From Actinomycetota bacterium (lineage in GTDB: Bacteria; Actinomycetota; Thermoleophilia; Solirubrobacterales; Solirubrobacteraceae), in assembly GCA_005885515.1 (NCBI GenBank), contig VAWK01000050.1, forward strand, positions 23,784 to 87,783: a stretch of DNA of 64,000 nt, in the 5' to 3' direction. Position numbers and translations under genes: made by a program. This document shows, piece after piece, positions 1 through 64,000 of this stretch; the stretch's first letter is position 1, and each line of letters opens with the position of its first letter. The notes under the pieces were generated by a model that worked only from the letters and a program-made list of their open reading frames with translations, made no database searches and had not been told where the DNA came from.

Positions 1-538
1 TGTCCTCGCTGTCCTGCACGCCCTCGCGGATGACCGTGCCCCGATAGATGTCTGCCGCCAGCAGCGTCCCCAGCGCCGCCTGCCCCCGCCGCGCCTGGCT
101 CGTGACCGTGCGTACGGCCTCGGCGGTCGATGCGGCGGGGAGGATGCGGGCGTGCGCCAGCTCGTGGCGCAGGAAGCGCTCGCACTGCCCGGGAACCTGC
201 GGGTGCGACAGCACCGTGTCGATCTCGCCCAGCTCGACGGGCGCCGAGGCGATCAGCGAGTGCCTTACCCTGAGCAGCGCCTCGGCCACGATCTGCAGCT
301 GGTCGGCCTCCTCGGCGAGCAGATCGAGCGTGACGCTGACCGACCCGTCGAGCGAGTTCTCGATCGGCACGATCGCCCACTCCAGCTCGCCTGCGCGCAG
401 CTGCATGACGACCTCGTAGATGCTCGTCAGCGGCACCGGCTGGACGGCACCGGGGATGGCGCTGGCCAGCAGCGCCTCCTCGCTGAAGGTCCCCTCAGGG
501 CCCAGATAGCCGGCACGCGGCCGTGCGGTTGATGCCAT
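1..538 (-). CDS. pheA: Prephenate dehydratase, partial (runs off left edge)
   Basis: Minus-strand translation from ATG at 538: MASTARPRAGYLGPEGTFSEEALLASAIPGAVQPVPLTSIYEVVMQLRAGELEWAIVPIENSLDGSVSVTLDLL...; YLGPEGTFSEEA and VPIENS(L/I)DGSV are PheA signatures. Absent from the ORF track because it is open at the edge. Confidence 0.93.
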   Translation of the reverse strand, partial: MASTARPRAGYLGPEGTFSEEALLASAIPGAVQPVPLTSIYEVVMQLRAGELEWAIVPIENSLDGSVSVTLDLLAEEADQLQIVAEALLRVRHSLIASAPVELGEIDTVLSHPQVPGQCERFLRHELAHARILPAASTAEAVRTVTSQARRGQAALGTLLAADIYRGTVIREGVQDSED

Positions 539-539
539 C

Positions 540-1082
540 TCAGGCGGGATGCTCGGCTGCCGTACCGGGTCCCTCGGCTGAGGACAGCGCGATGCGGACG
601 GCCTCGAGCTCCTCGGGAGACAGCTCCAGTTCGCCCTGGCCGCCGTTGACGGCCTTGGCGTACACGCGCGCCTGATCGCGGTGATGGATGCACGACAGCA
701 CGATCCCCGAGCGCTGGTCGTCCAGCAACGCGATCGATACCGACTGCTTGCCGGAGAGCTCGTTGTAGGCGTCATAGCGCACCAGCGCGCGGTGCGCGAA
801 CGTTCCGCGCAGCGCAGCCTCGGCGCCGCCGAGGCGCGCGTCCAGGCGCATCGCCACCTCGTCCACGTACGCGCGCAGGGCTTCGAACGCGTCGTGCACG
901 TCCGCCGCGTGCGCCACCAGGTCGCGCTCGCCGTGCTCGCCGAGCACCACGCGCTGCCTGCGCTGCAGCCGGCGCGTCTTCAGCAACAGTCCCACGCACG
1001 CCAGCAGCGCCAGCAGAGCGACGCCGGCGGCGGCGATCGCGATGATGCCGCGCGTGTCCGTGAGCGTGGTGGCCATCGCCAC
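540..1082 (-). CDS. DUF4446-like membrane-anchored protein
   Basis: 180 aa; N-terminal TM helix then AFEALRAYVDEVAMRLD...RYDAYNELSGKQSVSIALLDDQRSGIVLSCIHHRDQARVYAKAV, resembling DUF4446; abuts pheA. Confidence 0.75.
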   Translation of the reverse strand: MAMATTLTDTRGIIAIAAAGVALLALLACVGLLLKTRRLQRRQRVVLGEHGERDLVAHAADVHDAFEALRAYVDEVAMRLDARLGGAEAALRGTFAHRALVRYDAYNELSGKQSVSIALLDDQRSGIVLSCIHHRDQARVYAKAVNGGQGELELSPEELEAVRIALSSAEGPGTAAEHPA

Positions 1083-1184
1083 AAGTTAGCCGCTCGCCGT
1101 GGCGCGACGTTCGCTAGTCGCGCCTGCCGGCACGCGGCGCGCCCCACCGTCCGCGCCGGGCGAGCCAGACGCCGCGCGGGCGGC

Positions 1185-2327
1185 CTATTTTTCGAAGATC
1201 GCCAGGAACACGGCCTTGTTGTTTTCCAGGTCGTTCTCGCCCGGCACCCCCTCGACGAACACTTCTACCTTGGCTGCCACGCCGAGCGGCACTCCGATCA
1301 CTGGAATGTCGACGCTCACCGTTTTGCCCGGTTCGGACTTTTCGATCACGTGCGACGCCTTGAACTGCTTGCCGCTGGCCGTGACGGTCACGTCCGCCTT
1401 GACGTTTGTCTCGTTGAATTCGCCCGAGTTTTCGACCGTCGCCGTGAACGTCGGGTTGCCGCCGCCTTTGATGTGGTTGAGGGTCGGTTCGGGTTCCAGC
1501 TTGTTGGTGGCCACGCTCACGCCCGTCAGCGCGCTGCCGTGATTGCCGGGCTGCACCGGGGTGCTCGAGGAGCTGCTCGACCGGCCCGAGATGCGCGCCT
1601 GCACGGTGTTTGGGTCCAGCCAGCCGACGTTGGGGAGCGCGCGCGATTGGGACGTGCTGAGCCCGTGCACGCCCGCGGAGCTGAGCGCCTGCTGGATCAG
1701 GGGCGCGACCCGCTGCGAGTAGATGACATCGGACGCGAGAAATATCTCTATGTCGCCCGCGATCTGCGTGATCGCCTGCTTGCCCTGCCCGCCCAGCGCG
1801 GTCGGAACCAGGGCCGCGATCTTCGTCAGCGCTTCCGAGCGCATGTCCAGCGCCAGCAGCAGGTTGCGCTGCGCTCCCGCCATCTCCGCGGGCACGCTCA
1901 GGTTCTTTGCGCGCGTGGCCAGCGTTTGCGCCTGGATGCGCAGCTGATCGATCTGGACCTCGACGTTGAGCGCGGACTTGCCGCCCGCGCCGGTCAGCGC
2001 CGAGAACAGCGGGCCGGCGACGCTAGCGTCGGATTCGTGCGCGATCTGCCCGACGCTGCGGTTGTAGTTCTTCAGCGCCTGCTTTTTTTCGCTGTTCAGG
2101 CAGCCGTTGATGATCAGGATGATCACGATCAGCAGCACCACCCCGATCCCAGCCGCCACGCGGCGGCGCACCGTCACGGTGTGCTGGTCCAGCGCCAGGG
2201 CGCCGTGCGCAGGGCGCCGCGGGCGCGGACGATCGGGCGTCACGGTGCCATCTGCGCCCGGTCGCGGCCGGGCTGCTGTGCTTGACGGCCGAGGGTCTGT
2301 CTCCTCGCCATCGTCGAAAAACGACAA
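1185..2327 (-). CDS. Membrane-anchored protein of unknown function with C-terminal Ig/CARDB-like domain
   Basis: Single TM (RRRVAAGIGVVLLIVIILIINGCL) followed by a coiled region and a beta-rich C-terminus (TFTATVENSGEFNETNVKADVTVTASG...). TTG at 2327 has AAGGAG 6 nt upstream; the ORF track starts further upstream at 2390. Confidence 0.7.
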   Translation of the reverse strand: MSFFDDGEETDPRPSSTAARPRPGADGTVTPDRPRPRRPAHGALALDQHTVTVRRRVAAGIGVVLLIVIILIINGCLNSEKKQALKNYNRSVGQIAHESDASVAGPLFSALTGAGGKSALNVEVQIDQLRIQAQTLATRAKNLSVPAEMAGAQRNLLLALDMRSEALTKIAALVPTALGGQGKQAITQIAGDIEIFLASDVIYSQRVAPLIQQALSSAGVHGLSTSQSRALPNVGWLDPNTVQARISGRSSSSSSTPVQPGNHGSALTGVSVATNKLEPEPTLNHIKGGGNPTFTATVENSGEFNETNVKADVTVTASGKQFKASHVIEKSEPGKTVSVDIPVIGVPLGVAAKVEVFVEGVPGENDLENNKAVFLAIFEK

Positions 2328-2482
2328 ATGCTGCTCCTTGCAGGGATTCCGAAGGCAGTCAGTATGACTACCGGCATGACTGCCGGCCACCCCGGTGACG
2401 AGCCTGCAAGTTCAGCGTCAGCGTCTGCCTCCCTGCGATCGCAGGCAGGGTCTGCGCCTGCGGATGGCGAAAAACGTACCCG

Positions 2483-4504
2483 GTGCACTCCACGCACACC
2501 CTCGTCCACACCCCAGGGACGGCCGGGCGGGCGGACCTGGTCGAGTCGCCTCGGCTGCGCGCGCCGGTCGCTCGCGGCGCGAGCCCTATCGCGCGCGGGG
2601 GCGAGCGCGCCGATGCAACAGGCCTCGACGCCCAGTCGCAGGCTCGCGGCGGTCCCGGTGAGCTGGTGCTGGGCCGCTATAGCCTGTGCGAGCGCCTGGG
2701 TGCGGGCGGCTTCGGCGTCGTTTGGCGTGCCCGTGACGAGCTCCTGGGTCGCGAAGTTGCGCTCAAGCGCATCTCGCTGCCCGACGGCGACAGCGAGCGG
2801 GCAAGCCGCGAGGCGCTCGCCGCGGCGCGTCTGGCGCATCCGGCGATCGTGGCGCTGTACGAGGCGTGCGCGGCGAGCGATGCCTTCTATCTGGTATCCG
2901 AGCTGGTGCGCGGGGAGACCCTCGCGGGGCTGATCGCGACGCGGGCGCTCGACGACGAGCGCGTGCTGGGAATCGGCATCGCGCTCGCCGATGCGCTCGC
3001 CCATGCGCACGCGCGGGGCGTGATCCACCGCGACGTCAAGCCGCAGAACGTGCTCGTGCCGTCCGACTCGCAGGCTGTCGCGCCGGCGCCACGCGGCTTG
3101 CCGGCGGTGGCGAAGCTCACCGACTTCGGTGGCGCCAGCCTCGCGGGCGATGATGTGCTGACGCGCACCGGCGACGTGCTCGGCACGCTCGCCTACATGG
3201 CCCCCGAGCAGAGCGACGGCGGCGAGGTCGGCGAGGCGGCCGACCTGTACTCGCTGGCGCTGATCCTGTACGAGGCGTTCTCCGGCGTCAATCCGGTGCG
3301 CGGTCCGACAGCCGCGGCCACCGCGCGGCGCATCGGACGTCCGCTCGAGCCGCTCGCGCGCTCGCGGGGCGACCTGCCGGCCCCGCTCACGTGCGCCCTC
3401 GATCGAGCGCTGGCTGCGCGCCCCGCTGATCGCGGCACGCTCGAGCAGCTGCGCGCGGCCCTCGCGCAGGCGCTCGCGCTGGGCGCCGAGGGCGGCCCCG
3501 CGCGGGGGCGACCGCTTGCTCGCGTGCGCCTCGCCGCAGAACGTACGCGGGCAGGCCGGCCGCGCGCCGAGGTGAGCACGTGGGCCGCGGCGCCGGCGAG
3601 CGCGGAGGGATGGGAGGCCGCCCCCGCGCTGCGCGCCTGGCAGGCGCCCCTCTCCCAGCAGACGGCCCCACGCGCCTCCCCGGCCCGCGCGCGGGCCACG
3701 TCGCGCCCGCGGCACGAGCCCCGACCGGCGTACGAGCCACGGCCGCCGCAGGAGCGCCGCCCCGCTGCGTCCGGTCCTGCGCGCGCCGAAGCCTCCGGCG
3801 GCCGCCGCACGCACGCGGCGCTGGCGCGCGCGCTGTGGATCGGGTGTGCGGTCGCGACCATGGCGTGGGAGGCATGGAGCGGACGCGTGGGGGTGGCGCT
3901 GCTGATGCTTGCGGCGATCGCGCCCCTGGTTGCGCTGTCATCGCCGCGGCGATCGGACACCGAGCAACAGAGCGCGACGATCGCCGGCCGCAACCTGCTG
4001 GCAGGAGCGCTGGCGCCGATCCTCGGGCTGGCGAGCCTCGCGGGCGCGTTCCCGGCGATCGCCGGCCAGGCCTCGCGCTGGCGCACGCGCGCCGCCCTGG
4101 GCGCCCTGGGCTACTGGTGGCTCACGCTCGGCGAGCCTCTGCTGGCCCGGAGACTGTGGCTTGGCCCGGCGCCGGGAACGCCGCCGCGGGCGGCGTGGGA
4201 GGGATCCGTGAGTAGCGCAGCGGTACACGTGCTGGGCCCGGTGCTGAGCTTCGGCGTGCTGTTCGGGGCTGCGCTGTGGGGCGCGGCCGCGGTCTGCCTG
4301 CCGTGGATGGTGCGGGGGCGCAGAGCGGCGTTCGACGTGGTGGCGGTCACCGTTTGGTCGGCGGCGCTGGCCGCCGCCGCGCCGCTGGTCGACCACGGCC
4401 TCTCCGCCACCGCCGCGCACGGGAGCCCGCGCGGAGCCGTGCTGGGGGCGGTGATCGGCGGGGTGTTGGCCGTCGCCGCGCGCGCTCTGCGCGGTCCGGT
4501 CTGA
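2483..4504 (+). CDS. Serine/threonine protein kinase with C-terminal transmembrane helices
   Basis: GRYSLCERLGAGGFGVVWRARDELLGREVALKRI, HRDVKPQNVL, DFGGA, GTLAYMAPEQ; several hydrophobic helices in the C-terminal half. True start may be downstream of 2483. Confidence 0.9.
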   Translation: MHSTHTLVHTPGTAGRADLVESPRLRAPVARGASPIARGGERADATGLDAQSQARGGPGELVLGRYSLCERLGAGGFGVVWRARDELLGREVALKRISLPDGDSERASREALAAARLAHPAIVALYEACAASDAFYLVSELVRGETLAGLIATRALDDERVLGIGIALADALAHAHARGVIHRDVKPQNVLVPSDSQAVAPAPRGLPAVAKLTDFGGASLAGDDVLTRTGDVLGTLAYMAPEQSDGGEVGEAADLYSLALILYEAFSGVNPVRGPTAAATARRIGRPLEPLARSRGDLPAPLTCALDRALAARPADRGTLEQLRAALAQALALGAEGGPARGRPLARVRLAAERTRAGRPRAEVSTWAAAPASAEGWEAAPALRAWQAPLSQQTAPRASPARARATSRPRHEPRPAYEPRPPQERRPAASGPARAEASGGRRTHAALARALWIGCAVATMAWEAWSGRVGVALLMLAAIAPLVALSSPRRSDTEQQSATIAGRNLLAGALAPILGLASLAGAFPAIAGQASRWRTRAALGALGYWWLTLGEPLLARRLWLGPAPGTPPRAAWEGSVSSAAVHVLGPVLSFGVLFGAALWGAAAVCLPWMVRGRRAAFDVVAVTVWSAALAAAAPLVDHGLSATAAHGSPRGAVLGAVIGGVLAVAARALRGPV

Positions 4505-4546
4505 CGTAGCATGGCTCACGGTCCAGCTGTCAGGGGCCCGTCCGCG

Positions 4547-5368
4547 ATGAATGTGCTGAAGAGCGTCGAGACCACGATCGCCAACCTCCTGGAGGGCGCC
4601 TTCGGACGGATCTTCCGCTCCGAGGTGCGCCCGGTGGAGCTGGCGCGCAAGCTCGCGCGCGAGATGGACGAGCACCGCACCGAGTCGCTGTCGCGCGTGT
4701 ACGCGCCAAATGAGTTCTCGGTATGGCTCTCGCCGCGCGACCGCACGCGGTACGAGGGAGTGGAGCACGAGGTGATCGACGAGCTGTGCGCGTACCTGCT
4801 CGAGCACGCCCGCCGCGAGGGCTTGATCCTGGCCTCGCCACCCCACATCGCCTTTCACACCGACGAGCGCCTGACGCTGGGCGAATTCGGCATTCAGGCA
4901 CAGCTCGTGCGCCACGACGAGCAACGCGAGCGCCCGCCGGCGGGTGTGCGCGGCGCGGGGGCCGCACCGGCGGCCGGCGCCGCACCGGCGCGCGCGGCGT
5001 CACCGGAGGGCGCGGGTGAAACGATGATCTACAGCGCCTCCGCGCGCCTGCGTGGGCCGATCGAGGAGGCCCAGGAGCGCCGCCCGGTGCCGCGCGCGAT
5101 GCTGGCGCTGGGAGCGCGGCGCCTGCTGCTGCCGCCCGCGGGCGGCACGGTCGGGCGCAGTCGAGACTGCGACATCGTGCTCGATGACGCCGGCGTCTCC
5201 CGCCGGCATGCCGAGATCCGTCCCGCGGCAGGCGGCTGGACGATCGCCGACCTCGGCTCCACCAACGGCGTGCTGCTCAACGGCCGGGCGCTGGGCAGCC
5301 GGCACGCCCTGCGGCCCGGCGACCGCATCGAGCTCGGCTCCACGGAGATCATCTTCGAACTTCGATGA
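4547..5368 (+). CDS. fhaA: FhaA-like protein: DUF3662 N-terminal domain plus C-terminal FHA domain
   Basis: MNVLKSVETTIANLLEGAFGRIFRSEVRPVELARKLAREMD (DUF3662) and GRSRDCDIVLDDAGVSRRHAEI...DLGSTNGVLLNG (FHA). Confidence 0.93.
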   Translation: MNVLKSVETTIANLLEGAFGRIFRSEVRPVELARKLAREMDEHRTESLSRVYAPNEFSVWLSPRDRTRYEGVEHEVIDELCAYLLEHARREGLILASPPHIAFHTDERLTLGEFGIQAQLVRHDEQRERPPAGVRGAGAAPAAGAAPARAASPEGAGETMIYSASARLRGPIEEAQERRPVPRAMLALGARRLLLPPAGGTVGRSRDCDIVLDDAGVSRRHAEIRPAAGGWTIADLGSTNGVLLNGRALGSRHALRPGDRIELGSTEIIFELR

Positions 5369-5874
5369 CAACCCTGGCGCCCGTGTCGGTTGCGTTGAAG
5401 TTTGGCTTCTTGGCGGTCATGTATCTGTTCGCGCTGTGGGTCGCGCGCAGCGCGCGCAAGGACCTGCGCGGGCGCGGCGAGGCCGCGCGCGAGCAGCCGC
5501 CGCAAGCAGGCGCGATGCCCCCCGACGCCACCGGCATGTACTCGGCCTCGGCGCTCGGCCCGATCGACCTCGCGCGCCGCGCCCCGCGGCTGGTGGTCGA
5601 GCGCGCGCCGGGGCACGAGCCGGGCATGATCTATGACCTCGACGCGGATCTCGTGCTCGGGCGCGGCGATCGTGCCGAGATCAGGCTCGAGGACCCATTC
5701 GCCTCGGCGCGCCACGCGCGCGTGTACGAGCAGGGAAACATCGTGGTGATCGAGGACCTCGGCTCGACCAACGGCACCTACCTCAACGAGGAGCTGCTGG
5801 AGACCGCCCGTCCGCTGCACCCAGGCGACCGCGTGCGCATCGGCGACAGCGAATTCGCGTTTGAGGTGGACTGA
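5365..5874 (+). CDS. fhaB: FhaB-like FHA domain membrane protein
   Basis: N-terminal TM, FHA motif DPFASARHARVYEQGNIVVIEDLGSTNGTYLN; ATGA overlap with fhaA. Confidence 0.92.
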   Translation: MTTLAPVSVALKFGFLAVMYLFALWVARSARKDLRGRGEAAREQPPQAGAMPPDATGMYSASALGPIDLARRAPRLVVERAPGHEPGMIYDLDADLVLGRGDRAEIRLEDPFASARHARVYEQGNIVVIEDLGSTNGTYLNEELLETARPLHPGDRVRIGDSEFAFEVD

Positions 5875-7070
5875 TGCTGCGCGTCGCCGAGCAGTACGCC
5901 GCGACCGACACCGGGCGCCAGCGGCGCGCCAACGAGGACGCGCTGCTGTCGCGCGCTCCGCTGTTCGTGGTGGCCGATGGGATGGGCGGAGCGCAGGCCG
6001 GCGAGGTGGCTTCGCAGATCGCGGTGGAGGCCTTCAAGCGCGGTCTGCAGGACTCGGCCGAGCCCGAGACCGCGCTGGCGGAGCTCACGCGGGCGGCGAA
6101 CACGCGCATCCACGAGCTGTCGCATAGCCACACCGAGCAGGCCGGCATGGGCACCACCCTCACGGCCATGTACGTGGGGGCGGAGGACGTGTCGATCGCG
6201 CACGTGGGCGACAGTCGCGCCTACTGCTTGCGCGGCGCGGAGCTGATGCGGCTGACCGACGACCACTCGCTCGTGGACGAGCTGATGCGCCAGGGGCGGC
6301 TCACGCCCGAGGAGGCCGAGGAGCACCCGCAGCGCTCGGTGATCACGCGCGCGCTGGGCCCGGAGGGCACGGTGGACGTGGACACCCGCTCGTTTCGCGC
6401 ACGCGCGGGCGACGTGTACCTGCTGTGCAGCGACGGTCTCACGACGATGGTCTCCGAGGAGGAGCTGGCGGGGCTGCTGCGCGAGCACCCCCACCTGCGC
6501 GACGCGGGCGAGGCCCTGATCGCGGCCGCCAACGAGGCCGGGGGCCGGGACAACATCACGGTGGTGCTCGTGCGCCTTGAGGAGGTTGGGGCCGGCACGC
6601 AGCCCCCCGCGCCCGACGCGACGGCCTCCCCGCCCGGGGACGCCGCGCCAGACGCGCTCGACGCGACCGTGATCGGCGCTCCCGCGGTGCCCGCGCCGGT
6701 GATCCGGCGCCGCCCGCGCCGCCCGCTGCAGCGCGGCGCGCCGAAGGCCGCCTTGCGCGCGCGCGTGCGGCGCGCCGGCACGATCGGCGCCGTGCTCGTG
6801 GTGCTCGGGCTGCTCGGCGCAGGCGTGTACGAGGCGCTGCAGTCGGTGTACTTCATCGGCACCAACGGGCGCGGGCTGATCACGATCTATCGCGGAGTTC
6901 CGTTCAAGCTCCCGGGAAACGTGGCCCTGTACAGCAGCGACTTCGTCTCCGGGGTCAGCGCCTCGACGCTGCCGCCCGCCCGCCGCCGTGGGCTGCTCGA
7001 CCACTCGCTGCGCTCGGAAGGCAACGCGGCGGCGTTGATCCGGAGCCTGGAACTGGGCCAGCTCGAATGA
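5874..7070 (+). CDS. pstP: PP2C-family serine/threonine phosphatase
   Basis: FVVADGMGGAQAGEVAS, GMGTTLTA, HVGDSRAY, LLCSDGLT, GGRDNITVV; C-terminal TM and extracellular tail. Confidence 0.94.
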   Translation: MLRVAEQYAATDTGRQRRANEDALLSRAPLFVVADGMGGAQAGEVASQIAVEAFKRGLQDSAEPETALAELTRAANTRIHELSHSHTEQAGMGTTLTAMYVGAEDVSIAHVGDSRAYCLRGAELMRLTDDHSLVDELMRQGRLTPEEAEEHPQRSVITRALGPEGTVDVDTRSFRARAGDVYLLCSDGLTTMVSEEELAGLLREHPHLRDAGEALIAAANEAGGRDNITVVLVRLEEVGAGTQPPAPDATASPPGDAAPDALDATVIGAPAVPAPVIRRRPRRPLQRGAPKAALRARVRRAGTIGAVLVVLGLLGAGVYEALQSVYFIGTNGRGLITIYRGVPFKLPGNVALYSSDFVSGVSASTLPPARRRGLLDHSLRSEGNAAALIRSLELGQLE

Positions 7071-7080
7071 GGAGCGCGGC

Positions 7081-8532
7081 GTGAACCAGCCGATCCTGCG
7101 CCTGTTCGGCTTTGTGGTGCTGATGTTCGCGCTGCTCGTGGCGTTCACCTCGCGGTGGACGGTCTTCGAGGCGTCGTCGCTGCGCGACAACCCGCTCAAC
7201 GCGCGGGCGCTGCTGCAGCAGCAGCGCATCGAACGTGGCCGCATCCTCGCCGCCAACGGCGCCGTGCTCGCGCGCAGCGTGCGCGCGCCGCGCTCCAGCG
7301 GCTCGGAAGTCACATTCGAACGCTCCTATCCGAGCGGCGAACAGTTCGCGCACCCGATCGGCTACTCGTACATCGATCTCGGCCGCACCGGCGTGGAGAG
7401 CTTCCGCAACAGCGCGCTGAACGGCCAGCGGGAAACGGGCCTGCAGTCGATCCTCGATCAGTTGCAGGGCGCGAGGTCGCGCGGGGACGAGGTGATCACC
7501 ACGCTCGACCCGCAAGCCCAGCAGGTGGCCAACACCGCGCTGGCCGGCCACGAAGGCGCGGTGGTGGCGCTCGACCCGCGCAGCGGCGCGGTGGAGGTGA
7601 TGGCCTCGCAGCCGAGCTATGACCCGAACGCGCTGCGCTCGCAGCGCAGCTACCGCCGGCGCGCGCTGGTCGCGCCCGGCCGCCCGCTCGTGAACCGCGC
7701 GACCCAGTTCGGGTACGCGCCTGGGTCGAGCTTCAAGGTGGTGACGGCCACGGCGGCGATCGACACGGGCGCGTTCACGCCCGAATCGACGGTGAGCGGG
7801 CGCGACAACGTGCCGATTTCGGGCGTGCCGCTGCAGAACGACAACAACGAGAGCTTCGGCGCGATCACGCTCACGGAGGGCCTCGCGAAGTCGGTCAACA
7901 CGGTGTGGGCGCAGGTGGCCGAACGGCTGGGCCGGCAGACGCTCGCCCGCTACATGACCCGCTTCGGCTTCGACCGCAAGCCCAAGCTGGACTATCCGGG
8001 CGAAGAGATGTCGGCCAGCGGCGAGTACGAGCGCGCGCGGCTGCTTGCGCCCACGAGCCGGCTGGTGGACGTGGGACGGCTGGGCATCGGGCAGGACAAA
8101 CTCGAGGTCACGCCGCTGCAGATGGCCGAGGTGGCGGCAGCGGTGGCCAACCACGGCAAGCTTATGGTGCCACACCTGACCGACAGGATCGTCGATCCCG
8201 ACGGGCGTACCGTGCAGCGCGTCGCCCCGCGGCTGCAGACGGTGGTGATGAAGTCCTCAACCGCCGACGCGGTCACCGCCATGATGGAGGCCGTGGTCAA
8301 CGAAGGCACAGGCACATCCGCGCAGATCCCGGGCGTGCAGGTGGCGGGCAAGACCGGGACGGCGGAGACGCAGATCGGCACGGCGATCAACAACGTGTGG
8401 TTCATCGCCTTCGCGCCCGCGTCGGCTCCGCGCGTGGCGATCGCGGTGACGCTGCGCGGCGTGCCGGGCCAGGGCGCGGCGTTCGCGGCGCCGGTCGCCC
8501 GGCAGGTGATCGAAAGGCTGCTGCATGCTTGA
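7081..8532 (+). CDS. pbpA: Penicillin-binding protein (PbpA-like transpeptidase)
   Basis: N-terminal TM; SSFK, SVN and KTGTAE transpeptidase motifs. Confidence 0.92.
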   Translation: MNQPILRLFGFVVLMFALLVAFTSRWTVFEASSLRDNPLNARALLQQQRIERGRILAANGAVLARSVRAPRSSGSEVTFERSYPSGEQFAHPIGYSYIDLGRTGVESFRNSALNGQRETGLQSILDQLQGARSRGDEVITTLDPQAQQVANTALAGHEGAVVALDPRSGAVEVMASQPSYDPNALRSQRSYRRRALVAPGRPLVNRATQFGYAPGSSFKVVTATAAIDTGAFTPESTVSGRDNVPISGVPLQNDNNESFGAITLTEGLAKSVNTVWAQVAERLGRQTLARYMTRFGFDRKPKLDYPGEEMSASGEYERARLLAPTSRLVDVGRLGIGQDKLEVTPLQMAEVAAAVANHGKLMVPHLTDRIVDPDGRTVQRVAPRLQTVVMKSSTADAVTAMMEAVVNEGTGTSAQIPGVQVAGKTGTAETQIGTAINNVWFIAFAPASAPRVAIAVTLRGVPGQGAAFAAPVARQVIERLLHA

Positions 8533-10513
8533 CCCCGGCACGACCATCGACGGCCGCTACCGGGTGCTCTCGCGCGTTGGCTCGGGCGGGATGGCCGACG
8601 TGTACCTGGCCGAAGACGGACTGCTGGGCAGGCAGGTGGCGGTCAAGCTGCTGCACCATCACTTCGCCGAGGACCAGGAGTTCGTGGAGCGCTTCCGGCG
8701 CGAGGCGTCAAGCGCGGCGGCGCTTTCGCACGCGAACATCGTCGCCATCTTCGACCGCGGCCAGTGGCAGGGGACGTACTACATCGCGATGGAGTACGTG
8801 GCCGGCCGATCGCTGAAGACGATCGTGCGCGAACAGGGCGCGCTTGATCCGGCGCTGGCGATCGACATCGTGTCGCAGATCCTCCATGCGGCCCGCTTCG
8901 CGCACCGGCACGGGGTCATTCACCGCGATCTCAAGCCGCACAACGTGCTGCTCGACGACGAGGGCCGGGCGCGCGTTACCGATTTCGGGATCGCGCGGGC
9001 GGGTGCGTCGGACATGACGCTGACCGGGTCGATCATGGGCACCGCGCAATACCTCTCGCCCGAGCAGGCGCAGGGCCATGCGGTGGGCGCGACCTCCGAC
9101 CTGTACTCGGTGGGGGTGATCCTGTACGAGCTGCTCACCGGTGTGGTGCCGTTCGAGGGCGAGACCGCGGTGGCGATCGCCTTCAAGCAGGTGGCAGCCG
9201 AGCCGCGACCTCCGAGCGCGCTCAATCCGGCCGTGTCGGGCGGCCTGGATGCGATCGTGCTGCGCGCCTTGGCCAAGGACCCGGATCGCCGCTTCTCTGA
9301 CGCGGACGAGTTCCGGGCGGCGCTGGCGCGCGAGCGCGCGGCGCTGCCCGCACCCGTCCCGGCGGCGGCCGCGGCGGCGGTGCTCGTGGGTGGTCCGCCG
9401 CCGCCGCCGGGGCCGGTTGGAGCATCGGCGGCGCGTCACACCGGCGGCGCGCTGCTGCTGCCCGCGGCGGGTGTGCGCGACGAGCGGCCGCTCCCCTCCG
9501 GTGGAGCCCCCGGGCGCCGGCGCCGGCTGCTGCTGGCGCTGGCCGCAGCCGTGCTCGTGGCGGCTGTGGTGCTGGCGCTGCTGCTGTCGGGAACGGCGGC
9601 GAAGGTGACCGTGCCCGACGTGACTGGACAGACCGAACAGGCGGCGGTCGCGACCCTGAGGCGCGCCGGGCTCGCCCCCGCTGCATCGCTGGCGGCAAGC
9701 TCGACGGTGGCGAGCGGGCTGGTGATCTCGGAGAGCCCGCACCGCGGCAGCAGGGTGGCCAGAGGCACGCGCGTGGCGATCACGGTCTCGAGCGGCCCGA
9801 GCAGCGCGGCGGTGGAGAACGTGGAAGGCCTGAGCGTCGCGCGGGCGATGGCGCGCTTGCGCGCGTCGGGCTTCAAGCCGGCGACGAAGTCTCAACCCAG
9901 TGCCTCGATCGCAAAGGGCCTGGTGATCGGGACCGACCCGCCGGCGGGAACGGTCGCGCTGGTAGGCAGCGCGGTGACGCTGCTCGTCTCGAGCGGGCCG
10001 GCGCAGGTGCGCGTCCCGGACGTGCTCGGGGAGTCGCAGACAGCGGCCGAAGCGGCGCTCACAGGCGCGGGCCTTGAGGTGGGCACGATCTCATCGCGCG
10101 TGTCCGGGCAGACCCCGGGCAGCGTGCTGGCGCAGTCGCCGCACGGCGGCGTGTCGCTGCCCAGCGGGAGCAAGGTGGGCCTGACGATCGCGCAGGCGCC
10201 GAGTCAGGTGGCGGTCCCCGGTGTGGTCGGCGAGGACGAGGCGAAGGCCGCGGCGGCGCTGGGCGCCGCCGGGCTGACGCCGAAGATCGTCTCGGCGAAG
10301 ACCAGCGAGCCGTCGCGGGTGGGGCTGGTGCTGAAGCAGTCGCCCGCGGCCGGGCACCGCGCGCGCAAGGGTGCGACGGTCACGCTGACGGTGGGAACAC
10401 TCGGCCCGCAGACCCAGACCACGCCCACCACGCCCACCACAACGACGCCGACCACGCCAACCACGACGAGCACCACGACGCCGCCGCCGGCCAGCGCACT
10501 GCCCGCCAAATGA
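8525..10513 (+). CDS. pknB: PknB-like Ser/Thr kinase with about four PASTA repeats and a Thr/Pro-rich tail
   Basis: GRYRVLSRVGSGGMADVYLAED, HRDLKPHNVL, DFGIAR; TM; repeats VPDVTGQTEQAAVATLRRAGL..., VENVEGLSVARAMARLRASGF..., VPDVLGESQTAAEAALTGAGL..., VPGVVGEDEAKAAAALGAAGL...; TTPTTPTTTTPTTP tail. Confidence 0.95.
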   Translation: MLDPGTTIDGRYRVLSRVGSGGMADVYLAEDGLLGRQVAVKLLHHHFAEDQEFVERFRREASSAAALSHANIVAIFDRGQWQGTYYIAMEYVAGRSLKTIVREQGALDPALAIDIVSQILHAARFAHRHGVIHRDLKPHNVLLDDEGRARVTDFGIARAGASDMTLTGSIMGTAQYLSPEQAQGHAVGATSDLYSVGVILYELLTGVVPFEGETAVAIAFKQVAAEPRPPSALNPAVSGGLDAIVLRALAKDPDRRFSDADEFRAALARERAALPAPVPAAAAAAVLVGGPPPPPGPVGASAARHTGGALLLPAAGVRDERPLPSGGAPGRRRRLLLALAAAVLVAAVVLALLLSGTAAKVTVPDVTGQTEQAAVATLRRAGLAPAASLAASSTVASGLVISESPHRGSRVARGTRVAITVSSGPSSAAVENVEGLSVARAMARLRASGFKPATKSQPSASIAKGLVIGTDPPAGTVALVGSAVTLLVSSGPAQVRVPDVLGESQTAAEAALTGAGLEVGTISSRVSGQTPGSVLAQSPHGGVSLPSGSKVGLTIAQAPSQVAVPGVVGEDEAKAAAALGAAGLTPKIVSAKTSEPSRVGLVLKQSPAAGHRARKGATVTLTVGTLGPQTQTTPTTPTTTTPTTPTTTSTTTPPPASALPAK

Positions 10514-11544
10514 GCCTTCCGTCGGTCAGCACGCTGACCGTGGCGGTGCTCGCCGGCGGGCGCTCCTCCGAGCACGACGTGTCGCTGTCGTCGGCCGCGT
10601 CGGTGCGCGACGGCCTGCTTGCCGGCGGCCACGAGGTCGCGTGGGTGCAGATCGGCGAGGACGGGGCGTGGCGTCACGAGGGCAGGCGGCTGCGCGTCTG
10701 CCCGGGGGAGGGACTGCTGGGTGCCGACGTGGTGTTTCCGGCGCTGCACGGGCCATTCGGCGAGGACGGGACGGTGCAGGGCCTGCTCGAGAGCCTGGAC
10801 GTCGCCTACGTGGGGTCGGGGGTGGCGGCCTCGGCGGTGTGCTTGAACAAGGTCCTCTTCAAGCAGCTGATGCGTGCCGTCGGCGGGGTGCCGCAGGTGC
10901 ACTTCGTGGGGGTGCGCGAGGAACACTGGGCCGCGCGCGGCTCGGAGGTGCTCGCGCAGATCGCGCGCCTGGGCATGCCGGTTTTTGTCAAGCCGGCGCA
11001 CCTGGGTTCCTCCCTGGGGATCGTGAAGGTCGCCGACTCCGAGCACGTCGCGGACGCGCTCCAGGACGCGTTCGCGCACGACGCGGTGGTGATCGTCGAG
11101 GCGATGGCGCCGGGGCTCGAGGTCGAGTGCGGCGTGCTGGGGCGGCTGCGGAGCGAAGCCGACACGGCTGAGCAGGCGCTGGCGTCCGAGCCCGGGGAGA
11201 TCGTGCTGGCGGGCGGCTGGTATGACTTCAACGCCAAGTACGCGCCGGGAGGGATGGAGTTGCGGCTGCCAGCGCGCATCTCCGCCACGGCAGCGCAGCG
11301 CGTGCGGGAGCTGGCGGTGGCGGCGTTCAACCACGCCGGCTGCGACGGCCTGGCGCGGGTGGACTTCTTCGTGGACGGCGAGCAGGTGCTCGTGAACGAG
11401 CTCAACACGATGCCGGGGTTCACGCCGACGAGCGTGTACGCCAAGCTGATGCAGCGCTCGGGGTTCTCCTACGCGGAGCTCGTCGACCGCCTCTGCCGCC
11501 TGGCGCTCGAGCGCCGCGAGCGGTCCCGCGCGCACCGCCACTGA
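10510..11544 (+). CDS. ddl: D-alanine--D-alanine ligase
   Basis: LAGGRSSEHDVSLSSAASV, ALHGPFGEDGTVQGLLE, VYVGSGV-type, EL(N)TMPGFTPTSVYAKL. Confidence 0.95.
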   Translation: MSLPSVSTLTVAVLAGGRSSEHDVSLSSAASVRDGLLAGGHEVAWVQIGEDGAWRHEGRRLRVCPGEGLLGADVVFPALHGPFGEDGTVQGLLESLDVAYVGSGVAASAVCLNKVLFKQLMRAVGGVPQVHFVGVREEHWAARGSEVLAQIARLGMPVFVKPAHLGSSLGIVKVADSEHVADALQDAFAHDAVVIVEAMAPGLEVECGVLGRLRSEADTAEQALASEPGEIVLAGGWYDFNAKYAPGGMELRLPARISATAAQRVRELAVAAFNHAGCDGLARVDFFVDGEQVLVNELNTMPGFTPTSVYAKLMQRSGFSYAELVDRLCRLALERRERSRAHRH

Positions 11545-11610
11545 GTCGGCCGCCGGGCGAGCGCGAAGGACGGCACACCCGCGGCCACCGGCGCGGCCCG
11601 CGCATGCGGC

Positions 11611-13149
11611 CTACCTGAACAGCGTGAGTTCGTTGACCGAGGCCGACTGCATGCCCGGCGGCAGCGTGGTCAGCCAGACGAGGTAGTAGCGATAGGGCCG
11701 CGAGACCGCCAGCCGGATGCGCTGGCGGTTGACGACGGCGGGGCTCGAGCCGAGCGGGCCCTGCCAGCCGCGCGCGGGCAGCGGCGTGGCGTTGCCGTAC
11801 GGCAAGGCGAGCCGGATGCTGTTGGCGGCATAGACCTGCACCGCGAACCCGGGCGTGGGGGTCTGAATCTCGATCGCGGTGGCGGTGACGCCGGGGGCGG
11901 CGTCGAGGTACACGCCCGTGCCCACTCCGCCGGCCTTGGTGAGCGTGCCTTCGTAGTACTGCTGGGTGCTCCAGGACGTGTTGGGATCGCTGTCGATCAC
12001 GTTCTGGATACGGTTCTGGTTTTCCGGTCCGGTGCCGAACGGGTTGTAGCCGTGGGCGGCGGTCTGGCTGAGGGGCACGGGCACCAGGCCGGCGCCGGAG
12101 CCCACCCCCGGCGCCACGCCGGTGCCGCGATGGGTCTGGCCGGCGGCGAGATACAGGACGATGGCCACGATCGCCACCAGCAGCGCGAGCGAGGCCGCCC
12201 ACCGCGCGGGATGGCGCATCCGCCAGGGCAGCCGCCGCCACGCGCTGCCGGGCAGCGTCTGCAGCACGCTCGTGACCTCGCCGGTGGCCTGCCCCGTGCG
12301 GGAGGCCTCGATCGCCAGCACGTCCTCGAGGTCGGCGACCATGCTGGCGGCATCCGCATAGCGCTGACGCAGGTCCTTGGCGACGGCGCGATCGACGACC
12401 GAAGCGGCGGCAGCCGACACCGCCGGGCGCCGGTCCTGCACGTCGGGAACCTGCTCGCGTACGTGCCGCATGGCGACGGCCACCGGCGTCTCGCCCCTGA
12501 ACGGGACCTCGCCGGTGAGCATCTCGTACAGGACGATGCCCAGCGAGTACAGGTCCGACTGCCCGGTGACTGCCTCGCCGAGCGCCTGCTCGGGAGACAC
12601 GTAGTCGGTCGTGCCGAGCACGCGACCGGCGATCGTGAGGCCTTCCTCGGTGAGCGAGCGGGCGATGCCGAAGTCGGTGATCTTGGCCCCGCCTTCGACG
12701 CCGATCAGCACGTTCTGGGGCTTGACGTCGCGGTGCACGATCATGCGCTCGTGCGCTGCGCCGAGGGCGCGGGCGATCTCGATCGCGTATGCGATCGCCT
12801 GCGGGATGTCCAGCATCCCTTCGCGCCGGATGACGTCCTTCAGCGTCTCGCCGGGCACGTACTCGAGCACGATGTAGGGGGCGCTGGCGCGGCCGTCGCC
12901 GGCTATCTCCTCGCCGGCGTCGATGACCGTGACGATGTGCGGGTGGCTGAGCTGCGCGACCGCGCGCGCCTCGCGGCGGAAGCGCTCCAGGTGATCGGAG
13001 TCGGAGGCGATCTCGGCGTGCATCAGCTTGATCGCCACGGGCCGCTCGAGCACGGTGTCAAACGCGCGGTACACGGTCGACATCCCCCCGCGACCGATCG
13101 GGGCGTCCAGCCGGTAGCGTCCGCCGAGCAGGGTCCCGATCACAGCCAT
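11611..13149 (-). CDS. Ser/Thr protein kinase with TM helix and C-terminal discoidin-like ectodomain
   Basis: GGRYRLDAPIGRGGMSTVYRAFDTVLERPVAIKLM, HRDVKPQNVL, DFGIAR; TM WAASLALLVAIVAIVLYLAAG; C-terminus YNPFGTGPENQNRIQNVIDSDPNTSWSTQQY...SASVNELTLF. Confidence 0.9.
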   Translation of the reverse strand: MAVIGTLLGGRYRLDAPIGRGGMSTVYRAFDTVLERPVAIKLMHAEIASDSDHLERFRREARAVAQLSHPHIVTVIDAGEEIAGDGRASAPYIVLEYVPGETLKDVIRREGMLDIPQAIAYAIEIARALGAAHERMIVHRDVKPQNVLIGVEGGAKITDFGIARSLTEEGLTIAGRVLGTTDYVSPEQALGEAVTGQSDLYSLGIVLYEMLTGEVPFRGETPVAVAMRHVREQVPDVQDRRPAVSAAAASVVDRAVAKDLRQRYADAASMVADLEDVLAIEASRTGQATGEVTSVLQTLPGSAWRRLPWRMRHPARWAASLALLVAIVAIVLYLAAGQTHRGTGVAPGVGSGAGLVPVPLSQTAAHGYNPFGTGPENQNRIQNVIDSDPNTSWSTQQYYEGTLTKAGGVGTGVYLDAAPGVTATAIEIQTPTPGFAVQVYAANSIRLALPYGNATPLPARGWQGPLGSSPAVVNRQRIRLAVSRPYRYYLVWLTTLPPGMQSASVNELTLFR

Positions 13150-13221
13150 GGGCCCGTATTGTGCGCGCAACGCGGGCGGCGCGCACACACGTCCGCGCTG
13201 CCCGTCGGGGGCTGTTGATGT

Positions 13222-14061
13222 TTATTTGAGAGGTTCGCCAGGGCCTGCGGCTCGCCCTCGCAGCCGCCCGGCTACGAGCGCCGCGAGCGCCAGTCGGTAC
13301 AGCGAGAACGGCAGCGGCGAGCGCTGGTGGCCGCCGCGCCGGCACAGCATACGAGCGCTCGCAAGCGTGGAGCACAGCGCGCTGGCGCTGCCCGCCGCAA
13401 GCATCGTGGCGGCGCCCGGCGGCAGGCGACGCGCGGCGGCGCGGGCGCCGCGTGGCAGGCTCGCCCCGAGCATCACCGGCAGCGCCGCGCGCCACGACAG
13501 GACGTGGGCGTCGCAGCGCCGAAAGCGGCGGGCCCGCGCGGCCGTAAGCGCGGCTCCGCTGCGCGAGATGCCCGGGACCAGCGCCAGCGCCTGGGCCACG
13601 CCGATGGCGAGCGCATCCCGCGGGCCGGCGTCGCGTACGCGTCGCGTTTCGGGGCGGGCGTCGGCGAGCAGCATCGCGATCGCGCCGAGCGCCAACGCGG
13701 CGGCGGTCGCGCGCGGACCACCGAGCCGGCGCTCGATCGGCCGCTGCAGGAGCAGCCCCGCGCCGGCGGGGGGCGCCGAGGAGAGCGCGAGCGCGGCGAG
13801 CGAGCGCCGGTCGAGCCTCGCGGCCACAGCCCCCAGCTGGCGGCGCATCCGCAGCGCCAGCGCCAGCGCGGCGCCGGCGTGCAGACTCACCTCGAAGGAC
13901 TTGCGCACTTCCGCATCGAGCTCGTCGTAGGGCCAGCCGGCGAGCAGCGGGACCAGGATGGTGTGCGCGGAGGAGGACACAGGCAGCAGCTCTGTGGGAC
14001 CCTCGAGCAGGCCCAGCACGATCGCGTGGCGTACTGCGAGGGTGTGCCTATGCGGCGGCAT
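13222..14061 (-). CDS. uppP: Undecaprenyl-diphosphatase
   Basis: AIVLGLLEGPTELLPVSSSAHTIL and LVPGISRSGAALTAAR motifs; polytopic membrane protein. Confidence 0.9.
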   Translation of the reverse strand: MPPHRHTLAVRHAIVLGLLEGPTELLPVSSSAHTILVPLLAGWPYDELDAEVRKSFEVSLHAGAALALALRMRRQLGAVAARLDRRSLAALALSSAPPAGAGLLLQRPIERRLGGPRATAAALALGAIAMLLADARPETRRVRDAGPRDALAIGVAQALALVPGISRSGAALTAARARRFRRCDAHVLSWRAALPVMLGASLPRGARAAARRLPPGAATMLAAGSASALCSTLASARMLCRRGGHQRSPLPFSLYRLALAALVAGRLRGRAAGPGEPLK

Positions 14062-14722
14062 CGGGCGCGGGATCGCCCGTGTCGGCGCCTCGGCGGCGGC
14101 GGCGGATGATCAGGTAGATGAGCGCGAGGACGACGAGCGCGACCACCGCGTAGTCGACGTAGTCAAAGCCTTTGCGCACGCTCTTCCATTCGGCGCCCAC
14201 GGCTTCGCCCGCGAGGCCGAGGCCCAGCACCCAGGGCACGCACCCCGCGAGTGTGAACACGGTGAAGCGCACGAACGGCATCTTCGCCACGCCGGCAGGC
14301 AGCGAGATGAACGTGCGGACGATGGGGAGCATGCGGCTGAAGAAGACCGCGGCGGCGCCGTAGCGGGCGAACCAGCGGTCGGCCCACGCGAGCTGTCGCG
14401 GCTGGATGTGCAGCCAGCGGCCATGCCGTTCGACGAGCTCCAGTCGCCCGGCGCGGCCGACGCCGTAGGCGAGCCATGAGCCGAGCAGGTTGCCTGCCAC
14501 GCCGGCTGCGACGATGCCGGGGAGCGTGAGATGGTGATGGGCGCTGCTGGAGCCGGGATCGGCCACGGCGAAGCCGGCGAACAGCATCGTGGCCTCGGAG
14601 GGGATGGGCAGGCAGGCGCTCTCGGCGACCATCAGCGCGAACACGGCCGGCAGCCCCGCGTCGCGCACGAAGTGCCAAGCGATGTTGACGAGCGACTCGG
14701 AGACCGACGCCAGCACGAGCAC
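14048..14722 (-). CDS. DedA family membrane protein
   Basis: PIPSEATMLFAGF, FARYGAAAVFFSRMLPIVRTFISLPAGVAKMPFVRFTVFTLAG; GTG start at 14722 chosen, start uncertain (ORF extends to 14788). Confidence 0.85.
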   Translation of the reverse strand: MLVLASVSESLVNIAWHFVRDAGLPAVFALMVAESACLPIPSEATMLFAGFAVADPGSSSAHHHLTLPGIVAAGVAGNLLGSWLAYGVGRAGRLELVERHGRWLHIQPRQLAWADRWFARYGAAAVFFSRMLPIVRTFISLPAGVAKMPFVRFTVFTLAGCVPWVLGLGLAGEAVGAEWKSVRKGFDYVDYAVVALVVLALIYLIIRRRRRGADTGDPAPDAAA

Positions 14723-14786
14723 AGCGGGCCACGATAGCGGTGCCTGAACGCGGATGGCCCCGCTGCGCGCGTTACCTTGCGTGCGC

Positions 14787-15818
14787 ATGCGCGTGTGGAT
14801 CGACCTGACGAACAGCCCGCACGTGCTCGTGATGCGGCCGGTGATCGAGCGCTTGCGCGCGGCCGGTCATGAGGTGCAGGTGACCTCGCGGGACTACGCG
14901 CAGACGATCGCGCTGTGCGAGCGGCTGGGCATCGCGCACACGCCGATCGGCCGTCACCGCGGGGAGCGCTTGGCGGCCAAGGCCTCGGGCCTGGTCTCGC
15001 GCTCGCTCGCGCTGGTGCGATGGGCTCGCCGCGAGGCGCGCGCGCACGGCCGCTTTGACATCGCTCTGGGCCACGGCTCAAACGACGTCTGCGTGGCGGC
15101 GGCGGCGTTGCGCGTGCCGAGCGCCACGATGTTCGACTATGAGTGGGCGACCGTTCAGCACAACCTCAACTGTCGCCTGGCGCGGGCGGTGGTGGTGCCC
15201 GAGGCGATCCCGCCCGAGCGGCTCGAGCGCTTCGGAGCTCGGGGCAAGCTGCGCCGCTACGAGGGCCTGAAGGAGGAGTATTACCTCGCCGACTTCGAGC
15301 CCGACGCGGCGGTGGCGGGCGAGCTGGGGCTCGATCGGGGGCGCCCGATCGTGGTCGTGCGCACGCCCCCCGAGGTGTCTCTGTATCACCGCTTCGGAAG
15401 CGAGCTGTTCGAGCGGGTGCTCGCCCGCCTGCGCCTGGCGGCCGCCGAACGGGGGGTGCAGCCGGTGGTGTTGGCGCGCGTGGACTCCCAGCGGGAGCGG
15501 CTGGCGCGCGAGCCGGGCCTGATGGTGCCGGAGAAGGCGATCGACGCGCAGTCGCTGATCTCCTACGCGGATCTGGTGATCTCGGCGGGCGGCACGATGA
15601 ACCGCGAGGCGGTGGCGCTGGGCGTGCCCGTGTTCAGCACCTTCGCAGGACGTCTGGGCGCGGTGGACGAGCGGCTGATCGGCGAAGGGCGCCTGCACAG
15701 GCTGCTCGACGCCGACCAGCTCGACCTGGGCTTCGGCGCGAAGCCGCGCTCCCAGGCTCGCGTCAAGCGCGACCCGGGCGTGCTGGTGCGGCTGCTCTTA
15801 TCTCCTCTCATCCCCTGA
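14787..15818 (+). CDS. DUF354 family protein (glycosyltransferase-like)
   Basis: MRVWIDLTNSPHVLVMRPVIERLRAAGHEVQVTSRDY...SAGGTMNREAVALGVPVFSTFAGRLGAVDERLI. Confidence 0.87.
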   Translation: MRVWIDLTNSPHVLVMRPVIERLRAAGHEVQVTSRDYAQTIALCERLGIAHTPIGRHRGERLAAKASGLVSRSLALVRWARREARAHGRFDIALGHGSNDVCVAAAALRVPSATMFDYEWATVQHNLNCRLARAVVVPEAIPPERLERFGARGKLRRYEGLKEEYYLADFEPDAAVAGELGLDRGRPIVVVRTPPEVSLYHRFGSELFERVLARLRLAAAERGVQPVVLARVDSQRERLAREPGLMVPEKAIDAQSLISYADLVISAGGTMNREAVALGVPVFSTFAGRLGAVDERLIGEGRLHRLLDADQLDLGFGAKPRSQARVKRDPGVLVRLLLSPLIP

Positions 15819-15837
15819 CCGCCTTACAATCCGCAGG

Positions 15838-17964
15838 ATGCCCCGACGGATCCGCGCGGCGGCCTTCCCCCTGCACCGCCACGCTCTGCCACAGCTAGCG
15901 GTCGACGGGGCGCTGGTCGCGCTCGCATACTGGCTCGCCTTTCAGCTTCGCTTCACCAATGGCCCCAGCGGCTACTACGCGCACCTGCGCGACCGCACGA
16001 TCTGGTGGGTGCTCGCGGGGACGTTCCCGGTGCTGCTGTCCGCCCGTGTGTACCAGCGGCGGTGGCGCTTCTCGGGTCAGCGCGACTACGAGGCGGTGCT
16101 GCGCGGGGTGCTGGCGATCGTGGTGCTCACGGTCGTGGCGGTGGCGGTGGTGCGTCCGGTGGAGCACGCGACGCGCCACGGCACCGCGGCGATCGGGCTG
16201 CCGAACGGCGTGATCGTGCTGTTTGGCCTGCTCGCCCTGGTGTTCCTGGTGGGCGTGCGAGCGCTCACGCGCAGCGTGTACGAGCGCCGCCCGCTGGCGG
16301 CGTTCCGCGGCGGTCGCAAGGGCGAGCGCAGCGTGTTGATCGCGGGCGCGGGCGAAGGCGGCCGGCTGGTGGTGCGCGAGATCGTGCGCAACCGCGGCCT
16401 GGGGCTGGCGCCTGTGGGGTTCCTCGACGACGATCCCGCCAAGCGCAGGTTGCGCATCGACGGCGTGCGCGTGCGCGGCAACACCGAAGGCGATCTGCCG
16501 CGTGTGCTCGACGACGTCGAGCCGGACGAAGTGATCATCGCGATCCCCTCGGCCCCCGGCTCCACGCGCGCGCGCATCGTGCGCGAGTGCCGGGTGCGCG
16601 GGATCCCGGTGCGCACGCTGCCGACCGTGTTCGAGCTGCTGCAGACGACGCGACCGCTCGCCCGCCAGATGCGCGAGGTGCGCGTGGAGGATGTGCTCGG
16701 CCGCGAGCCGGTGCAGATGGAGCTCGCGCGCGTGGGCGAGTATCTGGGCGGCCAGACGGTGCTGGTGACGGGAGCAGGAGGCTCGATCGGCGCGGAGCTG
16801 TGCCGTCAGATCGCGCGCGTGGAGCCGCACCGGATCGTGCTGCTGGACCACGCCGAGGACAACCTGTTTGCGATCCAGCGTGAGCTGGAGGACGAACGCC
16901 ACGTGTCGCCGTCGATGCTCTCGGCCGTGCTCGCGGACTGCAAGGAGGAGGAGCGCATGCGCGAGGTGTTCACCGCGCATCGGCCCACGGTGGTGTTCCA
17001 CGCGGCCGCCTACAAGCACGTGGGGCTGATGGAGGTCAACCCGGTGGAGGCCGTGCGCAACAACGCGATCGCAACGAGGGTGGTCGCGCACGTGGCGGGC
17101 GAGCTGGGCGTGGAGTGCTTCGTGCTGGTGTCCACCGACAAGGCGGTGGCGCCCGCGACGGTGATGGGGGCGTCGAAGGCGCTGGCGGAGTTCGCGCTGG
17201 AAGCCGCCACCGCGCGCTTCCCTGCGACCCGCTACGCGGCTGTGCGCTTTGGCAACGTGCTCGGCTCCTCGGGCAGCGTGGTGCCGATCTTCCGGCGCCA
17301 GATCGAGCGAGGCGGGCCCGTGACGGTGACCGATGAGCGCATGACGCGGTACTTCATGACGATCCCCGAGGCCGTGCAGCTGATCATCCGCAGCGGTGCG
17401 CTCGCCTGTGCGCCGAGACCGGCGCCAGCGCGCATCTCGCTGGACGGCCACGGGCGCGATGGACGCGGGCGCGACGGCCGCAGCAGCGACAGCCGCGAAC
17501 CCCTGGCGTCGCCCGCGGGGGCCGACATCTACGTGCTTGACATGGGCGAGCCGGTGTCGATCCTCGAACTGGCGCGCGAGATGATTGGACTGTCGGGCCT
17601 GGACCCGGGCCGCGATATCGAGATCGAGATCGTCGGCCGGCGGCCGGGAGAGAAGCTGCACGAGGAGCTGTTCAACAGCTACGAGCGGCCGCAGCCCACG
17701 GCGGCGGAGAAGATCCTGCTGGCCGAACGCGAGCCGCTGGGCGGCGAGCAGGTGGAGGCGATGTTCGCGGAGATTGGCTTGCTCGTGCTCGAAGGCGACG
17801 CGGCGGGCCTGGCGGCGAAGGTATCGCAGCTGTCGGCCGACCATCTCGAGACCCAGACCGAGGCGGACTGGGTGCCCGCGCGCAGGACGGGTGACCGCCG
17901 TCTCGGCCGGCCGGGGGGCTCGCACGACGCGCCTGCGCCCCTCATACACTCTCGGGACTCATGA
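15838..17964 (+). CDS. CapD/WbpM-like nucleoside-diphosphate sugar epimerase/dehydratase
   Basis: N-terminal TM helices; VLVTGAGGSIGAELCRQIARVEPHRIVLLDHAEDNLF, FHAAAYKHVGLMEVNPVEAVRNN, STDKAVAPATVMGASKALAE, RFGNVLGSSGSVVPIF. Confidence 0.93.
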   Translation: MPRRIRAAAFPLHRHALPQLAVDGALVALAYWLAFQLRFTNGPSGYYAHLRDRTIWWVLAGTFPVLLSARVYQRRWRFSGQRDYEAVLRGVLAIVVLTVVAVAVVRPVEHATRHGTAAIGLPNGVIVLFGLLALVFLVGVRALTRSVYERRPLAAFRGGRKGERSVLIAGAGEGGRLVVREIVRNRGLGLAPVGFLDDDPAKRRLRIDGVRVRGNTEGDLPRVLDDVEPDEVIIAIPSAPGSTRARIVRECRVRGIPVRTLPTVFELLQTTRPLARQMREVRVEDVLGREPVQMELARVGEYLGGQTVLVTGAGGSIGAELCRQIARVEPHRIVLLDHAEDNLFAIQRELEDERHVSPSMLSAVLADCKEEERMREVFTAHRPTVVFHAAAYKHVGLMEVNPVEAVRNNAIATRVVAHVAGELGVECFVLVSTDKAVAPATVMGASKALAEFALEAATARFPATRYAAVRFGNVLGSSGSVVPIFRRQIERGGPVTVTDERMTRYFMTIPEAVQLIIRSGALACAPRPAPARISLDGHGRDGRGRDGRSSDSREPLASPAGADIYVLDMGEPVSILELAREMIGLSGLDPGRDIEIEIVGRRPGEKLHEELFNSYERPQPTAAEKILLAEREPLGGEQVEAMFAEIGLLVLEGDAAGLAAKVSQLSADHLETQTEADWVPARRTGDRRLGRPGGSHDAPAPLIHSRDS

Positions 17965-17980
17965 GGGACGGACCGCACGC

Positions 17981-19636
17981 ATGACCCCCTCGCTGCTGGC
18001 ATTTTCGCTCTCGAACTCCTTCGCAAAGGTCGGAGCGGTCGCCGCCTTCGTGGCACTGGTGGGCATCGCGGTCTTGTCGCTGCTGTCGTTCTCGCAGGCA
18101 CGCGAGCTCAAGCGCCTGCGCGAGTGGGCGGGCCGGGCGCCCGAGCGCGCGGCCGAGCTCGAGCAGAGGGTGGGCGCGATTTCCGCAGCCCGCGTCCAGC
18201 GGACAGATGCGCCGGCGCCACAGGCGCGGGCGCCGCAGCATCCAGTCCCGGGCGCCCGCCCGCCCGGCGCGAGTCAGGTCCCGGGCGCCGATGCCTCTCC
18301 CGCCACAGCGGCGATGGCCGCGCAACCCGCCACGGCGGGCGCTCCCGCGATCGCCGGCTCTCCCGCCACGGCTGCATCGGCGGGCCCAGCGGCCGCTCCG
18401 GCCACGGCCGCGGGCATCGCCTCGGCGGCCGCGCCCGCCTCGGCCGCACCGCCGGCAACGGCAGTTCCGCCCGGCTCGGTGGACGCTTCGCCAGCCGTCG
18501 GCGCCGACCCTGCCCGGCCGGGCAACCACTCGGCGCAGTCCGCGCCGCACGCCGGCGGAGCCGCGACGAGCGCACCGCTCGCGGCCGCAGGCGAGGGCCA
18601 GGCCGCCAGGCGATCGGCAGCGACGGTCGCCGTGACCGCAGCCTCGGCCGCCTCGGCCTCGACGGCGCGGGCGCCGGTGTCGCCGCCCGCGCCAGCGGCG
18701 AGCACCCCACCGGCCTCAACCCCTGGCGCGATCCTGTCCGGCTCGAGCCCACCGGCCTCCGCCCCCGGCGCGCCCCAGGGTGCCGCAGCCGGTGATGAGG
18801 CCACTGCTAACCCGCCGCGCTCGGTCGCGAGCCAGCCGGCCGCCGCCGTGCCGGCGTCGAACGGCCCCGTTCCCGCTGCGCACGCGCGCGGGACGGTCGC
18901 GGATGGCAGCGCCGACGCGCCCTCCCGCGCCCCCGCGACCGCTGCCGCGAGCGCAGTCACGGGCGCCAGCGCGCGCCCGCCGCTGCCGCCCCCGCCTTCC
19001 GAGCCGCCCCGGCGCCGCGTGCCCGCAGGCGCGGAGCTGGCGGCCGATCCGATCGCGCCCGGCGCAGCCCCCTCGCCGCTGACGCCAGAGCAGGCAGCTG
19101 TGCGGGCTGCCCGCCGCCGGCGCGCGCGGGAGCCGAGGGGCTCATCCAAAAGAGCGGCGGTGATCGCCGGAGCCTTGCTCGCGGGAGCGGCAGCGGTGGT
19201 GATCGGCGTGCTCGCGCTCGGCGGGGGCTCGGCTGCCCGCAAGAGCGCTTCGGGCTCCGCGCCGACGCACCACGCGCGCGCCAAGCAAGTGAGATCGCCC
19301 AGGGCAAGACACGCTTCCGCCGCCTCCTCGAGGGCGGCGGCCACGAGCGTCGCTGTGCTCAACGGCACGGAAACGAGCGGGCTCGCCCACCGCGTCTCGG
19401 GCCAGCTGCACCAGCAGGGCTACGCGCGGGCGGCGGCCCTGAGCGGGCGCCCGCCCGGCGCCAACCAGTCCACCGTGGTGGAGTACGCGAGCGGGCACAA
19501 GAGCGATGCCGAAGGCATTGCGCGCGCACTCGGGGTCTCGCGGACAGAACCGATGGAAGCCACGGTGTCGTCGCTGGCGAGCTCGGCGAGCGTGGTGGTG
19601 ATCGTGGGCCTCGACAAGGCTGCGGCAGGGCCCTAG
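17981..19636 (+). CDS. LytR/CpsA/Psr C-terminal (LytR_C) domain protein with very long Ala/Pro-rich linker
   Basis: ATG at 17981 (ORF track begins upstream at 17585); N-terminal TM; C-terminal SVAVLNGTETSGLAHRVSGQLHQQGYARAAALSGRPPGANQSTVVEYASGHKSDAEGIARALGV. Confidence 0.82.
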   Translation: MTPSLLAFSLSNSFAKVGAVAAFVALVGIAVLSLLSFSQARELKRLREWAGRAPERAAELEQRVGAISAARVQRTDAPAPQARAPQHPVPGARPPGASQVPGADASPATAAMAAQPATAGAPAIAGSPATAASAGPAAAPATAAGIASAAAPASAAPPATAVPPGSVDASPAVGADPARPGNHSAQSAPHAGGAATSAPLAAAGEGQAARRSAATVAVTAASAASASTARAPVSPPAPAASTPPASTPGAILSGSSPPASAPGAPQGAAAGDEATANPPRSVASQPAAAVPASNGPVPAAHARGTVADGSADAPSRAPATAAASAVTGASARPPLPPPPSEPPRRRVPAGAELAADPIAPGAAPSPLTPEQAAVRAARRRRAREPRGSSKRAAVIAGALLAGAAAVVIGVLALGGGSAARKSASGSAPTHHARAKQVRSPRARHASAASSRAAATSVAVLNGTETSGLAHRVSGQLHQQGYARAAALSGRPPGANQSTVVEYASGHKSDAEGIARALGVSRTEPMEATVSSLASSASVVVIVGLDKAAAGP

Positions 19637-19701
19637 CCGACGCCGGCGACCATCCGATAGCCGACTTCCTCGACATTCCCGAGCGCTCCTCCAAGCCGCG
19701 C

Positions 19702-20436
19702 GTGCGCGGCCTCACGCACGTGATCGACCGCGGGCTGTCGGTCGCCGAGATCGACAACCTGCTCGAGGTCGCGGGGGAGTGCGTGGACGTCGTCAAGCTT
19801 GGCTGGGGCACGGCGCTCGTGAGCGCCAACCTGAAGCAGAAGCTCGAGCGGTACGCCACGCACGAGGTTCCGGTGGTGCTCGGAGGCACGCTCACCGAGC
19901 TCGCCATCCGGCAGGGTCGCATCGAGGGCCTGATCGGGTGGCTGCGCGAGCTCGGCCTGCGCCACGTCGAGGTCTCGGACGGCACGATCGCGATCGACCC
20001 TGAGTTCAAGCGCGATCTGATCCAGCGGCTGGCGCAGGAGTTCACGGTGCTGGCCGAGGTCGGCAGCAAGGACGTCGACTTCATCATGGCTCCGTACGTG
20101 TGGGTGGAGCAGATCCAACGCGACCTCGACGCCGGCGCGTGGAAGGTGATCGCCGAGGCGCGCGAGTCGGGCACAGCCGGCATCTACCGTGCCACCGGCG
20201 AGGTGCGAACCGGTCTGATCGACGAGATCGCGCACGCGGTCGACCCCGACCGCCTGATCTTCGAGGCGCCACGGCGCGAGCAGCAGGTGTGGCTGCTCAA
20301 GCGCTTCGGCACGGAGTGCAACCTGGGCAACATCGCGCCACAGGATGTCCTCTCGCTCGAGACCCTGCGGCTTGGCCTGCGGGCGGACACCGTCGATCGG
20401 TTCGCCCTGGGGGATCGTGGATCGGGCGACGATTGA
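19702..20436 (+). CDS. comA: Phosphosulfolactate synthase (ComA family)
   Basis: RGLTHVIDRGLSVAEIDNLLEVAGECVDVVKLGWGTALV...GGTLTELAIRQGRI...HVEVSDGTIAI...FTVLAEVGSKD...EARESGTAGIYRATGEVRTGLI...FEAPRREQQVWLLKRFG. Homology reads upstream (DFLDIPERSSKPRVRG) of the GTG at 19702, so the true start is further 5'. Confidence 0.9.
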   Translation: MRGLTHVIDRGLSVAEIDNLLEVAGECVDVVKLGWGTALVSANLKQKLERYATHEVPVVLGGTLTELAIRQGRIEGLIGWLRELGLRHVEVSDGTIAIDPEFKRDLIQRLAQEFTVLAEVGSKDVDFIMAPYVWVEQIQRDLDAGAWKVIAEARESGTAGIYRATGEVRTGLIDEIAHAVDPDRLIFEAPRREQQVWLLKRFGTECNLGNIAPQDVLSLETLRLGLRADTVDRFALGDRGSGDD

Positions 20437-20933
20437 CCAGCCCGGATAGGGCTCTCGCGGGCGCCGACAGGGCGGCCGGCGCGGTCTTCGCCCTGCTGGT
20501 GGCCGCCTGTTTCGCAGCCTTCTTCGTTACGCAGCGCCTGAAGCACACGCCCACGCTCGTGCAGCGCTTCGAGCTGACCCCGTTCTTCTCGCCGACGCCC
20601 GCGGGCCACGTTAAGCGCGAGGCGATCTCGTTCAAGCTCGCGCACGCCGACGAGGTCACGGTGACGATCGTCGACTCCACCGGCAGCGACGTGGCGACGC
20701 TCCTGCGCGATCGCTTCGTGACCCGCTACAAACAGTTCTCCCTGCGCTGGAACGGCCGACTTGGCGTGGCGCACGGCTTCACGTTCGTCGGCACCGCCGC
20801 TGGGCGCTCGGTGCTGCTGCCGTCCAACCACGGCCCGCTGGCCCCCGCGGGCGAATACCGCGTGCGCGTGAGTTTGCGCGGGCAGCGGCGCGCGGTCCTC
20901 TCCCCGCGCAGCTTCACGCTGGTGAGGCGTTGA
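20433..20933 (+). CDS. Membrane-anchored protein with FlgD-Ig-like fold (function unknown)
   Basis: TTG start at 20433 overlaps comA TGA; TM AVFALLVAACFAAFFV; beta-rich VTVTIVDSTGSDVATLL...KQFSLRWNGR...PAGEYRVRVSLRGQRRAVLSPRSFTLV. Confidence 0.65.
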   Translation: MTSPDRALAGADRAAGAVFALLVAACFAAFFVTQRLKHTPTLVQRFELTPFFSPTPAGHVKREAISFKLAHADEVTVTIVDSTGSDVATLLRDRFVTRYKQFSLRWNGRLGVAHGFTFVGTAAGRSVLLPSNHGPLAPAGEYRVRVSLRGQRRAVLSPRSFTLVRR

Positions 20934-22384
20934 GCACGGCGGCGCCGCGGCTGCCCGGAGCGACCACGCTCGGCTCCGGTCTCGTGCTGGCCGCGGTGGC
21001 AGCGGCGCTCCTGCTGGCGCCGCTGGTGCTGCTGATGCGCCGCGACCCGCGGGCCTTTCCCCTGCTCGCGCTGTTTGCGCTCCCCTTCCGGCTGCCCGTG
21101 TCGGCGGACGGCCGTACCGTCAACCTGCTCATTCCCCTGTACATCGTCGTGTCCGCCGGCACGCTCGCGCACCTCCTGCCGCGCGCGCAGCAAGCGCTCG
21201 CGCGGCAGCGCTCACACCACGCCGGCAGCGCCGCGCCGGCCCCCGCCGCGACCTGCCCGGCAGGATCTCGGTACGGCGGAGCCGACCGTTGGCAGCGGCG
21301 CCTGCGCGCGCTGCTCACGCCGCGCGGGCTGCAGTGGCTGCTGATGGGGTCGGTCGCCCTGTATGCCGTCCAGGCGCTGTACTCGCCGGACATCGCCAAG
21401 GCGGGTGAGAACGTCGCCTTCTTCTATCTGCCGTTCACGCTGCTGTTCCTGCTGCTGCGCGACGTCCGCTGGACGCGCCAGCTGCTGCTGGCCTGCCTCG
21501 CCGTCGTGGTCGCGCTCGCCGTCATATTCGCCGGGATCGGCTTCATCGAGTACGGCCGCAAGACGCTGTTCTTGAACCCCAGGGTGGTGGCCGCAAACCA
21601 GTACGACAACTACTTCCGCGTCAACTCGCTGTTCTTCGACCCCAACGTGTACGGCCGCTTCCTGGCGCTCGTGATGATCGCTCTCACCGCCTTCGTGCTG
21701 TGGCGCTCTCGTCGCCGCGACGTGATCGCGTGCGTGGCCGTGCTGGCCTGGCTGCTTGCCGGGCTCGTGACGAGCTTCTCGCAGAGCAGCATCGCCGCGC
21801 TGCTGCTCGGGCTCGCGGTGCTCGCCGCGTGGCGCTGGGAGCTGCGCGCGACGCTCTATGCGGCCGGTGCGCTCGTGGCGCTCGCCGTGGTCATCGTGCT
21901 GGCTGCGCCGAGCAGCCTGCATTTCGGACTCAAGGGCTCCGGCGGGTCGGCGAGCAACGCGACCAGCGGGCGCACGAAGCTGATCGCCGGCGGCCTGGAA
22001 CTGTTTGCCGAACGGCCGCTCCAGGGCCATGGGTCGGGCTCGTTCGAGCGCTCCTACAAGGCGCACCACCTCGCCTCCGGCGCCCAGAACGCGACCTCGG
22101 CATCGCACACGATTCCGGTCACGGTCGCGGCCGAGCAGGGACTGCTCGGTCTAGCGCTCTATGCGGCGCTGCTCGTCGCAGCCTTCACGGTGCTCTTCAG
22201 CGGCGCCGGTCGCTCGCCGCCGCGCGTCGCGATCGCCGCGTGCTTCGCCGCGCTCGTGCTGCACACGTGGACATACGCCGACTTCCTCGAGGACCCGCTC
22301 ACCTGGACGCTGCTGGGCATCGGCGCGGCGCTCGCCCGCGCCAGAGGGGGTGAACGGTGCTTGGCTACCTCAAGCGGCTCCTGA
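20930..22384 (+). CDS. O-antigen ligase-like membrane protein
   Basis: Polytopic; WzyC/O-antigen ligase style region RPLQGHGSGSFERSYKAHH...SHTIPVTVAAEQGLLGLALYAALLVAAF. Confidence 0.85.
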   Translation: MSTAAPRLPGATTLGSGLVLAAVAAALLLAPLVLLMRRDPRAFPLLALFALPFRLPVSADGRTVNLLIPLYIVVSAGTLAHLLPRAQQALARQRSHHAGSAAPAPAATCPAGSRYGGADRWQRRLRALLTPRGLQWLLMGSVALYAVQALYSPDIAKAGENVAFFYLPFTLLFLLLRDVRWTRQLLLACLAVVVALAVIFAGIGFIEYGRKTLFLNPRVVAANQYDNYFRVNSLFFDPNVYGRFLALVMIALTAFVLWRSRRRDVIACVAVLAWLLAGLVTSFSQSSIAALLLGLAVLAAWRWELRATLYAAGALVALAVVIVLAAPSSLHFGLKGSGGSASNATSGRTKLIAGGLELFAERPLQGHGSGSFERSYKAHHLASGAQNATSASHTIPVTVAAEQGLLGLALYAALLVAAFTVLFSGAGRSPPRVAIAACFAALVLHTWTYADFLEDPLTWTLLGIGAALARARGGERCLATSSGS

Positions 22385-23901
22385 CCACCGGCGCCGCGTA
22401 CCAGTTTGGCGACATCCTCGCCAAGGCGATCGCGCTCCTCACGATCCCGCTCTACACCAGGTACGTACCGCGCGCCGGCTACGGTGCGGCGAACTCGCTG
22501 CTCACGTCGGTGATCCTGGCGAGCATCTTCCTGCGCGTGGGCGTCGGCGAGGCGTTCATCCGCTTCTACTTCGATGACACCGACGCCGCTCGCCGCGAGC
22601 GCATCGCGCGCAGCGCGACCGCCACCGTGGCGTGGACCACGACCATCGCCTCGCTGCTGGCGCTGGCGTTCGCGGGGCCGCTCTCGCGTGCGCTGCTCGG
22701 CTTCCACGACCCCCTGCTGATCGACTGCGCGACCGTCGGGCTGTGGGCGTTCACCAATCTGGAGATGGCATACGCGCAGCTGCGGGTCGACGAACGCACC
22801 CGCGCGTACGTGTTTGCGACCGGCGCCAACGTGACGATGACGGTGGGCTTCACGGTCGCCCTGGTCGTGTTCGCCCATCAGGGAGCACGCGGGCTGCTGC
22901 TGGGCAACTTCGGCGCCTCCGCGCTGGTCGTGCTCGGCCTTTGGTGGATCCTGCGCGGGCGCGTCAGCCTGCGCCCGCCCGTCGGGCGCGCCCAGGCAAG
23001 CGACCTTCGCGCGATGCTGCGCTTCGGCCTGCCCACGGTGCCCGCCGACGCCAGCGTGTACGCGTTGCAGGTCGCCGATCGCTTCTACCTCTACCGCGGC
23101 TACTCCCACGCCGCAGCCGGTGACTACTCGGTCGCGCTGCAGTTTGCCACTGTCGTGTTCGTGCTCGTGCGCGGGTTCCAGTATGCGTGGCCGCCGTTGG
23201 CGTACTCGATCGACTCGGACGCCGAGGCGGCGCGGCTGTACTCGCTCGTCACCACCTACTTCGCGCTCGCCAGCGGCGCGGTGGTTGCCGCCGTGGCGCT
23301 GCTCGGACGCTGGATCGTGCGCCTGCTGGCGGCGCATCAGTTCTTCGGCGCGCACGGCGCATTGCCGTGGCTGGCGCTCGCGTGGAGCCTCTACGGCCTC
23401 TACCAGGTGATGATCGTGATCACGGGACGCACCCGCGCGACCGCCCGCAACCTCCCGGCGGCCGCCGCTGGGCTGGCCGTGAACATCGCGCTGCTGCTCA
23501 TCCTCGTTCCCCGCACCGGCGCCGGGCTGGGCATCGCCGGGGCGGGGATCGCCCTGTGCGGGGCATACCTGTCGATGCTCGCGGCGATGTATGTGCTCAC
23601 CCGGCGCCTGTTCCCGGTCCGCTTCGAATGGCGGCGGCTCGCGCAGCTGAGCGCATTGCTCGCGGCGGTAGCGGTGTCCGGGGAGCTCTTGCTCCCGCGA
23701 AGCGGCTCCGGCGGGCTTGCGCTGCGCACGCTTTGGCTCGCGCTGATCCCGGCGCTGCTGCTGGTCACGCGCTTCTTCCACGCTCACGAGCGCGCCCAGG
23801 CGCGGGCGCTCCTGGCGGACGCGCAGCGGCGTGTGGCCGCCTTCCGCGCGCGTCACGGTGACGTTGAGGCCTACGCGGAGGATCCGCTGCGCGACCTGTG
23901 A
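22357..23901 (+). CDS. Polysaccharide flippase (MATE-like/Wzx family)
   Basis: MLGYLKRLLTTGAAYQFGDILAKAIALLTIPLYTRYVPRAGYGAANSLLT; about 12-14 hydrophobic helices. Confidence 0.88.
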   Translation: MLGYLKRLLTTGAAYQFGDILAKAIALLTIPLYTRYVPRAGYGAANSLLTSVILASIFLRVGVGEAFIRFYFDDTDAARRERIARSATATVAWTTTIASLLALAFAGPLSRALLGFHDPLLIDCATVGLWAFTNLEMAYAQLRVDERTRAYVFATGANVTMTVGFTVALVVFAHQGARGLLLGNFGASALVVLGLWWILRGRVSLRPPVGRAQASDLRAMLRFGLPTVPADASVYALQVADRFYLYRGYSHAAAGDYSVALQFATVVFVLVRGFQYAWPPLAYSIDSDAEAARLYSLVTTYFALASGAVVAAVALLGRWIVRLLAAHQFFGAHGALPWLALAWSLYGLYQVMIVITGRTRATARNLPAAAAGLAVNIALLLILVPRTGAGLGIAGAGIALCGAYLSMLAAMYVLTRRLFPVRFEWRRLAQLSALLAAVAVSGELLLPRSGSGGLALRTLWLALIPALLLVTRFFHAHERAQARALLADAQRRVAAFRARHGDVEAYAEDPLRDL

Positions 23902-23934
23902 GCGCGTGCGCCGCCGGTGGGCGTCGGGCCGTGC

Positions 23935-24879
23935 TCAGAGCGCCGGCGGCAGGCTGCGGTTGTAGGCATCGGCCGCCTCGCGGAGCCCCTCTCCGCGGTC
24001 CGGCCTGAGCGTCGCCGCCACGTGGCGCCAGTAGCGTCCGGGGCGCTGCCCGGGGAGCGCGACGGCGGCCAGCGCGCGCTCGGCGTACGCGAGCGCGGTC
24101 AGCCAGCGCACGGCGCGGGCCGCCGCGCGCGAGTGGTGCTTGCGCATGTACAGGTCGCGGTTGCGCGACAGTTCCACGATGCGCCGCTCCGCGAGCGCCC
24201 CGGTCGAGAGCTGCTCGTGGTGGACGGCCGCGGCGGCCGGAACGTACACGCTGCGCCAGCCAGCGTCGCTCAGCCGCCGCGCGAAATCGACCTCGTCGGA
24301 GTACACGAAGAAGTCGGGATCCAGGTAATCCACCGCGGCGGCGGCGGCGCGCCGAACGAGCAGCGCCGAGGACTGGCACCAGTCCACCTCGCGCGTGCGC
24401 GATCCTCGGCTCTGGACCGTGAGCAGGCGGTGCAGCAGCAGCACCCCCGCCGCGGCCGCGAGCGGGGTCGGGAAGCGCCACGCGCAGGCCTGCGGCGAGC
24501 CGTCCGGGCGCACCAGCCTGGCGCCGGCCAGCGCCGCTCGCTCGCGCTCCTCGAGCGCCTCGTGCAGGGCCATCGTGGCGCCGGGTCGCAGCTCGGTGTC
24601 CTCGTTCATGAGCAGCGCGTAGCGGCCGCGCGCCCGGCGCAGCAGCTCGGAGTCGTTCAGCGCCTTGCCCCGCCGTCGCCGAAGCGCGATCGTCTCGTCC
24701 ACGGCCCGGTGGGCGCGTGCCGCCAGCTCCGAGCCGTCGCCCGAGCAGTTGTCCAGCACCAGCACCTCGCACTCGAATGGCAGCCGCTCACGCTCGCGCG
24801 CGATCGAGTCGAGCGCGCGCAGCAGAAGCTCCCGCTTGGCGGTGTTGACTACGCAGTAGCTGAGCTCCAGCTCATCCAC
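23935..24879 (-). CDS. Family 2 glycosyltransferase
   Basis: MDELELSYCVVNTAKRELLLRALDSIARE...CEVLVLDNCSGDGS...YALLMNEDTEL; YLDPDFFVYSDEVDFARRL. Confidence 0.88.
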   Translation of the reverse strand: MDELELSYCVVNTAKRELLLRALDSIARERERLPFECEVLVLDNCSGDGSELAARAHRAVDETIALRRRRGKALNDSELLRRARGRYALLMNEDTELRPGATMALHEALEERERAALAGARLVRPDGSPQACAWRFPTPLAAAAGVLLLHRLLTVQSRGSRTREVDWCQSSALLVRRAAAAAVDYLDPDFFVYSDEVDFARRLSDAGWRSVYVPAAAAVHHEQLSTGALAERRIVELSRNRDLYMRKHHSRAAARAVRWLTALAYAERALAAVALPGQRPGRYWRHVAATLRPDRGEGLREAADAYNRSLPPAL

Positions 24880-24886
24880 CTGCCTA

Positions 24887-26002
24887 TTGTCCGTGCACGT
24901 GCGCGTACACGTCGTCGACCCCTCGGCCTACACGCCCCCGTACGATCACGCGCTGTGTCGCGCGCTGGGCGCGGCCGGCGCCGAGGTGGAGCTGTACACG
25001 AGCCGGTTCCCTTACGCCTCGACTCCCGACCCCGATGGCTACGAGCGGCGCGAGTTCTTCTATCGCCGCGCCTCTGCCGGTTTGCCGCGCGCGACGCGCC
25101 GCCTGGTGAAGCTCGCCGAGCACGTGCCCGACATGCTGCGCTACCGTCGCGCCGCCCGCGCCGCGGAGGTCGTGCACTTCCAGTGGCTCGCCGTCCAGCA
25201 GCTCGATGGCCGGCTGCTCCCGGGCGGGCGGCCGCTCGTGCTCACCGCACACGACGTCCTGCCGCGCGAGCCGCATCTGGGCCAGCGGGCAGCGCAGCGA
25301 CGCGTGTACGGGCGCTTCGATGCGATCATCGTGCACTCCCGGCACGGGCGCGAGCGGCTCGTGGAGGAGCTCGGCGTGGACTCCGCGCGAGTGCACGTGA
25401 TACCTCACGGCGCCTTCACTCACCTGGCCGAGGGCGCCGAGCAGATCGCGCCGCGTCTGCAGAGCGAGCTGCCGGTGGTCCTGTGCTTCGGCCTGCTGCG
25501 CCCCTACAAGGGCCTCGAGCTGCTGCTCGATGCGTGGCGCGGAATCGAGCGGGCCGAGCTCTGGATCGTGGGGATGCCGCGGATGGATATCTCCCCGCTG
25601 CGCGCGGTCGCGCCGGCGAACGTGCGCTTCGATGCGCGCTTCATCTCCGACGCCGAGCTGCGCGGCTACTTCCGCCGCGCCGACCTGGTGGTCCTGCCCT
25701 ATCGCGCGGCGGAGCAGTCCGGCGTGCTGTTCACGGCGCTGGCGTTCGGCAAGCCGCTGCTGGTGAGCGATGTCGGCGGGTTCGCCGAGCTCGCAGCCAC
25801 CGGCGCCGTACGCGCGTTTCCGGCGGGCGATGCGCGCGCCCTGCGCGCTGCGCTCCAGCAGCTGCTCGCCGAGCGCACAACGCGGGAGCTGCTCGCCGAG
25901 CGCGCCCGCAGCGCGGCTCGCGAGTGCTTTGCCTGGCAGGACATCGCCGCGCGCACGCTGACCTTGTACGCGGCGCTCGTGGGCGAGAATGGCGCGCGAT
26001 GA
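24887..26002 (+). CDS. GT-B glycosyltransferase (family 4-like)
   Basis: VHVVDPSAYTPPYDHALCRALGAAGAEVELYTSRF...VLCFGLLRPYKGLELLLDAW...DLVVLPYRAAEQSGVLFTALAFGKPLLVSDVGGFAEL. Confidence 0.9.
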   Translation: MSVHVRVHVVDPSAYTPPYDHALCRALGAAGAEVELYTSRFPYASTPDPDGYERREFFYRRASAGLPRATRRLVKLAEHVPDMLRYRRAARAAEVVHFQWLAVQQLDGRLLPGGRPLVLTAHDVLPREPHLGQRAAQRRVYGRFDAIIVHSRHGRERLVEELGVDSARVHVIPHGAFTHLAEGAEQIAPRLQSELPVVLCFGLLRPYKGLELLLDAWRGIERAELWIVGMPRMDISPLRAVAPANVRFDARFISDAELRGYFRRADLVVLPYRAAEQSGVLFTALAFGKPLLVSDVGGFAELAATGAVRAFPAGDARALRAALQQLLAERTTRELLAERARSAARECFAWQDIAARTLTLYAALVGENGAR

Positions 26003-27162
26003 GAACCGCGCTCGAGGTCTGCTTCTGGGCCAGCGCGGGCCTGATCGCCTGGACTCACCTGGGCTATGGCGCCGCGCTGGCCCTGCTCGCGCGCGCGTTT
26101 GCACGCCCCGCGCGCATGCCTCGCCAGGACGCCCGCGCGTCGGTGCTTCCGTCGCTGTCGCTCATCATCGCCGCCCACGATGAGGAGGCGGTGATCGCGC
26201 AGAAGGTGCGCAACGCCCGAGCCCTCGACTACGCGGACACTCTGGTGGAGGTGATCGTGGCCTGCGACGGGTGCTCAGATGCGACCGCCGCCCGCGCGCG
26301 CGAGGCCGGCGCTGACATCGTGCTCGAGCTGGAGCGCGGCGGCAAGATCCGCGCCCAGGATGCAGCCGTGGCGCGCGCGCGCGGAGAGATCGTGGCGTTC
26401 TCCGACGCCAACGCGCAGTGGCGGCCCGACGCGGCGCGCGAGCTGGTGGGGGCGTTCGCCGACCCGCGCGTGGGCTACGCATGCGGGCAGGTGCGCTTCA
26501 CCCGCGCGGCGCCAGCCGGCTCGGGGGCGCCAAACCAGGAGGGGATCTACTGGCGCTACGAGCTGGCCGTGCGCGAGCTGGAGTCGCGGCTGTGCTCGGT
26601 CACAGCTGGCAACGGCGCGATCTATGCGACCCGGCGCAGCGCCTACATGGTGGTCGACCCGATCATGGGCCACGACCTGGCGCTGCCGTTCAAGATGGTC
26701 AAGCGCGGCCTGCGCGCGGTGTATGTGCCACAAGCGCAGGCCAGCGAGCGGATGGTGCCCTCGCTCGCCGGCGAGTTCGCGCGCAAGCGGCGCATGATGA
26801 GCCACACCTGGCCGATCGTGCTGCGCGGGGGCATGCTCTCTCCGCGCGGCTACCCGCCGGGCTATGCGCTCATGATCCTGTCGCACCGCGTGCTGCGCTA
26901 CTGCACGCCTTGGCTGCACGCGCTGGCGCTGGGCGCCAACATCGCGCTCCTCGCGGCCGGCGCGGGAGCGCTGTACTGGCTGACGCTCGCGCTGCAGCTG
27001 GCGCTTGCGCTCGCGGCGCTGCTGGGCGGCTCCGTGCGCCTGGCGCCGCTGCTGCTCGCGCGCTACTACGTGCTCACCACCGCCTCCCCGGCCGCCGGCC
27101 TTTGGGACTGGCTGCGCCACGGCACCGCCGCCTGGTGGGACGCCGCCGAGGGAACGCGGTGA
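25999..27162 (+). CDS. Family 2 glycosyltransferase, membrane-associated
   Basis: LIIAAHDEEAVIAQKVRNARALDY...EVIVACDGCSDATAARAREAG...VAFSDANAQW; C-terminal TM helices. ATG at 25999; ORF track start at 23917 rejected. Confidence 0.9.
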   Translation: MRTALEVCFWASAGLIAWTHLGYGAALALLARAFARPARMPRQDARASVLPSLSLIIAAHDEEAVIAQKVRNARALDYADTLVEVIVACDGCSDATAARAREAGADIVLELERGGKIRAQDAAVARARGEIVAFSDANAQWRPDAARELVGAFADPRVGYACGQVRFTRAAPAGSGAPNQEGIYWRYELAVRELESRLCSVTAGNGAIYATRRSAYMVVDPIMGHDLALPFKMVKRGLRAVYVPQAQASERMVPSLAGEFARKRRMMSHTWPIVLRGGMLSPRGYPPGYALMILSHRVLRYCTPWLHALALGANIALLAAGAGALYWLTLALQLALALAALLGGSVRLAPLLLARYYVLTTASPAAGLWDWLRHGTAAWWDAAEGTR

Positions 27163-27752
27163 TCCGCCGGCTGGTCGACATCGCGGTCTCGGCCGCGGCC
27201 CTGTCGCTGAGCGCACCGCTGCTGCTGGTGGCGGTGCTGGCGATACGCATCGAGTCACGCGGCCGCGCGATCTACCGGCAGCGGCGGGCGGGCAAGGATG
27301 GGGTGCCCTTCGACGTGTACAAGCTGCGCACGATGGTCGACGGCGCCGAGCACGTCGGCGCCGGACTGGCGGTCAACGCGAACGACTCGCGCATCACCCG
27401 CGTGGGCGCCCTGCTGCGCCGCACCTCGCTGGATGAGCTGCCCAACCTGCTCAACGTGCTGCGCGGCGAGATGTCGCTGATCGGCCCGCGACCCACGCTG
27501 CCGGTGCAGGTCGCGCAGTACACCGGGCGCCAGCGCCGGCGCCTGGAGATCAAGCCCGGCATCACCGGATGGGCACAGGTCAACGGTCGCGCGTCGCTGC
27601 GCTGGGCCGAGAGGATCGAGCTCGACCTGTACTACATCGAGCACCGCTCGCTGGCGCTCGACTTGAAGATCCTCGCGCGCACCCCGGCGATGGTGCTCGG
27701 CGGGAGCGGTGTGTACAAGGGACAGGCGGGCGGCTGGGAGGGCCGGCTGTGA
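27159..27752 (+). CDS. Undecaprenyl-phosphate sugar transferase (bacterial sugar transferase family)
   Basis: RRLVDIAVSAAALSLSAPLLLVAVLAIRIESRGRAIYRQRRAGKDGVPFDVYKLRTMV...LDELPNLLNVLRGEMSLIGPRPTLPVQVAQY...KPGITGWAQVNGR; GTGA overlap. Confidence 0.94.
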   Translation: MIRRLVDIAVSAAALSLSAPLLLVAVLAIRIESRGRAIYRQRRAGKDGVPFDVYKLRTMVDGAEHVGAGLAVNANDSRITRVGALLRRTSLDELPNLLNVLRGEMSLIGPRPTLPVQVAQYTGRQRRRLEIKPGITGWAQVNGRASLRWAERIELDLYYIEHRSLALDLKILARTPAMVLGGSGVYKGQAGGWEGRL

Positions 27753-28747
27753 GCCGCGCGGCGGTGCTGCTGACGGGAGTCGGCAAGCGCTATGACATCG
27801 TCTCGTGCTTTGCCCGCCTGACCAACACGCTCGCCGCCGATCCCTCGCCGCTGGCGCCGGCCCAGTACGCCGCGCAGGTGCGCTGCGAGGTCCCGCTGAT
27901 CGGCGACCCGGGCTACGTGCCCGCGCTCGAGCGCCTGTGCGAGCAGCACCGCGTCGGGGCGGTGCTGCCGCTGACCGACCTGGACATCGTCGTGCTCGCC
28001 GAGGCCCGCGCGCATGGCCGCCTGCCGGCATTCGTGCCCTCGCCCGCGGTCGCGCGGGCGACGTATGACAAGTACGAAGCCCACCTGCTGCTGGGACGGT
28101 TGTCGCTCCCGTCGCCTCCGACAGCGTTGCCGGAGGACGATGACGACGGGCTGAGCTACCCGGTGATGGTCAAGCCCCGGCGCGGTTCGGGCGCGCGCTC
28201 GATCCATCTCGCCCACGATGCCGCACAGGCGCGCTTCTTCGCCGACTACATAGCCGAGCCGGTGATGCTCCAGCAGGCGATGGCGGGGCCCGAGCTGTCC
28301 ATCGACTGCCTCGGCGATCTGGACGGGCGCTGCATCAACGCGATCCCGAGGACGATGCTCGAGTCGCGCGGCGGCGAGTCGATCAAGGGCGCAGTCGTAC
28401 GCGACGAGGAGCTGATCGAACTCGGGCGGAGCACGATGGAGGCGCTCGCGGTGACCGGGCCGGCGACGATCCAGGTATTCCGCGATCCGGAGCTCGGCCT
28501 GAGGATCACGGACGTGAACACGCGTTTTGGCGGCGCCTTCCCGGCACCCACATACGCCGCCCTGCCGGGCCGCACCTACCCCGAGCTGATCGTGGCGATG
28601 GCCTCCGGCGAGACGGTCGAGCCGCACGTGGGCGAGTTCCGCGAGGGGACGACGTTCACCCGCTACTACTGGCAGCTGGAGCTCGACGAGCGGCTGTCGC
28701 CGACGGGCCGTGACGTCGTGCCCGGCGGTCCGCCGCCTCCGCGCTAG
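27749..28747 (+). CDS. ATP-grasp domain protein (carbamoyl-phosphate-synthase-like)
   Basis: MSRAAVLLTGVGKRYDIVSCF...YPVMVKPRRGSGARSIHLAHD...ITDVNTRFGGAFPAPTYAAL; GTGA overlap with sugar transferase. Confidence 0.86.
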   Translation: MSRAAVLLTGVGKRYDIVSCFARLTNTLAADPSPLAPAQYAAQVRCEVPLIGDPGYVPALERLCEQHRVGAVLPLTDLDIVVLAEARAHGRLPAFVPSPAVARATYDKYEAHLLLGRLSLPSPPTALPEDDDDGLSYPVMVKPRRGSGARSIHLAHDAAQARFFADYIAEPVMLQQAMAGPELSIDCLGDLDGRCINAIPRTMLESRGGESIKGAVVRDEELIELGRSTMEALAVTGPATIQVFRDPELGLRITDVNTRFGGAFPAPTYAALPGRTYPELIVAMASGETVEPHVGEFREGTTFTRYYWQLELDERLSPTGRDVVPGGPPPPR

Positions 28748-28785
28748 GCTCGGTGCGCCGAGCGCGGCACCGGTAGAATCGGGCC

Positions 28786-29849
28786 GTGGCCACCTTGCTT
28801 GCCGACCCGCCTGCCAGGCCAGGCGGCCAGCAGCAGCCTCCATCGCCGGCCGGGACACCGCCCGCGGGCGCGCCTGACCCAGGGCTGCAGCGGAGCTGTT
28901 CGAACTGCGGCGCGCCGATGCGCCGATGTGCGCCGAGCAGGATTGGTGCCTTCAATGTGGCGCGGCAGCGCCGGGCAGCCTGCACGCGGGCTCACCGCGA
29001 TGGCGCTCCGCCGCGGCGCTCCTCGCCGCGGCGGCCCTGCTGGTGGCCGGAGCCGCCGCGGCCGCGTATGCCGCTCTCAGCAAATCCACCGGCAAACCGC
29101 GCGCGCCCGTCGCACGGCTCGTCTAGACGCCCGCGCGCGCGCCGGGTGCGGCGGCGCCGCTTCCCCCGACGACGCCCGCGGTGCCTACGCCAACGACGCC
29201 AAAGCTCGGCGTTCCGGCAAAACCGCGCCTTCCGCTGGTGAAAAAACCGAACATCCCGCTCGCCGGCGCGGTGACGAAACCGCCGGCCGCGACGTCGCCG
29301 GCCACGACCACGCCCGCCGCTTCTCCGACCACCACGACGCCTAGCGCGAGCACGAAAACCTCAACCGGCGCCGGCTCGACCACCGAAACGCACCCCGCGG
29401 CGATCGTGCTGGACACGAACGCCGCCTCCACGTACAACCCCTACAGCTATCCCGCGAGCAGCTTCGGCGACCCCAGCCTGGCGATCGACGGCGAAACCTC
29501 GACCAGCTGGAACGCCAGGGTCGATCCGACCGTGGCTCCCAAGATGGCCGAGGGGCTGCTGATCGACCTGAAGACCGCGCAGCGGCTGTCGGCGCTGGTG
29601 CTCACGACCTCCACGCCGGGCATGACCGTCCAGGTGTACGGGTCGGCCAGCCACGCCGCACCGTCCTCGATCACCGACCCCGGCTGGGTGCGCCTGAGCG
29701 GGGTGCGCGTCGACAAAAAGCGCTCGCTGCGCCTCCCGCTGGCGGACTCCAAGCGCGCGTTTCGCTTCGTGGCGCTGTGGATCAGCGCCGCGCCGCCGTC
29801 CGCGCGTCACGTGAGCGTCAACGAACTCGAACTGTTCCCGGCGCGCTAG
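28786..29849 (+). pseudogene. Zinc-ribbon / TM / discoidin-like ectodomain protein, disrupted by frameshift (8-bp tandem duplication) and in-frame TAG
   Basis: Frame of 28786 gives ...CSNCGAPM; frame of 28926 resumes MCAEQDWCLQCGAAAPG...AAALLAAAALLVAGAAAAAYAAL...ARLV TAG TPARAPG..., continuing in the same frame into PTTPKLG...YNPYSYPASSFGDPSLAIDGETSTSWNA...HVSVNELELFPAR. Confidence 0.8.
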
Positions 29850-30760
29850 CGCGAGCGCGCGCGCGCCCGCTGCCGGCTGCCGCGCTTGGCGCCGGCGCCG
29901 CGCGGCGCCCACACCTCATCCAGGAAGGCGGCGATCTCGGCCGTCAGCCGCTCGGGACTGAAGCGCAGCTCCAGAAGCGAGTCGGCCTCCAGCAGGCGCC
30001 CGTTGGGCAGCTCCTCGACAAGCTGGCCGGCGTCGGAGAACGGGTGGACGGGATCGCGGCGGTGTCCAAGCACGAGCGCAGGCGTCTGGAAGGTTCGCCG
30101 CTCGTTCCGGTGGGGCGCGACGCGGCCAAAGAAAAGGCCTTGCAGCACGGCTCCGCCGGGTCCCGGATCCTGGCGGACGACGTCGAGCAGCACGTTGCCG
30201 TAGTCGGGCAGGATCGACCGCGGCACCGCGCGGGCGCCCGTCGCGAGCACCTGCATCCCGCGCTCGCCGAATGTGAGCGCGACCAGCAGCGGCGTGAACG
30301 CGAGCGCGCTCCACAGCAGCGCGTTGTCGAGCACGGGCATCTCGATCACCATCCCCCGCAGGCGCTCGGGATGGGCGAGAGCCACCTCGAGCGCGGCGTT
30401 GGCTCCCAGCGAGGTGCCCATCACCACCGCCTGCTCGATCTGCAGGTGGTCCATCAACCCCACGACCTGCTCGGCGAAGATCGTCATCGAGTATCGCCCC
30501 ATGTCGCGCGGGCGGTCGGACTCCCCGTGCCCGAGCAGATCGATCGTGAGCACCCGGTTGCCGAACGCGGCCAGGTCTTCGGCCAGCGGCCAATGCATGC
30601 GCTGCGAGAGCAGCAGGCCATGCACGAGGATCACCGGCCGCGCCCCGGCTGGAGCGCTCTTCGCCGTGCGCCCGCGGCCGCCCACCGGCGTCACCGCAGC
30701 GGGACCCCCGCCGAACTCCGAGTAGGCGATGCGCTGGCCCTGGAACCGGAACGAGGACAT
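29846..30760 (-). CDS. Alpha/beta hydrolase
   Basis: MSSFRFQGQRIAYSEFGG...PVILVHGLLLSQRMHWPLAEDLAAFGNRVLTIDLLGHGESDRP...VVMGTSLGANAALEVAL; ATG at 30760. Confidence 0.9.
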   Translation of the reverse strand: MSSFRFQGQRIAYSEFGGGPAAVTPVGGRGRTAKSAPAGARPVILVHGLLLSQRMHWPLAEDLAAFGNRVLTIDLLGHGESDRPRDMGRYSMTIFAEQVVGLMDHLQIEQAVVMGTSLGANAALEVALAHPERLRGMVIEMPVLDNALLWSALAFTPLLVALTFGERGMQVLATGARAVPRSILPDYGNVLLDVVRQDPGPGGAVLQGLFFGRVAPHRNERRTFQTPALVLGHRRDPVHPFSDAGQLVEELPNGRLLEADSLLELRFSPERLTAEIAAFLDEVWAPRGAGAKRGSRQRARARSR

Positions 30761-30863
30761 CGGCACGCGAACCCTACATGGCGGCTCCTGGAGACGCTGC
30801 GTTCGGCGGCCCGGTAGGTTTTCTGCGCGCACGATTCCGCCAGCCACGATCGGGAGGACATCC

Positions 30864-31763
30864 ATGGCCAAGCAACCCCGCATTCTCGCCGGAGAGACCG
30901 CAGCCATCACCGGGGCGGCGCGCGGGATCGGACGGGCGACGGCCGAGGCGCTTGTGCGCCAGGGGATGAGGGTGGCGATCGGCGACGTGGATCTCCAGAC
31001 GGCGCAGCGGACAGCCGCCGAGCTCGGGCCGAGCACGGTGGCGCTGCCGCTCGACGTCACCGACCGCGCCTCGTTTTCCTCCTTCCTGGACGAGGCCGAG
31101 CGGCAGCTCGCGCCGATCGACGTGCTCGTGAACAACGCCGGCATCATGCAGATCGGGCGCTTCATCGAAGAGGACGACCTCACGGCGCGACGGATGATCG
31201 ACATCAACCTCAACGGCGTGATCCTCGGCACCAAGCTGGCGCTCGAGCGCATGCTCCCGCGCGGGCGCGGGCACATCGTCAACGTGGCCTCGCAGGCCGG
31301 CAAGTTCGGCACTCCCGGGGGAGCCACCTACTCGGCGACCAAGCACGCCGTTGTCGGGCTAACGGAGGCGGTACGCGGCGAGATGCGGCTGATGGGCGCG
31401 GAGATCCAGCTCAGCTACGTGATGCCGTACGTGGTCAAGACGGAGCTCGGCTCCGGGCTGGGTCAGGCGCGCGGGCTGAGCGAGCTCGAGCCAGGCGACG
31501 TGGCGGATGCGATCGTGGAGGCGCTTCGCTACGGCACGGTGGAAGTGTGGGTGCCCAAGCGCTCGCGCCGCACCAACCAGATCGTCACCGTGCTGCCACG
31601 CCGCCTATCGGAAGCGATGGGGCGCGCGCTGAAGGCAGACCGCGTCCTGACCGACGCCGACGCAGGTCTGCGTCGCGGATATGAGCTGCGCGCCGCACGC
31701 TCTGATCCCGGGCTCGAGCCGGCCGAGGAGCCGGCGCGGCTGACGCCCGCATCCGGCGACTGA
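30864..31763 (+). CDS. Short-chain dehydrogenase/reductase (SDR)
   Basis: AAITGAARGIGRATAEALVRQG, LVNNAGIMQ, YSATKHAVVGLTEAV. Confidence 0.93.
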   Translation: MAKQPRILAGETAAITGAARGIGRATAEALVRQGMRVAIGDVDLQTAQRTAAELGPSTVALPLDVTDRASFSSFLDEAERQLAPIDVLVNNAGIMQIGRFIEEDDLTARRMIDINLNGVILGTKLALERMLPRGRGHIVNVASQAGKFGTPGGATYSATKHAVVGLTEAVRGEMRLMGAEIQLSYVMPYVVKTELGSGLGQARGLSELEPGDVADAIVEALRYGTVEVWVPKRSRRTNQIVTVLPRRLSEAMGRALKADRVLTDADAGLRRGYELRAARSDPGLEPAEEPARLTPASGD

Positions 31764-31829
31764 TCGCGCCCCCCGCTCGCAACGGCCCGGCGATCGGCGA
31801 GCTGCGGCATGGCGGCGGCGAATGCGGAC

Positions 31830-32711
31830 TCAGCGCGCCAGCAGCCACTGCGCGATCAGCGAGCCGATCAGCGGTCCCTGGTCCTCCTGCAGGAAGTGGC
31901 TGGCGTCCTCGATCGGACGGGGCGAGGGGCGCCCGATCGCGGCTGCAAAGCGCTCGGCAACCGACAGCGGCAGCACCGGGTCGGAATCGGCCCACAGCAT
32001 CAGCGTCGGCCTGCGGTCAGCTTTCAGCGCCGCCTGGACTCGCTGCCCGGCCGCCGCGCCGGGCGCATCGGGGCTCTGCGGGATCAGCAGGGGAAACGCA
32101 CGCGCGCCGGCCTTCGAGGCGACATCGGGAAACGGCGCGTCGTACGCGGCGATCACCTCGTCCCCCGGATCGCGCTTGCACGCACCGCGCACGAGAAAGC
32201 CGACCGGTAGATCCTCGGTGCGCAGGACGAAGTCGCGGAACGCGATCCACGCATCGGTCATGCGCTGGTGTCCGGTGAACAGGCCGGTGTCGAGGATCAC
32301 CAGCCGGGCCACGCGCTCGGGGTTCTCGACCGCCAGTCGCAGGCCGATCGGCCCTCCCCAGTCGTGCACCACCATGGTTGCGTCGCGCAGGTCGAGGTCC
32401 TCGAGCAGCGTCCCGGCCATGGCCGTGTGGCGGTCGTAGGAATACCAGCCGATGTCCACCGGCTTGTCCGAGGCGCCGAAGCCGACCAGGTCGGGCGCCA
32501 CGCAGCGAAAGCCGGCGTCGCGCACGGGCGGGATCACCTTTCGCCACAGAAAAGACCACGTGGGCTCGCCATGCAAGAAGATCACCGGCGCGCCTTCGCC
32601 CTCGTCGCGGTGAGCCAGGCGCAGCCCGTCGACGTCGCGATAGCAGACCCTGAAGGGAAAGTCCGGCAGACCCTCCAGCGCCTGTTCGGGAGTTCGCACG
32701 GCCTCGCTCAT
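31830..32711 (-). CDS. Haloalkane dehalogenase-like alpha/beta hydrolase
   Basis: VIFLHGEPTWSFLWRKVIPPV, VAPDLVGFGASDKP, MVVHDWGGPIGLRLAVENPERV; ASHFLQED. Confidence 0.88.
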   Translation of the reverse strand: MSEAVRTPEQALEGLPDFPFRVCYRDVDGLRLAHRDEGEGAPVIFLHGEPTWSFLWRKVIPPVRDAGFRCVAPDLVGFGASDKPVDIGWYSYDRHTAMAGTLLEDLDLRDATMVVHDWGGPIGLRLAVENPERVARLVILDTGLFTGHQRMTDAWIAFRDFVLRTEDLPVGFLVRGACKRDPGDEVIAAYDAPFPDVASKAGARAFPLLIPQSPDAPGAAAGQRVQAALKADRRPTLMLWADSDPVLPLSVAERFAAAIGRPSPRPIEDASHFLQEDQGPLIGSLIAQWLLAR

Positions 32712-32757
32712 CGCGCGGGCGGAGCATACCCCGGAGCGCATCGGCTAGGCTCGCGCG

Positions 32758-33351
32758 GTGCACGGCGCGGCGACACTGCTCTCCCCGATGCTGGCAGCGG
32801 AGAAGAGCAAAGTGCCCTTCTACATAGCGGGCGGGGTGCTGGCGACGTGGGCGGTCATCGTGTCGGTGCTGTTGGGCCTGCGCAAAGCCGACTTCCCGGG
32901 CAACCTCACGGGGCAGCGGGTGGTGCTCGCGATCAGCGGCGTGCTCGTTGCCGGCGCCATCTCGACGGCCGTAGTGACCTCGAGCTCGCCCGAGAAGGGC
33001 TTGGCGGTGAAGACGCCGCCGCCGCCGGCCAAGGCAGGCGCGGCACCCGCATCGAGCAAGGCCGCGACGAGCGCTGTCTCGCTGGCGGCCGATCCTGGCG
33101 GGCTGCTGAGCTTTGACACCAGGAAGCTCAACGCCAAGCCTGGGGCGGTGACGCTCACGTTCACCAACGCCTCGCAGCTCGAACACAACGTCACGATCGC
33201 CGCAGGAAGCAAGGTGCTGGGCGCCACGCCGACCTTCGCGAGCGGCTCGCGGACGCTGCGGCTGAAGCTCAAGCCGGGAAGCTATACCTTCTACTGCTCC
33301 GTCCCCGGGCATCGCCAGGCGGGGATGGAAGGCACCCTGAACGTCACATGA
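32758..33351 (+). CDS. Membrane-anchored cupredoxin-domain protein
   Basis: Two N-terminal TM helices; C-terminal LEHNVTIA...GSYTFYCSVPGHRQAGMEGTLNV (His...Cys-x2-4-His-x4-Met type I Cu ligands). Confidence 0.87.
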   Translation: MHGAATLLSPMLAAEKSKVPFYIAGGVLATWAVIVSVLLGLRKADFPGNLTGQRVVLAISGVLVAGAISTAVVTSSSPEKGLAVKTPPPPAKAGAAPASSKAATSAVSLAADPGGLLSFDTRKLNAKPGAVTLTFTNASQLEHNVTIAAGSKVLGATPTFASGSRTLRLKLKPGSYTFYCSVPGHRQAGMEGTLNVT

Positions 33352-33629
33352 AGCTGTACGTCTGCTGGGGCACCTTTCCCTCCCCGAGGCCGGGCGGGCA
33401 CCCGTGCGCCAACGCCTACCACGCCTTGAGGGATGCCGGCCACGAGCCCGAGGTGATCAGGTCCTACGGGTTTGCGCCCCTGCCCGCGTTCCTCAACCAG
33501 ACGCGCGGGCGCCGCGAGGTGGAGCAGCTCACCGGCAACCGCTGGGTGCCTACGCTGGTGCTAGATGACGGCGCCGTGATCGACGGCTCACGCGAGATCG
33601 TCGCCTGGGCGCACAGCCACCCGGCGTAG
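33348..33629 (+). CDS. Glutaredoxin/GST N-terminal-like thioredoxin-fold protein
   Basis: [41 protein letters not shown]...[29 protein letters not shown] overlap with cupredoxin gene. Confidence 0.82.
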
Positions 33630-33643
33630 ATGCGAGACGGCGA

Positions 33644-34321
33644 ATGGACGTAATTACCTCACTCGATCAGGCGCGGGCCGAGATCGACGTGCTCGAGCAT
33701 CCCTTTTACCGGCGCTGGCGCAATGGCGAGCTGCGCCCTCAGGAGCTCTCGAGCTACGCGCACCAGTACGGCCACGCGGTGATCGCCCTCGCGCAAGCGT
33801 CGGGGCAGGCAGCCCGGCACGCCGACGCCGACCACGCGGACGCCTTACGCGCTCATGCGGTCGAGGAGGCTTCACACGTCGAGCTGTGGGACCGATTCGC
33901 GCGGGCTGCCGCTTTGCGGCCGCTGCGCGTTCGCGCGGCCGCGGCCGCCGAGACGCGCGAGTGCGCACGCTCGTGGACGGCGGGCGAGGATCAGCTCGAG
34001 CGCCTGGCGGTGCTGTATGCGATCGAGGCCAGCCAGCCCGCGGTGTCGCGGACGAAGCTCGAAGGGCTGGTGCAGCACTACGGCTATGCCGTTGAAGGGC
34101 CAGCGGTCGAGTACTTCCGCGTCCACGCCGTGCGCGACCACGACCACGCCAGACTCGCGCGGGCGCTGATCGGGCAGCTGATCGAGCGGGCTACCGATGG
34201 CGGGCTGGCGACGTCACGAATGGTCCGCCGCGCGCGCCGGGCGCTGCGGGGCAACTGGCGCCTGCTCGACGGCGTGGAGGCGACCGATCGGGGCGCGTCG
34301 GCGCTCGTCGGGGACGGTTAG
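33644..34321 (+). CDS. TenA/PqqC/CADD-like heme-oxygenase-fold protein (possible diiron redox enzyme)
   Basis: [31 protein letters not shown]...[18 protein letters not shown]...[19 protein letters not shown]...[13 protein letters not shown]. Confidence 0.75.
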
Positions 34322-34356
34322 ACCGCACCGCTCCGCGCGCCTGGCGGCAGCTGCGA

Positions 34357-35157
34357 TCAGCCTTTTCGGGAGCTCGCGCTGGGGGGGCTTGCAGCGCGCG
34401 CGGTCTCACGACACAGGCGCCAGGCGAACAGCACGGCGGCGACGGAGGTGGCGAGGTTGAGGCTCGACACGCCCGCGCGCATGGGGATCGATATGCGCGC
34501 GTCGGCGCGCGAGCTGAGCTCGTCGCTGAGCCCGTAGCGCTCGCCGCCGAAGGCCAACAGCGCGCGCGGCGGCAGCGCGTCCGGCGCGATCGGGTCTCCG
34601 CCGGGATCGACCGCGAGCAACGGGCGAGCGCCCGATGCGAGCGCGCGCCGGATGTCGACGCGAAGCACCGGCAAGGCGTAGTGCAGGCCGGCGGAGCCCC
34701 GCAGCGCGTCGGCGTGCCAGGGATCATGACCGCCGCCCGTCAGCACGCCAGCGGCGTCGACGGCGGCGGCGACGCGGACGCAGGCGCCGATGTTGCCCAG
34801 ATCGCGCGGGTCCTCGAGCAGGACGAGCGGCGCGGGGCGCGGGTCGGCGAGCACCGGTGCGAGCTCGAGCGCGGGGCGCTGGGCCAGGCTGATGACGCCG
34901 GTCGACGGTGCCCATGGCGCGAGCTGCGCGAAGACGGCCGGATCGACCGCGCGGGCGAGCGCGCGCACACGCGGCTGCACGTCCGCGGCGAGCTCCGCGG
35001 TGAGCCGGTCGAGCTGCTCGGCGTCGCTGCAGACGACCTCGAGAACGCGCGCGCCGAAGCGCAGCGCGTGCTTGAGAGCGTGAAGCCCCTCGAGCACCGC
35101 CAGCGAGCCATCGTGCCGCGCGCGGCCGAAGCGCGCGATGAGCGATCCGTCCTGCAC
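34357..35157 (-). CDS. TrmH/SpoU-family RNA 2'-O-methyltransferase
   Basis: SLAVLEGLHALKHALRFGA...PLVLLEDPRDLGNIGACVRVAAAVDAAGV...LLAFGGERYGLSDEL...ISIPMRAGVSSLNLATSVAAVLF. Start ambiguous; GTG at 35157 or at 35181, or further upstream (ORF to 35433). Confidence 0.87.
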   Translation of the reverse strand: MQDGSLIARFGRARHDGSLAVLEGLHALKHALRFGARVLEVVCSDAEQLDRLTAELAADVQPRVRALARAVDPAVFAQLAPWAPSTGVISLAQRPALELAPVLADPRPAPLVLLEDPRDLGNIGACVRVAAAVDAAGVLTGGGHDPWHADALRGSAGLHYALPVLRVDIRRALASGARPLLAVDPGGDPIAPDALPPRALLAFGGERYGLSDELSSRADARISIPMRAGVSSLNLATSVAAVLFAWRLCRETARAASPPSASSRKG

Positions 35158-35194
35158 GCGCCGATGATCGCCGTCCTGCACGTGCCGATGATCG
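35147..35194. repeat. 24-bp direct tandem repeat, 2 copies, 23/24 identical
   Basis: ccgtcctgcacgcgccgatgatcg / ccgtcctgcacgtgccgatgatcg. Confidence 0.97.
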
Positions 35195-35296
35195 CAAGAA
35201 CATCGACTGGCACCCGCGGGGAAGCGATGGCGCACGACCGGAACGCGCGGCCGCGATCGCGCGCCGGACGCCGCCCGCGGCTGCGGCGCAGATATT

Positions 35297-35977
35297 TTGG
35301 TTGCCATGCCCGAGGCTCCGACCCCTGCCAGGGATCCCGCCGCCACCGGCGGGCTTCCCTCACCGAGCGCCGCTGCCTCGCGCCGTGGCCGGCGCGCGGC
35401 AGCCACGCGCGAGGATGTGCTGGCGCTGGTCATGCACCGCTACCTGCGCGGGCTGCGCGTGGACGTGCAGGCGATCGCCGCCGAGCTGGGGCTCGGCCGC
35501 ACGACCATCTACCGCTGGTTCGGCTCGCGCGAGGAGCTGATAGGCGAGGTGGTCGTCCGGGCGGCCGAACCGGTGCTCGCGGAAGCACGCAGCGGCGCGC
35601 GCGGCGAGGGCGCCGAGGCGCTGCTTGACACGTTCGACCGCTTCAACCGCAGCATCGCCGCGAGCACGGCGCTGCGGCGGTTCATCGAGCGCGAGCGCGA
35701 GGCCGCGCTGCGGGTGATCACCTCTTCGGGCGGACAGGTGCAGCCGCGAATCGTGGCCATGATCACGGCGCTCATCGCCGCAGAGGTGAGTGCCGGCGCG
35801 TACGAGCCGCCGCTGGAGCCGGCAACGCTCGCCTACGCGATCGTGCGACTCGCGGAGGCATTCCTGTACAACGACGCCGCCGTCGGCATTCGCGGCGACG
35901 TCGATCGCCTGCGCGAGGTCGAGGCCGCTATGCTCGGCCTGAAGACGGCTCGCACGCGCCATCCGAGACGCAGATGA
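35297..35977 (+). CDS. TetR-family regulator (QsdR-like)
   Basis: LALVMHRYLRGLRVDVQAIAAELGLGRTTIYRWFGSREELIGEVVVRAAEPVL; highly similar to the 49552-50235 protein. Confidence 0.88.
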   Translation: MVAMPEAPTPARDPAATGGLPSPSAAASRRGRRAAATREDVLALVMHRYLRGLRVDVQAIAAELGLGRTTIYRWFGSREELIGEVVVRAAEPVLAEARSGARGEGAEALLDTFDRFNRSIAASTALRRFIEREREAALRVITSSGGQVQPRIVAMITALIAAEVSAGAYEPPLEPATLAYAIVRLAEAFLYNDAAVGIRGDVDRLREVEAAMLGLKTARTRHPRRR

Positions 35978-36915
35978 AGCTCGAGGGCATCCACCACATC
36001 ACGGCGATCACCGCCGACGCGCCCGGCAACGTCGAGTTCTACGCGGGCGTGTTGGGCCTGCGGCTGGTGAAGAAGAGCGTCAACCAGGACGACCCGAGCG
36101 TCTACCACCTGTTCTATGGCGACGAGGAGGGCTCGCCGGGCGCCGATCTGACGTTCTTCGAGTATCCCGCGATCGCCCGCGGGCGGGCGGGCGCCGGGAT
36201 GGTCCATCGGATCGTGTGGAGGGTGGCGTCAGGAGAGGCGCTGGACTTCTGGCAGGAGCGCCTGCTGGCGGCGGGAACGCCGGCACGGCGGGCGAATGAC
36301 AGCCTTCTGTTCGCGGACCCGGAGGGTCTCGAGCACGAGCTGCTGATCTCCTCAAGCGCGGATCCGCCACTGCGCGCGAGGACGCCGCAGATCGACGGCG
36401 AGAACGCGCTGATGGGCTTTGAGGGCGTGCGCGCCTACGACGGCGATCCCGCCCGCAGCGCCGGCCTGCTCCGCGACACGCTCGGTTTCAGTGGCGGCGA
36501 TGCGAGCGGGCGCTGGGAGGTGCGGGGCGCTGAACGCGGAAGCTTCTACGCATACGACGCGCCGCCCGGCACCGAGGCGATCCAGGGCGCGGGCAGCGTG
36601 CACCACGTCGCGTTCGCCTGCCGGCCCGAGGAGCAGGCGGAGTGGCGGGCGCGCGTGGCCGCCGCCGGCGCGCGCCCGACGGAGGTGATCGACCGCTTCT
36701 ACTTCCGCTCGATCTACTTTCGCGAGCCGAGCGGCGTGCTGTTCGAGATCGCGACGATCGGCCCCGGCTTCGCGGTCGACGAGGACGAGGCTCACCTGGG
36801 GGAGCACCTGTCGTTGCCGCCGCGCCTGGAGCCGCTGCGCGACCGCTTGGAGAGCACGCTCACGCCGCTGCCCAACCCGCGGCTGGCGCTCGAATCGCAG
36901 TCACCGCGCGGCTAG
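35974..36915 (+). CDS. Ring-cleaving dioxygenase / VOC superfamily (two-domain)
   Basis: MKLEGIHHITAITADAPGNVEFYAGVLGLRLVKKSVNQDDPSVYHLFYGDEEGSPGADLTFFEYP; second half SVHHVAFACRPEEQAEWR...FYFRSIYFREPSGVLFEIATIGPGF; ATGA overlap with TetR gene. Confidence 0.9.
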   Translation: MKLEGIHHITAITADAPGNVEFYAGVLGLRLVKKSVNQDDPSVYHLFYGDEEGSPGADLTFFEYPAIARGRAGAGMVHRIVWRVASGEALDFWQERLLAAGTPARRANDSLLFADPEGLEHELLISSSADPPLRARTPQIDGENALMGFEGVRAYDGDPARSAGLLRDTLGFSGGDASGRWEVRGAERGSFYAYDAPPGTEAIQGAGSVHHVAFACRPEEQAEWRARVAAAGARPTEVIDRFYFRSIYFREPSGVLFEIATIGPGFAVDEDEAHLGEHLSLPPRLEPLRDRLESTLTPLPNPRLALESQSPRG

Positions 36916-36966
36916 GGAACAGCGCTCGGTTGCACGGCTCCCGGCGCGGCGCGTGCCCGCTGGGCG

Positions 36967-37686
36967 TCAGCTGCCAGCGGCGAAGGACGGCTCGACCAAT
37001 GACTCGCGCGCGCGCCACTCTCGGAGCACCTCGAGCGATCCGTCGATGATGCGGTTGAGGAACTCGGTGCGATCGTTCACGTGCGGGAACGGAGCATCCG
37101 GAACGGCCAGCTCGAGGAAGTCGCACAGCGGCTCCCAGCCTTCCTCCACGCGCCACACCAGCAGGCGCTCGGCGGGGACGGTCCGCTGGACCTCCTCGTT
37201 GTGGCGGTGCATCGTGTCGATCAGCTGATCGGGCTCGTCGTGTCCGGCGGAGAACGTGCCCTGCTCCTCCCACACGAGGCGGTCGATCATTTTCAAGAAC
37301 CCCCTCCAGCGAGGGTCCACGTGTGCTTGGGCGCTTGACAGCAGACGGATCAGCGACTCGCCATGACGCACCGCCCACACGGTCTGGCGCATGCTGCGCT
37401 CCCAGCCCTGCGGATCGCGCACGCTGAGCAGGACCTTGGCCTCCGGGTAGAAGTCCATCAACTCGCGGTAGAAGTAGCCACCCGGCCAGTCGACGGTCGA
37501 GTTGAAGCCATCGAAGATCTCCGTCCACGGCTGCTCGCCGTCGAGCGCCCGCTCCCACAGCTGCGCCTGATCGAGATCGGCGAGCACGTCGACCATGTGG
37601 TAACAGGGCCCCACTCCGAGCATCTCCAACGCCACCTTCTGCGTGAGCGTGCCCGTGCGCGGCATGCCCGCTCCTATGAGCTTCAT
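36967..37686 (-). CDS. Sulfotransferase family protein
   Basis: MKLIGAGMPRTGTLTQKVALEMLGVGPCYHMVDV...KVLLSVRDPQGWERSMRQTV...LLVWRVEEGWEPLCDFL; ATG at 37686. Confidence 0.88.
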   Translation of the reverse strand: MKLIGAGMPRTGTLTQKVALEMLGVGPCYHMVDVLADLDQAQLWERALDGEQPWTEIFDGFNSTVDWPGGYFYRELMDFYPEAKVLLSVRDPQGWERSMRQTVWAVRHGESLIRLLSSAQAHVDPRWRGFLKMIDRLVWEEQGTFSAGHDEPDQLIDTMHRHNEEVQRTVPAERLLVWRVEEGWEPLCDFLELAVPDAPFPHVNDRTEFLNRIIDGSLEVLREWRARESLVEPSFAAGS

Positions 37687-37863
37687 CGCTGCTCCCTTGG
37701 GCTCGTTGTGTAGTCGCCGGCTGTGCGCTGGCAACTGCGTGCGCCGCCGCCATGACCCTGGTTCCGTCGGCGTGGCGCGGGCGCCAGCCCGCGGCACTCT
37801 AACGGAGATACGCCTACAGGTTGGCCGGTGGGCGAGCGTGCGACTCGCAACCCGACCTTGGCC

Positions 37864-38385
37864 TCACTGCCTCCACTTGATCGTGCAGCCGACCGGCGGC
37901 GTTTCGGCGCGATCGGGAGAGTTGCCCGCGAGCACCGCGTCGAGCGCCGCGCGCAGCCAGGCGGCGTTCTGCGCGGGATCGTCGTGGTCTTGGTCCGGTG
38001 CGCCGCGGTAGCGCACGATTCCACCCGAGTCGACGACGAACACGTCGGGGGTGGTCTTGGCGTCGTAGGCTCGCGCGACCGCCTGTGACTCGTCGCGCAG
38101 GTAGGGCACGCCGCCGAACTCTCCGTCGCGCACGCGCGCGCGCATCGCCTCGAGCGAGTCGCGCGGGTAGCGCTCGGCGTCGTTGGGGTTGATCGCCAGG
38201 ACGCGCACCTCGCGCGGCGCGTAGTCCCTCGCCACGGCGATGATGCGCTCGTGCCAAGCGAGGGCATACGGGCAGTGGTTGCACGTGAAGCACACCACCG
38301 TCGGCCCCGCCCCGTCGAGCGCGTGTGTGTTGCCGCTCGTGTCGGGCAGCGAAAATGACGGCGCTCGCTCGCCGACCGCGGTCAC
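37864..38385 (-). CDS. Thioredoxin-like/AhpC-TSA family protein
   Basis: APSFSLPDTSGNTHALDGAGPTVVCFTCNHCPYALAWHERI...LAINPNDAERYPRDS...DVFVVDSGGIVRYRG. Confidence 0.9.
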   Translation of the reverse strand: MTAVGERAPSFSLPDTSGNTHALDGAGPTVVCFTCNHCPYALAWHERIIAVARDYAPREVRVLAINPNDAERYPRDSLEAMRARVRDGEFGGVPYLRDESQAVARAYDAKTTPDVFVVDSGGIVRYRGAPDQDHDDPAQNAAWLRAALDAVLAGNSPDRAETPPVGCTIKWRQ

Positions 38386-38729
38386 GCGTAGCTGCCCTCG
38401 TGCGTCGCGTGCGCGGCCTTTGCCGCCGCGCGCACCGCGTCGCGGACGTCGGCGGGATCGGGCGTGGGCGAGTAGCGCCCGTCGCGCCGTCTGTAGACAC
38501 GACAGGTGAGGCCGACCGGCTCGCCCGCCGGCGGCTGCACGTCACGCCCGTCGATGCGAATGGTAGGCGAGCCGACAAAGCCCTCCGCCTGGGCATCGCC
38601 CTCGGTCCGGACCTCGCGCACGATCACGGCGTCCGGGTCAAGCCCGGTCTCGGCGAGCACCGCTCGCAGGTCGCTGAGCGCGGCCGGGTGTGAGGGGCAG
38701 CCCGCCCAGAACAGCAGCTCGACACGCAT
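38382..38729 (-). CDS. Small thioredoxin-fold protein (DF-family (seleno)protein-like, Cys form)
   Basis: MRVELLFWAGCPSHPAALSDLRAVLAETGLDPDAVIVREV...GFVGSPTIRIDGRDVQP; overlaps the 37864-38385 gene start by 4 nt. Confidence 0.75.
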   Translation of the reverse strand: MRVELLFWAGCPSHPAALSDLRAVLAETGLDPDAVIVREVRTEGDAQAEGFVGSPTIRIDGRDVQPPAGEPVGLTCRVYRRRDGRYSPTPDPADVRDAVRAAAKAAHATHEGSYA

Positions 38730-38878
38730 CAGCCCAGCTTAGCCATGCCGGAAGCGCGCCTGGCGCGCGCGCCCTGCGGCGGCTGGCGACGGCGTTTTTG
38801 CCGCAGCTTGCTTGAAGCCCGCTCGCTCGGGTAGGGAGGTCTCTGAACTGCCCGATTTTCAAGTGAAGGAGCAGCGGC

Positions 38879-39622
38879 ATGAGCACTACCGAGACGCCCA
38901 CACGCGATGCGAAGCTCGTCCAATACCTCGGCGAGGCGTTGGGCAACGAGAAGCGTCTGGAGACCGCGCTGCAAGCGCACATCGGGATGACCACCCGGGC
39001 TCCCTACAAGCGGCGCCTGAGCCAGCACCTGGCTGAAACCAAGCGTCACGCGACCAACCTGAAACGACGCATCAAGCAGCTCGGCGGCCCGTCGGATCCG
39101 ATACCGGCGCCGCTGGTGGATGCGGCGGGCGCCGTGGTCGGCCGCGCGCACAAGGCCACAGCGCTCGCGCAGGGTCCCCTGCACGCGCTGCGTGGAACCG
39201 GTGAGGCCGAGCGGCAGCTCAAGAACGCGAAGACCGAGTACGCCGAGGAGGCGCAGGAGATCGGGATGTACTCGGCAATCGAGGCCCTGGCGGTGGCGGT
39301 CGCCGACAAAGAGACCGCGCAGCTCGCGCGCGAGATCCTGCGCGACGAGCGTCGCATGTTCGCGTTTCTCGCACGCGAGATCCCGCGGCTGACGACCGCG
39401 GTCGCTCGCGCCGAGATCCCCGCGCGGCAGCGCGACGGCGCGGCCGGTGGAGCATCGCGCAAAGCCAAAGGCCGGCGCGGCGCCGCGGCGCACAGCACGC
39501 CGCGCCGCACCAGCGCGCGCAGCAGCACCAGCGCGCGCAGCAGCAGCACGCGGCGCAACGGGGCTCGGCGGAGCCCGCGCGTGCGTGCGCAGCGCGGGCG
39601 GGCGCAGCTGACGTCGCGCTAG
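38879..39622 (+). CDS. DUF892/YciE-like ferritin-like protein with basic Ala/Arg/Ser C-terminal tail
   Basis: KLVQYLGEALGNEKRLETALQAHIGMTT...EYAEEAQEIGMYSAIEALAVAVADKETAQLAREIL...; tail SRKAKGRRGAAAHSTPRRTSARSSTSARSSSTRRNGARRSPRVRAQRGRAQ. Confidence 0.8.
   Translation: MSTTETPTRDAKLVQYLGEALGNEKRLETALQAHIGMTTRAPYKRRLSQHLAETKRHATNLKRRIKQLGGPSDPIPAPLVDAAGAVVGRAHKATALAQGPLHALRGTGEAERQLKNAKTEYAEEAQEIGMYSAIEALAVAVADKETAQLAREILRDERRMFAFLAREIPRLTTAVARAEIPARQRDGAAGGASRKAKGRRGAAAHSTPRRTSARSSTSARSSSTRRNGARRSPRVRAQRGRAQLTSR
39508..39543. repeat. 18-bp tandem repeat x2 inside the basic tail (encodes TSARSS TSARSS)
   Basis: caccagcgcgcgcagcag repeated directly. Confidence 0.95.
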
Positions 39623-39632
39623 GCTGCAACGC

Positions 39633-39932
39633 ATGAAGGGCGATCGGGTGGAGATCGTGATCGCCGCAGACGACGGCTCGCGCGCGTACGAGATCACCGC
39701 CACGCGCGCGGGCCGCCGGGTGGAGACCACAACGGCGCGGGGTGTGGTGGAGGTCGCCGAGGTGACCCGCAGCGGCGAGCCCGTACGCAGGGCGAGGTTC
39801 ATGGCCAGTCGCGTGCTGGCGCTGGTCGAGCATCCGGCGAGCGAGGCTCGCGCCAGAAGCGAGTCCGCAGATGACCAGCTTCAGGAGCAGCTTCCCGCGG
39901 CCGGGGACGCTCCCGGGCTCGGTTGGAGCTGA
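39633..39932 (+). CDS. Hypothetical protein
   Basis: 99 aa MKGDRVEIVIAADDGSRAYEITATRAGRRVETTTARGVVEVAEVTRSGEPVRRARFMASRVLALVEHP; codirectional with flanking genes; no family recognised. Confidence 0.5.
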   Translation: MKGDRVEIVIAADDGSRAYEITATRAGRRVETTTARGVVEVAEVTRSGEPVRRARFMASRVLALVEHPASEARARSESADDQLQEQLPAAGDAPGLGWS

Positions 39933-40579
39933 GGCACAGGGCCAAGGGGATCGCGGAGCGCGTGCGTGCCACGCGGCGGCCACGGGATCGCTGCGATCAT
40001 GTGGCGCCTCCGATGCCGGCTCGACAAGATGGCCAAGACGGCGCCAGCGTCGTCGCCGCACACGACGTGACGCGCCGCTATGGCGCGGATGCCACCCTGG
40101 TCGATGCGCTGCGTGGCGTCTCGCTCGATGTGTGCGCCGGCGAGCTCGTGGCGGTGATGGGACCGTCGGGGTCGGGCAAGTCGACGCTGATGCATGCGCT
40201 GGCCGGTCTTGACAAGCCGACCAGCGGCAGCGTGCAGATCGCGGGCATCGAGATCACTGGCATGGACGACGCGAAGCTCACGCAGCTGCGGCGCGAGCAC
40301 ATCGGCTTCGTGTTCCAATTCTTCAACCTGCTGCCCATGCTCAACGCGCAAGAGAACATCGTGCTGCCGTTGACGATTGCCGGCGAGCACCCGGACGGGG
40401 CGTGGCTCGAGGAGCTACTCCTGCGGACGGGCTTGGCCAAGCGCCGCTCGCACCGCCCAGCGGAGCTGTCCGGGGGCGAGCAGCAGCGCGTGGCGGTCGC
40501 GCGCGCTCTGGTCACCCATCCGACGATCTTGTTCGCCGATGAGCCGACCGGAATACGAGTGAGCCGCCGGCTCGGCTGA
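39923..40579 (+). pseudogene. LolD/MacB-type ABC transporter ATPase, 3'-truncated right after Walker B
   Basis: VMGPSGSGKSTLMHALAGLDKPTSGSVQIAG, FVFQFFNLLPMLNAQENIVLPL, LSGGEQQRVAVARAL, ILFADEPTG followed at once by unrelated IRVSRRLG-stop; D-loop and H-loop missing; no permease gene follows. Confidence 0.82.
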
Positions 40580-40595
40580 ACGCGGACTGCGCCGC

Positions 40596-40790
40596 TCAGC
40601 GCGCAGCCCGGCGCAGCGACAGCGCGAGCAGCGCGAGGACAGCGGGCGGCATGACCCACCACGCGCCCGTGCCCGTCTGGGCGATCAGGGCTGTCAGCGC
40701 GAGCGCCGCGACGATGCCGACGGCGGTGATCCAATCGTCGCCGACGATGAACCGCCAGACCGAGCGGCAGATGGCGAGAACCCGGCTCAT
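40596..40790 (-). CDS. Small membrane protein (hypothetical), translationally coupled
   Basis: MSRVLAICRSVWRFIVGDDWITAVGIVAALALTALIAQTGTGAWWVMPPAVLALLALSLRRAAR; ATGA overlap with 40787-41563 gene. Confidence 0.6.
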   Translation of the reverse strand: MSRVLAICRSVWRFIVGDDWITAVGIVAALALTALIAQTGTGAWWVMPPAVLALLALSLRRAAR

Positions 40791-41563
40791 GCCGGCCCGC
40801 CGGCCGTGGTGGCGGCGACGGGCGCGCGACGGAGCCACAGCACCATCACCAGCGAGGCCAGCGCCACGACGGGAATGATCGCCAGCAATGCCGCGTCGTC
40901 ACCGGGCCATGAAGCGCCGGCGCCTTGCGTTCCCCAAAACGTGCCGAAGGAGGTCAGCATCACGCCAACCGCGAACTTCATCGTGTTCTCGGGAACGCGG
41001 GCCAGCGGCGCCCTGACCGCCAGCCCGGCCAGCGCCACGGCCGCGATCGCCGCGATCGCGGCCGCTGCCGCGAGAGGGATCCGATGCTGGTTGGCGCCGA
41101 ACGTCAGCACGATCACCGCCACCTCGAGTCCCTCCAGCAACACGCCCTTGAACGAGACGACGAAGCCGTAGGCGTCGATCCTCGCGCCGGCGCGCTCGCC
41201 GGCGGCGCGCGCCGCTGCGCTGCTGCTGGCAAACGTCGCGGCCTCGTCGTGCATCGCCTGCACGCCCGCGGCCCGAAGGATCGCCTTGCGCAGCCACTGC
41301 AATCCAAACACGAGCAGCAACCCACCCACGACGAGGCGCAACGAGTTCACTGGCAGGCGAGTCAGCGCGGGACCCGAGGCTGCGATGAGCGCCGCCAGCG
41401 CGAGGGTTGCCGAACCGCACCCATACAACGCGGAGTGCCAGCCTCGCGTCGTGCCGACCGCAAGCACGATCGTCAGGGCCTCGACGGCCTCCACGGCGCA
41501 TGCGAGGAAGACCGACACGACCAGCGCCAGCTCCGGTCCCGACATGCGCTTCAGTATTGCCAA
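40787..41563 (-). CDS. COG4280-like polytopic membrane protein
   Basis: MSGPELALVVSVFLACAVEAVEALTIVLAVGTTRGWHSALYG...FKGVLLEGLEVAVIVLTFGAN; two symmetric acidic TM motifs. Confidence 0.8.
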   Translation of the reverse strand: MAILKRMSGPELALVVSVFLACAVEAVEALTIVLAVGTTRGWHSALYGCGSATLALAALIAASGPALTRLPVNSLRLVVGGLLLVFGLQWLRKAILRAAGVQAMHDEAATFASSSAAARAAGERAGARIDAYGFVVSFKGVLLEGLEVAVIVLTFGANQHRIPLAAAAAIAAIAAVALAGLAVRAPLARVPENTMKFAVGVMLTSFGTFWGTQGAGASWPGDDAALLAIIPVVALASLVMVLWLRRAPVAATTAGGPA

Positions 41564-41646
41564 CGAAGCTCCCGGGCGCGGGGGAAAGGCGGACCCGGGC
41601 GGCGCAGCCAGGCGACGAACGCCGAGGCTGCGTTGCTGCGGATGGC

Positions 41647-42789
41647 TTAGCCGGACGGAGTCGCCGACGCGTTGGCCGCCTCCAGACGCGCAGCGGTGGC
41701 CAGCAGCAGCTCCTCTCCGCCGGGCGGCCCCACGAGCTGGATGCTCCCCGGAAGCTTCGAGCTCGCCACCGACACGGGCTGTGCCGTGCAGGGCACCCCG
41801 GCGGCGTTGAACAGCGATACGTGGCGGGTCAGCTCGATCGCGGCCGGGAGCGTCGCGTCGCCGAGCACGTCCTCCAGGCGGGGCGGGAAGATCGGCAGCG
41901 TGGGCAGCGCAAGCAGCTCGATCTCCTCGAACAGCGCGAGCAGCGCCGATCGCCAGCCGGCCAGTTTGCCTCGCGCGTCCTCCAGGCCGGGACGGAAGGC
42001 ATCGACCATGCCGAGCGTCTGGATGACGTCGGCGCCGACGTTCTCCGGATCGGCCTGCGCGAGCTCGCGGTCGGCATCGGGGATCTCGTTGAAGTAGATC
42101 GTGCTAAAGCAGGTGGTGCCGGTCTCGAAGTCGCTCCAGTCGAGCGGCACCACCTCGAGTTCGGCGATACGCAGGGCATCGTCGATCGCCGCCTCGAGCG
42201 CGGGGTGAGCGGACGTGGGAAGGCGACCCACCGTCCGGGCCGGCACCGCGCTTGGCGCGAACCCAGGCTCGAGCAGCTGCATGCCGAGCACGAGCCCCGC
42301 CACGTTGCTCGCCAGCGGGCCGATCGTGTCGAGGCTCGGCGCCAGCGGCCACACGCCGGCGAGCGACACGCGCCCGTGGGTGGTCTTCAGGCCCGCCACG
42401 CCGCAGCACGCGGCGGGAACCCTCACCGAGCCCCCGGTGTCGGAGCCGAGCGCGACGTCGGCCTCGTCGGTGGCCACCGCCACCGCCGACCCGCTCGAGG
42501 AGCCGCCGGGGATCAGCGTCGAGTCCAGCGGGTTGGTCGGCGTGCCGAACCACGGGTTGGTCCCGATCGGGAGCATCGCGAACTCGTGCAGGTTGGCCTT
42601 GCCGACCAGCCTTGCGCCCGCGCTGCGCGCGCCGGCCAGGCAGGCGGCGTCACGCTCGGCCGGGGCGGCCCTGCGCTCGAGCGCTCGCGAGCCGGCGGTC
42701 GTGGGCACGCCCTCCACGTCGATGATGTCCTTGACGGCCAACCGCACCCCCGCGCCCTCACTGTGCATCCGGGTGATGAAGGTGGCCAC
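41647..42789 (-). CDS. Amidase signature family protein
   Basis: VRLAVKDIIDVEGVPTTAGS, LVGKANLHEFA, PGGSSSGSAVAVAT, ALGSDTGGSVRVPAACCGVAGLKTTHGRV. Confidence 0.92.
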   Translation of the reverse strand: MATFITRMHSEGAGVRLAVKDIIDVEGVPTTAGSRALERRAAPAERDAACLAGARSAGARLVGKANLHEFAMLPIGTNPWFGTPTNPLDSTLIPGGSSSGSAVAVATDEADVALGSDTGGSVRVPAACCGVAGLKTTHGRVSLAGVWPLAPSLDTIGPLASNVAGLVLGMQLLEPGFAPSAVPARTVGRLPTSAHPALEAAIDDALRIAELEVVPLDWSDFETGTTCFSTIYFNEIPDADRELAQADPENVGADVIQTLGMVDAFRPGLEDARGKLAGWRSALLALFEEIELLALPTLPIFPPRLEDVLGDATLPAAIELTRHVSLFNAAGVPCTAQPVSVASSKLPGSIQLVGPPGGEELLLATAARLEAANASATPSG

Positions 42790-42816
42790 GCGAGCAATAT
42801 AAGAAATCGGATCCGG

Positions 42817-43680
42817 CTACGGCGACTGGGGGAGCTTGACCGAGTCGCGCTTCAGCACGGGAGCCGAGGGCGGCGGCACGACCGGCCCGATGTCGCCGTC
42901 CGGCGCCTCGTCCAGATCGACGATCACAGGGGCGTGATCGCTCGGGCCTCGGCCCTTGCGCGCCTGCCGGTCGACCCACGCGGCGCGCACCCGGCTGGCG
43001 ACCGCGGCGGTCGCCAGCGCGAGGTCGATGCGCATGCCCAGGTCCTGATGGAACATCCCTGCCCGATAGTCCCAGTAGGTGAACACGCGCTCGGTCGGCC
43101 AGCGATCGCGCACGACGTCGCGAAGGCCCAGCTCCTGCAGCTTGGCGAGCGCCGCTCGCTCGGGCGGCGTGACGTGGGTATGGCCGGTGTAGGCGTCCGG
43201 ATCGAACACGTCGGCGTCGGTCGGGGCGATGTTCATGTCACCGCACACGATCGTCGCCTCCGGCGCGGTGCGCAGTAGCTCTCGCAGCGCAGCCAGCCAC
43301 GCGAGCTTGTAGCGGTAGTGCTCGGAATCGGGCACGCGCCCGTTGGGCACGTATACGCAATGCACCCGAACGCCGCCACACGTCGCCGCCACGGCACGCG
43401 CCTCGGGTCGCGGGAAGCCAGGCGCGTCGTGGATTCCGGCGACGACGTCCTCCAGCCCCTCCCGCGAGAGGATCGCCACCCCATTCCATTGCGCTTCGCC
43501 GTGCAGGGCGATCGCATAGCCGCGACGGGCGAGCTCTTGACCGAGCAGTCGTTCGAACGCGCCGTCGGCCAGCTTGGTCTCCTGCAGGCAGAAGACATCG
43601 GGTTGGCGCTCATCCAGCCAGGGCAGCAGCCGCGGCAGTCGCTGCTTGACCGAGTTGACGTTCCAGGTGGCGACCCGCAC
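42817..43680 (-). CDS. xth: Exodeoxyribonuclease III
   Basis: MRVATWNVNSVKQRLPRLLPWLDERQPDVFCLQETKL, YVPNGR, CGDMNIAPTDADV, MRIDLALAT, SDHAPVIVDL. Confidence 0.94.
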   Translation of the reverse strand: MRVATWNVNSVKQRLPRLLPWLDERQPDVFCLQETKLADGAFERLLGQELARRGYAIALHGEAQWNGVAILSREGLEDVVAGIHDAPGFPRPEARAVAATCGGVRVHCVYVPNGRVPDSEHYRYKLAWLAALRELLRTAPEATIVCGDMNIAPTDADVFDPDAYTGHTHVTPPERAALAKLQELGLRDVVRDRWPTERVFTYWDYRAGMFHQDLGMRIDLALATAAVASRVRAAWVDRQARKGRGPSDHAPVIVDLDEAPDGDIGPVVPPPSAPVLKRDSVKLPQSP

Positions 43681-43869
43681 CGGCGCCTACGCTAGCGCCG
43701 TCGCCTCTCGGGCTCGCGCAGGTGGCGCGGGGTCATGCCGCAGACGCCTCGCTCACAGCGAGCCGGCCCGTGCCCCCAGCCGTCAGCGATAACGTGGCCT
43801 GACCTGACCGAGGACAAGCGCGAGCGGGTCACCGCGCTGGAGGGCGCTCTTCTAGGATGCCCCGGAGCG

Positions 43870-45462
43870 ATGCTGCTGCCGCCCTCTGGATATCGGCGCT
43901 CGTGCGCGGCGGCGGTGGTCGCGATCGCCTCTGCGGCCCCGCTGGGCGGATGCGGCGGGGGCGCCGGCGCGGAGAAGCCAGCCGCCGGTGCGCAGGGCCA
44001 GGCGACGGTGGCCGCGAACGGTTCGAGGCTTGCATCGGCGATCCCGAGCGGCATCCACAAGATCCGCCACGTCGTCGTGATCATGCAGGAGAACCGCTCG
44101 TTCGACACGTACTTCGGCACCTATCCGGGCGCCGACGGAATCCCGATGAAGCACGGCACACCGGCGGTGTGTCTTCCGGACCCGGCGACGGGCAAGTGTG
44201 TCAGGCCGTTTCACGATTCGGCTGACGTCAACGCGGGTGGCCCACACGGTGCTCCTGCCGCCACCGCCGATATCGATGGCGGGCGCATGGAAGGGTTCAT
44301 CGCCGAGCAGCGCCGGGGTCGGCGGACGTCGTGCAGGAACGTCAACTCGCCTGCCTGCAGCGCCGTACGCAGCGGGCCCCCGGACGCGATGGGCTACCAC
44401 GATGAGCGCGAGCTGCCGAACTACTGGGCCTATGCCCGCAACTTCGTGCTGCAGGACCACATGTTCGAGCCCAACGCCTCGTGGAGCCTCCCGGCTCATC
44501 TGTTCCTCGTCTCGGAGTGGTCGGCGCGCTGCGCGAACAGCAACCCCAGCAGCTGCGCCAACGCCCTGCAGGTGCCGAGTCTCCCACCCGACTTCGGTGT
44601 GCGTGTGCGACGCGCGCGCGGGCTTGGCGCCTATCCGCCGCCCGACTACGCTTGGACCGACCTCACCTACCTGCTGCACCGCAGCGGCATCAGTTGGGGC
44701 TATTTCGTGGCCGGCGGCGGGCAGCCCGACTGCGCAGACGACGAGTTCGCCTGCGCTCCCGTGCGCCAGAGCGCCTCTACGCCCGGGATCTGGAACCCGC
44801 TTCCGTACTTCGAGACCGTCCATCAGGACAAGCAGCTCGCGAACGTCCAGCCGTTGGCGCGCTTCTACCGGGACGCCCTCGACGGGTCGCTCCCGGCCGT
44901 CTCATGGGTCGCGCCGAGCCAGCGGTTCAGCGAACATCCGCCGGCGTCAGTGCGCGCCGGACAGGCCTACGTGACGAGCCTGATCAACGCTGTCATGAGC
45001 GGGCCCGATTGGCCGAGCACGGCGATCTTTCTCGCGTGGGACGACTGGGGCGGCTTTTACGACCACGTTCGGCCACCACGCGTCGACCGGAACGGCTACG
45101 GCTTGCGCGTTCCAGGGCTTCTGATCAGCCCCTACGCCAGGCGCGGCTACGTCGACCACCAGACGCTCAGCTTCGACGCCTACGCGAAGTTCATCGAGGA
45201 CGACTTCCTGGCCGCTCAGCGCCTCGATCCCAGCACCGACGGGCGCCCCGACCCACGGCCCGACGTGCGCGAAACGGTGCCTCAGCTCGGCAACCTGTCC
45301 AGCGACTTCGACTTCAGCCAGGCGCCGCGACGCCCGCTGCTGCTGCCCGCGATCGGACCGCTGCCATCGGTCGCTCCAGCGCGGACCGCGGGTCGCAAGG
45401 CGCTCCATCGTCGCCGCCGCGGTGCCGGCGGGCGGCGGCCGACCGCTGGGCTCAAGAGGTGA
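43870..45462 (+). CDS. Phospholipase C / phosphoesterase family lipoprotein
   Basis: Lipobox-like [70 protein letters not shown]. Confidence 0.9.
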
Positions 45463-45620
45463 GCGCCGCAGCCACGAGCAGGCTCGCCGCTGGAGAGCCG
45501 CCGAAGCCGGTTAGCGCACATTCTTCTCCGCGTAACGTGCGGAATCTTTCAGGACGGGTGCGCCAACCCCAGCGCGCCTGATTCTAGGATCGGCGACTCC
45601 TCAAGGATCGAGGTGCAAAC

Positions 45621-45652
45621 GTCCCCGGTCCGCCCCTCCTCGGGCCGGGGAC
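45621..45652. terminator. Strong GC hairpin (12-bp stem, 8-nt loop), possible terminator or attenuator
   Basis: gtccccggtccg-cccctcct-cgggccggggac; one G:U wobble; no clear U-tract (gcgtctta follows). Confidence 0.5.
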
Positions 45653-45698
45653 GCGTCTTACTCGTCCGCGCCAGGCGCGTCGCGGGATCCGCGAGCGG

Positions 45699-46859
45699 AT
45701 GATCGGGGTATCTTCTGTCCCCTTGGCTAAGAAGCAAGTCCTAATCCTCGGGGCTGGTTTCGCGGGCTTGGAGTTGGCGGCGCGGCTCTCCGATTCGGTC
45801 GCGGACGCGGTCCAGGTCACGCTCCTTGACAAGAACGACTCGTTCCACTTCGGCTTCTCGAAGCTGGATGTCCTGTTGGGCCGGCGATTCCCATCAGACG
45901 TACGCTTGCACTACCGCGACATCGCCAAGGAGGGCGTCGAGTTTCGTCAGGAGAGCATCACCGCGATCGATCCGGAGCGGCGACGAGTGACTACCGACAA
46001 GGGCTCGTATGACGCCGACGTCCTCGTCGTTGCGCTTGGGGCAGAGTACGACTTCGCGGCCACCCCAGGCTTCGAGGAAGGCGGCTTCGAGTATTACTCG
46101 CTCGCAGGGGCCGACCGCTTGCGCGAGGTTCTCGCCGGCTTCGACTCGGGCACGATCCACGTGGCGGTCCTCGGTCATCCGTTCAAGTGCCCACCCGCCC
46201 CGTTCGAGGGGGCGTTCCTGCTCCACCATCAGTTTGTGGAGCGCGGGATCAGGGAGGCCGTTCGGATCCGGATGACCTTCCCGATGGCCGCGCCGGTTCC
46301 GGTGACCGAGGAGGTCTCGCGGATGTTCCTTCGAGCTCTCGATGAGCGAGGGATCGAGTACGCGCCCAAACAGCTTGTAGCCAGCCTCGACGTGAACGCG
46401 CACAAGGCACAGCTCACGAGCGGCGAGAGCGTCCCCTACGACCTATTCGTCGGCATACCCGTCCATCGGGTGCCGCAAGTGGTGACGAGCTCGGGGCTCG
46501 CAGTAGATGGCTGGGTGCCCGTCGATCGCGCCAACCTCGCGACCCGCTATCCGGATGTCTATGCGTTGGGCGACGTCGCCGGCTTGCCGATCTCAAAGGC
46601 AGGGGTGTTCGCCGAGGCTGCCGCCGTAGTCGTGGCAGACGACATCGCCGCGCGCCTCGCCGGCCGCGAGCCTCCGCCGCCGTACGAGGGCGCGGGCAAC
46701 TGCTATGTCGAGTTCGGTGGCGGGCTGGTCGGGAAGGTCGAGGCGAACTTCCTCGGCGGGCCGCACCCGACGGCGCGGCTGATCGAGCCCTCCAAAGAGC
46801 TCGCTGCAGAGAAGAAAGCGTTCGGCGCGACCCGTCGAGAGCGCTGGTTTGCAGCCTGA
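45699..46859 (+). CDS. FAD-dependent pyridine nucleotide-disulfide/sulfide:quinone-type oxidoreductase
   Basis: KQVLILGAGFAGLELAARL, VALGAEYDF, VYALGDVAGLPISKAGVFAEAAAVVVADDIAARL; start may be a downstream TTG. Confidence 0.9.
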   Translation: MIGVSSVPLAKKQVLILGAGFAGLELAARLSDSVADAVQVTLLDKNDSFHFGFSKLDVLLGRRFPSDVRLHYRDIAKEGVEFRQESITAIDPERRRVTTDKGSYDADVLVVALGAEYDFAATPGFEEGGFEYYSLAGADRLREVLAGFDSGTIHVAVLGHPFKCPPAPFEGAFLLHHQFVERGIREAVRIRMTFPMAAPVPVTEEVSRMFLRALDERGIEYAPKQLVASLDVNAHKAQLTSGESVPYDLFVGIPVHRVPQVVTSSGLAVDGWVPVDRANLATRYPDVYALGDVAGLPISKAGVFAEAAAVVVADDIAARLAGREPPPPYEGAGNCYVEFGGGLVGKVEANFLGGPHPTARLIEPSKELAAEKKAFGATRRERWFAA

Positions 46860-46943
46860 TCGTGCCGACGGGGCCCGCGCCACGGCCCGATAACCCTGCC
46901 GATATCGCCGAGCTCGGCTCGGGTGGGCGCATTTCCGCCCGTC

Positions 46944-47168
46944 TCAGCGCGGCATACCGGCGTCTATCCAGTCCCGGAACAGGCCGACGTCCTCCGCGGG
47001 CCACGGCGCATCGCAGGGCATCGTCCCATCGGCCAGACGCGTATGGACCTCCTCGGCGTTCTCGCACAACTCGTCGTATGACGACAAATCGAATGCAAAC
47101 GCCATCGCGTCGACGTCCTCGGCTCGAAACAGGGGCAGGATGTCGCGCTCGAAGCTCGGATCGCTCAT
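46944..47168 (-). CDS. Small conserved-type hypothetical (cytochrome-c-domain-like, no CxxCH)
   Basis: MSDPSFERDILPLFRAEDVDAMAFAFDLSSYDELCENAEEVHTRLADGTMPCDAPWPAEDVGLFRDWIDAGMPR. Confidence 0.7.
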   Translation of the reverse strand: MSDPSFERDILPLFRAEDVDAMAFAFDLSSYDELCENAEEVHTRLADGTMPCDAPWPAEDVGLFRDWIDAGMPR

Positions 47169-47297
47169 CGGCTGCCGTATTTACCACGATGCGGGATGCG
47201 GTTGCGCGACGGGCCCGGGTGCTGCCGCGCAGCTCGCCGGTCTCATCGCTTGATCAGGCGCTCGCTGTCCAGGCGCGTGCTGGGATACTCCTCGCTC

Positions 47298-47639
47298 GTG
47301 GAGCCACAGTTCACGTCGCTATCTGAGCTGCGCCGCTTCGCTCTCGGGGAGGGGGTGAGCGCCCAGGCGCTGTTCGGCGAGGGGGCGATGCTCAACCTGG
47401 TCGAGCTCATGCCGGACGCGCTCATCCCCCCGCACAGCCATCCGCACGAGCAGCTCGGCGTGGTGCTTTGCGGGCAGCTGAAATTTGTCGTCGCGGGTCA
47501 TGAACACGTTCTCGCAGAGATGGACGCCTACGCGCTGCCGGGAGACGTCGAGCACCAAGCGCAGGCGGGGTCACAGGGAGCACTCGTGCTGGACGTCTTC
47601 CAACCGGTCCGCGAGGACTACCGCGACGCTGCGCAGTGA
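47298..47639 (+). CDS. Cupin domain protein
   Basis: LNLVELMPDALIPPHSHPHEQLGVVLCGQLKFVVAGHEHVLAEMDAYALPGDVEHQAQAG. Confidence 0.87.
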   Translation: MEPQFTSLSELRRFALGEGVSAQALFGEGAMLNLVELMPDALIPPHSHPHEQLGVVLCGQLKFVVAGHEHVLAEMDAYALPGDVEHQAQAGSQGALVLDVFQPVREDYRDAAQ

Positions 47640-47827
47640 AGCAGCAGCGCGCCGTGACTTCGATTTGCACGAGCGACAGTCCGGGTTGGGATAGTCGCTG
47701 CGCCCCTCGGATGCATCGGTGCTACCGCCATGCGACAGCAGGCCGGCCCGACGGCGCTGGCGCGCAAGGCGCTCCACGCTGCGATCTGCCAGGATCGCTG
47801 CCGCCCCCGTTCGTGAAAGGAGAAACC

Positions 47828-48421
47828 ATGCCCGAGTACGCGCCCGGAACCCCGTCCTGGGTCGAACTTTCCTCACCGGACACCGATGCCGCCGCGGGCT
47901 TCTACGGCGAGCTCATGGGCTGGCGCGCGACGGAGCCGGGAGGGGCCCAGACCGGCGGGTACCGCATGTTCCAGCAGGACGGCAAGAACGTCGCCGGACT
48001 GATGGGCCACATGCGGGAGGGTCAGCCCACCGCATGGGCGACGTATGTGAGCGTCGCCAACGCCGACGAGACCGCGGCCAAGGTCAGGGCGGCCGGCGGC
48101 ACCGTGGTGCTCGAGCCGATGGATGTGATGGACATCGGACGGATGGCGTTCTTCGCCGATCCCACCGGTGCCGTGTTCGGCGCCTGGCAACCGAAGAGCT
48201 TCACCGGCGCCGACCTCGTCAACGAGCCCAACTCGCTCTGCTGGAATGAGGTGCTCACGCGTGCTCCTGATCAGGGCCGGGAGCTTCTCGGCTGTCTGGC
48301 CCCGCCTTCAGGCAAGCCGGCTGAGCGCCGCGACTATCCGCGGCGCGGCCCGAGCGTCAACGCCGGACCGGCGGCGCTTCGACAGCCCCGCGGTGGCGAA
48401 CCAGGAAGCCCGCGTTGGTGA
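47828..48421 (+). pseudogene. VOC/glyoxalase protein with intact first domain and lost second domain
   Basis: MPEYAPGTPSWVELSSPDTDAAAGFYGELMGWRATEPGGAQTGGYRMFQQDG...MDIGRMAFFADPTGAVFGAWQPKSFTGADLVNEPNSLCWNEVLTRAPDQGRELLG then unrelated low-quality sequence where a second VOC domain is expected. Confidence 0.65.
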
Positions 48422-48461
48422 CCAAGGCGCACGCTAGCGCCAGTACGAGGCCCAGAAGCAT
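48357..48461 (-). pseudogene. N-terminal fragment of a DMT/EamA-like permease
   Basis: 34-aa ORF MLLGLVLALACALVTNAGFLVRHRGAVEAPPVRR-stop; reads like the first helix of DMT permeases, with no continuation. Confidence 0.5.
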
Positions 48462-49073
48462 GATCTGCACCTATCGGGCCCCGACAGCGGGCGCCCGCCG
48501 TCAGGAGCGTTGCGCTCTTAGACGATTGAGTCGTCGCGCTTCGGCCTGCGCCACTTGCCGCGCGGCTCGCGTGGCCATGCGCTCGAGCCGTCTGCGGCGG
48601 TCGAGCGTTATCGCGTCGGAGACGTACTCGTCTCGATCGTGCTCCTCGAGCACGCGACGCGTCCGCTGCGCGATCAGTCGCAGTAGCCTGAGGTGCGTAT
48701 CGATCATCGGCGCCCTCCACGTGGCTGGCCGCACTGGTTGAACCACTTGGCTGTTCCTGGAGCCATCGCTCTACCTCCGTCCATTGGTAAGTGCTGCGGA
48801 CGCGGAGATTGCGCGAGCAAAGGCAACGAGCGCGGGCACAGGGTCGGGATCACGACCCGACTGGACAGCGCACGATAGCAGTCGCCCGCAGCGGGTCGCA
48901 AAGGAAGAGGCCGCTGGACCGCGGCCGGAATCTTCGCGCTCGAAGGAGGACTCGGCCTGCTCGCGACCGTCTCGCTGATTCGCAACCGCGACAGTCGTGC
49001 GCACGTGGAACTGGGGGCCACGCCGGCCGAGCAGCCCGCGCCGGGCTAGCCACGCGCCGCGGCTCCTGGTCGC

Positions 49074-49479
49074 TCATCTGTCCGGGAGAATCCCCGTCGC
49101 TTGGCCGACCTCTATCAGGTGTCCGTCAGGGTCGCGGATGTAGCACCGGATCTCGCGTCCATGATCCTTTGGCGGGGTGAGGAACTCGGCGCCGCGTCCG
49201 CTTCAATCTGCGTAGGTCGCCGCCATGTCCGCGACGCGGATGTTGAGAAAGTTGCTCACCCGGTTCGGGTCACGGGGCGGCTCGAGCGTGACCGTCGGCT
49301 TCTCCGCCGACGTTGATGATGATCCAGCTGTTCGCGAGCGCGACGATCGACGGTTCGCCCTCCCGCACAAGCTCGCCGCCGAGTACGTCTGTGTAGAAGC
49401 GGCGCGAGCGTTCGACGTCGTCGGAGACGATGAAATGCGTAAGCACGATCCCGTCCTTCGGTGCCGGGAATTCGGCCAT
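49074..49479 (-). pseudogene. VOC-family protein with frameshift and nonsense mutation
   Basis: MAEFPAPKDGIVLTHFIVSDDVERSRRFYTDVLGGELVREGEPSIVALANSWIIINVGG / frameshift / EKPTVTLEPPRDPNRVSNFLNIRVADMAATYAD TGA SGRGAEFLTPPKDHGREIRCYIRDPDGHLIEVGQATGILPDR. Confidence 0.88.
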
Positions 49480-49551
49480 CGGAGCCTCCTTGGGTTGTTT
49501 AGCTGATCGAAAGGACCGCAAGCCGCTGACGTACAGCGGTTCCGGATGCAG

Positions 49552-50235
49552 CTAGTCCGACGCAAACCGGCGACCGCCCGAGCGCGATCGCGAGCTCCCG
49601 TCGTCGCTGGGACGTTCCGCGGCGAACATCGCCGCCTGAACATCCCTGAGCCGGTCGACGTCGCCGCGCATGCCCGCGACAGCGTCATTGAAGAGGAAGG
49701 CCTCGCCGAGGCGCACGATCGCGTAGCCCAGCGTTGAAGGCTCGATGGCCGGCCGATACCGGCCCGCCTGCACCTCCTGCCTGATCAACGCGGTTACCAT
49801 CTCGACGATCCGGGGCTGCACCTTGCCAGCGCCCGAGATGATGACGCGCAGCGCCGCGTCGCGCTCGTTTTCGACGAACTGGCGCAGCGCCGGAGCGTCG
49901 GCAAGACTGCGGTTGAAGCGATCGAGGGTGTCGAGCAGGGCGAGTGCGCCCGTCCCGCGGGCGCCTACCCGTGCCTGCTCGAGCAGCGGTTCGGCGGCGC
50001 GCACGAGAACCTCGCCGATGAGCTCGTCGCGTGAGCCGAACCAGCGGTAGATCGTCGTGCGACCGAGCCCGAGCTCGCCTGCGATCGCGTGCACGTCGAT
50101 GCGCCGTCCGCGGAGGTAGCGGTGCATCGCCAGGGCAAGCACGTCCCCGCGGCTGGCGGCTGGCGGCCGGCCGCGCGACTGGGTAGGTACTGCCGATTGG
50201 ATCGAGGTCTCCGTCATGACATGAAACAATCCCAA
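49552..50235 (-). CDS. TetR-family regulator (QsdR-like), paralog of 35297-35977
   Basis: LALAMHRYLRGRRIDVHAIAGELGLGRTTIYRWFGSRDELIGEVLVRAAEPLL...LDTLDRFNRSLADAPALRQFVENERDAALRVI. Confidence 0.9.
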   Translation of the reverse strand: MGLFHVMTETSIQSAVPTQSRGRPPAASRGDVLALAMHRYLRGRRIDVHAIAGELGLGRTTIYRWFGSRDELIGEVLVRAAEPLLEQARVGARGTGALALLDTLDRFNRSLADAPALRQFVENERDAALRVIISGAGKVQPRIVEMVTALIRQEVQAGRYRPAIEPSTLGYAIVRLGEAFLFNDAVAGMRGDVDRLRDVQAAMFAAERPSDDGSSRSRSGGRRFASD

Positions 50236-50246
50236 GTTTTTGTTAC

Positions 50247-50267
50247 ATCAAACTGTTTTGTTTTGAT
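50247..50267. promoter_or_regulatory. Candidate TetR operator: inverted repeat ATCAAA-N9-TTTGAT
   Basis: AT-rich island (aatcccaagtttttgttacatcaaactgttttgttttgatacg) between divergent TetR gene and lipase. Confidence 0.5.
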
Positions 50268-50312
50268 ACGTTCCCGCCAACTGTACTACCCGGCGCGGGC
50301 AGGAGGAGAAAG

Positions 50313-51686
50313 ATGAGCAGGATCCGTCCTTGGAAACGCCATGCTGACCAGGGGGCCGCGCGTTTGCTCGTCGCCGCGATGGCGGCCGGCGCGTTGCTGT
50401 TGGCCGCGGCACCGGTGGCGCACGCCTCGACGTTCGAACGCCGCCCGGTCCTGTTCGTCCACGGCTTCGAGAGCGCCGGCTCGAACTTCGCCTCCCAGGC
50501 GATGCGCTTTGAAAGCAACGGCTACCCGCCCAGCTGGGTCGACGAGCTCGACTACAACTCGACGCGGGCGACGAGTGACCAGAGCGAAGTCGAAAAACAG
50601 ATCGAAGAAGCGATCGCGGCCCTCAAGAAGCGGACCGGCAAGTCCCAGGTCGACGTGATTGGGCACTCGGAGGGAACATCGGTGATGTACCACTACCTCG
50701 CGGAAAGCGCAAAAGCCGCCGAACACAAGGCGAGCGTGGCGCGCTACGTCAACGTCGACGGCCAGGAAGAAAATCCGGGCGTGCCGACGCTCGCGCTTTG
50801 GGCAGGGCGCTGCGGCGACATCACGTGCAGCAACCCCGAACGGCACATGGAAGGCGCCGAAAACGTCACGATCCCCAACCAGACGCACGTGCAGACGTCC
50901 ACCTCGTCCCAGAGCTTCCAACAGATCTACAAGTTCTTCAGGGGGACGCTGCCGGGGCACGACATCGTCCCGCAGAAGGACAAGATCCAGCTCGCCGGTA
51001 AGGCACTCGAATTCCCGCAGAACTCGGGTCTGGCCGGGGACACCGTGCAGATCTGGCCGCTCAACTTCGAAGGGGCGCGGACTACCCCGAAGCCGATCGC
51101 GTCGATCGCGATCACCGACGGTTCGACCGCCGGCGGTGCCTGGGGACCGGTATCGGCGAAGGCGGGGCAGCGCTATGAATTCACGATCTTGAAACCGGAC
51201 GGCAAGACGGTCCACGTGTACATGGAGCCGTTCGTGAGAAGCGACTACGCCATCCGCCTGCTCGGGTCGATTCCGATCGAGGCATACACCGGAAAGAGCC
51301 CCCTCAGCTCAGGGGCGGTGATGATCAGGTACAAGGAGTACTGGGGCAACGAACCAGGCCAGAACGACGAACTGCTCGTCAACGGCCTGAACGTTTGCAC
51401 GGCAGCCCTGTGCCCCTGGGAAAAGGAGGTGAACGCGTTCTTTGCGTTCAACTGGGAAGGCAGGCCAGAAACGACCCTCAATGAAGACCCGGTTCTGAGC
51501 AAGCTGCCTTTCATCCAGGCCGCGCAGGTGTATGTCCCCGGCAGCGAACCACCCAATGCCACCGTTTCCTACCAGCTGAACTCACGCGGCGGCGGAGGAG
51601 TGCGAACGCTGAACGTCCCCAACTGGGAAGGCGTGACCAACCAGGCCGAGATCTTCTGGAATGACTTCGAGAGCCTGAACTTCTAG
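50313..51686 (+). CDS. Secreted lipase/alpha-beta hydrolase (Archaeoglobus AFL-lipase-like C-terminal domain)
   Basis: Signal peptide; PVLFVHGFESAGSNFASQAMRFESNGYPPSWVDELDYNST...VDVIGHSEGTSVMYHYLAES. Confidence 0.82.
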   Translation: MSRIRPWKRHADQGAARLLVAAMAAGALLLAAAPVAHASTFERRPVLFVHGFESAGSNFASQAMRFESNGYPPSWVDELDYNSTRATSDQSEVEKQIEEAIAALKKRTGKSQVDVIGHSEGTSVMYHYLAESAKAAEHKASVARYVNVDGQEENPGVPTLALWAGRCGDITCSNPERHMEGAENVTIPNQTHVQTSTSSQSFQQIYKFFRGTLPGHDIVPQKDKIQLAGKALEFPQNSGLAGDTVQIWPLNFEGARTTPKPIASIAITDGSTAGGAWGPVSAKAGQRYEFTILKPDGKTVHVYMEPFVRSDYAIRLLGSIPIEAYTGKSPLSSGAVMIRYKEYWGNEPGQNDELLVNGLNVCTAALCPWEKEVNAFFAFNWEGRPETTLNEDPVLSKLPFIQAAQVYVPGSEPPNATVSYQLNSRGGGGVRTLNVPNWEGVTNQAEIFWNDFESLNF

Positions 51687-51786
51687 CCAGCATCGACGCG
51701 GCGGGTGCCGGGCGACGGTAGCGGTCCGGCGCCCAATGCGCCGAGGAGAGACACACCATGTCAGCCCGCCTTGCCCGCAGCCTGGT

Positions 51787-53097
51787 TCATCGAGGCGGGC
51801 GCGCGGCATCGTCACCTCGCGCGGATTCGACGAACACATCGAGTGGCTCCAGCTGCCACGGCTCATCCGCTCCCGGTGGAGCGTTCAGCCAACGCGCGGC
51901 GTCGGCTCGACCGAGATCGATGAGCGCCTCGATGAACTCCTGGTCGAACAGCAGGTAGCTGAGCAGCTCGCCGTGCGCCGGGCTGTCGCCCCCCAGCAGA
52001 CGATTGAGCAGCGGGAAGTCGGGGGACCGGAGCCCCTTTAGACCGCCGTAGCGAGTCCGAAACACATCCGAGGCGATGTCGCCGATGACGCCACGCCGTG
52101 CTGGCGCGATAAAGATGTAAGGCACGCGGGCCTCTCGGTAGCGCATTGCCGCCGGTGCGACCCCACCGTTGGCGAAGAACTCGTTGATGTTTCCGAGCAT
52201 GCGCATGTCCTCGCCCAGCGGATCCACGAGCGTGCCGTGCAGGGCGTGCAATGCGCCGTCGCCAAAGTCGGGCGGCTCGCTGTCATGGCGCCCGGGCTCC
52301 GATGGCGGCTCGGTGATCGCTTCGGTTCCGATGACGACGAGGCGCTCGGCACCGAGATCGAGAGCCGGCTTGATCGGGGTGTTGAGCCGCGTGCCACCGT
52401 CCACGTACCAGCCGCGCGCCTCGGCCGGTGTCTCGACCCGGACCGGCGGGAAGAGGATCGGAATCGCCGCCGAGGCCCGGACATGTTCATCGGAGAGCGC
52501 GGTCGGGACGTATTCGATCGCGTGCGAATTGTGCGCTGGTAGCTCATTGTGGCTCTCGACGAACGCCACCGTGCGGCCCCTGCCCGCAGCGGTCGCGACG
52601 ACCGCCACAGCATCGAGGAGTCCCTGCCCCACGTTGCGGTGAAGATCACCCCACGACATCCAACGCTTCAGGCTGTGCTCCAGCGGCTTGGGATCGAGCA
52701 GGCTCGGCAGACGAACGCCGGGCACCGACAGCAGCTCGCCGGCATATCGCAGTGCCGTCAACGGCAGCTGTTGGAGCAGGATTGGCCGGATCACGCTGCC
52801 CTTCGTGGCCTGCCGCCAGCGGTCGAGCAGGCCGGCTGCCTGCTCCTCGGCGTCTAGGTGCGCGCTAGCTCCCATGTAGCCGGCATTGATCGCGCCGACG
52901 CTTGTGCCCACAAACAGCGTCGGTCGCTGATTACGCGCATCGAGCGCGGGCGAGAGGATCGAGATCGCGCCGGCCTCGTAGGCGCCGCGAGCGCCGCCGC
53001 CTGACAGCACGCTTCCGATCCGGGGAGCACCTGCATCTGAAACGCTGCGCATCGATTGTCCATGATCCGCGCCGCCAAGAGATCCCGCGCAGCTCAA
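51787..53097 (-). CDS. Patatin-like phospholipase
   Basis: GSVLSGGGARGAYEAGAI, LFVGTSVGAINAGYMG, WYVDGGTRLNTPIKPAL (Ser-Asp dyad); start may be ATG near 53052. Confidence 0.92.
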   Translation of the reverse strand: MSCAGSLGGADHGQSMRSVSDAGAPRIGSVLSGGGARGAYEAGAISILSPALDARNQRPTLFVGTSVGAINAGYMGASAHLDAEEQAAGLLDRWRQATKGSVIRPILLQQLPLTALRYAGELLSVPGVRLPSLLDPKPLEHSLKRWMSWGDLHRNVGQGLLDAVAVVATAAGRGRTVAFVESHNELPAHNSHAIEYVPTALSDEHVRASAAIPILFPPVRVETPAEARGWYVDGGTRLNTPIKPALDLGAERLVVIGTEAITEPPSEPGRHDSEPPDFGDGALHALHGTLVDPLGEDMRMLGNINEFFANGGVAPAAMRYREARVPYIFIAPARRGVIGDIASDVFRTRYGGLKGLRSPDFPLLNRLLGGDSPAHGELLSYLLFDQEFIEALIDLGRADAARWLNAPPGADEPWQLEPLDVFVESARGDDAARPPR

Positions 53098-53306
53098 AGG
53101 TAGCTGCGCCGGCGAGTCCTCTCACGAGCGCGGTGCCCGAGGGTTGGGTGCACCGCGACAACCTCGACTTATCAACAGTGCAGCACATCCCAGCACGCTG
53201 CCCGGCGCTCGCTCTGCTGGTGGCGATGCCGCGCCCGCCACGTGTGCGTCGGGGACAGCGCCGCAGTGGCCGATGGCGGGCCCCCCGTGCGGCGACGAGA
53301 CCGCGG

Positions 53307-54428
53307 CTACAGCTCCGCGATCCGCCGCTCCAGAAAGCGCCGCTCGCGCTCTGAGCGCGCGAGCTCTAGCGCACGCTCGAACGCTTCCCGGGCCTCGTCG
53401 GTGCGCCCCAGGCGGCGCAGCAGCTCCCCCCGCGTGGAGTGCAGGTACTGGTAGTCGCCCAGCTCGAGACGGTTGACGATCTCAAGTGCCGGCCCCACCG
53501 AGCCGGCCTGCGCGACCGCGACCGCGCGGTTGAGCTCCACGACCGGCGAATGCGTGATCTCCGCAAGCTGCTCGTACAGCGCCGCGATCTCGCTCCAGTC
53601 GATCTGCTCGCCGGTCTGAAGCGAGGCGATCGCGGCCTGGAGCACGTACGGGCCGCGCCCGCGCAGCGCGATCGCCCGCTCTAGCGCCCCCCGGCCGGCC
53701 GCGAGCTCGGCCGCGTCCCATAGTGAGCGGTCCTGCTCCTTGAGCAGCACCAGCTCATCGCCGGCGAACCTCGCCTCGCGCCGCGCGTGATGGATCATCA
53801 TCAGCGCCAGCAGCCCGTGCACCTCCGGCTCGTCGGGCATCAGCACAGCGAGCAGCCTGCCCAGCCTGATCGCCTCGGCTGCGAGGTCGACGCGGCCCGA
53901 GTATCCCTCGTTGTAGATCAAATAGACCACCGCCAGCACCGCCTCCAGCCGATCCGGGAGCAGATGCTCGGCGGGGACAGCAAACGGGATGCCGGCCTGC
54001 TTGATCTTTGCCTTGGCGCGCGAGAGCCTGCGCTTCATCGTCTCCTCGGAGACGATGAACGCGTGCGCGATCTCCTCCGTGGTCAGGCCGCCTAGCGCGC
54101 GCAGAGTGAGCGCGACCTGCGCCTCGAGCGCCAGCGCCGGGTGACAGCAGGTGAAGATCAGCTCGAGGCGCTCGTCCTCGATCGTCGTGTCGTCGATCTC
54201 GTCCATGGTCGCCTGTGGCACCTCCAGCAAGCGGGTCTTCTCGGCGAGCGTTCGCTCCCGGCGAATCCGGTCGATCGCCCGGTTACGCGCCGTGACGACC
54301 AGCCATGCACCCGGGTTTGCGGGGATGCCGTCGTGCCGCCAACGCTCGGCCGCGACCGCGAACGCCTCCTGAGCGGCCTCCTCGGCGAGGTCGAAGTCGC
54401 CAAGGAAGCCGATCAGCGAGGCAAGCAC
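53307..54428 (-). CDS. ECF RNA polymerase sigma factor (ECF42-like with TPR-type C-terminal extension)
   Basis: DLAEEAAQEAFAVAAERWRHDGIPANPGAWLVVTARNRAIDRIRRERT, LTLRALGGLTTEEIAHAFIVSEETMKRRLSRAKAKIK, VYLIYNEGYSG. Homology extends upstream (LLDQVFRDEWGR), so the true start is probably 5' of 54428 and overlaps the YCII gene. Confidence 0.92.
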   Translation of the reverse strand: MLASLIGFLGDFDLAEEAAQEAFAVAAERWRHDGIPANPGAWLVVTARNRAIDRIRRERTLAEKTRLLEVPQATMDEIDDTTIEDERLELIFTCCHPALALEAQVALTLRALGGLTTEEIAHAFIVSEETMKRRLSRAKAKIKQAGIPFAVPAEHLLPDRLEAVLAVVYLIYNEGYSGRVDLAAEAIRLGRLLAVLMPDEPEVHGLLALMMIHHARREARFAGDELVLLKEQDRSLWDAAELAAGRGALERAIALRGRGPYVLQAAIASLQTGEQIDWSEIAALYEQLAEITHSPVVELNRAVAVAQAGSVGPALEIVNRLELGDYQYLHSTRGELLRRLGRTDEAREAFERALELARSERERRFLERRIAEL

Positions 54429-54466
54429 CCGCCCCCATTCATCGCGGAAGACCTGATCGAGCAGCG

Positions 54467-54805
54467 CTAGCGCTCCACCAGCGGCCTGATCTCGACCCCG
54501 CCACCGAACCGAGCCGCGGGCACCCTCGCCGCCAGCTCGATCGCCTCATCCATGTTCTGAGCCTCGAACACGTAGTAGCCGCCAAACACCTCCTTGGTGT
54601 CGGCGAACGGACCGTCGGTCGTCAGTGCGCGGCCGTCTTGCACGCGAACCGTTGTGGCCGTCTCAACGGGCTGCAGCTGGCCGCTGCCCACACAGCGCGA
54701 ATCGGCAGTCAGCGCCATGTACTCGCCCAACGCCTTCTCGTACTCGTCCTTCGGCAGCGCCTCATGTGAACCCGGCGCTGAGTAGATCAGCAGTGCGTAC
54801 TTCAT
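54467..54805 (-). CDS. YCII-domain protein (sigma-factor partner type)
   Basis: MKYALLIYSAPGSHEALPKDEYEKALGEYMAL...ALTTDGPFADTKEVFGGYYVFEAQNMDEAIELAARVPAARFGGGVEIRPLVER. Confidence 0.92.
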   Translation of the reverse strand: MKYALLIYSAPGSHEALPKDEYEKALGEYMALTADSRCVGSGQLQPVETATTVRVQDGRALTTDGPFADTKEVFGGYYVFEAQNMDEAIELAARVPAARFGGGVEIRPLVER

Positions 54806-54849
54806 CTCGAACCTCCTGCAAAGAGACTTATTGTCGCCACCAAGACGAA

Positions 54850-55025
54850 CGGGGAGCCGCTCAGGGGACGTGCTGAGCGGCGGGCGCACCTCCACCGCGG
54901 CGCCGCGCCGCCGGCACGCTCGCGGCGAACTCGACCGCGCTCTGGAGGCCATCTAGTCGGCGACGCGGAAATCCGCCGAACACGTTCGTCTTCGGCGAGC
55001 GGCCCGTCCGTACTCAAGGTCCGCC
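54850..55025 (-). pseudogene. Decayed tandem copy of a YCII-domain gene (C-terminal half only, in three frames)
   Basis: Successive frames read LSTDGPLAEDE, then TNVFGGF...DGLQSAVEFAASVPAARR, then AAVEVRPPLSTSPERL, collinear with the intact YCII protein. Confidence 0.8.
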
Positions 55026-55091
55026 AGCCTGCAGGCAGCACTCGGCCTGCGCGCCCGGGGCACAGTCGTAGCCGGTCCTCAGCTCAGCCAT
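55014..55091 (-). other. 25-aa Cys-containing micro-ORF overlapping the arsR 3' end
   Basis: MAELRTGYDCAPGAQAECCLQAGGP-stop; ATG overlaps the arsR C-terminal codons (GCATGGCTGAGCTGA). Confidence 0.4.
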
Positions 55092-55432
55092 GCGGACAGC
55101 TCCTCCAGAGCCTCCGGGATGACGTAGTAGTAGGCCCACAGCCCGCGGCGCTCGGAGTCCACAATGCCCGCGTCGCGAAGCTTCTTCAAGTGATGCGAAA
55201 GCGTGGGCTGGGAGATCTCGAACAGGGGCACGAGCTCACACACGCACACCTTGCCGGCGTGCCTGCGCAGCACGTCGACGAGCTGAAGGCGCACGGGGTC
55301 GCCGAGCGCCTTGGCGACCACGGCCATGCGGCTCGCCGCCTCACGCTGCACGTCTGGGTAGACGACGGGCTCGCAGCAGCGCTCGCCCGCAGGGCGCTTC
55401 TGCTTGGGGGCAAGTTCCAGATCGACAGCCAT
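55079..55432 (-). CDS. arsR: ArsR-family metalloregulator
   Basis: ALGDPVRLQLVDVLRRHAGKVCVCELVPLFEISQPTLSHHLKKLRDAGIVDSERRGLWAYYYV; CVCEL metal-site motif. Confidence 0.92.
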   Translation of the reverse strand: MAVDLELAPKQKRPAGERCCEPVVYPDVQREAASRMAVVAKALGDPVRLQLVDVLRRHAGKVCVCELVPLFEISQPTLSHHLKKLRDAGIVDSERRGLWAYYYVIPEALEELSAWLS

Positions 55433-55439
55433 CTATGTA

Positions 55440-55468
55440 CATATATCGATTGAACCGACATCTGTCAA
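55440..55468 (-). promoter_or_regulatory. Consensus promoter for arsR: TTGACA-N17-TATATG
   Basis: Minus strand ttgacagatgtcggttcaatcgatatatg, with the -10 ending 7 nt before the ATG at 55432; ATTGA-N11-TCAAT inverted repeat (55449-55469) overlaps it. Confidence 0.65.
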
Positions 55469-55486
55469 TGGATAGGGTTTTGGATC

Positions 55487-56209
55487 GTGACCGACGCCGC
55501 AGCGGTGATCACTGACGTTCACGCCAACCTCCCCGCGTTGCAGGCCGCGCTCAGGCGCATCGACGATCTGGGCATCGACCACGTCTACTGCGGCGGTGAC
55601 CTGGTGGGGTACGGGCCGCACCCTAACGAGGTGTGCACGTTGATCGCCGAGCGCCAGATACCGACGATCTACGGCAACTACGACTACGCGATCGCGCGCG
55701 ATGAACACGACTGCGGCTGCGCCTACGTCACTCCTCACGAGCGCGAGCTCGGGCAGCTCTCGGTCGAGTGGACGCTCACCCATACCGAGCAGGCGGCCAA
55801 GGACTTCATGCGCGGCTTGTCGTTCGACCTGCGCTTCCCGGTCGGGGCGGTTAACGTCCACCTCGTCCACGGCTCGCCGAGAAAAGTCAACGAGTACCTC
55901 TTCGTGGACAAGCCGGCGAGCCTCTATGAGCGGCTCGCTGCGGCCGAGAGCGATCCGGTATTGGCATTCGGCCATACCCACAAACCGTGGGCGCGAGAAT
56001 TCGGCGGCGTGCTGTTCATCAACTGCGGCTCGGTGGGCAAGCCCAAGGATGGTGACCCGCGCGCGGCCTTCGCGATCCTGCACCCCGCGCGCGAGAAGGT
56101 GCAGGTGACGATCGAGCGCGCCGACTACGACGCCGGCGCGGTCGCGGCACAGGTTCGGAGCGCCGGGCTGCCGGGCGAGTACGCCGAGAAGCTGCTCTTG
56201 GCCGCCTGA
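55487..56209 (+). CDS. Metallophosphoesterase (YfcE-like phosphodiesterase family)
   Basis: AAVITDVHANLPALQAALRRID, VYCGGDLVGYGPHPNEV, IYGNYDYAI, VHGSPRKVNEYLF, FGHTHKPW, NCGSVGKPKDGDPRAAFAIL. Confidence 0.92.
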   Translation: MTDAAAVITDVHANLPALQAALRRIDDLGIDHVYCGGDLVGYGPHPNEVCTLIAERQIPTIYGNYDYAIARDEHDCGCAYVTPHERELGQLSVEWTLTHTEQAAKDFMRGLSFDLRFPVGAVNVHLVHGSPRKVNEYLFVDKPASLYERLAAAESDPVLAFGHTHKPWAREFGGVLFINCGSVGKPKDGDPRAAFAILHPAREKVQVTIERADYDAGAVAAQVRSAGLPGEYAEKLLLAA

Positions 56210-56348
56210 ACGGAGCGTTTGAGGTACGTGCTTTTCGTCTTTAACCCACGACGCCAGGCGCTCGCAGATGGCGCTGACCTTCTTCGAACGGCTCGGCCGC
56301 CCGGGCGTTACGCGCCGAGCCAGCGGGCAGCGAAGCGGCTGAGGTGCC

Positions 56349-57140
56349 ATGCGACGCGATCGGAGACCGGGCGTGAGCGGAACTAGCACTCCTCCGCTCC
56401 CCCGCAGAGCGCTCGCCGAGCTCCTCGGATCGGCGTTCCTCGCGGCGCTCGTGATCGGCTCGGGCATCGCTGCGCAGGAACTCTCCCCCGGGAACGTGGG
56501 CCTGCAGCTGTTCGAGAATGCCGCTGCCACCGCGGCTGGCCTGTTCACGATCATCCTCATGTTCGGCCCCGTCTCCGCCGGCCACTTCAACCCGGTGGTC
56601 TCGGTCGTCGACGCGAGCTACGGCGGCATCAGCTGGCGCGACGCGCTCACATACGTGCCCGCCCAGGTGGCCGGCTGCACGCTCGGCGCCATCGCCGCCA
56701 ACGGCATGTTCACCAAGGCGGCCATCAGCCTCTCAACGCACCATCGCGCCTCGTCCGCCCACCTCTTTGGCGAGGTGATCGCCACTGCGGGCCTCGTACT
56801 CGTGATCTTCACCCTCGCGCGTACGCGGCGCAGTCATATGGCGCCCGCGGCCGTGGGCGCCTACATCGGCGCTGCCTACTTCTTCACCAGCTCCGCCAGC
56901 TTCGCCAACCCCGCGATCACCGTCGGACGGATGTACTCGAACACGTTTGCGGGCATCGCGCCGGCGTCGGTACCCGGCTTCGTGCTCGCTCAGCTGGTCG
57001 GCGGGGCGGCGGCGGTCCTCGCTCTCCGGGTGCTCTATCCGGACCACACACCTGCCGATGCCGCCGAGGTCGTGTTGCCACGCGGCGGTCCAGTCGACAT
57101 AGCAATCGCCATGCTTCCGGAGTCGACAAGCCGGGAGTAA
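56349..57140 (+). CDS. Aquaporin / MIP family channel
   Basis: ALAELLGSAFLAALVIGSGIAAQ...GPVSAGHFNPVVSVVDA...AYFFTSSASFANPAITVGRMYSNTFAGI; six TM helices. Confidence 0.88.
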   Translation: MRRDRRPGVSGTSTPPLPRRALAELLGSAFLAALVIGSGIAAQELSPGNVGLQLFENAAATAAGLFTIILMFGPVSAGHFNPVVSVVDASYGGISWRDALTYVPAQVAGCTLGAIAANGMFTKAAISLSTHHRASSAHLFGEVIATAGLVLVIFTLARTRRSHMAPAAVGAYIGAAYFFTSSASFANPAITVGRMYSNTFAGIAPASVPGFVLAQLVGGAAAVLALRVLYPDHTPADAAEVVLPRGGPVDIAIAMLPESTSRE

Positions 57141-57331
57141 GCCTTCAGGCAGGACGCCGAGACGCTCAACCGAGCCTTCGGTGGGGTCGGCGCGGCGTTG
57201 GGCGCACGGCAGTCGTGATGGTCCTCAACCAGAAGTCCGCGCGCAAGCTTCGCGCGGACCAGTCAGCGTCACGACACCTTGGCCGACCGCGTCGGAGCCG
57301 GGCTTTATGCCGACCTGCAAACCTTCTGCTC

Positions 57332-58699
57332 ATGCAAACGAGCCGGCCCGCGCGGCCGCCCGACCTGCTTCCGCCTGAGCCCTCGGAGCCTCCGGTGGTT
57401 CAGACGATGCGCTGGATCCGCTCGCCGATCGACTTCCTGGAGTCGTGCCGGCGCCGGCTCGGCGACACGTTCAGCGTGCGCTTCATCGGCTTCCAGACGC
57501 CGATGGTGATGCTGTCGGACCCGGAGGCGGTCAGGGCCCTGTATACCGCGCGAGACAGCGGGCTGCCGCCGGGCCGCACGCTCGGGCTGCGGCCCGTGAT
57601 GGGCCCTCGGTCGATCCTGTTGCTCGAGGGACAGGAGCATCTGGCGCGCCGCAAGCTGATGCTGCCGCCGTTCCACGGCGAGCGGATGCGGGCCTACGAG
57701 GACGTGATTCGGGAGGTCGCCGCAGGCGAGATCGCGACTTGGCCGCGCGAGCGGGCGTTCCCGATGCATCCTCGGATGCAGGCAGTCACTCTCGAGGTGA
57801 TCATGCGGGCGGTGTTCGGGGTCACCGATCGCGAACGGCTCTCGCAGCTGCGTGTCGGGCTGCGCTCGCTGCTCGACGACACGGCATCTTCCCGCCTCCA
57901 ACTCAGCGTGCTGGTCGCGCGGCGCCTCCGCCGCGCTGGCCCGCCCGCCGGGCTCGACGGCCTGACGATGGACGTCGACGAGCTGCTGGCCGCCGAGATC
58001 GCCGAGCACCGGGCCGATCCGGCGAGCACCGAGCGCGATGACATCCTCGCGCAACTGATGGCGGCGACCTTCGAGGACGGCGGACGGATGAGCGACAGCG
58101 AGCTGCGCGATCAGCTGGTGACGCTGCTGCTCGCCGGACACGAGACGACAGCGACCGCGCTCGCCTGGACGTTCGACCTGCTTCTTCGTCATCCCGCGCA
58201 GCTGGCGCGCCTGCGCACCGAGGTCGAGCGGGGCGCTGAGGACACCTATATCCGCGCCGTCGTCGCCGAGTCGCTCCGCTTGCGCCCGGTCGTACCGATC
58301 GCGGGACGGCGGCTCGGGTCCGAGCTGCTGGTAAACGGCTACACGCTGCCGGCCGGCACCGACGTCGCGCCGTCGATCTGGCTCACCCACACGCGCGCAG
58401 ATATCTACCCAGAGCCGCTCGCCTTCCGACCCGAGCGCTTCCTCGAGGACGCTCCCGCGACCTACTCGTGGATACCCTTCGGCGGCGGCTCGCGACGGTG
58501 CCTCGGGGCGAGCTTCGCAGAGCTCGAGATGCGCGTCGTGCTGCGCGAGGTGCTGCGCAGCTGCGAGATCCGCGCCGCCGACGCACGGCCCGAGCGAATC
58601 GCGCGTCGCAACGTCACGCTCGCGCCCCGCCGCGGGACTCGGGTCGTCGTGTCCGTGCAACCGCCCGCCGCCGCTCCAACGGCCACTGCGACGGCTTGA
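57332..58699 (+). CDS. Cytochrome P450
   Basis: LLLAGHETTATALAW (I-helix), ESLRLRPV (ExxR), YSWIPFGGGSRRCLGASFAELEMRVVL (heme Cys); ATG at 57332. Confidence 0.95.
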   Translation: MQTSRPARPPDLLPPEPSEPPVVQTMRWIRSPIDFLESCRRRLGDTFSVRFIGFQTPMVMLSDPEAVRALYTARDSGLPPGRTLGLRPVMGPRSILLLEGQEHLARRKLMLPPFHGERMRAYEDVIREVAAGEIATWPRERAFPMHPRMQAVTLEVIMRAVFGVTDRERLSQLRVGLRSLLDDTASSRLQLSVLVARRLRRAGPPAGLDGLTMDVDELLAAEIAEHRADPASTERDDILAQLMAATFEDGGRMSDSELRDQLVTLLLAGHETTATALAWTFDLLLRHPAQLARLRTEVERGAEDTYIRAVVAESLRLRPVVPIAGRRLGSELLVNGYTLPAGTDVAPSIWLTHTRADIYPEPLAFRPERFLEDAPATYSWIPFGGGSRRCLGASFAELEMRVVLREVLRSCEIRAADARPERIARRNVTLAPRRGTRVVVSVQPPAAAPTATATA

Positions 58700-59166
58700 A
58701 GCGTTCCGGTCCGGCGTACCTGCGGCTCGTGCGGGCCGCGAGGCCCGGACGGGATCACGGCCGCTGGACTCCTCCTGCTCGCTGCGTGCGCCTACCGATC
58801 GCGCCGACGCACTCGCATTGGGGTCGCCGGACTACTGCTGTTCCGCGAATGCGAGCACCCTCGTGCCGACCCTACCGTGCTGCCTTCCGCGCAAGGGGCT
58901 CCTCACGCCACAAGTGGTGCGAAGTAGCCCGGGATGCACGAAGCAGGGACCCAGCTCCTCCGCATCCGTGTGGCGAAGCGGGCGCCGGTCGATAGAGGAG
59001 CTCGTGCTCCTCGACCTTTGCGCCAGTCTGATGAGCATCGGTCCGGATGGCTCGATTGTCCCGCTAGGGCACGTTGCGCGAGGAGCAGCAGCGCATCGGG
59101 CAGGCCGGCGCGAACGAGTCCTTAGCAATCGGTGCGCCCAGTTCCAGCCGCGCGGCTCTTGGGGGT

Positions 59167-59577
59167 TCACCCCTGGCGGTCAGGACCTGCGCGTTCGAGC
59201 TCGATCCGGATCAACACGCGACGTTCGCGTTCCATCCGCTCCCGGTAATCGTCCCAGTCGGGGTTCTCGTCCGGGAAACGCTTGTAGTAGTCGATCAGGG
59301 GGTCCATCGCCTCCGGCAGCGAGACCACCTGCGCAGTGCCCTCGAAGAAGAGCCACTGCCCGAAGAACCCGTTGGTGAAGATGCAGGCCTGCGCCCAGGG
59401 ATCGCGACGGAGGTTGCGCACCTTGTAGGCGGTCTCCCTGCTCGAGATCATCGCCCGCCCCTCGCCGTCGACGTTCACGAGTACTGGGCTCTGCTGGATC
59501 CTGCCGTCGGCCCGGCGGGTGGCGAGCACGCCGCGATGGTGTTTCTGCACGAACGCGCGCGCCTCGTCGAGATCCAC
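59167..59577 (-). CDS. PPOX-class (pyridoxamine 5'-phosphate oxidase-like, possibly F420-dependent) protein
   Basis: MDLDEARAFVQKHHRGVLATRRADGRIQQSPVLVNVDGEGRAMISSRETAYKVRNLRRDPWAQACIF. Confidence 0.88.
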   Translation of the reverse strand: MDLDEARAFVQKHHRGVLATRRADGRIQQSPVLVNVDGEGRAMISSRETAYKVRNLRRDPWAQACIFTNGFFGQWLFFEGTAQVVSLPEAMDPLIDYYKRFPDENPDWDDYRERMERERRVLIRIELERAGPDRQG

Positions 59578-60455
59578 GGTCCGACTCTAGCTCTGGCGAA
59601 GGGCAAAGCCCATCGCCGTAGCGGATTCGCCCGTGAAGTGCAGATTCTCGCTTCCATACCGAGCGAGGGCCCTCCGCTCGCGGGGCCAAGTGCCCGCCGT
59701 TGACGAGCAGTTCTGACGGGCGTGCTGTCAGCTTCCGCATCTGTCCGGCGAAGTCGACTGAGGGCGGCCAGACGACTGCTTCGCCGGGCTAAGCGAGCGT
59801 CTGTCGAGCGGACGCGGAGATGCTCGGTGGTCATCCATCGGTGTGCCAACGAAAGCCAGACCGCTCTGGCTCGGGAAGCGTCCCGCCGCGTAACCCACCA
59901 CCCGAGCTGCCTTCGGGGGCGGGCGGGAAGTAGGTCGGCGAGCGATACTCGCGGCAGGCAGACCGCGACCAAACTCGAAGGGCTCATCGACCGCGGAGAC
60001 CCCTTCCTTACCATTCTTCGCCGGCCGTCTTGTCGGGGCCGCGGTGCCGAAACGTCCGCGGTGGCCGCGCGCCGAGTGCCCTGTGACGACTCGCTAGGAC
60101 GACACGCGCGCTCCCAGGACGCCCCCAGGAAGCGCGCCGCCAGAACCCCAGCGCAGCCCGGCGCGTCGCGTGGCCACCGTCCTTGTCGGTCGGCAATATC
60201 GTCGGTGGCTCATGACCACAGTCGCCCGCGTGTTTGCGTCGGTGAAACTGGTCCCGGAGTCCGAGAGTCGGGAAGCACGGGAATACTGGGAAGAGCACCG
60301 GGACGCGTTTGACGGGCCTGCGTGGCTCCTGGAGAACATTCTCGATCCCAAGCGCGAGGCCGGAAAGACGCGCGCCGCGGTGTTTAGAAAGCCAGGGAGC
60401 GGGGAAGTACTGCCCCGGTCGAGCTGCGAGCAAGGGAGCGAAGGGGAGAGAGGCG

Positions 60456-61505
60456 GTGCGTGACGCGAGCATTCGGGGTTGGCTGCGAGCCGTCGCCGTA
60501 ACGGGCGGGGTCATCGTGCTGACTGGGGTGCTGCTCGCAATGGTGGGGGTCGCGCGGGCCGGATACGCCCCGCTGAACCAGCCCGGGCCCAAGCTCGAAG
60601 TGTCGGGCCGGCTGCTGCGAGCCGCGCTCCGCTGCACGCCCGAGGTGGCCAGCGACCCGCGCGAGCCGATCCTGCTCATCCCCGGTACCACGCTCACGCC
60701 GGAAGCCAACTTCTCGTGGAACTACGAGCGCGCGCTCACAGCGCTGGGGCTGCCTTACTGTACGGTGGAGCTGCCAAACCATGCCATGTCCGATATCCAG
60801 GTCGCGGCGGAATACGTCGTGTACGCCCTGCGCAGGATGTCCAGCTTCGAAGGCAAGAACGGTGCCCGCAAGGTCCAGGTCATCGGCTACAGCCAGGGCG
60901 GCATGGTCCCGCGGTGGGCGCTTCGCTTCTGGCCCGACACGCGCAAGCTCGTCGACGACGACGTGGGACTGGACGCGTCCAACCACGGCACCGTCACCGC
61001 GGAGGCCGCGTGCCTTGAAGCGTGCGCGCCGGCGGTGTGGCAGCAGCGCGACAACTCCGCGTTCACCGCAGCGCTGAACTCGTACGCCGAAACATTCCCG
61101 GCGATCTCCTACACCGAGGTCTACTCGCAGAACGACGAGATCGTGGTCCCCAACCTGAACGAACAAGGGAGCTCCTCCGTGCACAGCGGCGCCGGCGAAA
61201 TCGCCAACATCGCCGTGCAGGAAGTCTGCCCGGGCCACGTGGCCGATCACCTGGCGATGGGCAGCTACGACCCTGTCGGCTACGCGCTCGCGATCGACGC
61301 CGTCACGCACGCGGGGCCCGCGCAGGCGTCCCGCATCGCCGCCACCGTCTGCGCGGAACCGTTCCAGCCCGGCGTCGACCCGAGCACGTTCGCCCAGGAC
61401 GACGCCAAATACGACCAGGAAATCAGCGAAGTGTTCGCCACCTACCCGCGCAGCAAAAGCGAACCGCCGCTGAAGTGCTATGTGACCGCGAGCTGCCGCG
61501 GCTGA
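60456..61505 (+). CDS. Candida antarctica lipase B (CalB)-like secreted lipase
   Basis: EPILLIPGTTLTPEANFSWNYERALTALGLPYCTVELPNHAMSDIQVAAEYVVYALRRM...VQVIGYSQGGMVPRWALRFWPDTRKLVDDDVGLDASNHGTV...APAVWQQ...NDEIVVPNL; collinear with CalB motifs; N-terminal TM/signal. Confidence 0.85.
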   Translation: MRDASIRGWLRAVAVTGGVIVLTGVLLAMVGVARAGYAPLNQPGPKLEVSGRLLRAALRCTPEVASDPREPILLIPGTTLTPEANFSWNYERALTALGLPYCTVELPNHAMSDIQVAAEYVVYALRRMSSFEGKNGARKVQVIGYSQGGMVPRWALRFWPDTRKLVDDDVGLDASNHGTVTAEAACLEACAPAVWQQRDNSAFTAALNSYAETFPAISYTEVYSQNDEIVVPNLNEQGSSSVHSGAGEIANIAVQEVCPGHVADHLAMGSYDPVGYALAIDAVTHAGPAQASRIAATVCAEPFQPGVDPSTFAQDDAKYDQEISEVFATYPRSKSEPPLKCYVTASCRG

Positions 61506-61506
61506 G

Positions 61507-63597
61507 ATGAGCACACTGCGGGCTTGGATACTCCTTGCGCTGGCGCTGCTCGCCTCCGTCGCCGGCGCGCTACCGGGTGCGGCGGCGGAACTGCCGACCG
61601 AACCGAAATGCGAGTTCATCGCCAGCCCCGGCAGCAGCAAGTGCATGCTGCCGTTTCCCGACGACTACTACACCAAGGCCGATCCGACGAGCCCCACGGG
61701 GCGGCGTATCGACTTCCGCGAACTGGGCATGCCCACGAACGCCGCCGGTGTGCCAATCGAAGTCGCTCCGTACAACGTAGGCGACGGCTTCAGCCCGGGC
61801 TCGGTGATCACGGTGAAGATCCCCGGGATCGAAACGGCCGCCGACGTGGCGGCGATGCGTACCGTGCCGATCAACGGAATCGGCCGCTACACCGCGTCGG
61901 GCGCGCCGATCTTGGTGATCGATGCGAGCAGCGGGCAGCGCTGGCCGATCTGGGTCGAGATCGACTCGACGGTCAAACCGGACAAGGCAAACGTCGAGAT
62001 CCATCCCGCGGTCAACTTCACCTCGGGCCACCGCTACATCGTCGCCCTGCGGAACCTGAGAAACGCAAACAAACAGCACCTCGAAGCGCCCGAAGGGTTC
62101 CGCTTCTACCGCGACAACCTCCCCTCCTCCGAAGAAAAGGTCAACGCACGCCGTGCACACTTCGCCGAACTATTCTCCAAGCTCAAAGCCGCCGGCATCG
62201 CGCGCTCGAGCCTCTACCTCGCATGGGACTTCACGGTCGCCAGCGACCAGAACAACACCGGCCGGGAGCTCGCGGTGCGCAACGCCGCGTTCGCGCAGCT
62301 CGGCGACACCAACCTCGCCGACGGCATCGTGCAGGGAAGCTCGCCCACGTTCACTGTCACGAGCGTCGAAAACGAACCTGACCCCGGTGAAATCGCGCGG
62401 CGGGTCAAGGGCGAAATCGTCGTGCCTTGCTTCCTGTTCCCGAGCTGCGGGCCCGGCGGCACGATGGTGCTGGGCGCCGGAGGCGCGCCGGTCCAGAACG
62501 GCATCTGGAGCGCCAACTTCGACTGCATCATCCCCGCCGTGGCCACCACCGGTCCCGGAGAGTCGGCGCGCCCGTCGCTCTACGGGCACGGCCTCTTCGG
62601 AAACGCCGGCGAGGTCGCCTCCGGCCCGCAGCGAAGCCTCTCCCAGGCGCACGACACCGTTCAGTGCGCGACCGATGAGATCGGCATGGCCGAGTCGGAC
62701 ATCCCGTCGGCGGTGGCCGCCACTCAGAACCTGTCGCTGTTCGACAGGATCCCCGATCGCCTGCAGCAGGGGCTGCTCGACGAGCTCTACCTCGGCCGCG
62801 CGCTGATCAGCCCGAGCGGCTTCACAACCAACGCCGCCTTCCACCAGGACGGCACGCTCTCCACGCCGTCCGTGCTGAACATCAGCCACCTCTACTACAA
62901 CGGCAACAGCCAGGGCGGCATCATGGGCGGCGCGCTTACGGCAGTATCGCCCGACTTCAGGCGTGCGTCGCTAGGCGTGCCGGCGATGAACTACTCGGTG
63001 CTGCTGCCGCGGTCGGTGGACTTCGACCAGTTCGCCGAACTTCTGTACCCGGCCTACCCCGACGAAGAATCACGGCCGCTGATCTTCGACATCATCCAGC
63101 TGCTGTGGGACCGCGGCGAGCCTGACGGCTACGCACAGCGGATGACCTCGAACCCGCTGCCCGACACCCCGTCCCACCAGGTGCTGCTGGACGTGGCCTT
63201 CGGCGATCACCAGGTGACCGACTACCAGGCCGACGTGGAGGCGCGCACGGTCGGCGCGAGAGCGCATCGCCCGGTCCTGTATGAAGGGCGCTGGCCGAGC
63301 GGGTTGCCGCTGTGGAGCGTGGACGGGATCGTCACGTATCCCTACACAGGGTCGGCGATCTACTACTGGGACGGCGGGCCGATCCGTGAAAGCGCGCCCG
63401 GCTCGGGCCAGTTCATGGGCACCGAACCGCCCCCGTTCGAAAACCTGCCCAACCGCTCGGGCGCAGACCCGCACGGCCTGCCGCGCGCCACTCCCGCCGA
63501 GCAGCAGCTCGTCTCGGACTTCTTCGAAGGCGCCGTTCAGGTGGGCGACAGCTGCAACGGCGGTCCCTGCTACTCGGGCAGCTTCACCGGGCCGTAG
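61507..63597 (+). CDS. Large secreted alpha/beta hydrolase-like protein (696 aa)
   Basis: Signal peptide MSTLRAWILLALALLASVAGALPGAAAE; nucleophile elbow-like YYNGNSQGGIMGGAL; FGDHQVTDYQADV; starts 1 nt after the CalB-like gene ends. Confidence 0.78.
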   Translation: MSTLRAWILLALALLASVAGALPGAAAELPTEPKCEFIASPGSSKCMLPFPDDYYTKADPTSPTGRRIDFRELGMPTNAAGVPIEVAPYNVGDGFSPGSVITVKIPGIETAADVAAMRTVPINGIGRYTASGAPILVIDASSGQRWPIWVEIDSTVKPDKANVEIHPAVNFTSGHRYIVALRNLRNANKQHLEAPEGFRFYRDNLPSSEEKVNARRAHFAELFSKLKAAGIARSSLYLAWDFTVASDQNNTGRELAVRNAAFAQLGDTNLADGIVQGSSPTFTVTSVENEPDPGEIARRVKGEIVVPCFLFPSCGPGGTMVLGAGGAPVQNGIWSANFDCIIPAVATTGPGESARPSLYGHGLFGNAGEVASGPQRSLSQAHDTVQCATDEIGMAESDIPSAVAATQNLSLFDRIPDRLQQGLLDELYLGRALISPSGFTTNAAFHQDGTLSTPSVLNISHLYYNGNSQGGIMGGALTAVSPDFRRASLGVPAMNYSVLLPRSVDFDQFAELLYPAYPDEESRPLIFDIIQLLWDRGEPDGYAQRMTSNPLPDTPSHQVLLDVAFGDHQVTDYQADVEARTVGARAHRPVLYEGRWPSGLPLWSVDGIVTYPYTGSAIYYWDGGPIRESAPGSGQFMGTEPPPFENLPNRSGADPHGLPRATPAEQQLVSDFFEGAVQVGDSCNGGPCYSGSFTGP

Positions 63598-63786
63598 CGG
63601 GGTCCGATGGGCCGCGCGGGCGCGAGCCGCCCTGCCGGACCCACACAGCGCCAAGCGCGAGACCCTCAGCTTTGGTCCGCTCGCGGATGATCTTTCTGTC
63701 CGGCGCACGCACCCTACAGCCGCTCTGACCAGCAGAGCCTTCTCGACGATTAAGCGATTCAGCGGGTTTGCAGGGACCGTCGGTAA

Positions 63787-63829
63787 TGGAGCTAGCCGGA
63801 CTCGAACCGGCGACCTCCTGGGTGCGATC
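63787..63829 (-). tRNA. tRNA-Ala-like 3' fragment (no 5' half); attachment-site type remnant
   Basis: Minus strand ggatcgcacccaggaggtcgccggttcgagtccggctagctcca: T-arm GCCGG-TTCGAGT-CCGGC and acceptor TAGCTCCA (compatible with G3:U70 tRNA-Ala); D-arm and 5' acceptor are absent from the expected upstream position. Confidence 0.65.
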
Positions 63830-64000
63830 CACCGACTCTGCACACTGATTTCGTGTCAAAAGGTGCCGATTAGCGGGGGTTTGTGAATGGCCCAAATCCC
63901 AGCCCTCGGCGCGGATGCACGTGGATTATCGGCGATTATCTGCGACTCAGGCACTTTTGACACGAAATCAGTGTGCAGAGTCGGTGGATAGCACCCAGGA
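63816..64000. repeat. Near-perfect ~46-bp inverted repeat (arms 63816-63861 and 63955-64000)
   Basis: Arm: ttttgacacgaaatcagtgtgcagagtcggtggat[c/a]gcacccagga; 45/46 match; spacer 63862-63954; right arm cut by window end. Confidence 0.95.

What the first reader, a model, noticed from the sequence alone, without database searches (positions are those of the whole stretch)
63816..64000. Inverted ~46-bp att-like repeats at a tRNA fragment at the window's right end
The sequence ttttgacacgaaatcagtgtgcagagtcggtggatNgcacccagga is present on the minus strand (63816-63861) and on the plus strand (63955-64000), 45/46 identical, separated by 93 bp. The left copy runs directly into a tRNA-Ala-like 3' half. 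Integrases commonly recombine at the 3' half of tRNA genes, so this looks like the edge of an integrated element. The inverted (not direct) orientation is unusual and could reflect an inversion, nested insertions, or a recombinase-controlled invertible segment. The right copy probably continues outside the window.
Basis: partly seen in the sequence, partly recalled or inferred. Interest (0 to 1): 0.72.

Follow-up and report, generated by a model that had tools for sequence, protein, structure and literature searches.

The report
tRNA-Ala attachment site with fold-back copy
The window ends inside an ordinary landing site where mobile DNA recombined with an alanine tRNA gene of an uncultured actinobacterium (Solirubrobacterales), and the odd inverted copy sits at the very end of the assembled contig and is most likely a strand fold-back artefact, not a genetic switch.

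Summary
The inverted repeat is real as sequence: arms 63816-63862 and 63954-64000, 46/47 matching, 91 nt apart. The two arms differ in status.

The left arm belongs to a genuine attachment (att) site. On the minus strand it reads into a tRNA-Ala(CGC) 3' half (63787-63831), preceded by a ~120-bp module that recurs in about 25 of 101 related genomes. Of 33 strong copies examined, 25 are followed at a near-fixed distance by a tRNA half (Ala-CGC, Ala-TGC, His, probably Gly), against 2 of 300 random pieces. In relatives the halves lie in same-strand arrays downstream of intact tRNA genes, and a tyrosine integrase of one subfamily lies beside the intact tRNA-Ala in several. So this is the distal (attR-type) end of an integrated element.

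The right arm ends exactly at the end of contig C7. It starts at the apex of the module's conserved hairpin, in place of the hairpin's missing arm, with a 9-10 nt inverted microhomology (GGCACTTTT / AAAAGGTGCC) at the junction. None of 41 other fragments has such a copy. Best reading: snap-back template switching, probably in library preparation or assembly, possibly in the cell. An invertible segment or nested element is poorly supported. Reads could not be examined.

The parts
63787..63831 (-). 3' half of tRNA-Ala(CGC), from the anticodon stem-loop to the discriminator base (att core); no 5' half present
   Evidence: 45/45 identical to intact tRNA-Ala(CGC) 3' halves in many relatives; no complete tRNA in the window
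63832..63854 (-). spacer between att module and tRNA half (family spacing class 27-30 nt from module end to anticodon)
   Evidence: alignment; spacing classes
63855..63953 (-). native part of the att module: hairpin 3' arm, AATC-type direct repeats, CCCGCTAATCGGCACCTTTTG pre-core motif
   Evidence: covariance model R1 match 63855-63966, 75 bits (the window copy is one of the 11 training sequences); alignment A1
63910..63940 (-). three ATC-type repeats about 10-11 bp apart, putative integrase arm-binding sites
   Evidence: conserved columns in A1; binding role inferred
63816..63862 (-). left arm of the inverted repeat (original copy: spacer plus start of the tRNA half)
   Evidence: preceded by the family-conserved pre-core AATCGGCACCTTTTG
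63954..64000 (+). right arm of the inverted repeat (secondary copy, starts at the hairpin apex, cut by the contig end)
63950..63958 (+). GGCACTTTT, pairs with AAAAGGTGCC at 63858-63867: inverted microhomology at the fold junction
   Evidence: sequence, junction print
49546..49590 (-). degenerate tRNA-Ala 3' half, same strand, probable older att scar
   Evidence: 34/45 identity; 60 shuffled queries reached at most 29; BLAST hit

Best explanation
The right end of the window is the distal attachment site (attR-type: element-borne arm module joined to a displaced tRNA 3' half) of an element integrated by a tyrosine integrase at the anticodon/3' half of tRNA-Ala(CGC). The rest of the element and the intact tRNA should lie to the right, beyond the contig end. 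The second, inverted copy (63954-64000) is a snap-back copy: a 3' end at the tip of the module's hairpin (GGCACTTTT) paired with the inverted microhomology AAAAGGTGCC 82 nt back and was extended over the original spacer and tRNA start. This most likely happened during library preparation or assembly, giving a chimeric dead-end contig tip, and less likely in the cell. Shown: the sequence, the tRNA half, the conserved module, arrays and integrase linkage in relatives, the junction position and the contig end. Inferred: integrase action on this copy, arm binding, and the fold-back step.
For: The tRNA half is identical to intact tRNA-Ala(CGC) 3' halves of relatives. Module model R1 hits about 25 of 101 relatives at E<1e-4. 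25 of 33 strong modules are followed by a tRNA half, mostly at 18-20 or 27-30 nt, against 2 of 300 random pieces. Halves lie downstream, on the same strand, of intact tRNAs: Ala in G052, G018 and G044 and His in G052. The top members of one integrase subfamily lie beside or near the intact tRNA-Ala in G052, G044, G020 and G018; G020 C37 shows a compact unit of about 4.3 kb, tRNA-integrase-module-3' half. Fold-back: in the model alignment the window lacks exactly the hairpin's far arm (model positions 4-11); the right arm begins at the hairpin tip at an inverted microhomology; it ends at the contig end; no other fragment of 41 has an inverted copy. Chimeric reads with cis inverted repeats are documented in sonicated libraries (PMC10908179).
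Against: Reads and coverage were not available, so in-vitro and in-vivo origin cannot be separated. Other contig ends do not show fold-back tails (1 of 44 ends tested), so it is not a systematic fault of this assembly. The arms differ by one base, which needs a read error or a mutation. No integrase was found on C7; the nearest relative of the subfamily in this genome is a copy with an in-frame stop on C42.
Confidence: 0.74

Rival explanations
1. Real in-vivo inverted duplication: replication stalled at the att hairpin, the nascent strand snapped back and the duplicated core became fixed in this population.
For: Same junction signature; the hairpin and the GGCAC/AGTGCC inverted pair are intrinsic to the module family; one mismatch between arms fits some age; fold-back tails are not general at contig ends.
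Against: Ends exactly at the contig end; not seen at any of 41 other fragments; the 36 nt before the mismatch are identical in both arms, so it would have to be recent.
Confidence: 0.16
2. Two adjacent or nested integrated elements in opposite orientation, each contributing a tRNA half (AGC- and CGC-type).
For: Arrays of elements at tRNA-Ala are common in relatives; the two cores differ at the anticodon.
Against: Arrays that can be traced to an intact tRNA keep one strand. The spacer upstream of the core varies between sites, yet here it is identical in both copies. Only 91 nt separate the arms and there is one module, not two.
Confidence: 0.06
3. Recombinase-controlled invertible segment of about 91 bp flanked by inverted core sites.
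For: Inverted copies of an integrase core do flank a short segment.
Against: No integrase on C7; the segment is shorter than the DNA persistence length of about 150 bp (established knowledge); the segment is the conserved att module in its usual orientation; no relative has the arrangement.
Confidence: 0.03

Closest known systems
Genomic islands at tRNA genes integrated by tyrosine integrases (Islander-type, PMC4383910)
   Same: Displaced tRNA 3' fragment marks the distal end; in relatives the intact tRNA and integrase are at the other end, with same-strand arrays.
   Different: The intact tRNA end is off the contig here, and the window piece has no integrase.
Tycheposons and other integrase-poor tRNA-anchored elements (from memory; only passing mentions found)
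   Same: Small cargo segments delimited by tRNA 3' ends, many without a recombinase.
   Different: Different phylum; tycheposon hallmark genes were not tested; no relationship is claimed.
Fold-back chimeric reads from inverted repeats in library preparation (PMC10908179)
   Same: Chimera of a strand and its inverted complement joined at a short inverted repeat.
   Different: Described in human capture libraries; here inferred from a contig end without reads.

Membership tests
Tyrosine-integrase element at a tRNA gene | tRNA 3' fragment without its 5' half at one end | tested here: met
   63787-63831
Tyrosine-integrase element at a tRNA gene | intact tRNA of the same identity at the other end, same strand | tested here: inconclusive
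   Expected beyond the contig end; no intact tRNA-Ala(CGC) found in the 92%-complete assembly. Met in relatives G052, G018, G044, G020
Tyrosine-integrase element at a tRNA gene | integrase gene inside the element | tested here: inconclusive
   None on C7 (with working positive control), but most of the element is off the contig; present beside the intact tRNA in relatives
Tyrosine-integrase element at a tRNA gene | arm-type direct repeats next to the core | tested here: met
   AATC-type repeats conserved in A1 at near-fixed distance from tRNA halves; binding itself not testable
Invertible DNA segment | both orientations present in the population | not testable with these tools
   needs reads
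Invertible DNA segment | cognate recombinase nearby | tested here: not met
   no tyrosine integrase on C7 at E<1e-3; serine recombinases were not tested
Integron attC array | IntI-type integrase and attC core sites | tested here: not met
   Core is a tRNA 3' half; the linked integrase in relatives is phage-type (Pfam; PHROG 1)

The most novel reading that the evidence does not exclude
Solirubrobacterales carry a lineage-wide system in which one att module (hairpin plus three phased repeats) has been paired with cores from several tRNA genes (Ala-CGC, Ala-TGC, His-GTG, probably Gly) and builds same-strand arrays of roughly 4-10 kb cargo units, many lacking an integrase and possibly served in trans by a single tRNA-proximal integrase, comparable in logic to an integron.
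Probability: 0.3. Interest if true: 0.55.

Novelty: new member of a known kind. Interest (0 to 1): 0.27.

Why it matters
The inverted copy should not be read as a switch: it marks a place where a structured, repeated att site makes assemblies stop and fold. The useful outcome is the att module itself. It lets element boundaries and cargo arrays be mapped in a large, mostly uncultured lineage, and it offers a reason why intact tRNA-Ala genes are missing from such assemblies.

Tried and rejected
Systematic contig-end artefact: rejected, only 1 of 44 ends has a fold-back. Dispersed repeat: rejected, the 35-mer occurs only twice, both in this repeat. Group I intron or tmRNA (considered because the break is at the anticodon and the acceptor is Ala): not pursued, since relatives show displaced 3' halves beside integrases. 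Integron attC: rejected. Synteny to find an empty site: only the 61.5-63.6 kb gene, plus a 55-57 kb stretch in one relative, is shared with the named relatives compared, and none has tRNA-Ala next to it. Phage records hold only distant integrases, listed rows 36% identity or less.

Full report
Observation. The inverted repeat is present as described: 47-nt arms at 63816-63862 and 63954-64000, 46/47 matching, 91 nt apart, with a folding z-score of -12.9. The one mismatch is 63826/63990. The window is C7:23784-87783 of a 2.69-Mb, 79-contig assembly and C7 is 87,783 bp long, so the right arm ends with the contig.

Organism. Relatives of the neighbouring 696-aa protein (61507-63597) are MAGs labelled mostly Solirubrobacterales or Actinobacteria. 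The same gene is 73-82% identical in five other genomes of the genus. It has no Pfam match.

tRNA part. Minus strand 63831-63787 is a tRNA-Ala(CGC) 3' half, identical over 45 nt to intact tRNA-Ala(CGC) genes of relatives. No complete tRNA is in the window, and no intact tRNA-Ala(CGC) was found in the assembly.

Att module. Aligning about two dozen tRNA-Ala fragments from relatives showed, in about half of them, a shared upstream module: a (T)CAGGCACT...AGTGCCTGA hairpin, three AATC-type repeats about 10-11 bp apart, then CCTGCAAATCGGCACCTTTTG, a variable spacer, and the tRNA half. A covariance model built from 11 copies (R1) gave about 58 hits at E<1e-4 in about 25 of 101 related genomes. Of 33 strong modules examined, 25 are followed by a tRNA half: Ala-CGC, Ala-TGC, His, a presumed Gly half (assigned by eye), and one antisense Ala 5' half. 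Most start 18-20 or 27-30 nt after the module, about one helical turn apart; random pieces gave 2 of 300. Some of these 33 helped build the model or were found through tRNA-Ala, so the share is somewhat inflated; among the 21 found by the model alone it is 13.

Element logic. In relatives the halves lie downstream of, and on the same strand as, intact tRNA genes, a few kb apart: tRNA-Ala in G052, G018 and G044 and tRNA-His in G052. A tyrosine integrase lies beside the intact tRNA-Ala in G052 and G044 (62% identical to each other), and in G020 and, broken, about 1.3 kb away in G018. G020 C37 is a compact unit: tRNA-Ala(TGC), integrase, module, displaced 3' half, within about 4.3 kb. In G052 the intermediate units of 4.5-7 kb show no integrase even with stops read through; cargo includes an esterase, a LysR regulator and an MFS transporter. 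By the same geometry the window's element and its intact tRNA lie beyond the contig end, and the degenerate half at 49546-49590 is a likely older scar. C7 itself holds no detectable tyrosine integrase, while the same queries find the integrases on C30, C42 and C70.

The inverted copy. The left arm is the original: it is preceded by the family-conserved pre-core motif. The right arm is attached instead to the tip of the hairpin. The model alignment shows the window lacks exactly the hairpin's far arm. At the junction GGCACTTTT (63950-63958) faces AAAAGGTGCC (63858-63867), an inverted microhomology that is partly intrinsic to the module family. None of 41 other fragments has an inverted copy of 12 nt or more within 400 nt, and other contig ends of this assembly do not fold back. 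I conclude snap-back copying at a structured site, most likely in vitro or in assembly because it ends at the contig tip. Fold-back chimeras at inverted repeats are documented (PMC10908179). Without reads the in-vivo alternative stays open.

Known or new. Tyrosine-integrase elements at tRNA genes with displaced 3' fragments are well known (PMC4383910). The module and its use with several tRNAs in this order were not found described, but only one literature search addressed it (no paper held), which is weak evidence of novelty.

Noticed in passing
49546-49590 (-): Degenerate tRNA-Ala 3' half on the same strand, 34/45 identical; probable older att scar about 14 kb from the main one, with no recognisable module beside it.
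   Followed up: partly
L057 (G000:C47) 2753-2792 and 3734-3773: Two tRNA-Ala(TGC) 3' halves about 1 kb apart on a 4.8-kb contig of the same genome; no intact TGC tRNA-Ala was recognised in the assembly.
   Followed up: partly
L222 (G097:C69) 8515-8720: Att module joined to the antisense 5' half of tRNA-Ala(CGC) instead of a 3' half, which may reflect the near-palindromic anticodon stem acting as core.
   Followed up: no
33 modules (loci L037-L049, L208-L226): Module-to-core distances fall mostly into two classes, 18-20 and 27-30 nt, about one helical turn apart.
   Followed up: no
L069 (G009:C7:340213-342339): A 45%-identical paralogue of the window's 696-aa protein lies about 0.5 kb from a tRNA-Ala 3' half in a relative, so this gene family may be cargo.
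   Followed up: no
55079-57140: ArsR-like regulator and phosphoesterase-like gene (both by eye) beside a Pfam-confirmed aquaporin-family gene, resembling a metalloid-response cluster.
   Followed up: no
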